A stretch of 64,000 nucleotides of DNA from a virus. How positions within the stretch are numbered: position 1 is the first letter of the stretch; every line of letters starts with the position of its first letter. Below are positions 1 to 64,000 of this stretch, piece after piece. Where the stretch lies: positions 1-64,000 of the IMG/VR virus record IMGVR_UViG_3300021375_000013. One strand, 5' to 3'. The notes below the pieces were generated by a model. It had not been told where the DNA came from. It ran no database searches and worked only from the letters and a program-made list of their open reading frames with translations. The position numbers and the translations under genes were made by a program.

Positions 1-1
1 T

Positions 2-121
2 CAATACGCTAGTGGTTCGAAAGAAATTAGAATGATATTTAATGAAGATATCACAAGAGTACCATTGGAAGTACCAACAGACGCATTTACAATTAAAGGT
101 AAAATAGTAGAAATAGAATAA
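2..121 (+). CDS. C-terminal end of an unidentified protein (partial)
   Basis: An open frame enters from the left edge and ends at TAA 119-121, leaving 39 residues. It ends 5 nt before the ATG of the giant downstream gene, so it is probably co-transcribed with it. The fragment is polar with alternating hydrophobic residues (for example ITRVPLEV and FTIKGKIVEIE), which suggests a beta-rich C-terminus. It is too short to assign a family. Its position just before virion genes suggests a structural role, but that is inference only. Confidence 0.6.
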   Translation, partial: QYASGSKEIRMIFNEDITRVPLEVPTDAFTIKGKIVEIE

Positions 122-126
122 GCAAA

Positions 127-3100
127 ATGGCAAGATTAATATCCAGAAAACAAGTCGAAGAGATACAGGATTTTATTAAAGATACTTCCTTTGCACAGGG
201 TGTATCTATATCTGGTTCTTTGCTTGTATCACAAAGTTTTAATTTAGGTTCAGACCCAGATGAAAAATCTACTATAACTGGTTCAGTTGAACTTACTGGT
301 TCTCTTACCATTGATGGTGCACTTAATGTAGTTGGTGACCAAGCATTAGATTTAACATCATCCGTTTCATTAGAATCATTAGATTCTTTAAAATTCGGTG
401 GAATCAAACCTGAAGATTTCGGAGCAATGGATGCTACTCTTTATGTATCCTCAACTTCTGGTGATGATAACAATGATGGTAGAACACCACAATTTCCATT
501 AAGAACTGTAAAGAAAGCTGCTGAATTAGCAACTGCTGGAGATGATGGTAGATTTGGTTTACCAACTGGTTCTTTATTTACTGGTTTCCGAATTGAAGTA
601 GCTGCTGGTACTTATTTAGAACAAAACCCAATCGAACTTCCAAAGAATACAACTGTATGGGGAGCTGGTTTAAGGGTAACTAAGATTGTAGCTAAAAACG
701 AAAACGAAGATTTATTTTGGGTAAATAGTGGTTGTTACCTATCAGAGATGACATTTGCTGGATTGAGAGTATTTCCATCAGTAGATAACTCTCGAAGTGG
801 TTTCGCAATTGCATTTGCACCAAACTCATTTATTACAACATCTCCTTATGTTCAGAACTGTTCGATGATTTCGAATCAGGAGAACTCATTCTTAGAAGCA
901 TACGAAGCAATTCCTGCTGGTGGTGGTGGATTGAACGTAGATGGAAATATAATTCATCCTGATTCACCTCTTGCTTCAATGGTATTGGATGCATACACTC
1001 AGATTGCACCCAATGGAGTTGGTTGTCAAGTTGTTGGTAGAGGATTTATTCAGTTAGTATCGTTCTTTACAAACTTCTCAGCATATTCGGTAAAGGTATT
1101 ACAAGGTGGACAGGCAGTACTTCTAAACTCAAACACATCGTTTGGTGATTTTGGTATGTATGCTAGTGGTTCTAGATTTATTACTGGTAGTGGTGGTAAT
1201 ACTGAAGCATTTAATATTGTAAGAGATAACTATACAATTATTATTGATACTATCGAAGATGGTTTAACATCGATACCTGAATTCGTACCAAATACAAATG
1301 CTGGTGTTAAAGTAACAGATGCTTTGCAGCAATTTAGTAGTAACAAATCATCTGATAAAGTTGCAGAACAAGCAAAATCAGAATATAGATTAGTTTCAAA
1401 TATCGTATCAAGTGGTATAAGTAATATCCCATCTTTATTAGCTAAATCAGCAACAAGAGGATATAATACTGGTTCGGTTTGGAATGTATCAAATGGAACA
1501 CAAACAACAGGTTCAACATCAGCAACTTCTACTGAGTTAGCAATTATAGATGATAGATTTGATAAAGTTAAAAGAGTATTGGAGTTAGGTGCAAGAGCAA
1601 CTGCTAGTTATACTTTAGTAGATAATATTGAAGGGTTGGTAAAAGTTGGAAATTCTAATCCATACACTGGTTCAGATGCAACATCACAAATTGAAGTAGA
1701 TACAATAAATAGAAACTTTAATACAGTACTTCAAATAGTAGAATATGGATTAAATAATGAAGATTATCCATTACCAGCACTTACATCATCAAATGCTGCA
1801 AATATAAAGGTAACCGAAACACCTCAATATAATACTGATATTTCATCAAGTGCAGAAGTTGCTAACAAAGTATCTTCTTCATTCGCAACTGTTTTCAGAA
1901 TATTAGAATTAGGTTCAGATTATGCACCTACTATTGTTCAAAGCTCTTCATTTGAAAATCCATCGATTGATTATCAAAATGGGTATGATACTTTAATTGG
2001 TAACTTATCATTTATACAAAATGAAACAATTGCTTACTTATCATCTTCTTGGAGTGAATCTGATTACAATGAAGAAACTTGTAAAAGAGATATTGGATTT
2101 ATTGTAAATGGAGCAGCACATGATTTATTATATGGTGGTAATGAAGAATCAGTTTTAAATGGTAACTTCTACTACTTATATCCCTCAGAAGCAACAGCTT
2201 CACAAAAGCAAGAAACTTTAGATGCTATTAGATATGCTGGAGGACTTGCAGAAAATTTAGTAGGTGATATAACTTATGTAGAACCATCAGTAAATGTAGA
2301 AAATGGATATGACTTATTAGTAAATAATAAATCATTTATACAAAACGAAGTTATTTCATATGTATCATCTTCTTGGAGAGGATTTGAATATGATGAAGTA
2401 AAATGTAAAAGAGATGTTGGGCATGTTATTAATGCAGTAGCAACCGATTTAAGATATGGTGGTAATGAACGAAGTAGAATTGCTGGTGAGTTCTATTACC
2501 TATACCCTTCAACAGCTACAACAACACAATTATTACCAACATTGGATGGTATAGAATGGGCAAGGGATTTATCTAAAAAGTTAGTTGTAAAAGATACATT
2601 TGTAACGGCATCAGCTATCATCCAATCTACATATGATTTAATCGTTGAAAATAGAAGTTTAATTCAAGAAGAAACTGTAAACTTCATTGATACTCAGTTC
2701 CCTAATTTAGTTTATCTAAGAGATAAATGTAAAAGGGATACTGGATATATTGTAGATGCAGTTGCAACTGATTTATATTATGGTGGTAACCAAAAATCAG
2801 TTAGAGCTGGTTTATATTATAATGAGGTTCCTTCGAAAGTAAATGGAGACCAACTAAATGAAACAGTTGATGGTATTTCTTACGCTAAATCATTTATTGA
2901 TAAGGTAGTTGTTAATGAGATAGTAGAATCACCTGAAGTAATTAATAACACATATGCTAGAGTAAGAGTTGGCGATGTATTACAATATGTATCATCTTCT
3001 ATTTCTGGTAGTGAAACGGAAAGAGTTAAAGTAAGTTCTTCTTTCGGAATAGTTGAAGATATTATAAAGCAAGGTGAGGAATCATTATTATCTGCGATAG

Positions 3101-6100
3101 CTGGTAATACACCAAACTTTAAATGGACATTAGATGAGCCAAAATTAGTTAGTAACACAACATTAATAACATCATCAATATCAGCGAGTTCAGCTGATGT
3201 TCAATCTATTTCATCATCATTTGAAATAGTAACAAAAATTATTGAAAGTGGTAGTTCTATAAATACTGATAAAACAATAGGTTCTGCTTCAAATGGATTA
3301 CCAATATCACAAGTTGGTATTCCTAAAGATTCTTATGGTGATAATTTAATAACAACAACTATTGGAACTAAACTTCCAAACGATATAGTTGCTGTATCAA
3401 ATGTAAATAGTAATATTAAATTTACTAATAATGCACAATACTCATCTTCTATATCAGCATCTAACACAATTGCATCAGAGATTTCAGAATCATTTAGAAC
3501 TGTAATTGATATTGTTGAGTATGGTATTAGTGGAAGTAAAGAGATATCTGGTTCAGCTAATTCTTCATCTTATTTCGAAGTTATTACTTTACCAAATGAT
3601 TCAACTGCATTCTATATTAATGATGACCAATTAAAATACTTTGATGGTAGAGAAGGTTGGAGATTGGGTGGAGAAGATACTGGTTCATTCTTAGGTTCTA
3701 AAAAAGACCCAACTCTAACATTGGTTAGAAATGAAATGTACACATTCTCAATTAATGATTTAGGTTTTGAGGATACTACAATTGATGAACCATTCTTGAT
3801 TAAAACAAAACCAACTGCTGGAACTGTATATGATGTATATGAAAGTATTGGTTTGGTAAATAATGGTATTACATTTGGTACTATAACATTTACTCCTTTA
3901 ACTGATACACCAGATACACTTTATTATGTAAATCCAAACAACGCTTCAGCTAGTGGTGTGATAAACATCGTAGATAGTTTACCACTTTCATCGGAGCAGG
4001 AATTTGTTTATGTTCCAACTAGAGGTGAATTTGAAAAAGTAGTAAACACTAAAGATAATATAAAAATAACAACTGGTTCTCAATATACATCATCATTAGA
4101 TGCTAGTGTTTCTGATAGAAACATAGTAAGTGGAGGATTCAGTACAATAGTTGGTATTCTAAAAAGTGGAGTAGATTCATTTACACCAACTGCAGCAACT
4201 TATAATCCAGCTGATGGTGAATTTGTAATGACTGTTTCTCAACATGGTTTAGATGTTGGTGATAGAATTTACTTAAAGCCAGAATCATTCGTATTCACTT
4301 GTGATATGGATGGTAATAGAACTGAGCACAAATTACCTTCAGTTGGACAACCCGCATACAACAAACAATTAACTATAACTTCGATAACCGATGATACCAT
4401 AACTGTAAATGTTGGTAAATCAGGTCCGAATATAAACTTTAATACAACTAACGCAACTTATGACCCAGCAACTGGAGATTTCGTTGCAACTGTTGGGAAC
4501 CATACTTTAAGTGTTGGAGAAGGTATTGTACTTTCACCAGAATCATTTGCTTTCACTTGTGATATGGATAATGACCAATCAGTTAAATCTTATCCAAGAG
4601 TTGGTATTGACCCGTTTGCAGTTCGTTCTATTCCAATTACTTCTGTAACTGATACTACGTTAACATTTAATGTTGGAGCATCAGGTCCTAATAAGTATTT
4701 TACTCCTTCATCCGCATCTTATAATGCATTGACTGGTGATATGATTGTAACTGTTGGACAACATGGATTGGGAGTTGGGAGAAGTGTAGTATTGGAGGAT
4801 GAATCATTTGCATTCACTTGTGACCAAGATTCAGATGCAACAACTCATTCTTATCCAAGACCAGGTTCAGACCCATATGCTGGTAAATCGATAGAAATTA
4901 AATCGGTTGGAAATACTCAACATACACCAACAAATGCTCCTTATGATGCATCTACTGGAATTGTAACTTTAACTATCGCTGGACATGGATTTAGTAATGG
5001 AGATTATGTTAAAGTTGATGATGGAGCATTAACCTATACTTGTATATTGGATGGTAATACTGTTGAGAAATCTTATCCAAGAGCTGGATATGATTACCCA
5101 AGCGGAAGATGGTTAGAAATTTCAAACGTAACAACTGATACTTTTGATATTAACATTGGAGCATCTTCTTATAAATCAACACATACATTTGTATCTGCAA
5201 CTAATGGTGGTATAAGAAGGCAAACTGGTACATTTACAATTAATGTAGGAGATGGTGGAACGGCATCAAACTCTTTACACACATTTGTATCAGCTTCAGC
5301 AAACGCTGTAAAGCATGAACCACAATCAGTTCATACTTATGTATCTTCTTCAAATGGAGCTATTAAACATTTACCACAATCAACTCATACCTTTGTTAGA
5401 ACAAGCGAAGATTCGGTAAGTACTTTACCAATTCTAACTAAAAATATTGAAGGTTTGGTTAAAAGAAGTAATGCAACTCAATTTACTTCTTCACTAAGTG
5501 GTTCAGAAAACCTTATATCTAAGTTATCATCTTCGTTTGAAACTGTATTAGATATTATAGAATTTGGAACTGGTTCAACTCCAACAACTGCAACTTATGA
5601 CCCTGCGGATGGTGATTTCGTAATGACTATTCCAAATCACAAATTTAGAAAAGCAGATAGTATTTATCTAAAACCAGAATCATTTGTATTCACTTGTAAA
5701 ATGGATGATAATAAAACTGAACATAAATTACCTTCAGTTGGACAACCTGCTTACAATAGTAAATTAAGAATTAAATCGGTAACTGATAATACTGTAACTG
5801 TAAATGTTGGTAAATCGGGTCCAAATTTACATTTTAATCCTACTAACGCAACTTATGACCCAGCAACTGGTGATTTTGTAATTACAACTGGTACTCATAG
5901 TTTAAGTGTTGGTGAGGGGATTATATTAGATATTGAATCATTTGCATTCACTTGTGATATGGATGATGACCAATCAGTTAAATCTTACCCTCGATTGGGT
6001 ATAGACCCTTATGCTGGTCGTTCAATGATTATAACCGATGTTACTGATACTACAATGACTGTAAACGTTGGGGTATCGGGTCCAAACAAATACTTTACTC

Positions 6101-9100
6101 CATCGGATGTTAACTATAACGCATTGACTGGAGAAATGGTATTGACTGTAGGTCAACATGGGTTGGGTGTAAGTAGAAGTGTAGTATTAGAAAATGAATC
6201 AATTGCTTTCACTTGTGACCAAGATGGTGATTCATCTGTTCACTCTTACCCAAGAAGTGGTTCAGACCCATATGCAGAACAATCAATAGAAATTATTTCA
6301 GTTGGAACTACATCACATACTCCAACAAATGCACCATACAATCCAACAACTGGTATCGTAACACTCACAATCGCTAATCACGGATTCTCTAATAATGATT
6401 ATATAAAAGTTGATGATGGTGCATTAACTTATACTTGTGTTTTAGATGGAAACACAACTCAGAAATCTTATCCAAGAACTGGAATAGATTATCCATCTGG
6501 AAGATGGTTACAAATTTCAAATGTAACAACTGATACATTTGATATTAACATAGGTTCATCTTCTTACACTGGAGCTCATACATTTGTATCTGCTACAACT
6601 AATGGAATAAAAAGACAAGATGGTACATTTACAATTAATGTAGGGGATGCTGGTAGTGCTTCTGATTCAATTCATACATTCGTATCTGCATCAACAAATG
6701 CAGTGAAACACGAACCACAATCACTTCACACATTCGTATCAGCATCTAGAGAAGCAGTTAAACACCTACCACAATCAGTTCATACTTTTGTTAGAACTAT
6801 TGATGATTCGGTAACTGTAATTCCACCAAAAGTGGAAAATATTGAAGAAGCTATTTCTGTAACAACTGAAACTCAATATGTAACATCTTCTATATCTGCA
6901 TCGGCTGCAGATATCTCATTCATCTCAGAATCATTTGAGATTGTAACGAGAATTATAGAATTTGGTAGTGGTTCTTATGAATCATCATCATTATATGGTA
7001 GTGAGGTAACTGCATCATCAACTGTTGCGGCTTATAACTTATTAAAATCAAACATTGACTTTATAAAAGAAGAAACAATTTCATATTTAAGTTCTTCTTG
7101 GTCTGCTGCAGATTACAATGAGGCAAGTTGTAGTAGAGATATTGCTGGTATTGTTAGTGGAGCAGCTGAAGATTTAATTCACAATGTTTACTCAGCATCT
7201 ATATTCAATGGTAAGTTCTACTTAGAATATCCATCACAAGCACAAGGTTCACAATTAAACCAAACGTTGGATGGAATTAGATACGCAAGTAGAGTAGCAC
7301 AAAAAGTAGCATCGAATGTAACATTCTCAAATCCATCACAAGATAGATTAGATACGCAAACAATTATAAACAATAATAAAGAGTTTATCAAAGAAGAAGG
7401 AATTGCATTCCTATCAGCTTCTTGGAGTGATTTCGATTATCCAGAAGAAACTTGTAAAAGAGATATCGTACATATCTTAGATGCATCAATTACTGATATT
7501 GTTTATGGTGGTAATGAAAGAACAATTAATGCTGGTGTATTCTATTGGAAATATCCATCAGAAGCAACTGGTTCTCAATTGTTCCCAACTTTAGATGGTA
7601 TTGAATATGCTGGTGAAGTTGCACAAAAAGTAGTTAGTGGAGCAGTATTTACACCACCAACTTCTGATAAAGTAAATGCTTATAACTTAGTATTAGAAAA
7701 TAGAGATTTAATCCAAAATGAAGTAATAGAATATGTTTCATCTTCTTGGAACGCAGCTGATTACGATGATGTTAAATGTAAGAGAGATACTGGATACATT
7801 ATTGATGCAGCTATTACTGATTTACTATATGGTGGAAATGAAAGAAGTATAATAGCTGGAGATTTCTACTACAAATATCCATCACAAGCACAAGGTTCAC
7901 AATTAGACCAAACTGTTGATGGTATAGTTCACGCTCAAAGATTATCTGATAAGGTAATGAGTAATACTATATTAGTAAATCCATCAGTAGAAAGAGAAGG
8001 ATTATATCAAACGATAGAACAAAATAGAGAATTGGTTCAAGCTGAAGTAATTGCTTACATCTCATCTTCTTGGGTTGGGTTCGATTACGATGAAGCTAAA
8101 TGTAGTAGAGATGTTGGACACATCTTAGATGCAGTTTCAACTGACTTGAGATATGGTGGAAATGAAAGAAGTGTTATTGCTGGTGAGTATTATTACTTAT
8201 ATCCATCAGAAGCAACAAGTGTTCAAAAAACACAAACTATCGATGGTATCGTACATGCAGCTAACTTAGTTCAAAAACTTATTCAGAATGTTGTATTAGT
8301 ACAACCTTCAGAAACTAAACTAAGTATTTGGAATACAATTAGAGATAATAGAAGTTTAATTCAAAAAGAAGTAACTGAGTATATTGATTACGCATATCCA
8401 TTCTTTACATATAATAGAGAAAAGTGTAGAAGAGATGTTGGGCATATTTTAGATGGTGTTGCAACCGATTTCTTATGGGGTGGTAATCAAAGAAGTATTA
8501 AAGGTGGAGAATTCTATTACTTATTCCCATCTGAAGCAACTACTGTACAAAAAGATGAAACTATTGATGGTATTATGTACGCTAAGAATTTAGTTAGAGA
8601 TATAATTACACAACAAACATTATTATCTCCATCAAAGGTATCCAATACTGATGGAAACATTAAGGTAACATCTTTTGAGGCTGTAACATCTTCAATCGCA
8701 TTGAGTGGTTCATATCAAACTGAAGTTAGTGAATCATATGATATTGTAACTGGAATTATAAAAACAGGTATTGAATCATTCACACCTAAAACTGCAACTT
8801 ATGACCCTGCGAATGGTGATTTTGTAATGACTGTACCTAAACATAATCTATATAGTGGTGATAGTATCTATCTAAAACCTGAATCATTCACATTTACTTG
8901 TGAAATGGATGGTAATAGAACTGAACACAAACTTCCATCAGTTGGACAACCTGCTTATGATAATAGATTAACTATTAAATCAACAACATCAGATACTATA
9001 ACTGTAAACGTTGGTAAATCAGGTCCAAATGTAGAATACAACCCAACAACTGCATCATATGACCCAGCAACTGGAGAATTTGTTGTAACTGTGGCAAGTC

Positions 9101-12100
9101 ATAGTTTAAGTGTTGGTGAAGGTGTAGTTATGAAAGCTGAATCATTTGCATTTACTTGTGATATGGATAATGACCAATCGGTTAAATCATATCCAAGAGT
9201 AGGAATCGACCCATATTCAGTACGTTCAATTCCTCTAACGGCTGTAACTGATACTACAATGACATTTAATGTAGGAGCATCAGGTCCGAATAAATATTTC
9301 ACACCTGTATCTGCTTCTTACAATGCTCTAAGTGGAGATATGACTCTGACTGTTACCGAATCATTCGGATTGGGTGTTGGTAGAAGTGTGGTATTAGAAA
9401 ACGAATCATTCGCATTTACTTGTGACCAAGATTCAGATGCTACAATACATTCTTATCCAAGAAGTGGTTCAGACCCATACGCAGAACAATCAATTGTAAT
9501 TACTTCAGTTGGTACAACTTCACATAGTGTAACTGATGCACCATATGATTCTGCAACTGGTGATGTAACTATAACAATCGTATCACATGGATTTAGTAAT
9601 GGAGATTACATCAAATTAGATGATAATTCTCTAACTTATACTTGTGTATTAGATGGTAATACAACTACAAAATCTTACCCAAGACCTAATTACGATTATC
9701 CAAGTGGAAGATGGTTAGAAATTTCTAATGTAACAACTAACACATTCGATATCAATATAGGTTCTTCACCATATGTAGGTTCACATACATTTGTATCAGC
9801 AACTACTAATGGATTAGAAAGACAAAATGGAACATTTACAATTAATGTTGGTAATGGTGGAAGTGCTTCTGGTTCTTTACACACATTCGTATCAGCATCT
9901 AATAGAGCAGTAAAACATGAACCTCAATCAGTTCATACTTTTGTATCAGCTTCAAATGGTGCATTGAAACACTTACCTCAATCAGCTCATACATTTATTA
10001 GAACTGATAGAGATTCAGTAAGTACATTACCTGTATTAACTGAAAGCATTGAAGGGTTAATTAAAATAAATGATACAACTCAATTTACTTCTTCTTTAAG
10101 TGGTAGTGTGGTTGAATCAGCATTTGTAACTCGAAGTGTAGGATTTATCAATGATATTATCAGATTAGGAACTGATGATATTCCTTTCGCATTAGCAAAA
10201 TGGTACGATGATACATTGGATACTCCACAACAATTAACAACGGGTTCTTATACTCAAATAGTTGGACCTACATTGGATTCAGAATACAACAATGGTTCAA
10301 TTATATCTTTAACTGGTGATGGTAGTAATTTCTTCAAAAAAGAAGTTACGGTCAATGGTGTAAGAATTGTTGTAGCCGGTGATGTTGGTGGACAAACTGC
10401 TGTACCTGATACATTTACTGAGAAAGTTGCTCGTATGTTTGAATTATTTACTGACCCAAGTGGTTCGGGAATAAATGAAACATTCCAAAGAAATTTAATT
10501 AAAACATTAAGTGGTGATAGTGGAACTTACCACGCTGGATTACCAACTATACAAAGAGTAGCAAGAGGAGCTGGAAGTGATTATACTCCAAACTTCCTTG
10601 ATGATGCTGGTATTTTATATTGGAACTTAACAAACTTGTTTGATACTCATGTACAAAACGATATGGTTTGGTATCTAAACTCAACAGGTGATATATCTGG
10701 TTCTGGTGATATAGATGCACAAGAAGTAATTGAACACATATTCCACACATTACATATGCATGGTTTACCTGCAGATGATATAAAACTATATTCTTATTTG
10801 GCATCTGATTGGCAGACTGGTGATTTATATCTTGCAATGGAAGAGGCATATGATGCTGGATTGTGGGATTCATCGGGATATGGTGGTAATAGTTGGAAAA
10901 CTGATTCTGATGCATTTGAGGTAGCTGCTAAAGAATATCTATATTTGTTAAACTTCGCAATGTTTGAATATACCGATTTATGGGAAAATGGAAGTCTTTC
11001 TCCTGAGTGGGATGATTCAATGAGAACACAAGCTGGAATTTTAGCAAATAACCCATTAGGTTATGCATTCCATAACACATATATTTCACCTACAATTAGT
11101 AAACCATCATTGGCAACTATTAGAAGTATATTCCAAGATGGTGATTTGGGTGACCCAACAATAGCAGGTGAATCTGGATATGTTGTAACTCCAACTGGAA
11201 CTTATACAACTGATACTGAATTTGGTATCGTAAGTTCATCATTTGGTCAAATTATTAATATCATCGAAAATGGTGTTGATACATTCACACCAACCACAGC
11301 AACTTATGACCCATCAAATGGAAACTTTGTAGTTACTATTCCAAATCATACTTTAGATATTGGAGATGAGATTTATATAAGACCAGAATCGTTTACATTT
11401 ACTTGTACGATGGATGGAAATAAAACTGAACACAAATTACCTTCAGTTGGACAACCTGCTTATGATAATAAATTAGAGATAACATCAAAAACTGATGATA
11501 CTATAACTGTAAATGTGGGAGCATCGGGTCCTGATGTTGAATGGACTCCATCTAACGCAACTTATGACCCCGCTACTGGTGATTTTGTAATTACAACTGG
11601 AACTCACACATTAAGTGTTGGGGAAGGTATCGTATTAGATACTGGTTCATTTGCATTTACTTGTGATATGGATAACAATCAATCAACTAAATCTTACCCT
11701 AGATTTGGAATTGACCCATACGCTGGACGTTCAATGAAACTTACTTCGGTAACTTCAAATACAATGACTGTAAATGTTGGAGCATCAGGTCCGAATAAAT
11801 ATTTCACACCTGTATCTGCTTCATATAACGCTCTAAGTGGAGATATGACTCTGACTGTTTCTGAATCATTTGGATTAGGAATCGGAAGAAGTGTAGTATT
11901 AGAAAACGAATCTATCGCATTCACTTGTGATATGGATAGTAACTTAACTACTCACTCATACCCAAGAAGTGGTTCAGACCCATACGCAGAACAATCAATT
12001 GTAATTACTTCAGTTGGAAAAACTCAACATACACCAACAGACGCTCCATATAATTCAGCAACTGGTGATGTTATTATCACAATTGCTAATCACGGATTTA

Positions 12101-15100
12101 GTAATGGTGATTATATTAAGATTTCTGATAACGGATTATCTTACACTTGTATATTAGATGGAAATAAAGTTAAAAAATCATATCCAAGACCTGGTTATGA
12201 TTATCCATCTGGAAGATGGTTACCAATTTCTAATGTAACTACAAATACATTCAAAATTAATATAGGAACTTCATCATATGTTGGAGAACACACATTCGTA
12301 TCAGCAGAACAAAATAGTATTGAAAGACAAACTGGTATATTTACAATTAACGTAGGAGATGCTGGAAGTGCTTCTGGTTCTTTACACACATTCGTATCAG
12401 CATCAGCAAACGCTGTTAAGCATGAACCTCAATCAGCACATACATTTGTATCTGCATCTAAGGGAGCAGTTAAACATTCACCTCAAGCAGGTCATACTTT
12501 TGTTAGAACTGAAAATAATTCAATAAGTGTTTTACCAGCGGTTGTAAATAATACTGAAAACAATATTAAAGTAACTAATACAAATCAATTTACTTCTTCT
12601 ATTATTGGTTCTATAACTGAAGTTAATAAAGTAAAATCATCAATTGGTATAATTGAAGATATATTACAAAATGGTACGTCTGTTAAACCAAACGTAGTTA
12701 AGAACAACTCTGATAAAAATAACTTAATTAAAGTTACTGATGCAGTTCAAATTACATCAGAATCATTTGGAGATAGATTACAACAAAGATTGATTTCATC
12801 ATCAATTGCAATCGTAACTACAATTGTTGAAAACGGAACTGGTTCACTACCAACTGTTGTTGAGTATGGAACTCCTTCCGATTCTCCAAAAACATTAGCA
12901 GCTTATAACTTATTAAAAGATAACATTGAATTTATCCAAAGTGAAAGTATCGCTTATTTATCATCTTCTTGGTCAACTGCATCTTACAATGAAACGAGTT
13001 GTAGTAGAGATATTGGGGCAATTATAAGTGGAGCAGCTGAAGATATGTTGTATAACGCAAACTCTTCATCTATATTCAATGGTAAGTTCTACTATGATTT
13101 CCCATCTAAAGCACAGGGTGCACAATTACAACAAACATTAGATGGTATTAACTACGCTGGTAGATTGGCAGAAAGTATCGTAAGAGGATATACATTCCAA
13201 ACTGCATCTGCAGTAGTTAGTGGTTCTTATGAATTAATTAGAAACAATAGAGAATTTATTGAAAATGAAACAATTGAATTCTTATCATCTTCTTGGGATG
13301 GATTTACTTACAATGAAATAACTTGTAAAAGAGATATTACTCACATTATAGATGCAGTATCAACTGACCTTCTTTATGGTGGTAACGAAAGAAGTGTAAA
13401 CGCTGGTGATTACTATTACAGATTCCCATCAGCAGCTATTACTGGTGGTGTTCCAAATGAAGATAGACAAAAAGACCCAACTGTAACTGCTATTGATTAT
13501 GTACAAAATATAGTAACTGAAATAGTAAGTGGGGCTGTTTTCCAAACTGCATCAAATGAGGTTGAATTTGTTTATGATACAATCAGAGAAAATAGAGCAT
13601 TCTTACAAGCTGAAACTGTTGCATTTGTAAACGCTAAATATCCAAACTTTGATTATAACGAAGCAAGTTGTAGTAGAGATACTGGATTTATTATTGATGC
13701 TGTTGCTACTGATTTAAGATATGGTGGAAACCAAAGAGCATTAACTGCTGGTGAATTCTATTATAGATTCCCATCTGAAGCAACTGGTAACCAATTAGAT
13801 GAAACAACTGATGCATTAATCTATACTAAAGATTTAATTGAAAAATTAGTTAACAAAGAAACATTATTTATTCCAACTGGAAGTTTGAATACTGATAATG
13901 GAATTAAAGTAACTTCATTCTCACCAGCAACTGGTAGTAGTATAACTGATGTTACTATTCTTAACACAATTTCATCTTCATTCTCAATTGTATCAGATGC
14001 AATCGCTAATGGAACGGGTTCAACACCAACTTCATCTAATTATGGAGCAGTTTCTACTGATTCAGATATCCTAACTACTTATGGATTGATTACTGAAAGT
14101 GTACCATTTATTCAAAATGAGGTTGTTGCTTATATTTCATCATCTTGGGTAGGATTTGATTACAATGAAGCTAGTTGTAGTAGAGATGTTGGATTTATAG
14201 TAAATGGCGTAGCAGAAGATTTAAGATACGGAATTGTATCAGCATCTTCAGTAAATGCTAGATATTATTATCAATTCCCATCTGAGGCTAATGGAACTGG
14301 TTCTCAAGCTCAACAAACTATTGATGGTATCAATTACGCAGCACAATTAACTGAACAAATCGTTAAAGGTGTAACATTTGATTTCCCATCAACTCAAATA
14401 TCAGCATCAGTTGAATTAATTAGAAATAATAGAGAGTTTATTCAATCTGAATCTATTTCTTACCTAAGTTCATCTTGGGAAGGGTTTGATTATGTAGAAG
14501 CAACTTGTATGAGAGATGTTGGACATATTTTAGATGCAGTATCTACTGATTTACTTTATGGTGGTAACCAAAGAAGTAAAATTGCAGGAGAATACTACTA
14601 CAAATATCCTTCATCAGCAACATCAACTCAATTAGAACCAACTACAACAGGTATTAAGTACGCGGGTGATGTGGCAAGTAAATTAGTACAAAACGAAATA
14701 TTCGTAACGGCATCGGCTGAAAGATTAGCTGGTAATAAAGTTCTTTTAGATAACAAAGAATTTATCCAAAATGAAGTAATTGCATATATTTCTTCTTCTT
14801 GGAGTACATTTGATTACAATGAGGATAAATGTAAGAGAGATACTGGTTATATCTTAAATGGTGTAGCAACTGACTTCTTATATGGTGGTAATGAAAGAAG
14901 TAGAGTAAATGGTGAATACTATTACCTATATCCATCGGATGCAACTGTTAATTTCCAAACTAATCCAAATGGACAATTGAATCAAACAATTGATGGAATT
15001 AACTATTCAGCAAGATTGGCTGAAAAAGTGTTGGAAAATACAACATTTGTTACCGCATCTACCGAAGTATCTGCATCGGCTGAATTACTAAGAAATAATA

Positions 15101-16350
15101 GAAGTTTCGTACAAAATGAAACAATTGAATTTATCTCATCTTCTTGGAGTAATGTAAAATATAATGAAGATAAATGTAGAAGAGATACTGGATACATTAT
15201 AGATGCAGCAGTTACTGATTTAGTATATGGTGGTAATGAAAGAAGTATTAATGCAGGATTGTACTATTGGAGATATCCTTCAAGAGCAACAAATGCTGGA
15301 ACACCTTCAGAACAAAATCAATTAGACCCGACTGTTGATGGAATCAGATTCGCAAATGGAACTTCACAAAATGTAGTTCAGAATCTACCATATACAACTC
15401 CATCAGCTGATATTAAAAATGGTGTAAAATTATTAAGAGATAATACAACATTTATACAAAAAGAAACAATAGCTTATCTAAGTTCGTCTTGGAGTGAGTT
15501 TGAATACAATGAAGTTAGTTGTAGTAGAGATTTAGGATACATAATTGATGCTGTTGCTACCGATTTAACATATGGTGGTAATGAAAGAGCAGTTCAAGCG
15601 GGTACTTTCTACTACTATATTCCTTCAATAGCAACTACGGAGCAAAAACCACAAACAACTGATGGTATTGATTTCTCTAAAGGGTTGGCTGAGAAGATAA
15701 TCAAACAACAACAATTAGTATTCCCAGCATTCTTAAATAATAATGGGGCTACTGCTCTTAGAAACGCTAAGAAAGTATTACAAGGTAAAGCAATATCGTA
15801 CACAAACGCTGCTTTCCCTAACTTTATATACAATGAAGAAAAATGTTATAGAGATACTGGTTTCATTGTAGATGCTATCGTAACTGATATCATTTATGGT
15901 GGTAACGAAAGAAGTATCAGAGCAGCTGAATCTTACTACACTGGTGTGTATGGAAGTGCGGCTGTGGTTATAAACGAACAAAAGAAAGAAACGGCAGAAA
16001 CTAATAGATATCTAAGAACACAATTCCAATTTGTTGCTAGACAAGCACCGGTTGAAGAATTTGGTTCTTTGATTATTACAACTGGACATGATTTCTCTTA
16101 CGCAGGTGCTGGTGTAACTTATAAAGCATTACCTCCTAACCAAGGTGGTGATGGTATACCTGATCCTGATAAAGAAATTACTGAAATTGGTGGTGGTAGA
16201 GTATTCTTTACTTCTGGTAACGAACTTGGTGACTTTAGAATCGGTGGAGGTCTTGTTATTAAACAAGCATCTGGTACTTTAGAAGGTAGGACATTCTCTC
16301 GTTCACTATTCTCACTTGTAACACCATTCTCATTAGCACTGCAAGATTAA
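127..16350 (+). CDS. Giant multi-domain virion protein (5,407 aa), beta-helix N-terminus plus repeat arrays
   Basis: Probably a tail- or surface-exposed structural protein. Residues ~100-400 look like a right-handed beta-helix/pectate-lyase-like (DUF1565-type) region, opening with YVSSTSGDDNNDGRTP and containing the NSNTSFGDFG signature seen in marine T4-like phage proteins. The rest alternates two module types. One is a Cys-Arg-Asp module (SSSW, C-x-R-D, YGGNERS, FYYxYPS), 17 copies in four arrays. The other is a four-unit block with PESFxFTCxMD, SYPR and HTFVSAS motifs, present four times. A degenerate cupredoxin-like segment lies at ~1148-1287 and a unique His-rich globular domain at ~3400-3690. 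The last ~95 residues (from ITTGHDFSYAGAG) form a cap also known from cyanophage proteins. There is no signal peptide or membrane segment. The function (adhesin, fibre or whisker) is inferred. Confidence 0.85.
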   Translation: MARLISRKQVEEIQDFIKDTSFAQGVSISGSLLVSQSFNLGSDPDEKSTITGSVELTGSLTIDGALNVVGDQALDLTSSVSLESLDSLKFGGIKPEDFGAMDATLYVSSTSGDDNNDGRTPQFPLRTVKKAAELATAGDDGRFGLPTGSLFTGFRIEVAAGTYLEQNPIELPKNTTVWGAGLRVTKIVAKNENEDLFWVNSGCYLSEMTFAGLRVFPSVDNSRSGFAIAFAPNSFITTSPYVQNCSMISNQENSFLEAYEAIPAGGGGLNVDGNIIHPDSPLASMVLDAYTQIAPNGVGCQVVGRGFIQLVSFFTNFSAYSVKVLQGGQAVLLNSNTSFGDFGMYASGSRFITGSGGNTEAFNIVRDNYTIIIDTIEDGLTSIPEFVPNTNAGVKVTDALQQFSSNKSSDKVAEQAKSEYRLVSNIVSSGISNIPSLLAKSATRGYNTGSVWNVSNGTQTTGSTSATSTELAIIDDRFDKVKRVLELGARATASYTLVDNIEGLVKVGNSNPYTGSDATSQIEVDTINRNFNTVLQIVEYGLNNEDYPLPALTSSNAANIKVTETPQYNTDISSSAEVANKVSSSFATVFRILELGSDYAPTIVQSSSFENPSIDYQNGYDTLIGNLSFIQNETIAYLSSSWSESDYNEETCKRDIGFIVNGAAHDLLYGGNEESVLNGNFYYLYPSEATASQKQETLDAIRYAGGLAENLVGDITYVEPSVNVENGYDLLVNNKSFIQNEVISYVSSSWRGFEYDEVKCKRDVGHVINAVATDLRYGGNERSRIAGEFYYLYPSTATTTQLLPTLDGIEWARDLSKKLVVKDTFVTASAIIQSTYDLIVENRSLIQEETVNFIDTQFPNLVYLRDKCKRDTGYIVDAVATDLYYGGNQKSVRAGLYYNEVPSKVNGDQLNETVDGISYAKSFIDKVVVNEIVESPEVINNTYARVRVGDVLQYVSSSISGSETERVKVSSSFGIVEDIIKQGEESLLSAIAGNTPNFKWTLDEPKLVSNTTLITSSISASSADVQSISSSFEIVTKIIESGSSINTDKTIGSASNGLPISQVGIPKDSYGDNLITTTIGTKLPNDIVAVSNVNSNIKFTNNAQYSSSISASNTIASEISESFRTVIDIVEYGISGSKEISGSANSSSYFEVITLPNDSTAFYINDDQLKYFDGREGWRLGGEDTGSFLGSKKDPTLTLVRNEMYTFSINDLGFEDTTIDEPFLIKTKPTAGTVYDVYESIGLVNNGITFGTITFTPLTDTPDTLYYVNPNNASASGVINIVDSLPLSSEQEFVYVPTRGEFEKVVNTKDNIKITTGSQYTSSLDASVSDRNIVSGGFSTIVGILKSGVDSFTPTAATYNPADGEFVMTVSQHGLDVGDRIYLKPESFVFTCDMDGNRTEHKLPSVGQPAYNKQLTITSITDDTITVNVGKSGPNINFNTTNATYDPATGDFVATVGNHTLSVGEGIVLSPESFAFTCDMDNDQSVKSYPRVGIDPFAVRSIPITSVTDTTLTFNVGASGPNKYFTPSSASYNALTGDMIVTVGQHGLGVGRSVVLEDESFAFTCDQDSDATTHSYPRPGSDPYAGKSIEIKSVGNTQHTPTNAPYDASTGIVTLTIAGHGFSNGDYVKVDDGALTYTCILDGNTVEKSYPRAGYDYPSGRWLEISNVTTDTFDINIGASSYKSTHTFVSATNGGIRRQTGTFTINVGDGGTASNSLHTFVSASANAVKHEPQSVHTYVSSSNGAIKHLPQSTHTFVRTSEDSVSTLPILTKNIEGLVKRSNATQFTSSLSGSENLISKLSSSFETVLDIIEFGTGSTPTTATYDPADGDFVMTIPNHKFRKADSIYLKPESFVFTCKMDDNKTEHKLPSVGQPAYNSKLRIKSVTDNTVTVNVGKSGPNLHFNPTNATYDPATGDFVITTGTHSLSVGEGIILDIESFAFTCDMDDDQSVKSYPRLGIDPYAGRSMIITDVTDTTMTVNVGVSGPNKYFTPSDVNYNALTGEMVLTVGQHGLGVSRSVVLENESIAFTCDQDGDSSVHSYPRSGSDPYAEQSIEIISVGTTSHTPTNAPYNPTTGIVTLTIANHGFSNNDYIKVDDGALTYTCVLDGNTTQKSYPRTGIDYPSGRWLQISNVTTDTFDINIGSSSYTGAHTFVSATTNGIKRQDGTFTINVGDAGSASDSIHTFVSASTNAVKHEPQSLHTFVSASREAVKHLPQSVHTFVRTIDDSVTVIPPKVENIEEAISVTTETQYVTSSISASAADISFISESFEIVTRIIEFGSGSYESSSLYGSEVTASSTVAAYNLLKSNIDFIKEETISYLSSSWSAADYNEASCSRDIAGIVSGAAEDLIHNVYSASIFNGKFYLEYPSQAQGSQLNQTLDGIRYASRVAQKVASNVTFSNPSQDRLDTQTIINNNKEFIKEEGIAFLSASWSDFDYPEETCKRDIVHILDASITDIVYGGNERTINAGVFYWKYPSEATGSQLFPTLDGIEYAGEVAQKVVSGAVFTPPTSDKVNAYNLVLENRDLIQNEVIEYVSSSWNAADYDDVKCKRDTGYIIDAAITDLLYGGNERSIIAGDFYYKYPSQAQGSQLDQTVDGIVHAQRLSDKVMSNTILVNPSVEREGLYQTIEQNRELVQAEVIAYISSSWVGFDYDEAKCSRDVGHILDAVSTDLRYGGNERSVIAGEYYYLYPSEATSVQKTQTIDGIVHAANLVQKLIQNVVLVQPSETKLSIWNTIRDNRSLIQKEVTEYIDYAYPFFTYNREKCRRDVGHILDGVATDFLWGGNQRSIKGGEFYYLFPSEATTVQKDETIDGIMYAKNLVRDIITQQTLLSPSKVSNTDGNIKVTSFEAVTSSIALSGSYQTEVSESYDIVTGIIKTGIESFTPKTATYDPANGDFVMTVPKHNLYSGDSIYLKPESFTFTCEMDGNRTEHKLPSVGQPAYDNRLTIKSTTSDTITVNVGKSGPNVEYNPTTASYDPATGEFVVTVASHSLSVGEGVVMKAESFAFTCDMDNDQSVKSYPRVGIDPYSVRSIPLTAVTDTTMTFNVGASGPNKYFTPVSASYNALSGDMTLTVTESFGLGVGRSVVLENESFAFTCDQDSDATIHSYPRSGSDPYAEQSIVITSVGTTSHSVTDAPYDSATGDVTITIVSHGFSNGDYIKLDDNSLTYTCVLDGNTTTKSYPRPNYDYPSGRWLEISNVTTNTFDINIGSSPYVGSHTFVSATTNGLERQNGTFTINVGNGGSASGSLHTFVSASNRAVKHEPQSVHTFVSASNGALKHLPQSAHTFIRTDRDSVSTLPVLTESIEGLIKINDTTQFTSSLSGSVVESAFVTRSVGFINDIIRLGTDDIPFALAKWYDDTLDTPQQLTTGSYTQIVGPTLDSEYNNGSIISLTGDGSNFFKKEVTVNGVRIVVAGDVGGQTAVPDTFTEKVARMFELFTDPSGSGINETFQRNLIKTLSGDSGTYHAGLPTIQRVARGAGSDYTPNFLDDAGILYWNLTNLFDTHVQNDMVWYLNSTGDISGSGDIDAQEVIEHIFHTLHMHGLPADDIKLYSYLASDWQTGDLYLAMEEAYDAGLWDSSGYGGNSWKTDSDAFEVAAKEYLYLLNFAMFEYTDLWENGSLSPEWDDSMRTQAGILANNPLGYAFHNTYISPTISKPSLATIRSIFQDGDLGDPTIAGESGYVVTPTGTYTTDTEFGIVSSSFGQIINIIENGVDTFTPTTATYDPSNGNFVVTIPNHTLDIGDEIYIRPESFTFTCTMDGNKTEHKLPSVGQPAYDNKLEITSKTDDTITVNVGASGPDVEWTPSNATYDPATGDFVITTGTHTLSVGEGIVLDTGSFAFTCDMDNNQSTKSYPRFGIDPYAGRSMKLTSVTSNTMTVNVGASGPNKYFTPVSASYNALSGDMTLTVSESFGLGIGRSVVLENESIAFTCDMDSNLTTHSYPRSGSDPYAEQSIVITSVGKTQHTPTDAPYNSATGDVIITIANHGFSNGDYIKISDNGLSYTCILDGNKVKKSYPRPGYDYPSGRWLPISNVTTNTFKINIGTSSYVGEHTFVSAEQNSIERQTGIFTINVGDAGSASGSLHTFVSASANAVKHEPQSAHTFVSASKGAVKHSPQAGHTFVRTENNSISVLPAVVNNTENNIKVTNTNQFTSSIIGSITEVNKVKSSIGIIEDILQNGTSVKPNVVKNNSDKNNLIKVTDAVQITSESFGDRLQQRLISSSIAIVTTIVENGTGSLPTVVEYGTPSDSPKTLAAYNLLKDNIEFIQSESIAYLSSSWSTASYNETSCSRDIGAIISGAAEDMLYNANSSSIFNGKFYYDFPSKAQGAQLQQTLDGINYAGRLAESIVRGYTFQTASAVVSGSYELIRNNREFIENETIEFLSSSWDGFTYNEITCKRDITHIIDAVSTDLLYGGNERSVNAGDYYYRFPSAAITGGVPNEDRQKDPTVTAIDYVQNIVTEIVSGAVFQTASNEVEFVYDTIRENRAFLQAETVAFVNAKYPNFDYNEASCSRDTGFIIDAVATDLRYGGNQRALTAGEFYYRFPSEATGNQLDETTDALIYTKDLIEKLVNKETLFIPTGSLNTDNGIKVTSFSPATGSSITDVTILNTISSSFSIVSDAIANGTGSTPTSSNYGAVSTDSDILTTYGLITESVPFIQNEVVAYISSSWVGFDYNEASCSRDVGFIVNGVAEDLRYGIVSASSVNARYYYQFPSEANGTGSQAQQTIDGINYAAQLTEQIVKGVTFDFPSTQISASVELIRNNREFIQSESISYLSSSWEGFDYVEATCMRDVGHILDAVSTDLLYGGNQRSKIAGEYYYKYPSSATSTQLEPTTTGIKYAGDVASKLVQNEIFVTASAERLAGNKVLLDNKEFIQNEVIAYISSSWSTFDYNEDKCKRDTGYILNGVATDFLYGGNERSRVNGEYYYLYPSDATVNFQTNPNGQLNQTIDGINYSARLAEKVLENTTFVTASTEVSASAELLRNNRSFVQNETIEFISSSWSNVKYNEDKCRRDTGYIIDAAVTDLVYGGNERSINAGLYYWRYPSRATNAGTPSEQNQLDPTVDGIRFANGTSQNVVQNLPYTTPSADIKNGVKLLRDNTTFIQKETIAYLSSSWSEFEYNEVSCSRDLGYIIDAVATDLTYGGNERAVQAGTFYYYIPSIATTEQKPQTTDGIDFSKGLAEKIIKQQQLVFPAFLNNNGATALRNAKKVLQGKAISYTNAAFPNFIYNEEKCYRDTGFIVDAIVTDIIYGGNERSIRAAESYYTGVYGSAAVVINEQKKETAETNRYLRTQFQFVARQAPVEEFGSLIITTGHDFSYAGAGVTYKALPPNQGGDGIPDPDKEITEIGGGRVFFTSGNELGDFRIGGGLVIKQASGTLEGRTFSRSLFSLVTPFSLALQD
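1972..2935 (+). repeat. Cys-Arg-Asp module array 1 (3 copies)
   Basis: Three protein-level repeats of ~105 residues. Each runs: FIQNE, SSSW or an equivalent aromatic turn, C-x-R-D-x-G, DAVATDLxYGGN, FYYxYPS, then a helix ending near a TAS/EPS linker. Copy 3 replaces SSSW with a TQFPN-type segment, a variant that recurs in the last copy of the other arrays. Confidence 0.85.
4182..5430 (+). repeat. PESF/SYPR block, copy 1 of 4
   Basis: This encodes ~415 residues. Three units carry PESFxFTC or ESFAFTC with SYPR/HKLPSVGQP. A fourth shorter unit (DDGALTYTC, YPSGRWLEISNV) follows, then a run of HTFVSAS/KHEPQS units. The whole block recurs at 5578, 8780 and 11284. Confidence 0.85.
5578..6827 (+). 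repeat. PESF/SYPR block, copy 2 of 4
   Basis: Same four-unit architecture and almost the same length as the copy at 4182. It is separated from that copy by only ~150 nt, so this pair looks like the most recent tandem duplication. Confidence 0.85.
7027..8630 (+). repeat. Cys-Arg-Asp module array 2 (5 copies)
   Basis: Five modules. The first has the variant SGAAEDL followed by a non-YGGN loop (HNVYSASIFNGKFY). The middle three are canonical (YGGNERS). The last has an aromatic YAYPFFTYN turn and WGGNQRS. The order first-variant, canonical, last-variant is also seen in array 3. Confidence 0.85.
8780..10032 (+). repeat. PESF/SYPR block, copy 3 of 4
   Basis: Same architecture as the other blocks. 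The third unit contains a two-residue insertion (TVTESFGLGVGRS) that it shares with copy 4 but not with copies 1 and 2. Copies 3 and 4 are therefore the closer pair at that point. Confidence 0.85.
11284..12540 (+). repeat. PESF/SYPR block, copy 4 of 4
   Basis: The fourth block follows the unique His-rich domain. It shares the SESFGLGIGRS insertion with copy 3 and ends in the same HTFVSA/KHEPQS run. Confidence 0.85.
12895..13870 (+). repeat. Cys-Arg-Asp module array 3 (3 copies)
   Basis: Three modules in the order variant (YNANSSSIFNGKFYY), canonical (YGGNERSVNAG) and aromatic-turn type (AKYPNFDYN, YGGNQRA). This mirrors the layout of array 2. Confidence 0.85.
14074..15995 (+). repeat. Cys-Arg-Asp module array 4 (6 copies)
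   Basis: Six modules, starting with a variant copy (RYGIVSASSVNARYYYQ) and ending with an aromatic-turn copy (AAFPNFIYN, C-Y-R-D). They directly precede the C-terminal cap. With arrays 1-3 this gives 17 copies in the protein. Confidence 0.85.
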
Positions 16351-16369
16351 GGATAAAAAAATAAACAAA

Positions 16370-16377
16370 TATTTATA
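16370..16377 (+). promoter_or_regulatory. Candidate late promoter element TATTTATA
   Basis: An exact TATTTATA, followed by TAGGATATG, lies 6 nt before the ATG at 16384. The same octamer precedes many other transcription units here. If the start point is a few bases downstream, the transcript would be leaderless or nearly so. Confidence 0.5.
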
Positions 16378-16383
16378 TAGGAT

Positions 16384-17244
16384 ATGGCAGAAGAATTAAT
16401 ACCACTAAATGCATTTAAATCCGTACTTACCACTTTAACAGGTGATAATGATGTAGTTTATTCAGCTCCTAAAGGAGTTTCAACTATTTTATTATCAGCT
16501 CAGATAACAAATACGGGTAATACAAACGAACCCGTTACTATTAGTATGACTAGTAACAGAGAGTTACCAGTACCACAAGTAGATTCAATTAGTAATGCTG
16601 GAAACTTTATAAGCGCATCGGCACTTATAGCAAAAAACCAAACTTTTATTGAAAAAGAATCTGCTGCTTATATTAATTTTCAAAATAACTTACAACAAAT
16701 TCCGTTTAGTTTTACATCTTCCTTTTTTGAAGGGTATGTAAGAACTGCGGTAGATGGGGTTGAAGCAGATTTAATAGCAGGGGGAACATTACAATCTAAA
16801 AAAGCCGCTCTTTCTTTTTACAATAAGAATGGAGAAAGCTTAATTATTAGTGATTATTACACTTCATCATATCAATCAATAGATTACGCCAGTAAATTAG
16901 TAGAACAAATACTTATTAATGAATCTGTAACAGGTTCAACTGATGTAGCTAGATTATATCAAGACACGGTAACGCAATCCATAGATAATACTCTTTTAGC
17001 AGAGACAGGTTCAATATCAGCATCGATTGATTTATTCAATGCTATATCTGAAACCATATCAAATCCAACAAGAGTTGAACAAGCACCAGTTGATTTAATT
17101 ACGAATGTAACTATACCAGCTGGAGATTCATTATCGCCGATTGTAGCAGGTAAATTAGTATTAGAACAACAATTTTCATTAATTGTATCAGGTTCTACAA
17201 ATTTAACTGTAATATTATCGATTCTTGAAAGTGCAAACGAATAA
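16384..17244 (+). CDS. Small virion protein: beta-module interrupted by a diverged Cys-Arg-Asp-type module (286 aa)
   Basis: No firm family name. The N-terminal ~60 residues (VYSAPKGVSTILLSAQITNTG) and C-terminal ~45 residues (IPAGDSLSPIVAGKLVLEQQ, ending LSILESANE) match the two halves of the uninterrupted 110-aa protein at 30234. Between them, about residues 75-190, is a segment like the 17-copy module of the upstream giant (NQTFIEKESAAYI, then VDGVEADLIAGG) but lacking the Cys-Arg-Asp core. It reads as a module inserted into a small beta-domain. It sits between two giant virion genes, 23 nt before the next, and is probably a virion accessory or adaptor. There are no signal or membrane segments. 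Confidence 0.75.
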   Translation: MAEELIPLNAFKSVLTTLTGDNDVVYSAPKGVSTILLSAQITNTGNTNEPVTISMTSNRELPVPQVDSISNAGNFISASALIAKNQTFIEKESAAYINFQNNLQQIPFSFTSSFFEGYVRTAVDGVEADLIAGGTLQSKKAALSFYNKNGESLIISDYYTSSYQSIDYASKLVEQILINESVTGSTDVARLYQDTVTQSIDNTLLAETGSISASIDLFNAISETISNPTRVEQAPVDLITNVTIPAGDSLSPIVAGKLVLEQQFSLIVSGSTNLTVILSILESANE

Positions 17245-17267
17245 TTATATACTAAGACTAATAATAA

Positions 17268-20200
17268 ATGAGCCAATTATTAAGCGGAAAGGTTAAAGTA
17301 GTAAGACCATCCGATGTTTCGGAGGATAGGTACGAATATCTACGATTAAATGAAGCAGAACCAAACTTAGGTGTTCCTGAGAGTGGTTCACTTTCATCTG
17401 GCTCTATTGCGTTAGTTGCTTCCGATGCTGAGGGTAATCGTTTATTTGTTACAACACTTCAATTAGAGCAAGTTACTGGTTCATTTAGTGGTTCATTTGC
17501 TGGAGATGGTTCTCAATTAAATAACCTTCCAGAAGCTGTAAGATTAATAAGTGGTTCTGCATCCGCATCAATCGCTCCAAATATTGGATTCTTAGTAAAC
17601 GTATCATCATCATTTGATGGAGATGTGGATGTTACTGGTGATGTTAGGGTTAGTGGTGATTTAATTGTTGATAATAGAATAGTAGCAAGAGAATTAATTG
17701 TTGAAATTATTTCATCTTCTATTATATTCTCATCTGGCTCAAATAGATTTGGTGAACTATCAACGGATAAGCAAGAATTTACAGGTTCAGTTGAAGTAAC
17801 TGGTTCATTAGATGTATTTGGAGATACTACTATAAGTGGTTCTACATTTGTTAGTGGGAATGTACAACTAACTTCAGGTTCAGCATTTAGTGGTAGTGGT
17901 GAAAACTTATTTAATATCCCAAAATCAGCACTTACTGATGATGCATTACTTTCAAACTTAATAACAACAGGTTCAGTAACCGCATCTGTATCACCTGATG
18001 GTGTATTTAAAGTATTCGGAACAGGTTCAGTAACAACTGAGTTAAGTGGTTCTTTATTTGTAAGTGGAAATGTACAATTAATATCAGGTTCTGCCTTTAG
18101 TGGTAGTGGTGAAAACTTATTTAATATCCCAAAATCGGCATTAACCGATGATGCATTACTTTCAAACTTAATAACAACGGGTTCAGTAACAGCTTCAGTT
18201 TCCCAAGATGGATTTTTTAGAGTATTTGGAACTGGTTCGGTAACAACTGAATTAAGTGGTTCACTTTTAGTTAGTGGGAATGTTAATCTTAATAGTGGTT
18301 CATCATTTAGTGGTAGCGGTGAAAATTTATTTAATATTCCTCGTTCAGCACTTACTGAAGATGCATTAGAAACGAATTTAATTATTAGTGGAGCAGTAAC
18401 TGCTTCCGTATCACCTGATACTGGGTTTGTGGTAAACTCTTTAGATAGTGGTTCAACATTTACTGGTTCAGTATTCCTAAGTAGTGGTTCATTCTTTAGT
18501 GGTAGTGGTGAGAATTTATTTAATATTCCTTTATCAGCATTAGCAGAAGAGGTTGAAGTATCAACTAAAATACAATCTGGTAATGTAACTGCATCTGTTT
18601 CAGATGAAGATGGATTTGTTGTAAAATCTGAAGCTAGTGGTTCTACATTTACTGGTAGTTTAAGATTAAGTACTGGTGGTATCTTTAGTGGTAGCGGTGC
18701 AGAGTTATTTGATATACCTCGTTCAGCACTTACCGAAGATGCACTTATTACTAATAATATTAGAAGTGGTTCAGTAACTGCTTCTGTATCTCCAAACTTT
18801 GGATTTGTTGTAGAATCAGAACAAAGTGGTTCTACCTTTAGTGGTTCATTGTTTATAAGTGGTGGAATTGAAATTAATAGTGGTTCATCGTTCTCTGGTA
18901 GTGGTGAGAATTTATTTAATATACCAAGAACTGCATTAACAGATGATGCACTTATTTCAAACTTAATATCAACTGGTTCAGTAACCGCATCAGTTTCAAC
19001 TGATGGTTTCTTTAGAGTACAATCAACAGGTTCAGTAACAACTGAATTAAGTGGTTCGGTATTTGTTAGTGGAGCAGTTCAATTAAATAGTGGTTCAAAA
19101 TATAGTGGTAGTGGTGAAGATTTATTCGATATACCATTCTCAGCACTTTCAAATGATGCACAAGAAGCAATTGAAGCTTTAGTAACAAGAGAAGCAGTAT
19201 TTATCGCAAGTGGTTCTATAACCGCATCAACAGAAAATAATCAATTTAAAGTAACTTCTGAGGAAAGTGGTTCTTTATTTTTAGGTACAATAGAAATACC
19301 AACATCAAGCGGATTTTTTAGTGGTAGTGGTGAAGGTTTAAGTAACATTCCTCGTTCAGCATTAGTTGAAGATGCATTATTATCGAATTTAATTACAACT
19401 GGTTCAGTAAGTGCATCGGTTTCAACTGCTGGTATATTTAAAGTATTTGGAACAGGTTCAGTAAAATCTGAATTTAGTGGTAGTGTTTCTATATCAGAAT
19501 CATTAGATGTTCCAAAAATCATAGCTGATGAATTCACTGGTTCGTTTAGTGGTTCTTTTGCTGGAGATGGTTCACAACTCAATAATATTCCCCAATCAGC
19601 ACTTTCCGAAGATGCTTCTCAAATATCAAGTGGTTCGGCAACTGCATCAATTTCACCCAACTTAGGATTTGTAGTGAATACTTCATCTTCTATTGAAGGT
19701 GATTTATCAGTTAGCGGTAGAATTACTGCTGAAGAGATTTTTGTAAACTTTATTTCATCATCCATAATTTATTCTTCTGGCTCAAACATATTTGGTGATG
19801 ATTCAAATACTGATACACAAAAGTTATTTGGTGAAACTCAAATATTGGGTAATGTAACGGCAAGTGGATTAATATCATCCAGTGGATTCGTTGGTGATGG
19901 TTCGGAATTGTTTAATATTCCACAATCAGCATTATCAGATAATTCACCATTAATAGCTAGTGGAGCTGTAACTGCATCTACTGAAAATGATATATTTAGA
20001 GTAATATCTGCTGGTAGTGGTTCTATATTTACTGGTTCAGTTGAAATTAGTGGAAGTGTAACACTTACATCTGGTTCATTCTTTAGTGGTAGTGGTGAGA
20101 ATTTATTTAATATCCCACAATCAGCACTTTCGGAAGATTCTCCAAGAATCTCAAGCGGTTCAGTTAGTGCTTCTATTTCTCCAAACTTAGGATTGATTGT

Positions 20201-23200
20201 AAATACATCTGCATCAATCGATGGAGATGTTGATGTAACTGGAACTGTATCTGCATCTATCTTTAGTGGTAGTGGTGAATCATTATTTAATATTCCATTA
20301 TCAGCAATTACTGAAGAAGCATTTAGAATTGTTAGTGGTTCAGTAACTGCGTCTGTTGACCCTAATAGAGGATTTGAAGTAAATTCAACTGGTAGGTTTG
20401 ATGGTGGTGTAACTACAAGTGGTAGTTTAATAGTATCGGCATCAACTTCTTGGGGACCTGATAATTTAGAAAAAATTGTAAAAGTTATTGGAACTGATGA
20501 TGGTAACAAATATGAAATAGATGGAAAGAGACAACCATTACTTTATTTAGTAAGTGGTAGTACATACACATTCAATCAATCAGATTCTACAAACGCTACA
20601 CACGAAATAAGATTTTCAACAACTGATAATGGTACACACGCTGGTGGTGTTCCATTTACTGGTAGTGTAGATACTGGTAGTATAGATGCTGGTACAAATG
20701 GTTCACAAGTTACAATAGCAATAAACTTTGATACTCCTAATACACTATACTATTATTGTTTGAATCATTCTGGTATGGGTGGGGAAATCAGAAAAGTACT
20801 TAGTTATCCGATTAGTGAAACCATAATAAATGATACAGTTATTGTAACTGGTTCAATTTTTACAAGTGGTTCAATCACAACAACTGGTGATATTGATACA
20901 AATATTGTTAGGGGTACTCAATTTAGTGGTTCATTTAGTGGTAGTGGTAGAGATTTATTTGATATACCTCTTTCAGCATTAGCAGAAGATGTAGAGGAAT
21001 TATCATTTATAGCAAGTGGTAGTGTAACCGCATCAACAGATCCTGAATTTGGATTTAAAGTAAATACAACATCTTCTATTGAAGGTGATTTAAATGTAAC
21101 AGGTGGATTATATGTATCTACTTCATTAACTCAATTAGAAACTCTTCCGGTTACTCAATCAGTAACTATTGGAGAGAATGGATTTACAATAAATGGTAAT
21201 TTAAAACAACCATTAAAATTCTTAAATGGTGTTACATATCATTTTGATATATCCGATTCTTCTAATTTAAATAATACAATAAAACTATCTCAAACAATAG
21301 ATGGTTCACATAATGCTGGTGCTGAATATACAACTGGTGTAACAACAAGTGGAACTGCTGGTAATAGTGGTGCATTTGTAAAATTACAAGTTACTAATAG
21401 TACACCAAAACGATTATACTATTATTCAATTCCATCAGCATCTTATGGTTCTTCTATAAAAATATTAGAAGAAGTTCCAACAATTTCACAAAATATTATA
21501 AATGGTAATACTGAAATAACTGGAACATTAGATGTAAGTAGTATTTCATCTGCAGAAAAAATATCATCACCATTTATAACATCATCTTATTTAACTTCAT
21601 CGGTTATAGATTTTGTTACTGGTGAAAACACATTCCCAACTCAACCAGGTAGATTAAAGTGGAATGAAACTGATGGTACTTTAGATTTGGGAATGAGTGG
21701 GGGTTCTGCTTCATTACAAATCGGACAAGAATTATATTATCCAAAAGTAGTAAACAAAGCTGGTGAAAATCTAATCAATGGTACATTGGTAATGGTTGAC
21801 CCAAACAATCCAGCACAAGGTAACCGAATTAGAGTTATTAAATCTATCTCAGATGGTACTTATGATTCTGATTTATTAATTGGTGTACTAACCGAAAATA
21901 TAGATAATAATCAAGAAGGATTTGCTACTTGGTTTGGTATGGTTAGGGATGTAAAAGTAAACTTATTAGAAGATGCTGGGTTAAAATATACTGGTTCAAC
22001 TTGGAGTGAGGGAGATATGTTATACCCAGACCCACAAAGGGCTGGTGGTATGACAAATGTACAACCAGAAGCACCTAATTTAAAATCAACAATAGCACTT
22101 GTTGAGAGAGTAAATGGTAATAAGGTACAGCTTTTAGTAAGACCACAATTAGGTAATCACTTAGAAGATTTACATGATGTACAGATAGTATCGGCATCTA
22201 ATAATGATATTATAGTATTTTCATCATCATCAAATAGATTTGAAAATAGAAGTGATAACTTAGTACTAAGTGGTTCGTTTAGTGGTTCATATAGTGGTTT
22301 CTATCAGGGTATATTTAGTGGAGATGGTTCACAACTTCAAAATGTAGAAGCAGCAGCTGCACCTCTTATCTCAAGTGGTTCTGCTACGGCATCGGTTGCA
22401 AGTGGTGATACATTTGTAGTAACTGCTCCTGATAGTGGTTCGGTATTTACTGGTTCAATTGTAACATCTGGTTCAATAACTGTTGGTGGTGGGGGAATAT
22501 TTAGTGGTGATGGTAGTGGTTTAACAAACATTGATATTGCTAATTTATCACTAAACGTAACTCAGTTATCAAGTGGTTCAGCAACTGCATCATTAGAATT
22601 TAACGAATTTAAAGTATTTGACAAAGGTATTACTGCGAGTGTAGATTCATCATTTAGTGGTTCAGTAAATATTTCAGAATCATTAGATGTGGGTGGTATT
22701 ATTAGTGGTGATGGTAGTGGAATTACAAATATTGATATTGCTAATTTAGCAATTGATTCATCAAAAATATTTACAGGTTCGGTAACTGCATCGGTTGATC
22801 CTGATGGATTCTTTAGAGTTGAAAACTTAGATTCTAATATAAATTCAGGTTCAGTAAAAGTAGAGATTAGTGGTTCATTAGAGGTTTCTCAATCAATAAC
22901 AGCATCTCTATATCGTGGTGATGGTGGGGGATTATTTAATATTCCATTAGATGCGATTGAAGATTTAGAATTAGATAGAATAGTATCTGGTTCAGCAACT
23001 GCATCAATTTCACCAAATAAAGGTTTGGTTGTAAACAATCAAATTAGTGGTACATTATTCGTTGGAGATGGTGGAGGGTTATTTAACATACCAGCTGAAG
23101 CATTAGAAGATTTATCATTACCTCTTATTATTAGTGGTGGTGTAAGTGCATCGGTTGAACCAAATAGAGGATTTGAAGTATATTCACCTGAATTTGGTTC

Positions 23201-26200
23201 TAAGTTTACTGGTTCACTTAATATTAGTGGAAGTGTAACTATACCATCTGGAAGTGGATTCTTTAGTGGTAGTGGTGAGGGATTATTTAATATTCCAGCA
23301 GATGCAATTGAAGGATTAGACCAAAGTAGAATTCTTAGTGGTTCGGTAACCGCATCTACAACTCCTGATGATGGGTTTGTAGTACGTTCTGTTTCTAGTG
23401 GTTCAACGTTCTTTGGTGATGTTGATTTTAAAAACGATATTAGTGCATCTAAGATTCACGCTAGAACTGAAGTATTCTCACCAAGAATTACATCATCATT
23501 TGTAGGTTCATATCAGGGTGAAAATGTTGGTATAGATGTACCTGATGATTTAGATATTTTAGTATTTGATGCAGATGCAAACAAATTTAGACCTGTAACA
23601 CAATTTGGTGATACTGCTGTATTCCCATTCTCTGATGTAACTCAAGTAACATTCCAACACAATTTTGGAATTGATTATCCAGTAGTTCAAATTTATGAAA
23701 CTGGTTCAAATGGACAGATTATTCCACAAGCAATCGAATCAATCAATAGTTCATCGGTTAGAGTAACATTTAGTGGATTGACAAGTGGACAAGCAGTAAT
23801 TGGTACTGGTGGTAGATTGGCAGGATTTGTACAAGGTAGTGATGTAGTAGGTTCAGTAGTATCAGCATCATATGCAGATTTTGCTAAAAACGCAGATACT
23901 GCATCAACGTTAGTAGGATTTGATTCAGCATCACTTGCTGAACTTGGAAACTTATCTGAATATATAAAGAATAACCAAACTGCATCTATGACAGTTCTTT
24001 CAGCATCATATGCTGAAACTGCTTCATTCGCTGTAAACGCTGGTGATTTTAATACTTCTAATTTTGTAAGAACTGACCAGACGGCATCAATGACTGTACT
24101 TTCAGCATCATACGCTGAATCAGCATCTTATGCTATAAACGCTGTATCAGCTGAAGATTATGTAAGAAATAATCAAACCGCATCGATGACTGTACTTTCA
24201 GCATCTTATGCAGCAACTGCATCATTCGCTCTAAATGCTGGTGATTTTGTTGGAGAAAATTTCTTACCAAATAATGGTACTGGTTCATTTGTTGGAAGAT
24301 TTGAAGTAAGTGGTAGTTTAGTAGTAACGGGAAGTACTGAGTTAATAGGATTAGAAACAGGTAGTTCAGATACGGTATTAGTATTAAATGAAACTACAAA
24401 TAGAATAGAAAAAAGAGATGTAACTGCTGTAAGTGGTACATCTGGTACTGGTGGTACTTCTGGAACGTCTGGTTCTGGTGGTTCAAGTGGTTCTTCTGGT
24501 ACAAGTGGGACAAGTGGAAGTAGTGGAACGTCTGGTTCAAGTGGAACAAGTGGAACGAGTGGAAGTAGTGGAACTTCAGGTTCGTCTGGAACAACTGGAA
24601 CAAGCGGTAGTTCTGGTACAAGTGGGACAAGTGGAAGTAGTGGTACTTCAGGTTCAGCTGGTTCATCTGGAACAAGTGGAACGAGTGGAAGTAGTGGAAC
24701 TTCTGGAACAAGTGGTACATCAGGTTCATCGGGTTCATCCGGCTCAAGTGGTTCAAGTGGAACATCTGGTACTGGTGGTTCTTCTGGAAGTAGTGGTACA
24801 TCGGGTTCTTCTGGAACAAGTGGAAGCAGTGGAAGTAGTGGAACAAGCGGAACTTCTGGTTCCTCAGGTTCATCTGGTTCATCTGGTACATCTGGGACAA
24901 GTGGTTCGACTGGTACTGCTGGTAGAGAAGGTGGTAGATTATTTATTGTACAAAACTCAGGATTTAATTATTCTTTCTCTGGTTATACTGGAGATTTCCC
25001 AACACTAACTTTGGTTAGAGGTGAATTGTTCTATTTTGATGTTAGTAACGTACAATCATCTCATCCATTTGCATTAAGATTAGCTAGTGAAAATACAAAT
25101 GTAGTTGCAGGTACAACGAATAATGACCCAGCAAATGGAAATCATTCAACATCAACATTAATAATATATAGAGTACCTGAAGATGCACCTGATAGTATAG
25201 TTTATCAATGTGCTTCTCATGCTTCAATGATTGGTACTATTGAAATAGTAGATAAGTACGGAACTTCTGGAACAAGTGGTTCATCAGGTTCTTCTGGTTC
25301 ATCTGGAACTGGAGGTTCATCTGGTTCAAGTGGTTCATCTGGTTCAAGCGGAACTTCTGGTTCTTCTGGAACAAGCGGAAGTAGTGGTTCTTCTGGTAGT
25401 GGAGGTACATCAGGTTCGTCTGGTTCAAGTGGAAGTAGTGGAAGTAGTGGTTCTTCTGGTACATCAGGTTCTTCTGGTACGAGTGGTACATCTGGAACAA
25501 GCGGAAGTAGTGGTTCTTCTGGTAGTTCTGGTTCAAGTGGAAGTAGTGGTTCTTCCGGCTCAAGTGGAACAAGTGGAGCTGATGGTGAAGAAGGTTCATC
25601 AGGTTCAGCTGGTACGTCTGGGACAAGTGGTAGTTCTGGTAGTAGTGGTTCAACTGGTACGAATGGTACGAGTGGAACTTCTGGTACAAGCGGAACAAGT
25701 GGAGAAAGAGGTAGTAGTGGTTCAGCTGGTACTTCAGGTACTTCTGGTACAAACGGAACATCGGGTTCTTCTGGAACGAGTGGAAGTAGTGGTACTTCGG
25801 GTACAAGTGGAACAAGTGGAACAAGTGGAACTTCTGGAACAAGTGGTACGTCTGGTAGTGGTGGAACCGCTGGTACTTCTGGTTCGAGTGGAACAACTGG
25901 AACCTCAGGTTCATCTGGAACTTCTGGTTCATCAGGTACTTCTGGAACAAGCGGTACAAATGGAACATCTGGTTCAAGTGGAACATCAGGTTCTTCTGGA
26001 ACAAGTGGAACATCAGGTTCAACTGGAACAAGCGGAACTTCTGGTACATCTGGTTCTGATGGAACATCAGGTTCAGCTGGTACATCAGGTTCAGCTGGTA
26101 CATCGGGTACATCAGCTGAAGGAAGTAGTGGTACTTCTGGAACGAGTGGAAGTAGTGGAACAACTGGAACATCAGGTTCAGCAGGTACAAGTGGTACATC

Positions 26201-28442
26201 AGCTGAAGGAAGTAGTGGAACTGCTGGTACATCTGGAACAAGTGGAAGTAGTGGAACTTCTGGAACAAGCGGAACATCAGGTTCTTCTGGTACATCCGCA
26301 GAGGGAAGTAGTGGTACTTCTGGAACGAGTGGAAGTAGTGGTTCAGCTGGTACGTCTGGTACAACTGGTACATCGGGTACTTCAGCTGAAGGAAGTAGTG
26401 GTAGTAGTGGTACAAGTGGTACTGATGGTACATCAGGTTCAAGTGGAACTTCGGGCTCTTCTGGAACAACTGGTGAAGATGGTGAAGATGGTACAAGTGG
26501 TAGTTCTGGTAGTAGTGGACAAGATGGTACGTTCTTTGGTTCATCAGGTTCGTCTGGAACGAGTGGTTCAACTGGTACTGCTGGTTCATCGGGTATTAAT
26601 GGTGTAGATGGTACTGATGGTACATCAGGTACAACTGGTAGAGATGGAACTTTCTTCGGAAGTTCTGGTACAAGTGGTACAAGTGGAAGTAGTGGAAGTA
26701 GTGGTTCGGCTGGTACTTCAGGTTCAGCAGGAAGTTCTGGTACATCTGGTACAAGTGGAACAAGCGGACAAGATGGAACATTCTTTGGTAGTAGTGGTAC
26801 ATCGGGTACATCAGGTATAACTGGTACATCGGGTACAAGTGGATTAGGTTCTTCTGGTACATCTGGAACATCAGGTGTTGATGGTACATTCTTCGGAAGT
26901 AGTGGTACTTCTGGTGAAACTGGGACATCGGGTACATCTGGAGCTGGAACATCTGGAAGTAGTGGTTCTTCTGGAACAAGTGGAACAAGTGGGCAAGATG
27001 GTACATTCTTTGGTAGTAGTGGTACAACAGGTACTTCTGGTACATCTGGAGCTGGAACATCTGGAACATCTGGTTCAAGCGGAACTTCTGGTACGTCTGG
27101 TGTTGATGGAACATTCTTTGGTAGTAGTGGTTCAAGTGGAACGTCTGGAACAAGTGGATTAGGTACTGATGGTACGAGTGGTCAAAGTGGTTCTTCGGGA
27201 ACTTCTGGAACGGGTGGTTCTTCTGGTACTGGTGGTACAAGCGGACAAGATGGAACTTTCTTCGGTAGTAGTGGTACTTCAGGTACAAATGGTACAAGTG
27301 GTTCAACTGGTACTGCTGGTACGAGTGGTCAAAGTGGAACTTCAGGTTCTTCTGGTACTTCTGGTTTAGATGGAACTTTCTTTGGAAGTAGTGGTACTTC
27401 AGGTACAAATGGTACTTCGGGTATTGCAGGTTCATCTGGTACGAGTGGTATAAGTGGTTCAGCTGGTACGAGTGGTGTAAGTGGTACATCTGGTGTGGAT
27501 GGTGCAGATGGTACTTTATTTGGAAGTAGTGGTAGTAGTGGTACGAGTGGAAGTAGTGGTTCGACTGGTACTGCTGGTTCAAGTGGTATAAGTGGTACTG
27601 CTGGTACTTCTGGTTTAGATGGTACTTTATTCGGTTCATCAGGTTCTTCGGGTACATCTGGAAGTAGTGGTTCAGCTGGAACAAGTGGTTCAACAGGTTC
27701 TGCTGGTTCAAGTGGAACGGCTGGTACTTCTGGTTTAGATGGTACTTTATTTGGTTCATCAGGTTCATCTGGAACATCTGGTTCAAGTGGAAGTAGTGGA
27801 ACATCTGGTATAGGTGGTTCATCTGGTTCATCGGGTACTTCTGGTTTAGATGGTACTTTATTTGGAAGTAGTGGTACATCTGGAGATACAGGTACTGCAG
27901 GTTCTTCTGGTTCATCGGGTACATCTGGAAGTAGTGGTTCTTCAGGTTCGTCTGGTTCAAGTGGATTCTTATCAGTTGATAATGATGGTACTGATAGAGT
28001 TCTTACTATGGATGGTGATGGAACTGCAACTGCGGAATCTAACTTAACCTTTAATGGAACATTATTAGATATAACTGGTGATTTAGATGTAAGTGATGCT
28101 ACATTCTCTACAAGATTCCACGAGAATTATAGTAACATAGGAAATTCATCTGGTGGTACAACAATAGATTTATCAACGGCTAATAATTTTAGAATTGATA
28201 GAACTGGTAGTATAACAATTTCTCTTTCAAATGCACCAACAGGTCCTCGTGCGATTGGATTTACATTATTGTTAGAGGATAGTAGTGGTGGTACAGCAAC
28301 TGTAAACTGGCCAGCATCAATACAATGGGCAAATGGAGCAGCACCAACACTAACGGCTGGTGGAAAAGATATATTAGTATTCTATACTTATGATGGGGGG
28401 AGTACTTATTATGGATTCCTAAGTGCCAACAACATAAGTTAA
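17268..28442 (+). CDS. Giant fibre-like virion protein (3,724 aa) with cupredoxin-like domains and collagen-like Gly-X-Y arrays
   Basis: Likely a long tail fibre or virion surface fibre. Residues ~70-1060 and ~1230-2060 carry about twenty copies of a short motif (SGSGENLFNIPxSAL or GDGSxLxNI) followed by SGSVTASVSP. A cupredoxin-like domain at ~1060-1182 has His, then C-x2-H-x2-M. A degenerate copy without these ligands is at ~1286-1404. A beta-domain common in phage fibres lies at ~1450-1640, and a YPVVQIY/IPQAIE carbohydrate-binding-like domain at ~2118-2185. SASYAETASYA repeats follow. Gly-X-Y arrays at ~2390-2557 and ~2665-3566 flank a third cupredoxin-like domain with intact ligands. The last ~150 residues (TIDLSTANNF, WPASIQWANG) form a cap shared by many marine phage proteins. 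Function is inferred from architecture. Confidence 0.85.
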   Translation: MSQLLSGKVKVVRPSDVSEDRYEYLRLNEAEPNLGVPESGSLSSGSIALVASDAEGNRLFVTTLQLEQVTGSFSGSFAGDGSQLNNLPEAVRLISGSASASIAPNIGFLVNVSSSFDGDVDVTGDVRVSGDLIVDNRIVARELIVEIISSSIIFSSGSNRFGELSTDKQEFTGSVEVTGSLDVFGDTTISGSTFVSGNVQLTSGSAFSGSGENLFNIPKSALTDDALLSNLITTGSVTASVSPDGVFKVFGTGSVTTELSGSLFVSGNVQLISGSAFSGSGENLFNIPKSALTDDALLSNLITTGSVTASVSQDGFFRVFGTGSVTTELSGSLLVSGNVNLNSGSSFSGSGENLFNIPRSALTEDALETNLIISGAVTASVSPDTGFVVNSLDSGSTFTGSVFLSSGSFFSGSGENLFNIPLSALAEEVEVSTKIQSGNVTASVSDEDGFVVKSEASGSTFTGSLRLSTGGIFSGSGAELFDIPRSALTEDALITNNIRSGSVTASVSPNFGFVVESEQSGSTFSGSLFISGGIEINSGSSFSGSGENLFNIPRTALTDDALISNLISTGSVTASVSTDGFFRVQSTGSVTTELSGSVFVSGAVQLNSGSKYSGSGEDLFDIPFSALSNDAQEAIEALVTREAVFIASGSITASTENNQFKVTSEESGSLFLGTIEIPTSSGFFSGSGEGLSNIPRSALVEDALLSNLITTGSVSASVSTAGIFKVFGTGSVKSEFSGSVSISESLDVPKIIADEFTGSFSGSFAGDGSQLNNIPQSALSEDASQISSGSATASISPNLGFVVNTSSSIEGDLSVSGRITAEEIFVNFISSSIIYSSGSNIFGDDSNTDTQKLFGETQILGNVTASGLISSSGFVGDGSELFNIPQSALSDNSPLIASGAVTASTENDIFRVISAGSGSIFTGSVEISGSVTLTSGSFFSGSGENLFNIPQSALSEDSPRISSGSVSASISPNLGLIVNTSASIDGDVDVTGTVSASIFSGSGESLFNIPLSAITEEAFRIVSGSVTASVDPNRGFEVNSTGRFDGGVTTSGSLIVSASTSWGPDNLEKIVKVIGTDDGNKYEIDGKRQPLLYLVSGSTYTFNQSDSTNATHEIRFSTTDNGTHAGGVPFTGSVDTGSIDAGTNGSQVTIAINFDTPNTLYYYCLNHSGMGGEIRKVLSYPISETIINDTVIVTGSIFTSGSITTTGDIDTNIVRGTQFSGSFSGSGRDLFDIPLSALAEDVEELSFIASGSVTASTDPEFGFKVNTTSSIEGDLNVTGGLYVSTSLTQLETLPVTQSVTIGENGFTINGNLKQPLKFLNGVTYHFDISDSSNLNNTIKLSQTIDGSHNAGAEYTTGVTTSGTAGNSGAFVKLQVTNSTPKRLYYYSIPSASYGSSIKILEEVPTISQNIINGNTEITGTLDVSSISSAEKISSPFITSSYLTSSVIDFVTGENTFPTQPGRLKWNETDGTLDLGMSGGSASLQIGQELYYPKVVNKAGENLINGTLVMVDPNNPAQGNRIRVIKSISDGTYDSDLLIGVLTENIDNNQEGFATWFGMVRDVKVNLLEDAGLKYTGSTWSEGDMLYPDPQRAGGMTNVQPEAPNLKSTIALVERVNGNKVQLLVRPQLGNHLEDLHDVQIVSASNNDIIVFSSSSNRFENRSDNLVLSGSFSGSYSGFYQGIFSGDGSQLQNVEAAAAPLISSGSATASVASGDTFVVTAPDSGSVFTGSIVTSGSITVGGGGIFSGDGSGLTNIDIANLSLNVTQLSSGSATASLEFNEFKVFDKGITASVDSSFSGSVNISESLDVGGIISGDGSGITNIDIANLAIDSSKIFTGSVTASVDPDGFFRVENLDSNINSGSVKVEISGSLEVSQSITASLYRGDGGGLFNIPLDAIEDLELDRIVSGSATASISPNKGLVVNNQISGTLFVGDGGGLFNIPAEALEDLSLPLIISGGVSASVEPNRGFEVYSPEFGSKFTGSLNISGSVTIPSGSGFFSGSGEGLFNIPADAIEGLDQSRILSGSVTASTTPDDGFVVRSVSSGSTFFGDVDFKNDISASKIHARTEVFSPRITSSFVGSYQGENVGIDVPDDLDILVFDADANKFRPVTQFGDTAVFPFSDVTQVTFQHNFGIDYPVVQIYETGSNGQIIPQAIESINSSSVRVTFSGLTSGQAVIGTGGRLAGFVQGSDVVGSVVSASYADFAKNADTASTLVGFDSASLAELGNLSEYIKNNQTASMTVLSASYAETASFAVNAGDFNTSNFVRTDQTASMTVLSASYAESASYAINAVSAEDYVRNNQTASMTVLSASYAATASFALNAGDFVGENFLPNNGTGSFVGRFEVSGSLVVTGSTELIGLETGSSDTVLVLNETTNRIEKRDVTAVSGTSGTGGTSGTSGSGGSSGSSGTSGTSGSSGTSGSSGTSGTSGSSGTSGSSGTTGTSGSSGTSGTSGSSGTSGSAGSSGTSGTSGSSGTSGTSGTSGSSGSSGSSGSSGTSGTGGSSGSSGTSGSSGTSGSSGSSGTSGTSGSSGSSGSSGTSGTSGSTGTAGREGGRLFIVQNSGFNYSFSGYTGDFPTLTLVRGELFYFDVSNVQSSHPFALRLASENTNVVAGTTNNDPANGNHSTSTLIIYRVPEDAPDSIVYQCASHASMIGTIEIVDKYGTSGTSGSSGSSGSSGTGGSSGSSGSSGSSGTSGSSGTSGSSGSSGSGGTSGSSGSSGSSGSSGSSGTSGSSGTSGTSGTSGSSGSSGSSGSSGSSGSSGSSGTSGADGEEGSSGSAGTSGTSGSSGSSGSTGTNGTSGTSGTSGTSGERGSSGSAGTSGTSGTNGTSGSSGTSGSSGTSGTSGTSGTSGTSGTSGTSGSGGTAGTSGSSGTTGTSGSSGTSGSSGTSGTSGTNGTSGSSGTSGSSGTSGTSGSTGTSGTSGTSGSDGTSGSAGTSGSAGTSGTSAEGSSGTSGTSGSSGTTGTSGSAGTSGTSAEGSSGTAGTSGTSGSSGTSGTSGTSGSSGTSAEGSSGTSGTSGSSGSAGTSGTTGTSGTSAEGSSGSSGTSGTDGTSGSSGTSGSSGTTGEDGEDGTSGSSGSSGQDGTFFGSSGSSGTSGSTGTAGSSGINGVDGTDGTSGTTGRDGTFFGSSGTSGTSGSSGSSGSAGTSGSAGSSGTSGTSGTSGQDGTFFGSSGTSGTSGITGTSGTSGLGSSGTSGTSGVDGTFFGSSGTSGETGTSGTSGAGTSGSSGSSGTSGTSGQDGTFFGSSGTTGTSGTSGAGTSGTSGSSGTSGTSGVDGTFFGSSGSSGTSGTSGLGTDGTSGQSGSSGTSGTGGSSGTGGTSGQDGTFFGSSGTSGTNGTSGSTGTAGTSGQSGTSGSSGTSGLDGTFFGSSGTSGTNGTSGIAGSSGTSGISGSAGTSGVSGTSGVDGADGTLFGSSGSSGTSGSSGSTGTAGSSGISGTAGTSGLDGTLFGSSGSSGTSGSSGSAGTSGSTGSAGSSGTAGTSGLDGTLFGSSGSSGTSGSSGSSGTSGIGGSSGSSGTSGLDGTLFGSSGTSGDTGTAGSSGSSGTSGSSGSSGSSGSSGFLSVDNDGTDRVLTMDGDGTATAESNLTFNGTLLDITGDLDVSDATFSTRFHENYSNIGNSSGGTTIDLSTANNFRIDRTGSITISLSNAPTGPRAIGFTLLLEDSSGGTATVNWPASIQWANGAAPTLTAGGKDILVFYTYDGGSTYYGFLSANNIS
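17480..23340 (+). repeat. SGSGENLFNIPxSAL / SGSVTASVSP short-module array
   Basis: About twenty diverged protein-level repeats, each a Ser/Gly-rich turn, a LFNIP hydrophobic core, a SALxEDA helix-like segment and a TASVSPxxGF strand. They are interrupted by cupredoxin-like and other globular domains. Two more copies occur near the start of the fibre gene at 30577. Confidence 0.8.
24435..24937 (+). repeat. Collagen-like Gly-X-Y array 1
   Basis: About 165 residues of Gly-Thr-Ser, Gly-Ser-Ser and similar triplets with no proline, ending in GREGG before a cupredoxin-like domain. Codons for Ser and Gly are scrambled (AGT, TCA, TCT, AGC; GGT, GGA), so the array is far less repetitive as DNA than as protein. 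Confidence 0.9.
25260..27965 (+). repeat. Collagen-like Gly-X-Y array 2 with spaced interruptions
   Basis: About 902 residues of mostly GTS/GSS triplets, again proline-free. Twelve copies of a GxDGTFFGSSG (later GxDGTLFGSSG) motif occur every ~110-140 nt between ~26520 and ~27870. Each breaks the triplet phase with a four-residue Gly-to-Gly step. Four GTSAEGSSG motifs upstream break it with a five-residue step. Confidence 0.9.
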
Positions 28443-28455
28443 TGAGTTATGAATT

Positions 28456-29379
28456 ATGAGTATAGCAAGAAGATTATTATCAATAGAAGCAGGACAAGTG
28501 AGACCTTTTAAATTTACAATACAAACAACATCAGTAAACACTCAATTTGAGTTACCTATTACTGCGCCAGGTGGAAAACAACCTAACATAACAGTAAGTT
28601 GGGGTGATAGTAGTAGTGATTCTGTAATTACATCAGCAACATCATCTGATAGATTTCATACATATTCAACTGCTGGTAGTTATCAAATTATAGTTAGTGG
28701 ATATTGTCCAGGTTTTAGTGTTGGTAATAACCCATCATACAAAAACTTATACAAATCAGTTGATGATTGGGGAGTAGTTCAGTTTGAAGAGATTGATTTT
28801 TATGGATGTATTAACTTAACTACTATTCCAGCGGATGTTTCTAATAATGCAACATTAAACGATGGATTAAATACTGTATTAAGATTTAACTCTACATTTA
28901 GACAAACGGGAATAACAATAATTCCATCTGGTCTATTTGATTATTCATCAAATGTAACTTCATTCGTTAACACATTCGTATTTTGTCAAGGATTAACATC
29001 AATACCATCTGGTTTGTTTGATAACAATACAAATGTAACATCATTTTCAGGTACATTTAACGCATTGTTAAATTTAACATCAATACCAACAAATTTGTTT
29101 GATAATAACCCATTGGTAGTAAACTTTGAATCAGTATTTAGAAACTGTAGAAAGGTGGCTGGAATTCCATCTAACTTCTTTACTAATAATCAGCAAGTAA
29201 CTACATTTGCTAATGCATTTAATATGGCAACAACATCAAACTTATTAACTGGTGTAACTCCAACTGATTCAAATGGTGATGAGATTTTTGAAAGAACATC
29301 AAATCCAATTGGTACTGATTGTTTTGCTTTTTGTAGTGGTTTAACTAATTTTGGTTCAATACCAGCAACATTTAAATAA
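28456..29379 (+). CDS. BspA/DUF285-like leucine-rich-type virion protein (307 aa)
   Basis: Residues ~35-85 resemble a PKD-type beta-domain (NITVSWGDSS and HTYSTAGSYQIIVSG). Residues ~120-290 hold repeats of the BspA/DUF285 type: LFDNNTNVTSF, TSIPTNLFDNN and GIPSNFFTNN, each ~25 residues, in which a LTSIP turn follows an F-x-N-x-F helix. Such repeats are known from surface and adhesion proteins of bacteria and some phages. The gene starts 13 nt after the giant fibre gene and 6 nt before a tail-fibre assembly chaperone, so a receptor-binding tip role is likely but inferred. No signal peptide is seen. Confidence 0.75.
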   Translation: MSIARRLLSIEAGQVRPFKFTIQTTSVNTQFELPITAPGGKQPNITVSWGDSSSDSVITSATSSDRFHTYSTAGSYQIIVSGYCPGFSVGNNPSYKNLYKSVDDWGVVQFEEIDFYGCINLTTIPADVSNNATLNDGLNTVLRFNSTFRQTGITIIPSGLFDYSSNVTSFVNTFVFCQGLTSIPSGLFDNNTNVTSFSGTFNALLNLTSIPTNLFDNNPLVVNFESVFRNCRKVAGIPSNFFTNNQQVTTFANAFNMATTSNLLTGVTPTDSNGDEIFERTSNPIGTDCFAFCSGLTNFGSIPATFK

Positions 29380-29385
29380 AAAGAT

Positions 29386-29844
29386 ATGTACTTAAAAGTT
29401 TCAGGTTCAACAATAATTTATCCATATTCTATTCAAATATTAAAGAATGAGAATCCTACCATTAGTTTTCCAACAACTATAAGTAATGATTTACTACAAT
29501 CATACAATGTGTATCCAGTTGAGTTGAAAAGTAGTGGGTACGATACTGATGATACAAAAGATGTAACTGAAGTTACACCTACTTTATCTGGTTCGGTTTA
29601 TATACAAACATATGAAATAACTGATGCGGATACTGAAACAATAAACAAAAGAAAGGAAATCAAATGGTCAGAAATAAGAAGTACAAGAAATACTTTATTA
29701 TCGGAATCAGATTGGACACAATTTCAAGATTCGCCAATAACAGGTTCATCATTAACGGATTGGCAAACTTACAGACAATCTTTAAGAGATGTAACAACAC
29801 AATCAGACCCATACGATATTACTTGGCCAAACAAACCTTCTTAG
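29386..29844 (+). CDS. Phage tail-fibre assembly chaperone-like protein (152 aa)
   Basis: The C-terminal half matches the phage tail assembly chaperone family (Phage_tail_APC type): IRSTRNTLLSESDWTQFQD, then DWQTYRQSLRDV. The R-N-x-LL-x-x-SDWTQ and W-x-x-YRQ-x-LRD signatures are clear. The N-terminal ~90 residues are beta-rich and unassigned. Proteins of this family are normally encoded next to the fibre or adhesin they help fold, which fits its place after the giant fibre and BspA-like genes. An out-of-frame stretch overlapping its 3' end has no support as a gene. Confidence 0.75.
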   Translation: MYLKVSGSTIIYPYSIQILKNENPTISFPTTISNDLLQSYNVYPVELKSSGYDTDDTKDVTEVTPTLSGSVYIQTYEITDADTETINKRKEIKWSEIRSTRNTLLSESDWTQFQDSPITGSSLTDWQTYRQSLRDVTTQSDPYDITWPNKPS

Positions 29845-29866
29845 AAGTTAAAAGATATTTATTTAA

Positions 29867-29874
29867 TATTTATA
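29867..29874 (+). promoter_or_regulatory. Candidate late promoter element TATTTATA
   Basis: An exact octamer in the 52-nt gap after the chaperone gene and 22 nt before the next ATG (29897). A near copy, TATTTATT, lies just upstream at 29856-29863. Confidence 0.6.
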
Positions 29875-29896
29875 TCAAAGAAAAGGTAATTATCAT

Positions 29897-30229
29897 ATGA
29901 GAATAGACCAACCCAGTTTTTCCGGTTCGATTACACAAGCTCCATCGGCATATGCTGATTTGAGTGGTTCGTTTACTGGTTCATTTACTGGTTCACTTAG
30001 TGGTTCATTTATTGGAGATATTACAGTTGAACAAGCTGAATTTACTAATTTAACTGTAAAACAAACATTAAACGTTGGTACACAAAATACCGATGGTGGT
30101 GTAAATATTATTAATAGTGGTTCAGTTCAAATAAGTGGTTCAATAAATGTAACAAATGGAAACGCATTTACAGTTGAAGGTGTAGATGTATTGGATTCAG
30201 CGTTGGCATTTTCAATAGCATTAGGATAA
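29897..30229 (+). CDS. Small Ser/Gly-rich virion protein (110 aa)
   Basis: Not assignable to a named family. It has the SGSFTGSFTGSLSGSF turn pattern and short strands (LTVKQTLNVG, GSVQISGSINV) seen at the start of the giant fibres, so it looks like a stand-alone piece of that beta-prism-like repeat material. It is first in the operon behind a candidate late promoter, 4 nt before the next gene. Likely a minor structural protein or fibre connector, by inference. Confidence 0.7.
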   Translation: MRIDQPSFSGSITQAPSAYADLSGSFTGSFTGSLSGSFIGDITVEQAEFTNLTVKQTLNVGTQNTDGGVNIINSGSVQISGSINVTNGNAFTVEGVDVLDSALAFSIALG

Positions 30230-30233
30230 AGAT

Positions 30234-30566
30234 ATGGCAAATGTATTTAAAAATAGTATAAAAGGACCTGCAGGAACAGGTGGTTTGGGTGTTTACACAA
30301 CACCAGCTGCTACAGCAACTACTGTTATTGGTGTAAATGTAGCTAATATTATATCTACAAATATTTATGTAGATGTACAAATAACCGATAGTTCTGCTGG
30401 AGTTACTAAATATTTAGTAAAAGGGGCAGTTATCCCCAATGGTTCATCAGCAGTTTTAGTTGGTGGTGACCAAAAAGTAGTTTTGGAAGCAAGTGATTCG
30501 ATAACTGTAACATCAAATGTTGATAATTCGGCAGATGTTATTTTATCAGTATTAGAGATATCATAA
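30234..30566 (+). CDS. Small beta-rich virion protein (110 aa), uninterrupted version of the 16384 protein
   Basis: The order of elements is a short N-terminus, GVYTTPAATATTVIGVNVANI, a strand with VDVQITDSS, IPNGSSAVLVGGDQKVVLEA, and a terminal ILSVLEIS. These align with the outer parts of the 286-aa protein at 16384 (STILLSAQITN, IPAGDSLSPIVAGKLVLEQQ, LSILES). A similar small module occurs in marine T4-like phages next to fibre genes. A virion role is likely. It sits tightly between the 29897 gene and the 3,156-aa fibre gene. Confidence 0.7.
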   Translation: MANVFKNSIKGPAGTGGLGVYTTPAATATTVIGVNVANIISTNIYVDVQITDSSAGVTKYLVKGAVIPNGSSAVLVGGDQKVVLEASDSITVTSNVDNSADVILSVLEIS

Positions 30567-30576
30567 ATAGAGGTTA

Positions 30577-33500
30577 ATGGAATACGGAGGAAAGAACCCA
30601 AACGGAATCAATCAGGTCAGTCAAAGTTTACTTTCGATTGATGTTCAAGGTATAGAACAATTAAACATATCAACCTCATCGGTTGATATTAATACGTCTT
30701 TGAATGTTGAAAGTGGAATAACTGCATCATCATTTACTGGTTCCTTCACTGGTTCATTCAAAGGAGATGGTTCTCAATTAGAAAGTATTCCAACTACTGC
30801 ACTTACTGGTGATATTGGTAGAATAGCTGAAGGTTCAGCAACCGCATCAGTTTCAAATGGTACTTCATTCGAAGTAAATGTACCTACAAACATAACTGGA
30901 GATACAAATATAGTTGGAGATATATCAGCATCTGTATTTAGAGGTGATGGACAAGGATTATATAATATTCCAGCTGATGCATTAGGTGATATAGATAGAT
31001 TAAAATCAGGTTCAGTAGAAGCTATAATTTCACCTGATGGTGGATTGAGAGTAGAAGCTGGTGTAACTGTAAGGGATTATCTTATCGTAACTGGTAGTAG
31101 TGTATTTAAAGCAACTGCACAAGTAGGAACCGATTTAACAGTAACAGGTTCTGCTGATATACAAAACGATTTAACTATTGGTAATAATTTATCAGTAGCG
31201 GGAAGAATAACTTCTCAAGAATTATTAACAACGTTTATTTCATCATCAGTAATTTACGCATCGGGTTCGAATGTGTTTGGCGATGAAACAACCGATACAC
31301 ATCAATTTACAGGTTCAGTATTAATTAAAGATTCGGTAGTAATTCCAGTCTTTAGTTCAGCACCATCTGGTGGTGTAGTTGGCCAATTATATTATAACAC
31401 TTCAGATACTAACATTTATCGTTATACTGCTGGTGGATGGGAACCTGCAGCTGGTACTGCTGGTACATCAGGTACAAGTGGTACATCTGGTAGTGGAGGA
31501 ACATCTGGTTCTTCGGGTTCAAGTGGAACTGCTGGAACTGGAGGAACTTCAGGTTCTTCGGGTACAAGTGGTAGTGGTGGTACATCTGGTTCTGGTGGTA
31601 GTTCTGGTACTGACGGTTCTGAAGGAACCTCAGGTAGCGGAGGAACTTCTGGTTCTGGTGGTACAAGTGGTTCTGGTGGGACAAGTGGTTCTGGTGGAAC
31701 AAGTGGAACATCTGGAAGTGGTGGAACAAGCGGAAGTGGAGGAACCTCAGGTAGTGGTGGAACAAGTGGTTCTGGTGGAACAAGTGGAAGTGGAGGAAGT
31801 AGTGGTTCTGGTGGAACCTCTGGTTCAAGTGGCTCTTCTGGTTCATCAGGTAACGATGGTGTAGATGGTAATGATGGTGTTGATGGAGATGATGGTACAT
31901 CTGGTGTAGATGGTACTGATGGTACATCAGGAAGTGGTGGTACATCTGGTTCAAGTGGAACATCTGGTACATCTGGTTCTTCAGGTGAAGATGGTGCTGC
32001 TGGTGAAGGTGGTACTCCTGGTACATCAGGTTCTTCTGGTTCAAGTGGAACAAGTGGTAGTGGGGGAACATCAGGTTCATCTGGTTCATCAGGTGAAGAT
32101 GGAACATCAGGTTCATCTGGTTCATCTGGTACATCTGGAAGTAGTGGTACATCTGGTAGAGATGGTGCTGCTGGTGAAGGTGGTACTCCAGGTACATCAG
32201 GTTCTTCTGGTTCAAGTGGTACTTCTGGAAGTGGAGGAACATCTGGTTCTGGTGGAACATCTGGTTCAAGCGGTAGTTCTGGAACAAGTGGTAGTGGTGG
32301 TACATCGGGTACTGCTGGTAGTGGAGGTTCATCAGGTACAAGCGGAGCAACTGGTGCTGATGGAGAACAAGGTGTAGATGGAGATGATGGAACTTCGGGT
32401 TCATCTGGTTCAAGTGGAACAAGTGGAAGTGGAGGAACATCAGGAAGTGGAGGAACTTCAGGTTCATCTGGTACATCAGGTAGTGGAGGAACAAGTGGTT
32501 CAGCTGGAAGTAGTGGAACTTCTGGAACTGGAGGAAGTGGAGGAACATCAGGTTCTTCGGGTTCATCTGGTACTGCTGGTAGTGGTGGTACATCTGGTTC
32601 AAGTGGAAGTAGTGGAACTTCAGGTAGTGGAGGTACATCCGGCTCTGGAGGGACGAGTGGTTCTGGAGGTACAAGTGGTTCTGGAGGAACTTCGGGTTCT
32701 TCGGGTTCATCTGGTACATCTGGTAGTGGAGGTTCTTCTGGTTTATTAGCATTAACTGGTAATACTGATAATGGTGTAATCACACTTAATGGTTCAGCAC
32801 CAAATGGAACTGTTGAAAGTAATCTTACTTTTGATGGTACAACCCTAAACATAACAGGTAATCTGAATGTAACAGGTACTCAAACAATTGTGAATACCGA
32901 AACTATTCAGTTAGCAGATAATATTATTACTCTTAATTCAAACTTTACAAGTGGTACTCCTTCGGAAAATTCTGGTATTGAAGTTTTAAGAGGTTCATCA
33001 GCAACTAAACAATTTTATTGGAATGAATCATCAGATACATGGTATGCCGATTCAACATTACAATCAGCTGGAAATTTAATTGCTGGTGCTACAAATAAAA
33101 CTTCTAACACAGTAGTTCAGGCATTAGCAGACCAAAGTTATAGAGCAGGTTTTGAGGCATATGGTAATGGTCAAGGTACTGGTTATCTTTATGTAGGACA
33201 GTCTGCAACTTATGGTGGTGGTATTTCCTATAATGGGGATGGTTCACCTGCATTTGTTGGTGGAGAGAGTTCTGACCGAATTACTTTCTTTAATAGAAAT
33301 AATGGTACAAATACTGAAGTATTTAGCTATTCATATAATGGTACTCAAGTAGACTTTAATGGTACAATAACCGCAGCAAATATTAATACTGGTATAGGTA
33401 CAACTGAAGTTTATTTAATGAATCAAAACATTAGAACAACCGATGCAGTAACATTTTCTACGGTAAATACTGGACAGGGTGATAATGAGTTGTACGCAAT

Positions 33501-36500
33501 GAACCAAGCGGTTCGTACTTCGGATAATGTTACTTTTGCTAGAATCGATGTAAATGAATATCTAAGACACACTGGTGATACCAATACATACATCCGATTC
33601 AGAGGTGATGATGTACAAATGGTAGCTGGTGGTAGAAATATCATTAGAATGGATGAGGGTACAGACCCAGATAACGTACAATTAGGAGATTCAACTACTC
33701 AAACATATACTGAAGGACAATTAATTGTTGGTGATACATCTCCAACATATACTATAAACGATAATACTCCATTAGTTGGTTCAAATACTAATAATGTACT
33801 ACATATCGATGGTTCAATTCAGTTAAAAAATAATAACGATGCTATCGTATTCGGTAGAGGTACTTCTTCATTTATGAAAGATGAAGAAATTGGCTTCGGA
33901 TGGGGTGGTGGTTGGTACATGACCGATGTAACTTACCTAAGAGTAAGAAATAATAAAATTCTTTACTCAACTGGTGAGATGTGGGCTAGTAGATTTAATG
34001 ATGTGAATGATACTTCATATTATGGTGATTTCGCATCTACATCAAGACTAAATAATCTTGATGTTAATCATTTTGGTATAAACAATAGTAGTAGTGGAAC
34101 AAGAGATGGTATATCTTTATATGGAGGACATTCAACGGGTGAACCTACTTATGGTATTTTATTTACAGGTACATCTTTAGGAACACATGGTGGTGTAACT
34201 GGAGATTGGGCTACATACTTTACAATGAGTAACACTTCTAATAGAGGTTGGATATTCAGAAGAGTAGGTAGTGGTAATGCTGCTAGTATTTCAGCTGCTG
34301 GTTTAGGACAATTTAATGATAGTGTTCGTGCACCAATCTTTTATGATACAAATAATACGGGAAGATATCTAAATCCAAATGGAACATCGTCTCTTCAGAC
34401 GATTAATATGAACAATGCTAATCTTACCAATGTTAATAATATTACAATAAATGACCCTGGTGCTGGTGAAGGTATTCAATGGTTAAGTGGTAATGATTGG
34501 AGAATCTATGAATCTCCTGATAATATGAGTAATGCAGCGGGTAATTTACAATTTACTCAAGGTACTACATTTAGATTTAGAGTAGATACATCAGGTAATA
34601 GTTGGTCATCAGCATCATCCAGAGCACCAATATTCTATGATTCGGATAATAGTGGATATTATCTAAATCCTGCATCTACATCTAATTTAAATGCAATAGA
34701 TGTAAATGGTACATTGGATATTAATAGTGGTAATCAAATTAGATTATTTACATCAGCTGGAAATAATAGAGGATTTATCCAATCAACTGATACAAATGAT
34801 GCACACTTAATTATAGCAACATCTGGTGGTGAAGATATTTCATTCAGAGATGGTGGTTTAGGTGGAGATTGGAATGTAATTATGAGAGGTGATGGTAATA
34901 CTTTGTTTAGAAGTTCTACACAATCACCAATTTATTACGATAGAGATGACACAAACTATTACGCAAATCCTGCTGGAACTTCTGTATTTAATGGATTAAC
35001 TGTTGGTGGATATAATGTTCTTACTGGAGGAAATTTAGAAGATTACACTTCAAATATAGAAAATGGTTCGTTCTATAACATTACGGACTCAATGACTTCT
35101 GCTGAAGTAAGAAAACAACTTGGTAATACATCTAGTAAAATAGAAAAAATAGATGATAACACTGCTCCTGCGGAGGGTGCATTTAAAGTTACTGGTTATT
35201 TAGGATTTGATGATGCTAGATATATTAAGATTGATAAAGAATCTCAATATACTTTTGAAGTTTGGATTAAGGTAGTTGATGGTGGTGATACCAACCAAAG
35301 ATTATATATGGGTTGGACAATGTATGATAGAAATAAATCATCATATGGTAACTCTAAAAGATATTGGGGTTCTGGTGGAACTCAATTCGATACTAACACT
35401 AACACAAATGGTTGGTATAAAGTAACTGGAAAAATAAAAGGTGATGGATTCCATGCAGATGCTCAATACGCTAGACCAGTACTTCTTTTTAATTATTCAT
35501 CAAATGTGGGTGTAACTCATTATTGTGGATTAAAACTTTATAAATCAGAGCAGAGTCTTGGTAGATTAAGATTACATGGTAGTTATGGTAATAATGCTGC
35601 ATATGTTCATAACTTAACTGACCAAAGATATCCATACATCGAAGGTGGTGATAGTAATACATTAAGAATACAATCAAATAGTGGATATGTTGATTTTGGA
35701 GCAATGAATACTTCACATCTTCATATGTACACCGATAGAGGTTCATTCTACACCAATAAAATGATGTACATTCTTGGTGGTACTGAATTAAGACAGGGTG
35801 ATGTTAGGGCATCTATATTCTATGATAAAGATACTACATCAAGATATCTGAATCCAAATGGTACATCAAGAGTAAACGAAATTGAAATCACCGATACTAT
35901 AAGAATGACTAATTATGGTATTGGTATTACTGGTACATATACATCGACAAGATTACAAACTATCTTTAATATGGATGACCAGTATTCCATCGCACAAGAT
36001 GGTAATGCTACCAATAATGCATATGGTTTATATTGGTCTCACCCGAATGCAGGTTCATTAGGTGGTGCTAACAACTTAAATGACCATGGTTTATTGATTA
36101 TCAATAATGGTTCATTTAGAGCGGCAATATCAAGTAGAGCAGTATTTAGTTCTGATGTTAGAGGTACACAATTCTATGATTACAATAACACAGGATATTA
36201 TGTAAATCCAGCTGGTCAATCTCATATGAATACTCTTACCTTAGCAGGTAATAGAATTGGATTCATCAATCCAGCATTTGATGCTGAAATTAGAGTATCT
36301 GATAGTAACCCAGATGGAACTGGTGCAGAATTTACATTCTATGGTGATACTGGAGCTAGAAATGCACAACTTTCAGCTGAAGTAGGTAGTTTTAACGCAA
36401 GAGTTAGAACACCTATAATGTATGATTACAATGATAGTGGATATTATGTTGACCCTAATTCACTTACTAATCTTAATAACTTAACTGTACAAGGTACATT

Positions 36501-39500
36501 AAACTTAAATGGTACTGTTGATTTAGGTGATGATTATGAAATAGATGTTCATAAAACAATAGCTATTAACTCAACATTAAATGCAAGTGGAACTCAAGCT
36601 CGTAGATTTGAAATTGCTAGAATTGCAATGGATTATAACGATTGGAATGGTACTGGTACATTTGAAGTAGAATTACATGAACAATATTATGGTAGAGGTT
36701 CTAAAAAGACATACCAAGTATTTTGGGGATATAACAACGCTTACCAAGTAAGATTAGTTGATGCTAATATTTATGGTAACAATCATTTTAGAGTAACGAT
36801 TGGTTCCCCAGTAACAATTAGTGGTGATATTAGATATGTACCTGTTTATGTAGATGTAAGATACTATACTCAGGTAAAAGCAAGAGTTAGAACTACTAGG
36901 TCTGTAACTTATACTGATAATACACCTGCTAGAAGTTGGGCATATATAAATAAATCACCAGGTGCATCTAACATAGGAGATTTTAGTGCTGATAATATTA
37001 TTTATAAAACTGAATCAAATATTGCAGCAGATATTTTCTATGATGCAAACAATACTGGTTACTATGGTAACTTCGCCTCTACATCTTATATGAATGATGT
37101 AAGAGCTAACATTTTCTACGAAAGAGAAAACACCGCATACTACTTTGGTAGTTCACAGGGTGATGCAAGAATGCGTAACGTTAGATTTAATGAAGTTAGA
37201 ATTGAAAACGGCGTTACAATTCAATCTGTAAATGGTAATGGTAGAATTTATCTTGGTGGTAACTTCCACATAGATGCTCAAAATGGTAATGATTTATACC
37301 TCAACTATTATTCTGGTCGAAGAACAAGAACTTACTATTCATCAAATAGAGAAGCTTGGAGGTCTGATACTGACGGTATTGTTTATGCATTCAACCAACA
37401 TCGTTCACCAATCTATTACGATTATAATAATACAGGTTATTACTCTGACCCTTCAGGCGCTTCTAATTTCAATACATCTATAAGAGCAACTGAGATTTAC
37501 GCAAGAAACTGGTTCAGAAACGATAATAGTGGTGAAGGTTTATACAACCAAGCAACTGGAATGCATTGGTATTCTGATTCATCATCTCGTTGGAGATTAT
37601 ATTCTGGTAGTTCATCAACTGCACAAATTTTATTCACAACATCTGGTAACTCAGCTAGAGGATATGTTTACGCAACTAACTCAAATGAAATCGGTTTCTT
37701 AGATGCTGGTGGAAGTTGGGCAATGAGACATCAAAATGATAATGGTACTTATTTCTATACTGATAATAGTACATTAGAATTCAGAGTAGGTAGAGATACC
37801 GTAACTGGTAACTATGGTACTGTTCAAACTTCATCTACTAGAGGTGGTTGGGGTGGATACTCAATCAATGGTGGTTGGGTGTTTATGCATGACCACTCAA
37901 ACGCAGCTGGTATCTTTAACGATTACGAAAATGAGTGGGCTATCTATATGTTGAGAAACTCATATGTTGAGTTGATGTACAATGGTACTTGGGAATTGGC
38001 AACTCGGAGTGGATATGGTTTAGCTAGAGGTTCAATGAGAGCACCTCTATTCTATGATTCTAATGATACTGGATATTATATAGACCCTAATTCAACATCG
38101 AATACTGCACTTCGTATGAGAGGTGGAGCATTATTTGGACCAAACCAAAGTTGGGGTGAATACCTTGCAGTTGGTGGTAATGGTAGATGGACTAGTTCTT
38201 ACGCAAGTGTTGCTTCAACAAATGGTAACTTACACTTAGATGCAAGAAGTGGAAGAAGTATGTACCTAAACTGGTATACTGGTGGTACTGTTTATGTAAA
38301 TGGTGCAATGCAAGCAAACATTTACTACGATAGAGATAGTACTTCTTATTATGGTAACTTTGCTTCTACATCTTATATGAATGATGTAAGAGCTAATATT
38401 TTCTATGATAGAAATAATACCGCATATTACTTTGGTAGTGGTTCTGGTGATTCTAGATTCAATAGAGTAACTGGTAATTACTTCATCAATGATGGTTCAG
38501 TATCATCAGATGATAGATTTGGTATATTCTGGTCATCTGATAGAAGTGAAGCATACGCAATCTTTAGAGAATCAGGTGGATGGTCTTATAGATATCCTGA
38601 TTTAAGAATCGCATTCCATACGGGTATTAAGTTTGGAGCAAACTCATCTTACAATGGTATGCGTTTCTACAACGATTACAATATGGCAACGCAGGTGATG
38701 TCTGTTAACAACGCTACTGACCCATTGGGTGGAAACAATGTGTATGTTAACTACAACCTACAAGCTGGAGATTCGTTAAGAGCACCAATCATTTATGATT
38801 CAAATAATACTGGTTATTATTTCAATGGTGCATCTGCACACTCTACGAGATTCGAAGGTGTGAGTAATAGAACGATGGCTTATATGGGATTACCTGGTCA
38901 TACGAGAAATAGTGGTGAGTATTATAGAAGTAGACCTCGTCAAACTGGTGATACTAACTATTGGACTGGTGCTTATGGTTGGGGTAGACAGGATATGAAT
39001 GTTGTTTCAACTTGGGGTTCTGGTTTCATCGATTCTTGGAGTAATCCAGGTAACCAACCTTCAGGTACATCTCACTGGGTAGGGATGCAAGCATTCCACT
39101 ATCGTAGTTCAAACACAGGTGGTTATGGATGGCAAATGGTTGGTGGACCAATTACCAACTTGAGATTCAGAAGTTCTTGGAGTGGATGGAGAAGTTGGAG
39201 AACTATTCCTGTTCTTGATGAGAATAGTAGTAATGGTGGTTCAATGTATGCTGGTAGATATTATGATTCAAATAATACTGGTTACTACACAGACCCCGCA
39301 TCTACATCTCAAATGAGTAGTATATATGTAAACAATTGGTTTAGAGCACAAGGTTCAACAGGTCTTTACTTCCAAGATAGAGGATATGGACTTCGTTCAG
39401 TTGGTGATGAAGGTGGACAATACGGAACTGTTTCTACATATGGTAGTATAAACGGATGGGAAGGATGGTCAATGAATGGTCGTTCACTATTAATGCACAA

Positions 39501-40047
39501 CAATAGTAGTTCAACTGGTTTATATAATGATGTAAATAATGAGTGGTTATGTGAAGCTATTCACAACTCTCACTTCTACATTCACTATAATGGTAGTTGG
39601 AAAGCAAGAACTGAAAGTTGGGGTCTTAGAATTAACGATAACTTATACGCTGAGGGTAACGTAATCGCTTACTACTCAGATATGAGATTAAAGGATAAAG
39701 AGGGTGATATTGAAAACGCTCTTGAAAAAGTTGGTAAACTTAATGGTTTCTATTATAGAAACAATAAGGAAGCCAATATGATTGGATGGGGTGGAACTGA
39801 GCTACAAGTCGGTGTATCTGCACAAGATGTTAAATCAGTTCTTCCTGAAATTGTACATCCTGCTCCAAAAGCTGAGAGATTGGGATATGATTATATGACT
39901 GTTGATTACGATAGGTTAACTCCATTATTAGTTAACGCAATCAATGAACAAAATGATATAGTTAAATCACAAAAAGAAGAAATTGAATATTTAAAGTCAG
40001 AACTCTCTGAATTAAAAGAGATGATGAAAGAATTATTAAACAAATAA
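30577..40047 (+). CDS. Giant tail fibre (3,156 aa) with Gly-X-Y array, FYDxNNTGYY repeats and S74 intramolecular chaperone
   Basis: Order of parts: two SALxxD-type modules (to ~residue 290), a Gly-X-Y array (293-722), a beta-linker common in fibres (NITGNLNVTGTQTIV), then about fifteen repeats of FYDxNNTGYYxxPAxTS from ~1140 to ~2912, separated by globular beta-domains. At ~1488-1660 is a jelly-roll, carbohydrate-binding-like domain. The C-terminus is a peptidase S74/endosialidase-type chaperone: YYSDMRLKDK with the expected Ser3034-Lys3039 dyad for autocleavage, VSAQDV, YDRLTPLLVNAI, and a terminal coiled coil. Members of this family trimerise the fibre and cut themselves off, so the mature fibre should lack the last ~120 residues. 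Strong candidate for a host-recognition fibre. Confidence 0.9.
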   Translation: MEYGGKNPNGINQVSQSLLSIDVQGIEQLNISTSSVDINTSLNVESGITASSFTGSFTGSFKGDGSQLESIPTTALTGDIGRIAEGSATASVSNGTSFEVNVPTNITGDTNIVGDISASVFRGDGQGLYNIPADALGDIDRLKSGSVEAIISPDGGLRVEAGVTVRDYLIVTGSSVFKATAQVGTDLTVTGSADIQNDLTIGNNLSVAGRITSQELLTTFISSSVIYASGSNVFGDETTDTHQFTGSVLIKDSVVIPVFSSAPSGGVVGQLYYNTSDTNIYRYTAGGWEPAAGTAGTSGTSGTSGSGGTSGSSGSSGTAGTGGTSGSSGTSGSGGTSGSGGSSGTDGSEGTSGSGGTSGSGGTSGSGGTSGSGGTSGTSGSGGTSGSGGTSGSGGTSGSGGTSGSGGSSGSGGTSGSSGSSGSSGNDGVDGNDGVDGDDGTSGVDGTDGTSGSGGTSGSSGTSGTSGSSGEDGAAGEGGTPGTSGSSGSSGTSGSGGTSGSSGSSGEDGTSGSSGSSGTSGSSGTSGRDGAAGEGGTPGTSGSSGSSGTSGSGGTSGSGGTSGSSGSSGTSGSGGTSGTAGSGGSSGTSGATGADGEQGVDGDDGTSGSSGSSGTSGSGGTSGSGGTSGSSGTSGSGGTSGSAGSSGTSGTGGSGGTSGSSGSSGTAGSGGTSGSSGSSGTSGSGGTSGSGGTSGSGGTSGSGGTSGSSGSSGTSGSGGSSGLLALTGNTDNGVITLNGSAPNGTVESNLTFDGTTLNITGNLNVTGTQTIVNTETIQLADNIITLNSNFTSGTPSENSGIEVLRGSSATKQFYWNESSDTWYADSTLQSAGNLIAGATNKTSNTVVQALADQSYRAGFEAYGNGQGTGYLYVGQSATYGGGISYNGDGSPAFVGGESSDRITFFNRNNGTNTEVFSYSYNGTQVDFNGTITAANINTGIGTTEVYLMNQNIRTTDAVTFSTVNTGQGDNELYAMNQAVRTSDNVTFARIDVNEYLRHTGDTNTYIRFRGDDVQMVAGGRNIIRMDEGTDPDNVQLGDSTTQTYTEGQLIVGDTSPTYTINDNTPLVGSNTNNVLHIDGSIQLKNNNDAIVFGRGTSSFMKDEEIGFGWGGGWYMTDVTYLRVRNNKILYSTGEMWASRFNDVNDTSYYGDFASTSRLNNLDVNHFGINNSSSGTRDGISLYGGHSTGEPTYGILFTGTSLGTHGGVTGDWATYFTMSNTSNRGWIFRRVGSGNAASISAAGLGQFNDSVRAPIFYDTNNTGRYLNPNGTSSLQTINMNNANLTNVNNITINDPGAGEGIQWLSGNDWRIYESPDNMSNAAGNLQFTQGTTFRFRVDTSGNSWSSASSRAPIFYDSDNSGYYLNPASTSNLNAIDVNGTLDINSGNQIRLFTSAGNNRGFIQSTDTNDAHLIIATSGGEDISFRDGGLGGDWNVIMRGDGNTLFRSSTQSPIYYDRDDTNYYANPAGTSVFNGLTVGGYNVLTGGNLEDYTSNIENGSFYNITDSMTSAEVRKQLGNTSSKIEKIDDNTAPAEGAFKVTGYLGFDDARYIKIDKESQYTFEVWIKVVDGGDTNQRLYMGWTMYDRNKSSYGNSKRYWGSGGTQFDTNTNTNGWYKVTGKIKGDGFHADAQYARPVLLFNYSSNVGVTHYCGLKLYKSEQSLGRLRLHGSYGNNAAYVHNLTDQRYPYIEGGDSNTLRIQSNSGYVDFGAMNTSHLHMYTDRGSFYTNKMMYILGGTELRQGDVRASIFYDKDTTSRYLNPNGTSRVNEIEITDTIRMTNYGIGITGTYTSTRLQTIFNMDDQYSIAQDGNATNNAYGLYWSHPNAGSLGGANNLNDHGLLIINNGSFRAAISSRAVFSSDVRGTQFYDYNNTGYYVNPAGQSHMNTLTLAGNRIGFINPAFDAEIRVSDSNPDGTGAEFTFYGDTGARNAQLSAEVGSFNARVRTPIMYDYNDSGYYVDPNSLTNLNNLTVQGTLNLNGTVDLGDDYEIDVHKTIAINSTLNASGTQARRFEIARIAMDYNDWNGTGTFEVELHEQYYGRGSKKTYQVFWGYNNAYQVRLVDANIYGNNHFRVTIGSPVTISGDIRYVPVYVDVRYYTQVKARVRTTRSVTYTDNTPARSWAYINKSPGASNIGDFSADNIIYKTESNIAADIFYDANNTGYYGNFASTSYMNDVRANIFYERENTAYYFGSSQGDARMRNVRFNEVRIENGVTIQSVNGNGRIYLGGNFHIDAQNGNDLYLNYYSGRRTRTYYSSNREAWRSDTDGIVYAFNQHRSPIYYDYNNTGYYSDPSGASNFNTSIRATEIYARNWFRNDNSGEGLYNQATGMHWYSDSSSRWRLYSGSSSTAQILFTTSGNSARGYVYATNSNEIGFLDAGGSWAMRHQNDNGTYFYTDNSTLEFRVGRDTVTGNYGTVQTSSTRGGWGGYSINGGWVFMHDHSNAAGIFNDYENEWAIYMLRNSYVELMYNGTWELATRSGYGLARGSMRAPLFYDSNDTGYYIDPNSTSNTALRMRGGALFGPNQSWGEYLAVGGNGRWTSSYASVASTNGNLHLDARSGRSMYLNWYTGGTVYVNGAMQANIYYDRDSTSYYGNFASTSYMNDVRANIFYDRNNTAYYFGSGSGDSRFNRVTGNYFINDGSVSSDDRFGIFWSSDRSEAYAIFRESGGWSYRYPDLRIAFHTGIKFGANSSYNGMRFYNDYNMATQVMSVNNATDPLGGNNVYVNYNLQAGDSLRAPIIYDSNNTGYYFNGASAHSTRFEGVSNRTMAYMGLPGHTRNSGEYYRSRPRQTGDTNYWTGAYGWGRQDMNVVSTWGSGFIDSWSNPGNQPSGTSHWVGMQAFHYRSSNTGGYGWQMVGGPITNLRFRSSWSGWRSWRTIPVLDENSSNGGSMYAGRYYDSNNTGYYTDPASTSQMSSIYVNNWFRAQGSTGLYFQDRGYGLRSVGDEGGQYGTVSTYGSINGWEGWSMNGRSLLMHNNSSSTGLYNDVNNEWLCEAIHNSHFYIHYNGSWKARTESWGLRINDNLYAEGNVIAYYSDMRLKDKEGDIENALEKVGKLNGFYYRNNKEANMIGWGGTELQVGVSAQDVKSVLPEIVHPAPKAERLGYDYMTVDYDRLTPLLVNAINEQNDIVKSQKEEIEYLKSELSELKEMMKELLNK
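31453..32742 (+). repeat. Collagen-like Gly-X-Y array 3
   Basis: About 430 residues of GTS/GSS/GSG triplets. Unlike arrays 1 and 2 it is rich in Gly-Ser-Gly-Gly units, contains DGVDGNDGVDGDDG acidic stretches, and has only two prolines, both in a duplicated GEGGTPG motif (around 32008 and 32185). Confidence 0.9.
33990..39330 (+). repeat. FYDxNNTGYYxxPAxTS fibre repeats (~15 copies)
   Basis: Protein-level repeats such as APIFYDSDNSGYYLNPAS and APLFYDSNDTGYYIDPNS, typical of large marine phage tail fibres. Spacing is irregular because unique domains are inserted between copies. One ADIFYD...ANIFYE pair (around 37030-37145) recurs almost intact around 38315-38425. Confidence 0.85.
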
Positions 40048-40051
40048 TAAA

Positions 40052-40294
40052 ATGGCATTAGAAAAATTAGTAGTTTTAAACAAATTAGAAATAAACGTAC
40101 AAAATCCTTCAATGGATGTTGTAAAGAGAGTTTCTTTTATGGAAGATGGTGTTGAAATTAGTAGAAGGCACGAAGATGTTCACTACGATAGTTTCAATGA
40201 AGCACATTTAATAGCTAGTGAATCTGCATTCGTAATAGAAGCTTGGAATCATGTATCATCAAGTTGGGTAGAAACTTCTGGAAGTATATCTTAA
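40052..40294 (+). CDS. Unidentified small protein after the fibre gene (80 aa)
   Basis: Family not recognised. The sequence is a short helix (EKLVVLNKLEINVQ), a beta-like stretch with VVKRVSFMEDGVEISRRHEDVHY, and a C-terminus of AWNHVSSSWVETS. It begins 4 nt after the giant fibre stop, so it shares its transcript. A fibre-associated or fibre-assembly protein is possible but is inference. No cysteines, signal or membrane segment. Confidence 0.6.
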   Translation: MALEKLVVLNKLEINVQNPSMDVVKRVSFMEDGVEISRRHEDVHYDSFNEAHLIASESAFVIEAWNHVSSSWVETSGSIS

Positions 40295-40320
40295 TATTTG
40301 TGTTTAATTAAAATTGGTTA

Positions 40321-40328
40321 TATTTATA
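40321..40328 (+). promoter_or_regulatory. Candidate late promoter TATTTATAGGTGATTG
   Basis: The TATTTATA octamer with its downstream 8 nt (GGTGATTG) is identical over 16 nt to the element at 55621. It lies in the gap between 40294 and the ATG at 40390 and is followed at once by a hairpin, as expected for a 5' untranslated leader. Confidence 0.65.
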
Positions 40329-40333
40329 GGTGA

Positions 40334-40355
40334 TTGTTTTCCGTTTGGGGAACAA
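40334..40355 (+). promoter_or_regulatory. 5'-leader hairpin
   Basis: Nine base pairs (TTGTTTTCC with GGGGAACAA, including two G-T pairs) close a GTTT loop. The hairpin sits 5 nt after the promoter octamer, so it would be at the extreme 5' end of the mRNA. It has no U-run, so it is more likely an mRNA stabiliser than a terminator. Confidence 0.5.
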
Positions 40356-40389
40356 CCTATATACTTATATATATAAAAAGGAAAATAAA

Positions 40390-40782
40390 ATGGCAGTAAC
40401 TTATTCTTGGGGTGTAACCCAAATGACTAAAAAAACGATAGGTGATCTTGAAAACGTAATTTTACACGTTAGATGGACATGTATTGGTACTGAAGGAGCT
40501 ACCGGAACTGAAGGTAGATTCGTAGGAGCTACTCCACTAGATTTTGATTCAGGTTCATCTGATGAATTTGTAGCATTTGGAGAACTAACTGAAGAGTTAG
40601 TAGCTGGATGGGTATCATCATCAGTAACAAGTCCATCAACTGGATATTGGGACCACATCTCAGAACAAATTCAAAAGAAGATTGATGAGGTTGATGATGC
40701 TAGTGAAGAAATCGGTATGGAGGACTTACCTTGGTCAACAGGTTCAGTAACTCCAACACCAGTTAGTGGTTCTGGAGATTAA
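40390..40782 (+). CDS. Conserved marine-phage small protein (131 aa)
   Basis: A short beta-rich protein with VTYSWGVTQM, NVILHVRWTCIGTEG and FVAFGELTEELVAGWV, then a helix (HISEQIQKKIDEV) and a Ser/Pro-rich tail. I recall similar proteins beside structural genes in marine T4-like phages, with unknown function. ATG 40390 is preferred over the upstream in-frame GTG at 40330: the earlier start would translate through the leader hairpin and begins almost at the promoter. The homologous-looking part starts at MAVTYSWG. It is a single-gene unit between two late promoters, next to the sheath gene. Confidence 0.7.
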   Translation: MAVTYSWGVTQMTKKTIGDLENVILHVRWTCIGTEGATGTEGRFVGATPLDFDSGSSDEFVAFGELTEELVAGWVSSSVTSPSTGYWDHISEQIQKKIDEVDDASEEIGMEDLPWSTGSVTPTPVSGSGD

Positions 40783-40806
40783 TTAATGGTTTCAACGTTT
40801 TAGTTA

Positions 40807-40818
40807 TATTTATATTTG
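40807..40818 (+). promoter_or_regulatory. Overlapping promoter elements before the sheath gene (TATTTATATTTG)
   Basis: TATTTATA (40807-40814) and the host-type TATATTTG (40811-40818) overlap. No TTG lies 20 bp upstream of the host-type element, so the phage-type element is the better candidate. It is 41 nt before the sheath ATG. Confidence 0.55.
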
Positions 40819-40855
40819 TAATAACTAAATTGTTTATTTAATAAACGGAGATAAT

Positions 40856-43156
40856 ATGGCAGAAAGAATTGTATCACCTGGAGTATTTACGAGAGAAAAT
40901 GACCTTTCGTTCTTAGCACAAGGGGTAGGAGAAATTGGAGCAGCGTTCATCGGACCTTTCAAACAAGGACCAGCGTTTGTTCCCACAATAGTTCGAACTC
41001 AAAGTGAGTTTGAAGATAAATTTGGTACACCTGATGGTACTTACTATACAGAATATGCAGTGCAGAACTATTTAAGGGAAGCAGGAAGTGCAACTATTGT
41101 TAGAGTAGCAGGTGTAGGTGGTTATAACCAAGCAGACCCAATTGGTATCGCAACATCTGGTTCAGCTGGAATAAAAATAATTGCAACACTTCACTCAACA
41201 CATAATGGTGATGAATCTGTTGGATTTCCTTCTACTACAATAACAGATGTAGCAGGAACATCTGGTTCTTTTGTTATTACTGGTAGTGGTATTACTGGAT
41301 TTACATCTTCTTTAAATGAAAAAGATAATTATGATGTAAGTGATGTATTTGGTTCTAATGCAAGAGGTTCGAAAAATGCATATGTTTATTCTTACTTTAA
41401 GAATGCATATAGTGGTTTAGAATCATCAGAAGGTCTAGTACAGGAGGTTACATTACCAACTCAAGACTTTGCTTATGATGCTCAAACTGCATCAACGCCA
41501 TTCGTAAAATCACAACTAATCTCCGGTGAAAGATACGACCTATTTAAGTTCCATACTTTAGGACATGGTAATGGTGAAAATAAAAGATTTAAAATCTCTA
41601 TATCAAATGTAAAAGCAGCAGGTGAAGATGGTGGAACTGATTATTCAGTATTTACTGTAACTGTTCGTTCTTACTCTGATACTGATAAGAGAAAAGTAGT
41701 ATTAGAAACATTTAGTAATGTAAACTTAGACCCATCATCTCCAAACTATATTGCGAGAGTAATTGGTGATAGATACAATACAATTGATTCAAATGGTAAA
41801 ATTACTGAATGGGGTGATTGGATGAACAATTCATCTTACATCAGAGTACAAGTTGGTGAGCAGGGTTCTTATCCTGTATCAGCCGCACCATTTGGACATG
41901 GAGCATATACTAACCCAATTAAAGCAACTATTGAAACTCAGATTCCTGAAGCTATATTCCAAACTGGTTCTATCGCTAACACAGCTGGTAACCCACAATT
42001 TTATGCTGGATTTGATTTTGAATCAGTTGGTATAAAAGAAGATAACGCTAATTACCTAAATCCTATTCCTGATGGAGCTGGAGCTGGTTCAAATGTAGCA
42101 TTTGGATTTGATGGTAACGTAAGTGGAGTTGGATTATCATTAGAAATGACTGGTTCAGCAACAGCTGATATGATTAAGAGACAATTCTCATTAGGATTCC
42201 AAGGAGGATTTGATGGAATGAGCCCGAATAGAGAAATCGCTTTAGGTTCTACAATCTCAGCTGGAAATTCGCAAGGATTTGATTTAACTGATTCTACTGC
42301 TAGTGGTTCAGTTGCATACTCAAAAGCTGTGAACGCAATTTCAAACGCTGATGAATATGATATTAATATGGTAGTAACTCCAGGTATTGTAAGAAGATTA
42401 CACACAGCAGTTGTTACTGATGTGATTGATATGGTAGAAGCTAGACAAGATGCATTCTACATTACTGACTTAAGTTCAGTAAACGATACAATCGCACAAG
42501 TAACTACTGAAGCTAATAAAATCGATTCGAACTATGTAGGTTCTTATTATCCTTGGGTTAAGACAGTAGATACAAATACTAACAAACTAATCTCAGTACC
42601 ACCTTCAGTACTATTACCTGCTGTGTACGCAGCGAATGACGCTATTGCAGCTGAATGGTTCGCACCTGCTGGTTTAAATAGAGGAGGTATTATTGGAGCA
42701 GTTTCAGTATTGAATAGATTAACACACTCTGAAAGAGATACTTTATATGAAAACAAAGTAAACCCAATCGCAACTTTCCCTGGACAAGGTATTGTGGCAT
42801 TCGGACAGAAAACGTTGCAAGATAAAGCATCAGCATTAGATAGAATCAATGTAAGAAGATTGTTAATCAACGTTAAGAAATTTGTAGCATCTACATCTCG
42901 ATTCTTAGTATTCGAACAAAATACGGCATCGACTAGAGGTAGATTCATCAACACTGTACAACCTTACTTAGAAGGTATCCAACAAAGACAAGGATTGTAC
43001 GCATTTAAAGTAGTTATGGATGAGACTAACAACACACCTGATGTTGTTGATAGAAACATATTGGCTGGACAGATATTCCTACAACCTGCTAAGACCGCTG
43101 AATTCATTGTAATTGATTTCAACATCTTACCAACTGGAGCATCGTTCTCAGCATAA
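40856..43156 (+). CDS. 18: Tail sheath protein (gp18-like, 766 aa)
   Basis: Forms the contractile sheath around the tail tube. The N-terminal ERIVSPGVFTRENDLS is the standard opening of T4-like sheath proteins (here VSPGVFTREND). The conserved C-terminal core is clear: DAIAAEWFAPAGLNRGG, then LDRINVRRLLINVKKFV, FEQNTASTRGRF, and a terminal strand of KTAEFIVIDFNILPTG. At 766 aa it is somewhat longer than T4 gp18, with extra Gly/Ser-rich material in the middle (residues ~95-200), which is usual in marine relatives. The start is supported by the ACGGAG leader 9 nt upstream. It is the first of the sheath-tube pair and has its own promoter region. Confidence 0.95.
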   Translation: MAERIVSPGVFTRENDLSFLAQGVGEIGAAFIGPFKQGPAFVPTIVRTQSEFEDKFGTPDGTYYTEYAVQNYLREAGSATIVRVAGVGGYNQADPIGIATSGSAGIKIIATLHSTHNGDESVGFPSTTITDVAGTSGSFVITGSGITGFTSSLNEKDNYDVSDVFGSNARGSKNAYVYSYFKNAYSGLESSEGLVQEVTLPTQDFAYDAQTASTPFVKSQLISGERYDLFKFHTLGHGNGENKRFKISISNVKAAGEDGGTDYSVFTVTVRSYSDTDKRKVVLETFSNVNLDPSSPNYIARVIGDRYNTIDSNGKITEWGDWMNNSSYIRVQVGEQGSYPVSAAPFGHGAYTNPIKATIETQIPEAIFQTGSIANTAGNPQFYAGFDFESVGIKEDNANYLNPIPDGAGAGSNVAFGFDGNVSGVGLSLEMTGSATADMIKRQFSLGFQGGFDGMSPNREIALGSTISAGNSQGFDLTDSTASGSVAYSKAVNAISNADEYDINMVVTPGIVRRLHTAVVTDVIDMVEARQDAFYITDLSSVNDTIAQVTTEANKIDSNYVGSYYPWVKTVDTNTNKLISVPPSVLLPAVYAANDAIAAEWFAPAGLNRGGIIGAVSVLNRLTHSERDTLYENKVNPIATFPGQGIVAFGQKTLQDKASALDRINVRRLLINVKKFVASTSRFLVFEQNTASTRGRFINTVQPYLEGIQQRQGLYAFKVVMDETNNTPDVVDRNILAGQIFLQPAKTAEFIVIDFNILPTGASFSA

Positions 43157-43177
43157 TATAAAAATTTGAACAACTAA

Positions 43178-43185
43178 TATTTATT
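43178..43185 (+). promoter_or_regulatory. Candidate late promoter variant TATTTATT
   Basis: AATATTTATTAG differs from the common octamer only in the last base. It is 23 nt before the tube ATG, which also has an AGAGGAAAATAA leader. Confidence 0.45.
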
Positions 43186-43208
43186 AGTATAAAGAGGAAA
43201 ATAAAAAA

Positions 43209-43697
43209 ATGGCAGAAGTATTAGAATTTAACGAAATGATGTTCACCAACTTCGAACCGAAGATGAAGAACAGGTATATCATGGAGATTGATGGAATTCA
43301 ATCTTATTTGATAAAAGCCGCAGCTAGACCATCTATCAATTTCGAAACTGTGAAGTTAGACCACATTAACACTTATAGAAAACTACAAGGTAAAGGAGAG
43401 TGGCAAGATATCTCTATTACATTGTATGACCCAATCGTTCCAAGTGGAGCACAACAAGTGATGGAATGGGTAAGGTTAGGATATGAATCTTTAACTGGTA
43501 GAAAAGGATACGCAGATTTCTACAAAAAAGATATCGATTTCTATATGTTAGGACCTGTTGGTGATAAAATCGAACAATGGAAGTTAAAAGGGGCATTCAT
43601 TCAGGCAGCTAACTTTAATGATTTATCTTTTGAATCAAATGACCCAGCTGATATCGAACTAACTCTTTCATACGATTACGCTATTTTAGAATTTTAA
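43209..43697 (+). CDS. 19: Tail tube protein (gp19-like, 162 aa)
   Basis: Builds the inner tail tube. The length is almost that of T4 gp19 (163 aa). Recognisable parts are NRYIMEIDGIQSYLIKAAARPS (first strand and loop), KLDHINTYRKLQGKGEWQDI, ITLYDPIVPSGAQQVMEW, and a terminal DLSFESNDPADIELTLSYDYAI. The gene follows the sheath gene as in T4 and ends before a strong terminator, so it is expressed as a separate, probably very abundant message. Confidence 0.95.
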   Translation: MAEVLEFNEMMFTNFEPKMKNRYIMEIDGIQSYLIKAAARPSINFETVKLDHINTYRKLQGKGEWQDISITLYDPIVPSGAQQVMEWVRLGYESLTGRKGYADFYKKDIDFYMLGPVGDKIEQWKLKGAFIQAANFNDLSFESNDPADIELTLSYDYAILEF

Positions 43698-43729
43698 GAT
43701 ATTATCCACTACTATCTATATATTTGAAG

Positions 43730-43757
43730 AAGGTTCTCTTAGTGAGAACCTTTTTTC
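43730..43757 (+). terminator. Intrinsic terminator after the tail tube gene
   Basis: A perfect 9-bp stem (AAGGTTCTC with GAGAACCTT), a 5-nt loop, and a run of six T at 43751-43756. It is the best terminator in the window and lies 33 nt after the tube stop codon. Confidence 0.9.
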
Positions 43758-43780
43758 GTTTTACAACTTTTTAGTTTTGA

Positions 43781-43794
43781 TATACTTATATATA
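43781..43794 (+). promoter_or_regulatory. Possible promoter element TATACTTATATATA
   Basis: A promoter is expected here because a terminator precedes and a new gene starts at 43815. The 14-mer also occurs at 40360-40373, downstream of the 40321 promoter. There is no exact TATTTATA in this gap. Confidence 0.35.
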
Positions 43795-43814
43795 CAAACA
43801 AATAAAGGTTAATT

Positions 43815-44588
43815 ATGAGCGAAAATAAATTTGATTTCCCAACTGAGGTAGTGGATTTACCATCAAAGGGATTACTTTATCCAGAAGGACACCCTTTAAG
43901 AAAGGGAAATATTGAGATTAAATATATGACAGCAAGAGAAGAAGATATTCTTGCATCTCAATCTCTAATCAAAAAAGGTGTAGTATTAGATAAGTTATTT
44001 GAATCAGTAGTTGTAGAACCAGGTGTAGATATTAATGATATCTTCATTGGTGATAAGAACGCAATTCTGTTAGCAACTAGAGTAATGGGATATGGTTCAG
44101 AATATAAAGTAGAAATAACTGACCCATCTACATTAGAAGAGCAAGAGGTAAGTATTGATTTATCTAAGGTAAAAACAAAAGATTTTAATGAATCATTATT
44201 AAATGGTGAAAATCTTTATAAATTTAAATTACCAAAAAGTGGGACAGAGTTGGAATTCAAACTTCTAACACATGGTGATGAAACCGAAATCACAAAAGAA
44301 AACCAAGCATTAGCTAGATTGTATAAAGGAAAAGGAGATACTACATTTGATGTAACAACTCGTTTGAAATATATGATTCAATCGGTAGATGGTAATGAAG
44401 ATAGGGGATTTATTACTAAGTGGGTATCAAACTCATTCTTGGCATTGGATACTAAAGCATTCAGAAAATATGTAAGAGAAATCAGTCCAGATATGGATTT
44501 AACATTCAACTTTGTATCAGAGTTGACGGGTGAGGAGGAGGCGCTCGATATCCCCTTTGGGGCCGGGTTTTTTTACCCTTCCGAGTGA
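43815..44588 (+). CDS. 26: gp26-like baseplate-hub assembly protein (257 aa, zero frame)
   Basis: Resembles the T4 baseplate protein family (Pfam T4_baseplate, gp26): PTEVVDLPSKGLLYPEGHPL, IEIKYMTAREEDILAS, GDKNAILLATRVMGYG, and FELLTHGDE-like FKLLTHGDET. T4 gp26 (about 208 aa) acts in baseplate hub assembly. The gene lies between tail tube and tape measure, the position where many tailed phages encode frameshifted tail-assembly chaperones. Its last ~20 codons switch to GC-rich, rarely used codons (GAG, GCG, CTC, CCC, GGG, GCC) and end in GGG TTT TTT TAC. In another frame a gp51-like sequence continues directly after the stop, which suggests recoding. Flanked by terminators on both sides. Confidence 0.85.
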   Translation: MSENKFDFPTEVVDLPSKGLLYPEGHPLRKGNIEIKYMTAREEDILASQSLIKKGVVLDKLFESVVVEPGVDINDIFIGDKNAILLATRVMGYGSEYKVEITDPSTLEEQEVSIDLSKVKTKDFNESLLNGENLYKFKLPKSGTELEFKLLTHGDETEITKENQALARLYKGKGDTTFDVTTRLKYMIQSVDGNEDRGFITKWVSNSFLALDTKAFRKYVREISPDMDLTFNFVSELTGEEEALDIPFGAGFFYPSE

Positions 44589-44781
44589 TTACTCGATTCA
44601 ATTACATAATCAAATTTGGGAACTGGTTAACTTTGGTAATGGATTTACTTGGAGAGATGTTTACTTCATGCCAATACAATGGAGAAAGTTTTACTTCAAA
44701 AAGTTATTAGACCTCAAAAAGAAAGAAGCAGACGAATACAAAAAAGCAGAACGTAAATCAAAAGTAAGGGTTAGGAAATAA
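44530..44781 (+). CDS. 51: gp51-like downstream frame, probably made by frameshift from the gp26-like gene
   Basis: The conserved-looking part starts right at the gp26-like stop: YSIQLHNQIWELVNFGNG, then WRDVYFMPIQWRKFYFKKL and a basic tail. It fits the small hub-assembly proteins that follow gp26 in T4 order (26-51). No ATG is near; the only in-frame starts are GTG 44530 and TTG 44557, deep inside the upstream gene, and an ATG at 44668 that would delete half the domain. A +1 (or -2) slip on the seven T at 44568-44574 would fuse it to the upstream frame, giving about 321 aa for +1. The stop lies in the loop of the terminator that follows. The gp51 assignment rests on context and pattern only. 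Confidence 0.65.
   Translation: MRRRRSISPLGPGFFTLPSDYSIQLHNQIWELVNFGNGFTWRDVYFMPIQWRKFYFKKLLDLKKKEADEYKKAERKSKVRVRK
44552..44578 (+). other. Putative programmed frameshift signal (T7 run in GC-rich patch)
   Basis: CCCC-TTT-GGGG can form a small hairpin at 44552-44562. It is followed by GGG, seven T (44568-44574), A and CCC, so GGG/CCC can enclose the run. Bases 44526-44568 are 29/43 G+C in an otherwise strongly AT-rich gene. Frame 0 reads GGG TTT TTT TAC; skipping one base at the T-run leads into the gp51-like frame. Confidence 0.6.
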
Positions 44782-44797
44782 TCCTTACTTTTTTTTT
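44762..44797 (+). terminator. Intrinsic terminator overlapping the gp51-like stop codon
   Basis: The AAGTAAGG / CCTTACTT stem (8 bp, extendable) with the TAA stop in the loop is followed by a run of nine T (44789-44797). It isolates the gp26/gp51 unit from the tape-measure operon. Confidence 0.85.
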
Positions 44798-44803
44798 ATC
44801 CAA

Positions 44804-44811
44804 TATTTATA
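44804..44811 (+). promoter_or_regulatory. Candidate late promoter element TATTTATA
   Basis: CAATATTTATAGTAG lies directly after the terminator and 28 nt before the ATG at 44840. It is the expected promoter of the tape-measure/baseplate operon (44840-52072). Confidence 0.65.
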
Positions 44812-44839
44812 GTAGTATAAAACTATAAAGAAACTAATC

Positions 44840-45043
44840 ATGTCAAAAAAAGAAATAAATGAACTAAATATGGTTTCTCGATTCATAGGAGATTTTTTCG
44901 ATGGATTGCAAAAAGGTACTGCTAATAGAATAATTAAAAAAGCATCTGATAGAGGTTTACCCAAATCTTTCACAGATAAAATGGAAAAAATTAGAAAAGA
45001 AAAAGCAGAACTAGATGACCTTATAAAGAAATATTCAAAATAA
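44840..45043 (+). CDS. Unidentified small charged helical protein (67 aa)
   Basis: Family not recognised. The sequence is almost wholly helical and highly charged: NMVSRFIGDFFDGLQKGTA, then KKASDRGLPKSF and a terminal helix KMEKIRKEKAELDDLIKKY. It starts the operon behind a candidate late promoter and ends 8 nt before the tape-measure gene. A tail-assembly or tape-measure partner is plausible from position only. Confidence 0.65.
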   Translation: MSKKEINELNMVSRFIGDFFDGLQKGTANRIIKKASDRGLPKSFTDKMEKIRKEKAELDDLIKKYSK

Positions 45044-45051
45044 ACTCCTAA

Positions 45052-47298
45052 ATGGCACAAAGTAGAGCTGATTTATTAAAAGAAATAAAATCTCTTCAAT
45101 CTGAAATAAATAAGATTGAAGCTGCTGGTAGTGCCATTACTCAAGAGCAAATAAAACAAAGAAAAGACTTAAAAAAAGAAATAATATCTACTGCTAAAGA
45201 GCTTAAAAAAGTAAATGATACAAGACAACAATATTTTGCTGATGAAGAAGCTTCAATAAAATCAATATCCAGTATTTATTCTGATTTTAAAACTAAACAA
45301 ACTAATAATTTAAATTTAATAGCTAGTGGTCAAGACAAAAATGTAAAAAAATCTTTAGAAATTCTTAGTATAAATCGTGATATAGCAAATTTAAGTTCAG
45401 ATGATGAACAACAACGATTACTATTAGTGGGTAAAAGAGATGATATAATGAATTCTCTTGATAAACGAAGTAAAAGTTTAATAGCTAGTTTAAAAGAAGA
45501 AAATGCAATAGCAAATAGTTTATCAAACCTGTCTGAAGAAGAAGAAGCATCTCTTGAAAGACAAAAAGCAGCACAAGAAGCATTAAAATCTTCAATGCAA
45601 GCTATAACAGAAACTGCTGAAACATTTGTTACTAATCTAAAAAGTGCAGAAGGTATAACTGGATTACTACTAATAGGTGGTGGAAAGTTTTTTGGTAAAC
45701 TATCCGAAGTAAATAAAGAATTAGGGCAAGTTGGTGAAGGTTTAAGTGGGGCAGCTGGTAGTGCAACTGTATTAAGTTTTGCATTTGGTGATTCTGCAGA
45801 AACTCTAAAATCATTATCTGCCGAAATGGGTGGATTAGAAGATGCTACATTTGGAGCACAACTTCAAACTAACTTAATGGCTAATAATTTAGGTATTAGT
45901 GGTACTGAAGCAGCAACATTAAGTGGTTCTTTAGCTAGGTTAAATGGTGGTTCATTAGAAACTGCTGGTAATCTCGCAGCAGGTACTAGAGAATTCGCTA
46001 AAATGAATAACATACCAGTTTCTCAATTAATGGGTGATGTAGCTGGTTCAGCTGAAGAATTTGCTCTATTTGGTAAAGATGGTGGTAAAAATATATTAGA
46101 AGCAGCTGGTTATGCTGCTAAACTTGGTACTAATATGAGTACCATTAGTGGTATTGCTGATAATCTCTTAGATTTTGAAAACTCTATAAACAAAGAATTG
46201 GAGTTAGGTGCAATGCTCGGTAAAAATATCAATTTAGATAGAGCTAGGTCATTAGCTATGCAAGGGGATTTAACAGGTGCTACTGAAGAAACATTAAGAG
46301 CTTTAGGTGGAGTTGAATCTTTCAATAAAATGGATTACTTCCAAAAGAAAGCAACAGCTGATTTATTAGGAGTATCGGTTGCAGAACTTGGAAAGATGGC
46401 AGCAAACCAAGAAAAAGCACAAAATATATCTAAGTTAATGAGTGGGGATTTCTCTAACATAGGAGAATCTCTAAAAGCAGTAGTTTCTCAAGCAGGCCCA
46501 AAACTTTTAGATTGGGGTGGTAAGTTTTTAACACTATCTGCCCAAGCTGGTCAATCTTGGAGTGGTATAACCACTGTAGTGGGTGGGATTAGTAAGAAAT
46601 TCAAAGGACTTGGTGGAGCCGCAGCTGGAGGAGGACCTTTAACTAAAGCTGGTAAACCTGATATGAGATTCGGCGCTAATAAAGGTGGTGGATTAGCAAA
46701 AGCCTCTAAAGGTGGTGGAATTGGTGGAATGATGAAAGGTATGGGAGCTGGACTCAAAGGATTGGCAAAAGGTATTGGAGCATTTGCTTCCCCACAAGCC
46801 ATAGTAGGATTAGTTGCAGTAACTGGAGCAATTATTGGTATTGGATTCGCACTTAAAGTAGCAGCACCTGGTATTAAAGCATTTGGTGAAGCTATTGGTA
46901 ACATTGTAGTATCAGTAGGTACAGCCGTTGCAAAAGTATTTGGTGGATTGGGAGATTTCTTTGGAAAGATAGCACAAGTAGCAACCCCAGAACTAGCATT
47001 ATCCGTATTAGGATTAGCTGGTGGATTTGCTGCACTAACCGCATCTTTAGTAGGATTCTCAGTTGCTGGTATAGCAGCAATTCCAGCAATGATGGCTGTT
47101 TCAGCATTTGGAGCCGCAAGTTCCTTATTAGGTTTAGGTGGTGATGCTGGTGGAGGAGCTGAAGAAACCCCAGCTTGGGTAGAAGAATTAAAAACAACAT
47201 TTAGAGAAACAAAGGATGTTTATATAGATGGCGGAAAAGTTACATCAGCGATAGCAAGTAGAGTAAATAAGATAGGAAGTAATTCATACTCAATATAA
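45052..47298 (+). CDS. Tape-measure-like tail protein (748 aa)
   Basis: Probably sets tail length and sits inside the tube. Residues 1-190 are predicted long, charged helices (LLKEIKSLQSEINKIEAA and similar heptad-like runs). A region at ~200-480 has repeated Ala/Gly-rich helical pieces (GDVAGSAEEFALFGKDGG), then a Gly/Lys-rich stretch (~510-570). Hydrophobic segments follow at ~580-605, ~625-645 and ~665-700 (for example IVGLVAVTGAIIGIGFAL). Long helices followed by hydrophobic C-terminal segments are typical of tape measures. The position after gp26/gp51-like genes matches T4 gp29 (590 aa). Direct similarity to gp29 cannot be judged by eye, so no gene symbol is given. Confidence 0.75.
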   Translation: MAQSRADLLKEIKSLQSEINKIEAAGSAITQEQIKQRKDLKKEIISTAKELKKVNDTRQQYFADEEASIKSISSIYSDFKTKQTNNLNLIASGQDKNVKKSLEILSINRDIANLSSDDEQQRLLLVGKRDDIMNSLDKRSKSLIASLKEENAIANSLSNLSEEEEASLERQKAAQEALKSSMQAITETAETFVTNLKSAEGITGLLLIGGGKFFGKLSEVNKELGQVGEGLSGAAGSATVLSFAFGDSAETLKSLSAEMGGLEDATFGAQLQTNLMANNLGISGTEAATLSGSLARLNGGSLETAGNLAAGTREFAKMNNIPVSQLMGDVAGSAEEFALFGKDGGKNILEAAGYAAKLGTNMSTISGIADNLLDFENSINKELELGAMLGKNINLDRARSLAMQGDLTGATEETLRALGGVESFNKMDYFQKKATADLLGVSVAELGKMAANQEKAQNISKLMSGDFSNIGESLKAVVSQAGPKLLDWGGKFLTLSAQAGQSWSGITTVVGGISKKFKGLGGAAAGGGPLTKAGKPDMRFGANKGGGLAKASKGGGIGGMMKGMGAGLKGLAKGIGAFASPQAIVGLVAVTGAIIGIGFALKVAAPGIKAFGEAIGNIVVSVGTAVAKVFGGLGDFFGKIAQVATPELALSVLGLAGGFAALTASLVGFSVAGIAAIPAMMAVSAFGAASSLLGLGGDAGGGAEETPAWVEELKTTFRETKDVYIDGGKVTSAIASRVNKIGSNSYSI

Positions 47299-47304
47299 TA
47301 TATT

Positions 47305-49116
47305 ATGCCAACATTAGAAGAATTATTTAAAAGTAAACAACTCCCTTCACAAGGTGGTAAAACCGCTGAAGAAGCATACGCTATACGAAACTCAAAGGAT
47401 ATTCGTATTTCAGCAGCTGACCCATTTGTGAATACAGTTGGTATGTCTTTAGCTAGATTAGCTAGAAAAAATTTAGGAGCTAAAGGAAGTGAAACTCTTT
47501 TAGAAGAAGAAGTAACAGGAGCTAGATTAATAAGAACGGCATCAATGCCATTTATATATGGTAGTGAATTACCAAGATTAACACTTAGAACTACTACACT
47601 TTTGGATACAATGAGAGCAGCAACTGGTGGTGATGATGGTGGTGGTGGTCCATTGGGTAATCTTATCAAAAAAGGTAGAGATGCAGTACTTAATAGTAAA
47701 TTCTTAGGAATTCCACAAACAATAATACCAACCAAAGTAGCAACTAATAAACTGATTAAAGAAATGTTAGCTGGTACTAGTGATAGTGCAGATAGTGGTC
47801 AAATTCAAAAAAATTATCTACAAACTTTAAAATCTGTAAAAGAAGCTGGTGAAGGTAAACCATTAGGACAGTTCTTAAAAGGTTTAGGTGGTGGTAATAT
47901 AAAAGATATCGGTAAACAGGCATTAGGTAGTGCACTAAAATTAGGAAAGGATAAATTAAGAGGAGCATTATTTGGCGGAGCTCCTACAACTGGATTCAAT
48001 GGGGCATCATTAGCGGGTTTAAAAAATACAACAACAAATTATGGTAGTATTTCTGTTCCTGGTGAAATCAATAGAACAGCTGATAATAATGGTGTAATAG
48101 ATGTTGGAGGTTTAATGTATTCTAAGACATTTGATTTAAAATTACCACCAGCAGTAGAATTCCCAATGTGGGGTGTTACTTTAGATGGAGTTAACTCAAA
48201 GGGTACAGATACAAGAGTTGGTTTAGATAAAAATAAACAAATTGACCCTACATTAACTGATAAACTAGATTTTGTTGATATATCAGATGAAGGTGGTTTG
48301 GGTGGAAGATATTCAAAAGCTCTAACTGATTTAGATATTCCAAATAAAATATTATTTAGTTCAAATCCTGATAGAAAGGGTAAATCATTTGCAAGTAAGA
48401 TTAAATCACCAATATCAAAAAATGATTTTGTAGAAAAGAAAAGAGGGATGAATCAGATATCTGATATTATAAATAGTACCAATATCTTTGAAGGTGAAAC
48501 TCTTACATTAGGTGATGGAGTAACAACCTTAGATGATAAAGATTTTGTACCATTGAAGTTTACTTCAGTACATAGGAATAAAACTGTACAATTTAGAGCA
48601 ACATTAAGTGGGTTAAGTGAAACACTTTCTCCATCTTGGGATTCTCATAAGTTTATTGGTTCACCATTCAGTAATTACACATATAGTGGAATAGAAAGAA
48701 GTGTAACTTTTAATTTTAAAGTTTATTCATTAAATGCAGAAGAACACAAAATTGGATGGGATAAAATTAATTTTTTAAATTCATTAGTATTCCCACAAGG
48801 GTATTATGATTCATCTGCAGTAGTTCCACCATTTATTAGATTAACAATTGGTGATTTATATAAAGGTAAATTATCATTTATAGAATCTTTATCACATACA
48901 TGGGATGATAATACTCCTTGGAATGTAACTAATAAAGAAAGAAAAGTATTATCAAACGAAGCAGGAGTTATAACAGGTACTTCTGAAAAGGATATAGATA
49001 TGAAAGGATATCGATTACCAATGATTACTGATGTATCAATGACTGTTAAATTTTTAATAGGTAGAAATAATACATCAGGTAGAAAATTCTATTCATTTGA
49101 ACCTCAAAGTAAATAA
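47305..49116 (+). CDS. Baseplate protein, possible tail-tube cap/initiator (603 aa)
   Basis: The C-terminal ~200 residues carry a pattern of tube-like baseplate proteins: KTVQFRATLSGLSETLSPSW, GIERSVTFNFKVYSLNAEE, LNSLVFPQGYY and PPFIRLTIGDLY. The N-terminal part has an Ala/Gly/Lys-rich middle with helices (residues ~150-220). T4 encodes the tube cap and initiator proteins gp48 and gp54 right after the tape measure gp29, so position and fold pattern agree with that role, but the identity is inferred. It is joined to the preceding and following genes by 3-6 nt gaps. Confidence 0.6.
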   Translation: MPTLEELFKSKQLPSQGGKTAEEAYAIRNSKDIRISAADPFVNTVGMSLARLARKNLGAKGSETLLEEEVTGARLIRTASMPFIYGSELPRLTLRTTTLLDTMRAATGGDDGGGGPLGNLIKKGRDAVLNSKFLGIPQTIIPTKVATNKLIKEMLAGTSDSADSGQIQKNYLQTLKSVKEAGEGKPLGQFLKGLGGGNIKDIGKQALGSALKLGKDKLRGALFGGAPTTGFNGASLAGLKNTTTNYGSISVPGEINRTADNNGVIDVGGLMYSKTFDLKLPPAVEFPMWGVTLDGVNSKGTDTRVGLDKNKQIDPTLTDKLDFVDISDEGGLGGRYSKALTDLDIPNKILFSSNPDRKGKSFASKIKSPISKNDFVEKKRGMNQISDIINSTNIFEGETLTLGDGVTTLDDKDFVPLKFTSVHRNKTVQFRATLSGLSETLSPSWDSHKFIGSPFSNYTYSGIERSVTFNFKVYSLNAEEHKIGWDKINFLNSLVFPQGYYDSSAVVPPFIRLTIGDLYKGKLSFIESLSHTWDDNTPWNVTNKERKVLSNEAGVITGTSEKDIDMKGYRLPMITDVSMTVKFLIGRNNTSGRKFYSFEPQSK

Positions 49117-49119
49117 TAG

Positions 49120-49410
49120 ATGGCAAGTAGATACGAAAATAACGAAAGTAAAAAATTAAATGATGGTAGGACTGTATATCGTTCTAAGATATATCCTAAA
49201 ATACCATTAAGAGATGATGATGTTTATGTAGCATCTGAAACTGGTGATAGATTAGATACCTTAGCATATCAGTACTATGAAGATTCATCACTTTGGTGGA
49301 TTATAGCAGCTGCAAATAATATACATAATGCTCCATTTGGTTTGAAAGATGGTACAATTTTAAGAATACCACAAAACTATATTGAAATATTAGTAAACTT
49401 TAGTGAATAA
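49120..49410 (+). CDS. LysM-type baseplate wedge protein, gp53-like (96 aa)
   Basis: The core TGDRLDTLAYQYYEDSSLWWIIAAANNI followed by KDGTILRIPQN is the LysM-like fold used by T4 gp53 and by P2 gpX-type tail proteins. The D-x-L-D-x-LA-x-x-Y-Y and LWW-x-I-A-x-x-N signatures are intact. It is shorter than T4 gp53 (about 196 aa), essentially the LysM part alone. It lies between the cap-like and hub-like genes. Whether it plays the wedge (gp53) or hub-spike adaptor (gpX) part cannot be settled here. Confidence 0.75.
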   Translation: MASRYENNESKKLNDGRTVYRSKIYPKIPLRDDDVYVASETGDRLDTLAYQYYEDSSLWWIIAAANNIHNAPFGLKDGTILRIPQNYIEILVNFSE

Positions 49411-49415
49411 CAGTT

Positions 49416-51722
49416 ATGGGAACATTTCCAAAATTTTCAAATATTGCGGGATATGCTACAAAAACCTTAGAAAGTAGAAAACGTAGTGTATATAACGTAT
49501 CTAAGTTAAATGCTTGGGTAAGAGTAACATCTGCCGTTTCTGGTAATAAGGGGGATGGATTAACAATAGTATCTAATCCAAATTTTAAATTATTTGGAGC
49601 TGCTGGTGTTTCTTCTATTTATGGAATTAATAAACAAAGTGGTACTATTGGTGAAACTTGGGGAGGTTCCCCAATAAATCCATCGGAGGGGCAAGGTTAT
49701 AAACCTTCTCCAATTATTGAATCTATTGAAATAGATGAGGGAGCTGGTAATTTAAGTAGAAAAGCTAATTTTACAATTAAATGTTTTTCTAAAGACCAAA
49801 TGGAATTAATAACTGAATATTTCCAAGAACCAGGATTTACTGTATTTTTAGAATGGGGATGGAATACTCCAGAATCTATGAAAGGTTTGGTAAAAAAATT
49901 AAATGCAACTGAAATAGCTAATTTTCAAAATTTTAAAAATCTTACAAGTAGAAGAGAAGCATCTAAAGGACAATATGATAACTATTTAGGATTTATAACT
50001 GGTGGTGGAATAGCAACCGAAGGTGAAAATTGGACTGTTGAAGTAAAATGTACAGGTTTTACGGAATTACCAGCTTATTTGGTAAATGGTGATAACGCTG
50101 GTGATGATTCTGATAAAAGTGCTAAAAAAGAACCTGATTATAAAAATTTAAGTGATGAAACTGATTTAAATGTAAAACGATGGATGTTTGCGTTCAATGC
50201 ACTACCATCTAATAGAAAAACTGCAGAAATTAAAGCATTGGGTTCTAAAAATGATGATTCCCTTAGAAAGATACCAATGGCACAGGCAGTTAATTATGTA
50301 AACTTTGATGAAACTATTGCTGATGCATTAAACAACAAAGCAGATGGAACGGCTATTGGTAGGCTCTTTGGTTGGGGTGGTGCAAAGGAAAAAGGTAATG
50401 ATGGAAAAGAACGTATAGATATACCAGGAGGTACTAAGATAGTTGGTGGTGAAAAGTTTATAAGATTTGGTACTCTTATGAAGATAATGAACCAAATGAT
50501 TATAAAGGGTTTAAAAATTGGTAAGAAAGTGGTTTCTATGGAAATTCATTCAGAGCATACCATATGTTCAGCGTATCCAAATATATTTAGTACTGATAAA
50601 AGTAAGTTGTTAATACCAAATGTAAACACACCAAAATTTAGTTTTCTTGATGCTAAAAACAATGAACAAGCATTAGAAGTTATACCATCTGATTTTGAAG
50701 ATTGTTCAATAGAATATGGTGGTGTAAAAATACAATTTCCTTTTGAAAATCCTATTATTGGTGGTTCTGTTCAAGTTGGTGGTAATTTTTATGATTTACA
50801 ATATAAAGATGGAACCACACCATCTAGTGAATGTATAGATAAAGATAAAGGAGAATGGGGATTTTTAGATGACTTGTATGTAAACTTCGATTTCGCATCG
50901 GGTATTATGGGAACAAGTAACTTTACAGTAAAGGATGCTTTATATCAAATCTTAAATGGAATGTCATCAGCTGTGAATGATTTATGGAATTTTCAGATAA
51001 TGGAAACAACTTTGGAAAATGATAGAGGAAACCTAAAAAAAGGAGACCAAATAATTACCATACAAGAAACTAACTTTACATATAAACCAAAAGTAAATCC
51101 ATATACATTTAATCTAATAGGTAGTGATTCTATTTTTAAAGATGCATCTTTAAATTTAGATATGAGTGCTGCTAAGATGAATCAAGTTATTGGTACAAGA
51201 TTAGGAAAAAAGATTAATGGTGAAACTCAACCACTTTTTGGTAGGTTAGATTCGGGTAAGATTACCGATTTAGTTTTAAAGGAAATCGAATCTAAAAAAG
51301 AATCACCACCACCACCTAAAGGTGGAGAAGAAACCGATGAAGAACTAAAAGAAAAGAATTATGCTAATTTTTTGGGTAAGATAGGTACATATCCAAAAGT
51401 ACAATTTGAAAAAAAGGATATAAAAGATAAGTTTGTTGTACAAGAAAAAACTTATGCATCTGTTTATGATGATAAACAATTACTAAAAATGGCTAAATCT
51501 GAAGCAGATAGGAAATCAAATGTATCTATTTTGTTACCAATTAATTTTACATTTACTGTATATGGTGTTAGTGGTATTAAGAGAGGAGATAGGTTTAGAG
51601 TAAAGGGTATTCCTGCAAAATACGAAACGCAAGGATTTTTCCAAGTTTTAGGTGTAAAACATACTATTCAAGGAATGGAATGGACTACTGAAGTTGAAGG
51701 TGGATTTAGAAACAATACATAA
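49416..51722 (+). CDS. Baseplate hub protein (gp27-like, 768 aa)
   Basis: Large beta-rich protein. Residues ~90-215 carry the hub-type first domain (IESIEIDEGAGNLSRKANFTI, EPGFTVFLEWGW). The C-terminal ~70 residues have the typical hub ending: LLPINFTFTVYGVSGIKRGD, GFFQVLGVKHTIQG, WTTEVEGGFR. Proteins with these features hold the central spike and continue the tail tube. It is about twice the length of T4 gp27 (391 aa), with inserted material between, as in other marine T4-like phages. The stop overlaps the next start (TAATG at 51720-51724), so translation is coupled. Confidence 0.75.
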   Translation: MGTFPKFSNIAGYATKTLESRKRSVYNVSKLNAWVRVTSAVSGNKGDGLTIVSNPNFKLFGAAGVSSIYGINKQSGTIGETWGGSPINPSEGQGYKPSPIIESIEIDEGAGNLSRKANFTIKCFSKDQMELITEYFQEPGFTVFLEWGWNTPESMKGLVKKLNATEIANFQNFKNLTSRREASKGQYDNYLGFITGGGIATEGENWTVEVKCTGFTELPAYLVNGDNAGDDSDKSAKKEPDYKNLSDETDLNVKRWMFAFNALPSNRKTAEIKALGSKNDDSLRKIPMAQAVNYVNFDETIADALNNKADGTAIGRLFGWGGAKEKGNDGKERIDIPGGTKIVGGEKFIRFGTLMKIMNQMIIKGLKIGKKVVSMEIHSEHTICSAYPNIFSTDKSKLLIPNVNTPKFSFLDAKNNEQALEVIPSDFEDCSIEYGGVKIQFPFENPIIGGSVQVGGNFYDLQYKDGTTPSSECIDKDKGEWGFLDDLYVNFDFASGIMGTSNFTVKDALYQILNGMSSAVNDLWNFQIMETTLENDRGNLKKGDQIITIQETNFTYKPKVNPYTFNLIGSDSIFKDASLNLDMSAAKMNQVIGTRLGKKINGETQPLFGRLDSGKITDLVLKEIESKKESPPPPKGGEETDEELKEKNYANFLGKIGTYPKVQFEKKDIKDKFVVQEKTYASVYDDKQLLKMAKSEADRKSNVSILLPINFTFTVYGVSGIKRGDRFRVKGIPAKYETQGFFQVLGVKHTIQGMEWTTEVEGGFRNNT

Positions 51723-52072
51723 TGGATAACGATAGATATAAAGAAATAGCAAGTGCACAATCTTATATTATTGGAGATGTAACAGCATTTGTTCCAACTA
51801 TAACCGATAGACAATATCAGAGAGGATATATTGAAAGATGTTTTGTACAAAAAGCTAACGATTCCTCATCTAATATATTTGAAGTTTCAGTAAGTGAAAT
51901 TAATCGATATAAAGGTAATCCTTTTTATATTCAGACAAAATTAGATTGGAGAATAACTGGAGACCCTATTGAAGTAAAGAAATCTAACTCAATATCTCTA
52001 CAATTAGCATCTGAGGATATCCCTAAGATTGCATTGTACTTACCAAACCTTTTACAATTTCATAAAAAATAA
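51722..52072 (+). CDS. Unidentified baseplate-region protein (116 aa)
   Basis: No family recognised. The ATG overlaps the hub stop codon, which implies coupled translation and a related role. The sequence has an N-terminal part with IIGDVTAFVPTITDRQYQRGYIERCFVQ, a beta strand FEVSVSEINRYKG, and WRITGDPIEVKKSNSISLQL, ending IALYLPNLLQFHKK. It is the last gene of the tape-measure/baseplate operon, before a host-type promoter. Confidence 0.65.
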   Translation: MDNDRYKEIASAQSYIIGDVTAFVPTITDRQYQRGYIERCFVQKANDSSSNIFEVSVSEINRYKGNPFYIQTKLDWRITGDPIEVKKSNSISLQLASEDIPKIALYLPNLLQFHKK

Positions 52073-52073
52073 T

Positions 52074-52104
52074 TTGGATATTACAAATATTTTTCTTATA
52101 TTTG
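52074..52104 (+). promoter_or_regulatory. Bacteroidota-type promoter before the polymerase gene
   Basis: TTG (52074-52076), 20 bp, TATATTTG (52097-52104): a textbook -33/-7 pair. The -7 element ends 4 nt before ATG 52109. The same CAAATATTTTTCTTATATTTG block recurs before the helicase gene. Confidence 0.8.
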
Positions 52105-52108
52105 TTAG

Positions 52109-53392
52109 ATGATTGTAGTAGAATCTAATAAAGAGAAAGAGAATTTTATGCAAATGTGGGAAAATAATCCCTCAATTGTAATTCCTATATGGTCTGATTT
52201 GGATAAACATCCAATGAACAACGAACTTGCTTTCTTATTCGTAAGGATGGGAAAAACTGACTTTATTCTCATATATAATCATATTGATGGAAAATCCCAT
52301 CATTTAGACCTTTCTAAATCTACACAACCAAAGTGGGTATGGAATAAGAAAGGATTATTACAAACTGGTACAAATATACAAAATATTTTTGATATATCCA
52401 ACTATTACTTCTTTGAAAAGAATCAAACTATACCCGATGAGGTACAAAATCAACCATTTATATCACATTATACCCGAATGGGTATAAGAGATGGTTTAGG
52501 AAAGATAGCACCTTTAATGAAGTGGGGAGAGTACTTAAAATCATTTGTTGACAATATAAGTAGTACTATTCCTCCTCCCGATTTATCTCCTAAAAGTTGG
52601 ATTGATAATACAATGATTCCTCTTTTATCTCAGATTGAACGATATGGGGTTCGGGTCGAAGGGGGAAAATTTTTTGATAGATATCCACAAGCCACTAAAC
52701 ATTTAAACAACAATATCGTATATACCGAATATAACCCATATACGATTACATCCCGTCCTTCCAACCGATTTGGGGGAATCAACTTCTCTGCTTTAAATAA
52801 AAAGGATGGAACTAGAGAAGTATTTATTCCCAAAGATGGGCACATATTCCTACAAATGGATTATGATGCCTATCACCCCCGAATCATAGGTAAGTTGATT
52901 GATTACGATTTACCCGATACTTCGGTTCACCAATGGTTAGCGGACCAATATGGAGTTCCTTATGATGAATCCAAAGGAATTACCTTCCAATTACTTTATG
53001 GTGGGATACCTGAAGAGTTTGATTCTATTCCTTATTATAAGAAGGTTAGAGAGTACATCGATGAAATGTGGAGTAAGGCATCAAAAGTGGGTTATGTATC
53101 CACAAACAATAGAAATATCCCTTTAAAATACATAGAACAATCGAATCCTCAAAAAGTATTCAACTATTTACTACAAGCAACTGAAACTGAGTTAAATATG
53201 GATACAATGAGGAAAGTGTTGGAGTTTATTCAACAAACCGATATTGAGTTGAGTTTATACACTTATGATTCATTCTTATTCTCTTATCCATTAGATACTC
53301 CTAAAGAACATGCTCTTAAATTAAAAGAAATTGTAGAAAGTAATGGGTTTCCTATAAAAGCTAGTTGGGGAACGGATTACTCAAAACTTTAA
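52109..53392 (+). CDS. Compact family-A DNA polymerase-like protein (427 aa)
   Basis: Matches the PolA palm/fingers core: TSRPSNRFGGINF (like the TGRLSS-NLQNIP loop), motif A DYDAYHPR (251-258), motif B K289-x3-F293-x3-Y297-G (ESKGITFQLLYGG), and motif C YDSF with catalytic Asp387. Deviations: the usual motif B Arg four before the Lys is Tyr285, and motif C has Ser instead of Glu after the Asp. The N-terminal ~170 residues (IPIWSDLDKHP...) show no clear 3'-5' exonuclease motifs. E. coli Pol I is 928 aa; T4 uses a family-B enzyme. ATG 52109 almost touches the -7 element, so ATG 52148 (residue 14) is an alternative start. Neighbours are baseplate and late genes. Activity is not assured. Confidence 0.8.
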   Translation: MIVVESNKEKENFMQMWENNPSIVIPIWSDLDKHPMNNELAFLFVRMGKTDFILIYNHIDGKSHHLDLSKSTQPKWVWNKKGLLQTGTNIQNIFDISNYYFFEKNQTIPDEVQNQPFISHYTRMGIRDGLGKIAPLMKWGEYLKSFVDNISSTIPPPDLSPKSWIDNTMIPLLSQIERYGVRVEGGKFFDRYPQATKHLNNNIVYTEYNPYTITSRPSNRFGGINFSALNKKDGTREVFIPKDGHIFLQMDYDAYHPRIIGKLIDYDLPDTSVHQWLADQYGVPYDESKGITFQLLYGGIPEEFDSIPYYKKVREYIDEMWSKASKVGYVSTNNRNIPLKYIEQSNPQKVFNYLLQATETELNMDTMRKVLEFIQQTDIELSLYTYDSFLFSYPLDTPKEHALKLKEIVESNGFPIKASWGTDYSKL

Positions 53393-53400
53393 TATTTATA
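53393..53400 (+). promoter_or_regulatory. Candidate late promoter element TATTTATA
   Basis: TAATATTTATAGG begins right at the end of the polymerase stop codon and is 19 nt before ATG 53420. Confidence 0.6.
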
Positions 53401-53419
53401 GGATATAGGAAGAGTTACT

Positions 53420-55594
53420 ATGAACAAATACGAATTTTTTACTGAATTATTATCTGAGTTATCTTATCGTTCTAATGAAGGGTATCCTATCTTAGATAAT
53501 AGAGAGCACATTTCTATCTTATCTGAAATCTTAGATGAGTGGGGATATACTGAAATGAAAAACGAATTAATTGGAAATCTTTTAGAAGCAGAGGAAAAAT
53601 TCTATGCTATAAGTAAAAAGAGTGGACAAGTTGTTGATTTTGATTCTGAAGAAAATAGAGATGCGGCAATAGAAGCTGGTACTCATGAAAAGAGAAAAGA
53701 AGATTCTGAAGAAGATGATTCTAAAGAAAAGAAAAAAAGTATATTTTCTAAAGATACTGGATATTCAGCACCTGATTTAGAAAAAAATAAGCGTAATACA
53801 AAAAGTAGAGTACTTCCCAAAGAAATTGATAGTACCGAAATGGGGAAAGTTGTATCAGAAACTGGAGATACTGATGTTAAAAACACAATGCTTGATGTAG
53901 GGTATGGTGGATATGAAAAGAAAACAGGTTCAAAACCAGCTCCCGGTGGGCCTGGTTCTGCATTTAATGAAATAGTTTCTGGTGAGTTAGTTCTCATATT
54001 AGAAAAATACCCTGATATGACTGAAGATGAATTAGCAGACTATTCTCACAAAAGATTTGGAAATACTAAATTAGGTAAAGAACAAAAAGATACTTCTGGT
54101 CTTGTAAAAAATCCTGATATAGAAAAACGAAGAGAAGAGGCTAAAGGAACAGGAACACATACCAAACCAGAATTTCCAGAACAACATAAGCAAGTTATGA
54201 AGGAAAGAGCAGCATACTCCAAATCTAGAGTTGCGGCAGCTTCTGCTATAAAAAAACATAAAAATACTCAAAAAAGAATTAAAAATCTTCAATCAAATAA
54301 ATTATTTGGTAAAAAAGCAAAAACATATCCTTTCTATGGAGCTGGTGCTAGTATAGATGCTCAAGTTGATATGGTAAACAACGCAAAAGGAAAAGTTTAC
54401 TTACCAAATGGAACTGAGGTTGATAAAAATGATTTAATTGAATTCATAAAAGCTGGTGGTGGTGGAATGAATCCATCTGATACTGCAACTTTCGTAACTG
54501 ATGAAAATGGAAATTTATTAGTACAATTTCATAGTGATAAAACCACAACAAATGATATTCAAGATAATTCTACACTAGCAAATGAAAAATCTAACTATGA
54601 TTCATATATTGATAAATCTTCATTATCTGATGAATATAAGGTAGAATGTAAAAAAATAAACAAAGAATATGCTGATAGAATGAGTTCAATTGAGGAAAAG
54701 TATAATCAACAATCAGTTCCCATAGCAACTAACTTATTAAAATTAGATAAATCTAAGATAGAGAAAATCATAGATGAGGATAAGGGTACTATGGTACAAA
54801 ATATGAACGATGCAATTTATGGTGAAACGGCACGTAAAGCTGGTAATTTTTCCAAAATAAATAAGAAATGGGATAAATATTTACCAGATGGTGTAAAGCC
54901 GGAGGACTTAACAAATATTCAAAAATCCGAAATGATAAATAAATTTGTTGCAGATGGTGGTAAGTTAAATGCCTCTATGGTTAAATCAATTAATAAAGTT
55001 GCATTACAATATCAAAAAGAAAATCCTGATACACTTGGATTGGATGTAAAGAAATTATTATCCGAACAAAGAACAGAAGTTGTAGAAATGCAAAGAGAAC
55101 GGATTCGTACAATGAACAACTTTAAAGTTGATGTAGATGGTGAGAGTGTTGGGGCAGGTACTTTAATGGAAGCTGAAGAAAATATTAGAGGATTTCATTT
55201 AACTATGATGGATTATCCACCTAAAGCATATGTAAAAGGAGACCCATCATCAATAACTGGTGCTTCTCTTGATGTAAATATGGGTGGTGTTGAAGTAAAT
55301 GGTGAAGTTCTAAGGGAATGTTTGGATGTAAAAGATACAACAGAATTTAAACAAAAATTTAAGTTAATAGAAGAAGAAGAGTTAACATATGATTCAGACG
55401 ATAGAGATGAACAAGGTAATCGTACGGGTAATGTAACCGGTAAAAAGGTATTCACATATATAGTTGATACTAAAGGTGGAAGAAAAGAACTTGGCTTCAA
55501 ATCTTATAGAAGTAAAGAAGGTGCTTCTGGAAAGACAAATAATACAATGACTTACTCAACTGAAATGCAAAAGTGTTTTAAATCCAAATCTTAA
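53420..55594 (+). CDS. Uncharacterised large late protein (724 aa)
   Basis: No known fold recognised by eye. Residues 1-60 form helices (FFTELLSELSYRSNE, ILSEILDEWGY). Residues ~75-130 are a highly charged, probably disordered linker (KRKEDSEEDDSKEKKK). A Gly-rich GSKPAPGGPGSAFNEIVSGE motif is near 175-195. A conserved-looking core is at ~310-380 (YPFYGAGASIDAQVD, GNLLVQFHSDKTTT), followed by coiled-coil-like helices to ~560 and a beta-rich C-terminus. I recall marine T4-like phages encoding proteins with the FNEI-G and LLVQFHSDK motifs, without known function. It has its own late-type promoter, so a virion or assembly protein is likely. No membrane segment. Confidence 0.65.
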   Translation: MNKYEFFTELLSELSYRSNEGYPILDNREHISILSEILDEWGYTEMKNELIGNLLEAEEKFYAISKKSGQVVDFDSEENRDAAIEAGTHEKRKEDSEEDDSKEKKKSIFSKDTGYSAPDLEKNKRNTKSRVLPKEIDSTEMGKVVSETGDTDVKNTMLDVGYGGYEKKTGSKPAPGGPGSAFNEIVSGELVLILEKYPDMTEDELADYSHKRFGNTKLGKEQKDTSGLVKNPDIEKRREEAKGTGTHTKPEFPEQHKQVMKERAAYSKSRVAAASAIKKHKNTQKRIKNLQSNKLFGKKAKTYPFYGAGASIDAQVDMVNNAKGKVYLPNGTEVDKNDLIEFIKAGGGGMNPSDTATFVTDENGNLLVQFHSDKTTTNDIQDNSTLANEKSNYDSYIDKSSLSDEYKVECKKINKEYADRMSSIEEKYNQQSVPIATNLLKLDKSKIEKIIDEDKGTMVQNMNDAIYGETARKAGNFSKINKKWDKYLPDGVKPEDLTNIQKSEMINKFVADGGKLNASMVKSINKVALQYQKENPDTLGLDVKKLLSEQRTEVVEMQRERIRTMNNFKVDVDGESVGAGTLMEAEENIRGFHLTMMDYPPKAYVKGDPSSITGASLDVNMGGVEVNGEVLRECLDVKDTTEFKQKFKLIEEEELTYDSDDRDEQGNRTGNVTGKKVFTYIVDTKGGRKELGFKSYRSKEGASGKTNNTMTYSTEMQKCFKSKS

Positions 55595-55620
55595 ATAATC
55601 ATTCTAAAAATATTATTTAA

Positions 55621-55628
55621 TATTTATA
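55621..55628 (+). promoter_or_regulatory. Candidate late promoter TATTTATAGGTGATTG
   Basis: Sixteen bases identical to the 40321 promoter. It lies 28 nt before ATG 55657, in the 62-nt gap after the 724-aa protein gene. Confidence 0.65.
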
Positions 55629-55656
55629 GGTGATTGATTAATACAGAAAAAAATTT

Positions 55657-56058
55657 ATGAAAACACAATTATTGTGTACATTTACTTCAAAGGATGGGTT
55701 ACAAAAGACTCTGCAGGATATCAGAGAGACTTATGTGATAGTGTATAACTATATCTATATCTTACAAAATAAATCAAACTTAGATGAACTTTACGTTACC
55801 TATAATATAAATACGGAGTTCAAACCACCACAACCTTTAGAAGATACAATACTAATACACAGAAAAAAAGAATCAAATACTTTATATACCATTAACGCAC
55901 TAAACCAATTAGTGAGAGAAGAAAATGGTGGTGTATTAGATAAGACATTTGTAATAGACTGGCAAAAATTTAGAAATTCAATAATACTTACAAATACTGA
56001 GGGTACGAAACGTATTCAGACTCGTATCTTTGAGGTTATAGAATTTAATCAGAAATAA
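55657..56058 (+). CDS. Conserved T4-like phage protein of unknown function (133 aa)
   Basis: The motifs LLCTFTSKDGLQKTLQDI, YIYILQNKSNLDELYVTYNI, HRKKESNTLYTINALNQLV and FVIDWQKFRNSIILT form a pattern I recall from many marine T4-like phages, always uncharacterised. The N-terminal part looks like an alpha/beta fold with alternating strands. It is the first gene of the late unit that also carries the endolysin, 12 nt upstream of it. No signal or membrane segment. Confidence 0.7.
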   Translation: MKTQLLCTFTSKDGLQKTLQDIRETYVIVYNYIYILQNKSNLDELYVTYNINTEFKPPQPLEDTILIHRKKESNTLYTINALNQLVREENGGVLDKTFVIDWQKFRNSIILTNTEGTKRIQTRIFEVIEFNQK

Positions 56059-56070
56059 AAAACACATAGT

Positions 56071-56982
56071 ATGCTATTAAAAGTAGGTTCAAGAGGAGAA
56101 GATGTAAAAGCAGTTCAACAATTCTTAGGATTGGGTGCTGATGGTATCTTTGGTAAAGGAACGGAACAAGCCGTAAAAGATTTTCAATCCTTAAATGGAT
56201 TAACTGCTGATGGTTTAGTTGGAAAAGGAACTTGGGCAGCAATGGGATTAAATGATACTGATGTAACTGGACAAGAAGAATCAGATGCACCAGATATCTA
56301 CTCAAAGAAAAAAGTAAACGAAGGTGGATTGGAGTATGTAGAATACTTTATGCCTGAAGATGAATACAAACATGGGCCTGTAAAATACGAATACCTTTTC
56401 TTACACCACACCGCTGGATGGCATAATCCATACAAATGTATTGAGTATTGGGATAGAGATGGTGGAACTATTGCAACTGAATGGGTAATGGGTGGACCAT
56501 CAGTAAAAGGAAACAACGAAGTATATGATGGAGAATTAGTACAATGTTTCCCACAAGGTAACTACGCATGGCACTTAGGTAAAAATGGTTCACAACATAT
56601 GCATGTACACTCAGTAGGAATTGAGATTTGTAACTTTGGATATGTGGTAAATGGAAAAACTTATGCTGGTACTCAAGTAGCAGATTCACAAATCGTAACT
56701 CTAAAAGAAGAATTTAGAGGACACAAAACTTGGCATAGATATTCTGATAAACAAATCGAACAATTAGAAAAGTGGATGAAGTTTATCGGTGAAAGAGATG
56801 GAATTGATATCAGAGCTGGATTACCTACTTTAATCAAAGAAAAAGGTGCAGCTGCATTTGAGTTCAACGAAGATGCTTACTATGGTAAAGTAAAAGGAAC
56901 TTGGACACATACTAATACTCGTAAAGATAAATTCGATTTATTCCCTCAACAAGAGTTGATGGATATGTTAGTATCTCTATAA
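56071..56982 (+). CDS. Endolysin: N-acetylmuramoyl-L-alanine amidase with peptidoglycan-binding domain (303 aa)
   Basis: Cuts the amide bond between MurNAc and the peptide stem of peptidoglycan. Residues 1-60 are a PG_binding_1 domain (KVGSRGEDVKAVQQFLG, DGIFGKGTEQAVKDFQ, DGLVGKGTW). Residues ~105-290 are a PGRP/Amidase_2 domain: LFLHHTAGWH supplies the first zinc His, AWHLGKNG the conserved core, HSVGIEICNFG the central strand, and WTHTNTRKDKFDLFP the third metal-binding site. An N-terminal binding domain is unusual for endolysins of Gram-negative-host phages but common in phiKZ-like and several marine ones. There is no signal peptide, so export would need a holin or the virion. It could instead be a virion-associated lysin. 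Confidence 0.88.
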   Translation: MLLKVGSRGEDVKAVQQFLGLGADGIFGKGTEQAVKDFQSLNGLTADGLVGKGTWAAMGLNDTDVTGQEESDAPDIYSKKKVNEGGLEYVEYFMPEDEYKHGPVKYEYLFLHHTAGWHNPYKCIEYWDRDGGTIATEWVMGGPSVKGNNEVYDGELVQCFPQGNYAWHLGKNGSQHMHVHSVGIEICNFGYVVNGKTYAGTQVADSQIVTLKEEFRGHKTWHRYSDKQIEQLEKWMKFIGERDGIDIRAGLPTLIKEKGAAAFEFNEDAYYGKVKGTWTHTNTRKDKFDLFPQQELMDMLVSL

Positions 56983-56996
56983 TATAAAAGTTAGTT

Positions 56997-57545
56997 ATGA
57001 CACTTACACTTTCTGGTCAAATAGCGGCAGGTAATATAAACCAAGAGTTTGGTAGAGCATATTCTACCTATATGTCTATTTGGCATGCTAGAAATGGTAG
57101 TTATGGTTCTATCAACACTCAATCAGCAAGGTATCCAACAAATGGAATCAGTAAAGCAAATAATGGTTATGCTTATTCCGATTGGTATGGATATAGGCAT
57201 AATGCAGTAAGTGCTACAATAAATCTTTTTCAAAGTGAAAGAAGTGCCGATGCAGATACTAGAGCTTGGGAATTTAGATATAATGGAACAGCTTTAGGTC
57301 AAAGTTGGCAATGGGGAACCACAAGTATACGTGGTTGGCTTCGTATTCCATATGGAAATGGCTTAGATGTTTATTTTGATAATAGTATTGGTTGGGGTTC
57401 ATCTTGGACAACTGCTTTTAGAGCTATATATTCAAATCAAAGAGGATGGCTTTTAAATGTAAGAGAACCTGCAAGAAATTATAGAAATTATTCTAGATTA
57501 TATGTTCAATCATCAGAAAATGTTAGTATTTATAATCAAAGTTAA
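56997..57545 (+). CDS. Small tail-tip/fibre-like protein (182 aa)
   Basis: The N-terminus LSGQIAAGNINQEFGRAYSTYMSI follows the pattern found at the start of many small phage tail and fibre proteins (SGQI...IN-x-E-G-R...SI). Then comes GISKANNGYAYSDWYGYRH, the usual IS...DWYG motif. The rest is aromatic and Trp/Tyr/Ser-rich (FRYNGTALGQSWQWG), as in beta-sandwich adhesin domains. It lies 14 nt after the endolysin gene. Receptor- or surface-binding role is inferred. A TATTTATA octamer inside its 3' end may serve the next gene. Confidence 0.65.
   Translation: MTLTLSGQIAAGNINQEFGRAYSTYMSIWHARNGSYGSINTQSARYPTNGISKANNGYAYSDWYGYRHNAVSATINLFQSERSADADTRAWEFRYNGTALGQSWQWGTTSIRGWLRIPYGNGLDVYFDNSIGWGSSWTTAFRAIYSNQRGWLLNVREPARNYRNYSRLYVQSSENVSIYNQS
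57527..57534 (+). promoter_or_regulatory. Candidate late promoter element TATTTATA inside a 3' coding end
   Basis: The octamer is within the last codons of the tail-tip-like gene and 22 nt before ATG 57557, the same spacing as at 29867. Because it lies in coding sequence, chance occurrence is possible. Confidence 0.4.
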
Positions 57546-57556
57546 AAAAAGTTATT

Positions 57557-57805
57557 ATGGCAAATCATTATTTTAAAGAAAGAGATTCTTATTTTAAGTT
57601 AGTAGATGAAACACATGAGGTAATTTGTGTAACTACTAACTTTACAAATAAATGCATAGCTATTAGTTTTGATAACGATGGTGGATATGAAAATATGAGA
57701 GATGCATATATAGGTGGTGATGTGGCTGGTGTTGAACTTATATCTGAAGAACTCTTTGAGGCAAAAAGAGATGAAGTAAAGGATTACATAATTGAAAATC
57801 TATAA
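57557..57805 (+). CDS. Small unknown protein, paralogue of the next gene (82 aa)
   Basis: Begins MANHYFKERDSYFKLVDE and ends EELFEAKRDEVKDYIIENL. These match start and end motifs of the 100-aa neighbour (NYFKFIDD; SLWEEKKTELKSYIINSL), and both have Y/I-S and RDxxI/Y-S/G segments in between. The family is unknown. The short beta-rich body with a terminal helix suggests a small cytoplasmic or virion protein. It sits 2 nt before its paralogue, in the operon running into the halogenase. Confidence 0.65.
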   Translation: MANHYFKERDSYFKLVDETHEVICVTTNFTNKCIAISFDNDGGYENMRDAYIGGDVAGVELISEELFEAKRDEVKDYIIENL

Positions 57806-57807
57806 AA

Positions 57808-58110
57808 ATGGGTAATTGGTTTGTAAAATCTTTTGATAACTACTTTAAATTTATAGATGATGATTCATCTATGATAGTATTAACATCAGGTAGTATAAAT
57901 GAAAGTGGTAGTGTAGATACTGTAATTTCTTACAATTTTTTATCTGAGAGTGTACCTAAATATGAAAGTATTAGAGATTCTTTTATATCATCATCATTTT
58001 TTACATCATCATATACAGGTTCATCAGAACCAGTACCACAAATTATTAGTGAATCCCTTTGGGAAGAAAAGAAAACAGAATTAAAAAGTTATATAATAAA
58101 TAGTTTATAA
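57808..58110 (+). CDS. Small unknown protein, paralogue of the previous gene (100 aa)
   Basis: Same layout as the 82-aa protein: N-terminal NYFKFIDDDSSMIVLTS, a central YESIRDSFISSSFF, and terminal SLWEEKKTELKSYIINSL. It is longer by a Ser-rich insertion (SSFFTSSYTGSSEP). The stop codon directly abuts the halogenase ATG (58111), so translation of the two is tightly linked. No known family. Confidence 0.65.
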   Translation: MGNWFVKSFDNYFKFIDDDSSMIVLTSGSINESGSVDTVISYNFLSESVPKYESIRDSFISSSFFTSSYTGSSEPVPQIISESLWEEKKTELKSYIINSL

Positions 58111-59643
58111 ATGAAAATAGTTATAGCGGGTGGAGGAACTGCTGGTTGGTTATCAGCATTATTCCTAGCCAAACAAAATCTACATAGAGATAAACCAGCA
58201 TACGATATCACTTTAATAGAAAGTGAAGATATTCCTATAATCGGAGCTGGTGAAGGTTCAACTGGAGTACTACAAAAAGTACTTTTATCAACACTAACAC
58301 AATTAGAAGGATTTGGAGAGCAAGAGTTTTTTCAACATTGTAACACTACATTTAAATTAGGAATTGATTGTATTGATTGGAATGGAGTAGGTGATAGATT
58401 CTTTGAATCGTTATCTGGAACACAAACTTCATTGTGGCCATTGGATAGAGATTTTACTCTTTGTTCAAAATATGGAGTAGCTGCAGAATCTAGTCCTAAC
58501 AAATATCTTTGGGAAAAAAATCTAACACCATTTTTAAAAGCTGAAAGTAGTGATAGTTACGAAACTGGATATGCTTATCACTTTGATGCACATAAAGTTG
58601 GTGAGTGGTTTAAAAAGATTGCATTAGAAAACGGAATCAAACTTCAAATAGGTACAATAACTGATACAAATCTAAATCCTAAAAATGGTGAATTACAAAA
58701 AGTAATTTTAAAAGATGGAACTGAAATAGAATCTGATTTTTGGATTGATTGTACTGGATTCAATAGAGTATTAAGTAATGCAGTTGGAGCAGAGTGGGTT
58801 TCATATTCAGAATACTTACCAATCAATTCAGCATTAGTTTACACACATCAATATGAAGAGAATGAAGAAATACCAAATGTAACAACTGCTTGGGCAATGC
58901 CAAATGGTTGGATGTGGCAAATTCCAACTCAAGAAAGATTAGGATGTGGATATTGTTATTCTGATAAGTTTGTATCTGAGGAACAAGCTCTGAAAGAACT
59001 ACAAGAAGTTACTGGTAGAAAGATAACACCTCTTAGAACTATTAAGTTTGATAGTGGTAGGTTAAACGAAGTTTGGAAAAAGAATGTACTTTCAATAGGA
59101 TTATCATCTTCCTTCTTAGAACCATTAGAAGCAACATCGATACATTCATCTATAATTCAGTTAGTACAATTAACACAACATCACTTATCACCTTACAAAG
59201 AGGATATGATGAGAGAATCAAACGTCAAAGCAAATAATGAACACTTTAATATGATGTTAGATGAATTTAGAGGTTTGATTCAAATGCACTATATTACAAA
59301 AAGAAATGATACTCCATTTTGGAAATATGTACACAATGATTTGAAAAGAGACCCATTGGTTGAAAGTATTTTAGAAGTATGTAAATGGAGAGTTCCCAAT
59401 GCTAATGATTTTCCACATTACAATGGTTCAGCTGGTTGGGGTGTGTTTAATTGGATATTAGCAGGTAATGATTTAATTAGTAAAGAGGTATTAGATAAAT
59501 CCTTACATACTCATAATTTTGAAAAATCATCTGAACAAATTTATAAACATATGGTAAAACAGTATACATTTGATAGTAAACAACACTTTCCACATACTGA
59601 TTTTATCAAATGGACAAAAGATTTCGCAAAAAATCCAAAATAA
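58111..59643 (+). CDS. Flavin-dependent (tryptophan) halogenase-like enzyme (510 aa)
   Basis: Belongs to the FAD-dependent halogenase family (PrnA/RebH type), which oxidises halide with FADH2 and O2 and passes hypohalous acid to a substrate via a lysine. Visible motifs: GGGTAGW (7-13) dinucleotide-binding loop; GEGSTG (47-52); FKLGI with Lys82 aligning with PrnA Lys79; the diagnostic WMWQIP (267-272, W-x-W-x-I-P); and FLEPLEAT with Glu340 aligning with PrnA Glu346. The length fits the family (about 500-540 aa). Marine cyanophages carry relatives, and one (VirX1) iodinates diverse substrates in vitro. No flavin reductase gene is seen nearby, so reduced flavin would come from the host. The substrate is unknown. 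It abuts the upstream 100-aa gene. Confidence 0.9.
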   Translation: MKIVIAGGGTAGWLSALFLAKQNLHRDKPAYDITLIESEDIPIIGAGEGSTGVLQKVLLSTLTQLEGFGEQEFFQHCNTTFKLGIDCIDWNGVGDRFFESLSGTQTSLWPLDRDFTLCSKYGVAAESSPNKYLWEKNLTPFLKAESSDSYETGYAYHFDAHKVGEWFKKIALENGIKLQIGTITDTNLNPKNGELQKVILKDGTEIESDFWIDCTGFNRVLSNAVGAEWVSYSEYLPINSALVYTHQYEENEEIPNVTTAWAMPNGWMWQIPTQERLGCGYCYSDKFVSEEQALKELQEVTGRKITPLRTIKFDSGRLNEVWKKNVLSIGLSSSFLEPLEATSIHSSIIQLVQLTQHHLSPYKEDMMRESNVKANNEHFNMMLDEFRGLIQMHYITKRNDTPFWKYVHNDLKRDPLVESILEVCKWRVPNANDFPHYNGSAGWGVFNWILAGNDLISKEVLDKSLHTHNFEKSSEQIYKHMVKQYTFDSKQHFPHTDFIKWTKDFAKNPK

Positions 59644-59645
59644 AT

Positions 59646-59676
59646 TTGGTAATCTCAAAATAATTTCTTATATTTG
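59646..59676 (+). promoter_or_regulatory. Bacteroidota-type promoter 1 of the SSB region
   Basis: TTG (59646-59648), 20 bp, TATATTTG (59669-59676), starting 3 nt after the halogenase stop. It is the same layout as the polymerase promoter. Confidence 0.8.
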
Positions 59677-59685
59677 TATCAACAA

Positions 59686-59760
59686 ATGAGAAAATCAGCA
59701 TTTCAAAAAAAAAGTAAAAAAGATTTGGAATTGTTGAAAACTTTTCGTATATTTGTATAA
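59686..59760 (+). CDS. Possible small peptide gene (24 aa)
   Basis: ATG 59686 lies 9 nt after a good host-type -7 element and opens a short frame (MRKSAFQKKSKKDLELLKTF...) to TAA 59758-59760. The peptide is basic and helical-looking. Its 3' end contains the next promoter, so it may simply be spacer. There is no independent support beyond position. Confidence 0.25.
   Translation: MRKSAFQKKSKKDLELLKTFRIFV
59725..59755 (+). promoter_or_regulatory. Bacteroidota-type promoter 2 of the SSB region
   Basis: TTG (59725-59727), 20 bp, TATATTTG (59748-59755). It is the second host-type promoter within 80 bp and points at the SSB gene. Confidence 0.75.
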
Positions 59761-59764
59761 ATAA

Positions 59765-59848
59765 ATGGAGATAGACCTTCTTAAAACTAGGTTTTTTGAT
59801 ATTTATATAAGGTGTAGGAAAGACACCATAATAAAACCATTAAAATAA
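59765..59848 (+). CDS. Possible leader peptide before SSB (27 aa)
   Basis: ATG 59765 is 9 nt after the second host-type -7 element and frames MEIDLLKTRFFDIYIRCRK... to TAA 59846-59848. The frame runs through the late-type octamer at 59800. It may be a chance frame in the leader. Confidence 0.2.
   Translation: MEIDLLKTRFFDIYIRCRKDTIIKPLK
59800..59807 (+). promoter_or_regulatory. Candidate late promoter element TATTTATA before SSB
   Basis: TTGATATTTATATAAGG lies 66 nt before the SSB ATG and below two host-type promoters. SSB and the recombination genes could then be transcribed both early and late. Confidence 0.55.
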
Positions 59849-59873
59849 ATAAAACTTTAAAATTTAAACAATT

Positions 59874-60698
59874 ATGGCACTAGATTTAAGCGCAATCAGA
59901 GGTAGACTGAACAAACTACAAAACACTTCCAATAGAACATCTAATCTATGGAAACCCACACCGGGTAAACATCAAGTAAGAATCGTTCCTTACAAATTCT
60001 CTCCTGAGAATCCTTTCATTGAATTATTCTTCCATTACAACATCAACAACAAAACGTATTTGTCTCCTTCTTCTTTTGGAAGACCAGACCCTATCGTTGA
60101 GTTTGCTGAAAAGTTGAAAAGAATGGGTGATAAAGAAGATTGGAAAGCAGCTAAGAAGATGGAACCAAAATTAAGAACTTTTGTACCTGTACTTGTAAGA
60201 GGAGAGGAATCAGAAGGAGTTAAGTTCTGGGGATTCGGAAAGACTGTTTATCAGGAAATCTTAGGTTACATCGCTGATCCTGATTATGGAGATATTACTG
60301 ACCCTACCAATGGTAGAGATATTACTATCGAATATACATCAGCTGAAGATGCAGGAACTTCTTATCCTGTAACTACTATCCGTGTTAAACCTAATGTAAC
60401 TCCATTAGGAGAAGATGCAACGGCAAATCAAAACTTTATGGAAACTCAAAGTAACATTACTGATATCTATTCAGAATTATCTTACGATGAGTTGAAATCA
60501 GTATTAGAAGGTTGGTTGAACCCAACAGCTGAAGAAGCTGAAGAGAGTGTTTCACAACAATCTCTAGCAACTCCATCAGCACCGAAAACTGAAGCTAAAG
60601 CAGCACCAGCTGCAGCACCTTCAAACGCGGTAAGTACTGAAGAGAAAAAGAAAATGGATGATGTTGCATCAGCATTTGATGATTTATTTAACGGATAA
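59874..60698 (+). CDS. 32: Single-stranded DNA-binding protein, gp32-like (274 aa)
   Basis: Coats single-stranded DNA in replication and recombination. The N-terminal SAIRGRLNKLQNTSNRTSNLWKP contains the basic/Thr-Ser stretch used for cooperative binding in gp32-type proteins. The core HQVRIVPYKF, PFIELFFHYNIN, SPSSFGRPDPIVEFAEKL and VKFWGFGKTVYQEILGYI is characteristic of T4-like SSBs. An Ala/Pro-rich linker leads to an acidic tail (DDVASAFDDLFNG), the usual protein-contact tail. There are no cysteines, so the zinc-binding site of T4 gp32 is absent. T4 gp32 has 301 aa. It is the first gene of the replication operon, 10 nt before uvsX. Confidence 0.92.
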   Translation: MALDLSAIRGRLNKLQNTSNRTSNLWKPTPGKHQVRIVPYKFSPENPFIELFFHYNINNKTYLSPSSFGRPDPIVEFAEKLKRMGDKEDWKAAKKMEPKLRTFVPVLVRGEESEGVKFWGFGKTVYQEILGYIADPDYGDITDPTNGRDITIEYTSAEDAGTSYPVTTIRVKPNVTPLGEDATANQNFMETQSNITDIYSELSYDELKSVLEGWLNPTAEEAEESVSQQSLATPSAPKTEAKAAPAAAPSNAVSTEEKKKMDDVASAFDDLFNG

Positions 60699-60708
60699 TA
60701 TACACTAA

Positions 60709-61827
60709 ATGGCAAAAAAAGAAATGGACTTAGCGGCGGAACTAGCTTCCGAGCTAAACAAAACAAACAAAGACCAAAAGGTTGCCTTCTTCTTAGGAGA
60801 GAATGATGCACCCACAAATGTGGATGGATGGATATCAACTGGCTGTGCTATGTTAGATGTTGCCATTTCGAATCGCCCTTATGGTGGACTTCCTGTTGGA
60901 AGGATTACTGAAGTAACTGGTTTAGAACAAAGTGGAAAATCATTAGTATCTGCACACCTCCTTGCTGAAACACAAAAGCAAGGCGGTGTTGCGGTTCTAA
61001 TCGATACTGAAACTGCGGTAAGTAGAGAGTTCTTAGAAGCAATTGGTGTAGATGTAGCAAAACTACTTTATGTATCAGCTGATTCGGTAGAACAAATTTT
61101 CGAATTTACTGAAACAATCATTGAAAAGGTAAGAACCACACAAAAGGATAAATTAGTTACAATTGTAGTAGATTCAGTTGCAGCAGCTTCAACTAAGAAT
61201 GAGTTGGCAGCTGATTATGGCAAAGATGGATATGCTACTGATAAAGCTATTATTATCTCAAAAGCGATGAGAAAGATTACCAATCTAATTGGTAGGCAAA
61301 AAATCACCTTAGTATTCACTAATCAATTAAGACAAAAGATGAATGCTATGTTTGGTGACCCTTGGACTACTTCTGGAGGAAAAGCTCTTGCATTCCATGC
61401 ATCGGTTAGACTTCGTTTGAAGAATATGGGACAAATCAAACAAAAGGTAAATGGTAAAGATAGAACCATTGGTATGAAAGTTAGATGTCAAGTGATTAAG
61501 AATAGAATGGGACCACCTCTTAGAGCGGCTGATTTTGAAATCTTCTTCGATAGAGGAATCGATAACTTCGGTTCTTGGATTGGAGTAATGAAAGAAAATA
61601 AGTTAGTATCACAAGGTGGAGCATGGTACACATATGTTGATACGGAAACTGGTGAGGAAATTAAATTCCAATCCAAAGATTTCATCGATTTGATGGAAGA
61701 AAGAGAAGATGTTAAAGAACAAATCTATAAAAAGATTTGTGAAGCAACTATCTTACAATACAAATCAGATTCTAAAGATATCGAAGCACATGAGTTAGAT
61801 ACTGAGGGAGCTGAGGTAGTAGATTAA
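60709..61827 (+). CDS. uvsX: UvsX/RecA-like recombinase (372 aa)
   Basis: Forms filaments on single-stranded DNA and drives strand exchange. Walker A is GLEQSGKS (71-78), and the Walker B strand is LVTIVVDS (~149-156). The DNA-binding loop region (~205-235) includes FTNQLRQKMNAMFGDPWTTSGGKALAFH, in which TNQLR and GGKAL are RecA/UvsX hallmarks. The length is close to T4 UvsX (391 aa). It follows SSB with a 10-nt gap, which is sensible because SSB and UvsX act together. The acidic C-terminus (DTEGAEVVD) is usual. No intron or homing insertion is seen. Confidence 0.93.
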   Translation: MAKKEMDLAAELASELNKTNKDQKVAFFLGENDAPTNVDGWISTGCAMLDVAISNRPYGGLPVGRITEVTGLEQSGKSLVSAHLLAETQKQGGVAVLIDTETAVSREFLEAIGVDVAKLLYVSADSVEQIFEFTETIIEKVRTTQKDKLVTIVVDSVAAASTKNELAADYGKDGYATDKAIIISKAMRKITNLIGRQKITLVFTNQLRQKMNAMFGDPWTTSGGKALAFHASVRLRLKNMGQIKQKVNGKDRTIGMKVRCQVIKNRMGPPLRAADFEIFFDRGIDNFGSWIGVMKENKLVSQGGAWYTYVDTETGEEIKFQSKDFIDLMEEREDVKEQIYKKICEATILQYKSDSKDIEAHELDTEGAEVVD

Positions 61828-61842
61828 ATAAAATAATAAGTT

Positions 61843-62088
61843 ATGAGCAAATTAAAAGAAATGTTACAAGCATCTGCGAAAGCAGATAGAGCGAAAGCAC
61901 TCCTTACTTTGGAGTTGTTAGAGAATAAAGCAGTAGGTATTGGAGACCACTCAACTGAGGATTTTTATAAAAACGCAGAAGAGGCACTATCCAAACTATG
62001 TGATGCAGAAGATAGATTACAAACTATCGATAATTATTTCGGTGAAGGTATTCACAACTATTTTTCTGATTCAACAACAACTACATAA
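61843..62088 (+). CDS. Unidentified small helical protein in the recombination operon (81 aa)
   Basis: Family not recognised. Two amphipathic helices are likely (KEMLQASAKADRAKALLTLELL and FYKNAEEALSKLCDAEDRLQTI), followed by a Thr-rich tail. The stop overlaps the start of the exonuclease gene (TAATG at 62086-62090). A recombination mediator (UvsY-type) would make sense here, but nothing in the sequence proves it. T4 UvsY is longer (137 aa). Confidence 0.65.
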   Translation: MSKLKEMLQASAKADRAKALLTLELLENKAVGIGDHSTEDFYKNAEEALSKLCDAEDRLQTIDNYFGEGIHNYFSDSTTTT

Positions 62089-63134
62089 TGAAAGACCTCT
62101 ATAAAAACATTCTAAACGAAGTTGAGCAGGAACGAGAAACTAATCACCTTCGAGAAAGAAATAGTAGAGTTCTAATTATTGATGGACTAAACACCTTTAT
62201 CCGTAGCTGGACAACCAACCCTACAATGAATGAGGATGGTGACCATACGGGTGGGGTGATTGGCTCCCTCAAATCTATTGGATACCAAATTAGAGAATTT
62301 AATCCAACCCGATGTATCGTAACCTTTGATGGTAAAGATGGTTCTCAATCCAGAAAGAAAATCCACGAAGGATATAAAGCTGGTAGAGAAAAGAACCGAT
62401 TTAGAGTAAACCGTCAATATCAAGGTATGATGGATGAGGAAGAGGAAAGATTATCTATGAAACAACAATTCGTTTGGTTAAATGATATTTTAGATTATCT
62501 ACCAGTATCAACAATGATTTATGATGGTATTGAAGCAGATGATACAATAGCATATATAACTAAACACAATGAATCAGATTTAGGTAATGAGGTTGTTATT
62601 GTTTCAACTGATAAAGATTTCCTTCAATTGGTTTCTGATAAGGTAAAGGTATTCTCACCAACTAAAAAGAAGTTATACGATAGACAGATGGTGTTTGATG
62701 AGTATGGAATTTGGCCTGAGAATCTTTTATTATATAGAACATTGGATGGTGACAAATCAGATAACATACCAGGCATCAGAGGATGTGGTATTAAAACTCT
62801 TTTAAAGAGGTTTCCTGAACTTTCTGAAGATAGAACTATAACACATAAAGAATTCTTTGAACTGTGTGAGGAGAAGCAAGGTAAAATCAAAATGTATGAT
62901 GATATCTTAAAAGCAAAAGACCAACTTCTTATGAACAAAAGATTGATGGAGTTAGACCAACCCCACATTCCAACAAATCAGAAGTTGAAAATCTTAGATA
63001 GATTCAATCAGAATGATATTGAATTTAAGAAGTTAGATTTTCTTAGAGTAGGTCAAAAATACAAAATTCTTCAAAATTGGAGAGATATTAACGATTGGTT
63101 ACATTCAACCTTTCATAATATTATTACAAAATAA
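62088..63134 (+). CDS. rnh: 5'-3' exonuclease / RNase H, FEN family (348 aa)
   Basis: Removes RNA primers and 5' flaps during lagging-strand synthesis. Metal-binding acidic motifs are visible in family order: LIIDGLNTF (Asp32), VTFDGKDG (Asp81) with the following RKKIHEGYKAGR helical-arch basic region, YDGIEADDTIAYI (Glu149, Asp151, Asp152), VIVSTDKDF (Asp175, Asp177), and LDGDKSDNIPGIRGCGIKT, the helix-three-turn-helix DNA-binding site. T4 RNase H has 305 aa; the extra length is at the N-terminus (about 25 charged residues) and C-terminus. The start overlaps the previous stop, so translation is coupled. The helicase gene follows with its own promoter. Confidence 0.92.
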   Translation: MKDLYKNILNEVEQERETNHLRERNSRVLIIDGLNTFIRSWTTNPTMNEDGDHTGGVIGSLKSIGYQIREFNPTRCIVTFDGKDGSQSRKKIHEGYKAGREKNRFRVNRQYQGMMDEEEERLSMKQQFVWLNDILDYLPVSTMIYDGIEADDTIAYITKHNESDLGNEVVIVSTDKDFLQLVSDKVKVFSPTKKKLYDRQMVFDEYGIWPENLLLYRTLDGDKSDNIPGIRGCGIKTLLKRFPELSEDRTITHKEFFELCEEKQGKIKMYDDILKAKDQLLMNKRLMELDQPHIPTNQKLKILDRFNQNDIEFKKLDFLRVGQKYKILQNWRDINDWLHSTFHNIITK

Positions 63135-63136
63135 AT

Positions 63137-63167
63137 TAGGTTTATTCAAATATTTTTCTTATATTTG
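63137..63167 (+). promoter_or_regulatory. Bacteroidota-type promoter before the helicase gene
   Basis: TATATTTG (63160-63167) lies 21 nt before ATG 63189. The -33 region has TTAGG instead of TTGG. The CAAATATTTTTCTTATATTTG block is the same as in front of the polymerase gene. Confidence 0.7.
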
Positions 63168-63188
63168 TAAAATCAAATTAGGTTATAG

Positions 63189-64000
63189 ATGCAAAATATA
63201 GATACTCTTTCCAAATACGGACAATCATTTCAAACAAAGGTTTTATCATCTTTGATTACTGATGTTCGTTTATTGGATACTCTTAGTGAGATTATACATC
63301 CAAAGTTTTTTGAAGCTGAAGCTAATAAATGGATAGCAGAAGAGATTGTTTCTTATTACGATGAGTTTAAGAAATCTCCAACGTTAGATGTTTTCAAATC
63401 AGAGGTTTCAAAGTTAGATGATAGAGGTTTTCAGAAAAGTATAGTGGAGCAACTAAAATCAGTATTTACCAAAGTTGGTGATTCTGATTTAGATTATGTA
63501 AAGAAAGAGTTTTCTTCTTTTTGTATCAACCAAAACCTAAAACAAGCTATTGTTAGTTCAGTTGATTTACTAAAAGCTGGTAACTATGATAGAATCAAAG
63601 ATTTAGTAGATAAAGCAATGAAGGTAGGAGTGGATTCAGATATGGGACACGATTACCTTTTAGATTTTGAAGAAAGAACTAACGAAGTTAATAGAAGTAC
63701 AGTTCCAACTGGTTGGGATTGTATTAATGAATTGATGGATGGTGGTTTGGGACCTGGCGAATTAGGAGTAGCAGTAGCACCTTCTGGTGTTGGTAAAACT
63801 TGGGTACTATGTGCATTAGGAGCAGCAGCTGTTAAGCAAGGATTAAATGTAGTACATTACTCTTTAGAATTATCAGAACATTATGTGGGACAGAGATACG
63901 ATACTGTATTTACACAAATCCCATCTGCAGATGTGAAAGATAAGAAAGAAGTAGTATTAGATAAAATTGGTAGATTAAGTGGAAAACTTCTTATTAAGTA
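63189..64000 (+). CDS. 41: DnaB-like replicative helicase, gp41-like (N-terminal 270 aa, cut by window end)
   Basis: ATP-driven hexameric helicase that unwinds the fork and works with the primase. Residues 1-165 are helical, as in DnaB/gp41 N-terminal domains. From ~168 the RecA-like ATPase begins with TGWDCINELMDGGLGPGELGV. Walker A is APSGVGKT (197-204), followed by GLNVVHYSLELSEHYVGQRYD, which contains the conserved SLE motif of DnaB helicases. The Walker B and DNA-binding loops lie beyond the window. The frame is open to the last base and has its own host-type promoter. Confidence 0.88.
   Translation, partial: MQNIDTLSKYGQSFQTKVLSSLITDVRLLDTLSEIIHPKFFEAEANKWIAEEIVSYYDEFKKSPTLDVFKSEVSKLDDRGFQKSIVEQLKSVFTKVGDSDLDYVKKEFSSFCINQNLKQAIVSSVDLLKAGNYDRIKDLVDKAMKVGVDSDMGHDYLLDFEERTNEVNRSTVPTGWDCINELMDGGLGPGELGVAVAPSGVGKTWVLCALGAAAVKQGLNVVHYSLELSEHYVGQRYDTVFTQIPSADVKDKKEVVLDKIGRLSGKLLIK

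Follow-up and report, generated by a model that had tools for sequence, protein, structure and literature searches.

The window analyzed here is a stretch of 64,000 nucleotides, positions 1-64,000 of the 99.8-kb viral record IMGVR_UViG_3300021375_000013. The locus under study contains the following features.

43209-43697, plus strand: tail tube protein gene, upstream (phrog_4542, E 7e-29; PF06841, E 1.2e-7)
43815-44588, plus strand: 0-frame ORF of 257 aa, putative short tail assembly chaperone ('G' role), from PF12322 and phrog_150
43815-44781, plus strand: predicted +1 fusion of 321 aa, given a shift at the T-run
44525-44567, plus strand: G+C-rich patch (70%), candidate cis-acting stimulator, from a 43-nt G+C scan and GC3 excess
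44534-44541, plus strand: GGAGGAGG, a Shine-Dalgarno-like motif located 27-34 nt upstream of the slip, from GGAGG enrichment
44552-44562, plus strand: short CCCC-TTT-GGGG hairpin, not conserved as such
44567, plus strand: base 5' of the slip codon, G in the window, used in the 5'-base comparison
44568-44574, plus strand: T-run TTTTTTT that forms the slip site (frame 0: TTT TTT T), from slip-codon conservation and upstream +1 stops
44575-44781, plus strand: +1-frame extension (putative 'T' role), with a conserved domain from about 44587, from dN/dS and the extension HMM
45052-47298, plus strand: 748-aa ORF, probable tape measure, from its position

The 0-frame product is a member of the T4 gp26 family: its score against PF12322 (T4 baseplate protein) is 33.7 bits (E 3.9e-8), above the curated cut-off of 24.5, and it also matches phrog_150 (baseplate hub; E 2.2e-11). 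Scans of Pfam and PHROG revealed no sequence match of the window protein to a lambda-type chaperone. A chaperone role is suggested by the family and by the position of the gene between the major tail protein and the tape measure, which is the placement of genes of the G/GT kind. The 748-aa ORF matches no PHROG family, nor any Pfam family above its cut-off, and is probably the tape measure by its position; an annotated tape measure gene is found at the matching position in phages immuto, SP-15 and LIS04. The extension is separated from the probable tape measure by a 67-aa ORF (44840-45043) with no family match, and a small ORF is likewise present in that interval in a Microcystis phage. The sequence GTAAGG...CCTTAC, followed by nine T at 44789, straddles the end of the extension (44762-44797) and looks like an intrinsic terminator at the stop of the fusion. 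Farther upstream, a 3156-aa ORF (30577-40047) displays long Gly/Ser/Thr-rich repeats; the sole tRNA prediction in the window, a tRNA-SeC at 34258-34343 (ARAGORN), falls inside this repeat ORF and is probably a false positive.

The 0-frame ORF ends in GGG TTT TTT TAC CCT TCC GAG TGA, with the stop codon at 44586-44588. In the +1 frame, no stop codon interrupts the sequence from 44527 until 44779-44781, and the predicted junction peptide of the +1 fusion is ...AGFFTLPSDYSIQLHNQ.... An earlier note on this DNA had read the locus as a gp26-like gene that ends with a T-run and continues in the +1 frame, with a fusion of about 321 aa; the run is confirmed at 44568-44574, and the computed length is 321 aa. 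The same note had placed the locus between tail tube and tape measure as an analogue of G/GT, which is supported by a family match for the former and by position for the latter. The P-site Phe codon is most likely 44568-44570, and possibly 44571-44573. On the plus strand of the window there are two runs of seven or more T, this one and the T9 at 44789. The canonical -1 heptamer X XXY YYZ is absent from this site, where the 5' base is G and the extension lies in the +1 frame. Upstream of the extension the +1 frame contains no ATG, as had been claimed, but it does contain GTG (44530), ATA (44548) and TTG (44557).

Relatives were gathered with the 0-frame protein alone, in a search blind to the frame of the extension, and the best 80 loci of each scan were kept, three scans having at least 600 rows. 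Four of the 330 loci, which lack a 0-frame stop in the available stretch, were left out. The remaining 326 include near-copies, for example L132 and L003 from one contig, and represent 263 distinct genes; the 259 of these in +1 were reduced at 90% nucleotide identity to 182 +1 representatives, which are related to each other, so that the counts are not independent events. Among these best 80 loci per scan, the extension, searched with a profile in all three frames, is in +1 in 322 of 326. The extension HMM matched 325 of the 326 loci (best 80 per scan), 322 in +1 and 3 in -1; the profile had been seeded with +1 peptides, yet it also recovered the three -1 cases. The one locus without a match, L087 of Rhodothermus phage RM378, was judged +1 by eye and stands outside the 182 representatives. 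Contigs of bacterial and archaeal genomes, scanned separately, yielded 14 loci, of which 13 are complete at the junction (L386, incomplete, was left out; L383 and L384 belong to one contig and have the same junction), and all 13 have TTT TTT T with the extension in +1.

In public records, the +1 extension is annotated as a separate hypothetical protein in L081 (3746-3982), as an incomplete +1-frame piece in L082 (3851-3961) and L086 (3755-3874), and as an overlapping CDS in the Microcystis phage; in L088 (3703-3932) it is unannotated.

The slip site is under marked codon-level selection. Among the 182 representatives, TTT is used in 177/179 at the first slip Phe column and in 155/155 at the second, and the share of TTT at nine other conserved Phe columns is 62-84%. 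Ranked by synonymous conservation, the slip columns stand first and second of 148; the constraint on codons downstream of the slip arises in part because the stretch from slip to stop is dual coding. The sites of the 322 +1 loci (best 80 per scan) are mainly TTT TTT TGG (149), TTT TTT TAC (123) and TTT CTT TGG (35). Rarer ones are TTT CTA TGG (4), CTT TTT TGG (3) and TTT TTT CAC (2), and TTT TTT TAT, TTC TTT TAC, TTT CTT TAC, TTT CTA TTC, TTC TTT CGT and TTT TTT AGT are each found in a single locus. Every one of these sites permits +1 P-site re-pairing at one of two codons, either UUU on UUU/UUC or CUU on UUU. An assembly error in the T-run was considered and rejected: TTT TTT TAC is found in 123 of the 326 loci, the window included, and TTT TTT TGG in 150. 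The extension itself evolves as protein, with a dN/dS of 0.093 in the +1 frame versus 1.28 and 1.93 in the other frames over 1,798 pairs of extension segments that are 70-97% identical.

The point at which ribosomes would enter the +1 frame is narrowly bracketed. A +1-frame stop lies no more than 12 nt upstream of the slip in 53 of the 182 representatives, and the 0-frame stop follows 5-8 codons past the slip start; entry is therefore at or next to the TTT site. In 41 of these 53 there is no ATG, GTG or TTG before the extension, and 26 have no near-cognate start either (ATG, GTG, TTG, CTG, ATT, ATC or ATA). Across the 182 representatives the +1 frame has no conserved start codon. Accordingly, the suggestion that the second frame is startless in relatives holds for many of them, but not for all, since the open +1 stretch contains ATG, GTG or TTG in 121/182 and some start-like codon in 156/182; an ATG is present in 69 of 263 distinct +1 loci. 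Because start-like codons are found in most representatives, the case against initiation rests on the bracketed relatives together with the codon evidence.

These data bear on two explanations that dispense with a fusion. A separate small protein might begin within the overlap at a GTG, TTG or near-cognate codon aided by the GGAGG, and the in-frame GTG, ATA and TTG of the window, the start-like codons of 156/182 representatives, the strong enrichment of GGAGG about 31 nt before the slip and the overlapping CDS annotated in the Microcystis phage would all suit it. Initiation nevertheless fails as a general explanation because 26 of the 182 representatives have no start at all, a +1 stop being no more than 12 nt from the slip in all 26, and it leaves the strict use of TTT and the avoidance of a 5' T (see below) unaccounted for; we regard it as very improbable. 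A still slighter chance is given to the making of two proteins by coupled termination and reinitiation. One relative, L085, looks so arranged, with a TAATG; in contrast, in the 26 startless representatives the stretch that begins at the last +1-frame stop and extends some 6 nt beyond the 0-frame stop contains no start codon, and selection on the slip codons and on the 5' base is not accounted for.

The base that precedes the slip is also constrained. It is T in 0 of the 182 representatives, where amino-acid-matched codon use predicts 90.8 +- 6.2, in 0 of the 322 +1 loci (best 80 per scan) and in 0 of the 13 genome-contig loci. Where the preceding codon encodes Asn it is AAC in 29/29 (background 30%), and where it encodes Asp it is GAC in 22/22 (background 20%). 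As a control, T before other TTT codons of the same genes occurs 276 times versus 371.8 expected, which is reduced but far from absent. Comparison among the relatives thus indicates that a 5' T is avoided at the slip, where it would create the -1 heptamer T TTT TTY. A positive E-site effect may act as well, because G and C are strongly favoured before the slip and A is also reduced.

The composition of the sites further discriminates between ways of reaching the same frame. The earlier note had left the slip as +1 or -2, and the seven T of the window do permit a slip of -2, as in phage Mu, which yields the same frame. By contrast, TTT CTT TGG and TTT CTA TGG (25 representatives) offer no cognate -2 re-pairing, as do TTT CTT TAC and TTT CTA TTC (one representative each; 27 in all), while UUU to UUC is cognate in +1. 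The +1 alternative is therefore strongly supported, and a -2 slip has only a very slim chance of being correct. Slippage of RNA polymerase on the run of seven T, with a mixed mRNA pool as its outcome, is barely credible: relatives with TTTCTTTGG or TTTCTATGG have no long homopolymer and show the same frame relation, and the 5'-base rule suits tRNA re-pairing.

The region upstream of the slip has an unusual composition. The 43 nt before the T-run are 70% G+C, versus 34% across the window, and of 63,957 windows of 43 nt only four, which overlap and all lie at the 5' side of the slip, reach 67%. The G+C-rich stretch reported earlier is thus unique in the 64 kb, with a value of 70% in place of the 67% given. 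An amino-acid-matched excess of GC3 is found across the 182 representatives at most codons from -15 to -1, except -4, with z values of 14.6-15.9 at -11 to -9, 17.7 at -3 and 25 at -1. GGAGG occurs within -45..-15 in 95 of the 182 representatives, against an expectation of 0.011 per 31-nt window. A distance of about 31 nt is beyond the usual spacings of frameshift stimulators. The motif was rejected as the Shine-Dalgarno sequence of a start site, as it lies 27-34 nt before the slip with no conserved +1 start codon. What recurs upstream of the slip in relatives is the preference for G/C-ending codons, GGAGG in about half of them and a base other than T before the slip.

The CCCC-TTT-GGGG hairpin described earlier is present at 44552-44562, but that exact hairpin is not conserved. 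RNAalifold found no common structure in the 182 aligned sequences (0.0 kcal/mol), and a 4-bp hairpin (-3.4) in the 46 sequences with TTTTTTTAC; pair statistics on the aligned relatives gave no clean helix and no covariation. Local folding has a median z of -1.1 for -26..0 versus 0.18 in control windows, and of -1.07 for the window ending at +6 versus -0.6 to +0.4 away from the slip, these values being relative to mononucleotide shuffles only, so that a U-run beside purines may exaggerate the excess. The propensity to fold is elevated in 28-nt windows whose 3' end falls between 0 and +18. We infer a likeness of this upstream pattern to the one outlined in an excerpt from Huang et al.

A structural model of the 0-frame protein computed with AlphaFold2 from 41 sequences has a pLDDT of 88.4. 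Its named matches in BFVD are mostly baseplate-hub (gp26-type) proteins, that of SP-15 among them. The HK97 tail assembly chaperone (2ob9) is the top VIA row, with a weak score (Z 4.9 over 90 residues, 4.5 Å), and the fold search of the PDB with this model gave nothing significant (Foldseek E 3.2 for the HK97 chaperone). A likeness of the model to the HK97 chaperone fold is thus suggestive only. A profile search of the PDB with alignment A1 revealed no credible match.

Comparison with phage T4 reveals how the two isoforms may be encoded elsewhere. Both gp26 (208 aa) and gp51 (249 aa) of T4 match the full length of the PF12322 profile, and gp51, but not gp26, continues to position 280 of phrog_150 and matches phrog_634. 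Residues 209-245 of gp51 align with the cyanophage extension with an E value of 1.6e-4 and a probability of 51%. T4 thus possesses two paralogues, the short gp26 and the long gp51, in which an extension follows a complete gp26-type domain. Calling the second frame 'gp51-like', as the earlier note did, is consequently loose: the +1 frame of the window corresponds to the extension of gp51, and gp51 is domain plus extension. An hhalign comparison of alignment A3 with the single T4 gp26 sequence was not significant (E 0.17), and the link to T4 therefore rests on PF12322/phrog_150 and on alignment A5. In Campylobacter phage CP81 (L112, L119, L120) more than one phrog_150 match is found in one genome, which suggests a short and long gene pair as in T4.

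A mirror image of the +1 site is found in homologues of the cyanophage type, which were gathered from a six-phage alignment as the best 80 of at least 592 relatives. In these best 80 loci the extension is in the -1 frame in 80/80, and T TTT TTC is found at the same Phe-Phe in 80/80. Within the same best 80 of at least 592, the base before the slip is T in 80/80 (expected 48.1 +- 4.2), and the second slip Phe is TTC in 80/80, where TTC makes up 25% of Phe in those genes. Sixty-nine of these loci have a GGAG-like motif at -15, and 40 have one at -16 (again the best 80 of at least 592), which is the spacing of -1 stimulators such as dnaX. A -1-frame ATG lies within 36 nt in 78/80 of this set, while L423, L434 and Syn9 have none; reinitiation is possible at the loci with a nearby ATG. 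By eye, T TTT TTC or T TTT TTT with a -1 extension is also seen in S-PM2, P-SSM2, Syn9, HTVC008M, Cr30, phiM12, KVP40, phiW-14, PA5oct and Atu_ph07. By profile-profile comparison the domains of the +1 and -1 groups match with an E value of 3.7e-6 in an alignment that reaches the Phe-Phe, and their extensions with an E value of 6e-5 and a probability of only 65%. On these alignments we take the two groups to be homologous. At E 0.1, phrog_634 did not match the +1 ORF of the window, and a search of 17 phage records gave no match to it in six, each of which is of the +1 type.

A change of direction is seen within the +1 clade. Loci L205 and L209 have TTC TTC TGG with the extension in -1 and the canonical -1 heptamer A AAT TTC just upstream, and no ATG was seen in their -1 stretch. 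In the tree they are nested in the +1 clade, within a supported set of 29 rows (98/95); long branches (T4, CP81, RM378, phiW-14, L085) leave the deep forks unsure. L205 and L209 have thus switched from +1 to -1. The third -1 case, L085, has the TAATG overlap.

Taken together, these comparisons establish, at the level of sequence, the +1 frame of the extension, selection on the slip codons, selection on the extension as protein, and entry at or next to the TTT. Programmed +1 recoding very probably joins the two frames into the predicted fusion, with a probability of roughly 0.9. Most ribosomes would terminate at 44588, which gives the short form of 257 aa. In a minority, the Phe-tRNA that occupies the P site on TTT would slip +1 onto TTT (TTC in some relatives), and these ribosomes would reach 44781 and yield a 321-aa protein with a C-terminal extension. 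The fusion is presumably made, in some ratio to the short form, and the upstream elements presumably stimulate the slip. If the proteins act like lambda G and GT, the domain common to both forms would coat the tape measure, and the less abundant extended form would recruit tail-tube subunits.

A broader proposal, to which we give an even chance, is that recoding at the conserved Phe-Phe junction of the T4-type tail chaperone can go in either direction, as set by the 5' base, the codons and the upstream element. A 5' T with TTT TTC would lead to -1, and a 5' base other than T with TTT-T/TTT-Y and an upstream GGAGG or hairpin near the E site would lead to +1. Flips of direction would have come with matching changes on both sides, as in L205 and L209, and in T4 a gene pair would have replaced recoding. 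If true, these phages constitute a natural series in which to examine how the direction of bacterial frameshifting depends on the E/P-site boundary and on an upstream duplex.

Recoding at this locus has precedents. The earlier note knew of no report and proposed that its reading recast gp26/gp51; according to papers that cite it, Vladimirov et al. 2022 had already identified T4-like tail assembly chaperones (TACs), and that claim does not hold. Citing that work, passages of the PRFect paper (PMC10885494) describe a short gene and a long fusion gene in some T4-like phages, and passages on phage Adele (PMC12846349) treat polyT -1 signals as known in T4-like TAC genes. In the open-licence PMC literature, judged largely without full texts, no report of +1 recoding in a gp26-type gene was found. 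The equation of gp26/gp51 with G/GT is thus already known, and what looks new, subject to Vladimirov et al. 2022, is the +1 direction in a large lineage and the mirrored sites. Tail chaperone frameshifts are widespread, +1 cases are few in the papers that we met, and the part of Atkins et al. 2016 (PMC5009743) consulted presents G-T frameshifting as conserved 'except T4'. Hundreds of environmental phage loci carry the +1 signal, and the annotated records examined split or drop the extension; downstream ORFs labelled 'hypothetical' or 'baseplate hub assembly catalyst' are likely chaperone extensions. A natural experiment on frameshift direction is provided by these homologous genes, whose sites are mirrored and whose directions are opposite.

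Among known systems, T4 gp26/gp51 shares the PF12322 domain, with the extension on gp51 and not on gp26, but encodes the two forms as paralogous genes, in contrast to the one gene with a +1 frameshift found here. The cyanophage gp26 and 'baseplate hub assembly catalyst' (phrog_634) have a homologous domain, an extension and a Phe-Phe junction, and differ in the -1 frame, a heptamer with 5' T and TTC, and a GGAG-like motif at -15/-16. The chaperone of the haloarchaeal myovirus HSTV-2, described as 'very likely' +1 in that part of Atkins et al. 2016 (PMC5009743), is alike in direction and in its tail chaperone locus, by description and not by sequence. The forward P-site slip onto UUU/UUC resembles the UUU_C slippage of influenza A PA-X, known as +1 from an extract of PMC3498833, and the CUU_U of RF2, the latter also through the CTT TTT of three relatives. 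Unlike PA-X and RF2, the A site of the window holds neither a stop nor a rare Arg codon, and the upstream elements differ; L084, with TTC TTT CGT, is the one relative with such an Arg codon. As in lambda G/GT, a single gene located after the tail tube gene and before the probable tape measure gene is predicted to give a short and a C-terminally extended isoform by frameshifting close to where the short frame ends; the two frames overlap where the first one ends, the second can lack a start of its own, and the slippery site is conserved. Lambda shifts by -1, whereas the gene described here, a member of PF12322 (T4 gp26), is predicted to shift by +1 on UUU-U/UUU-Y.
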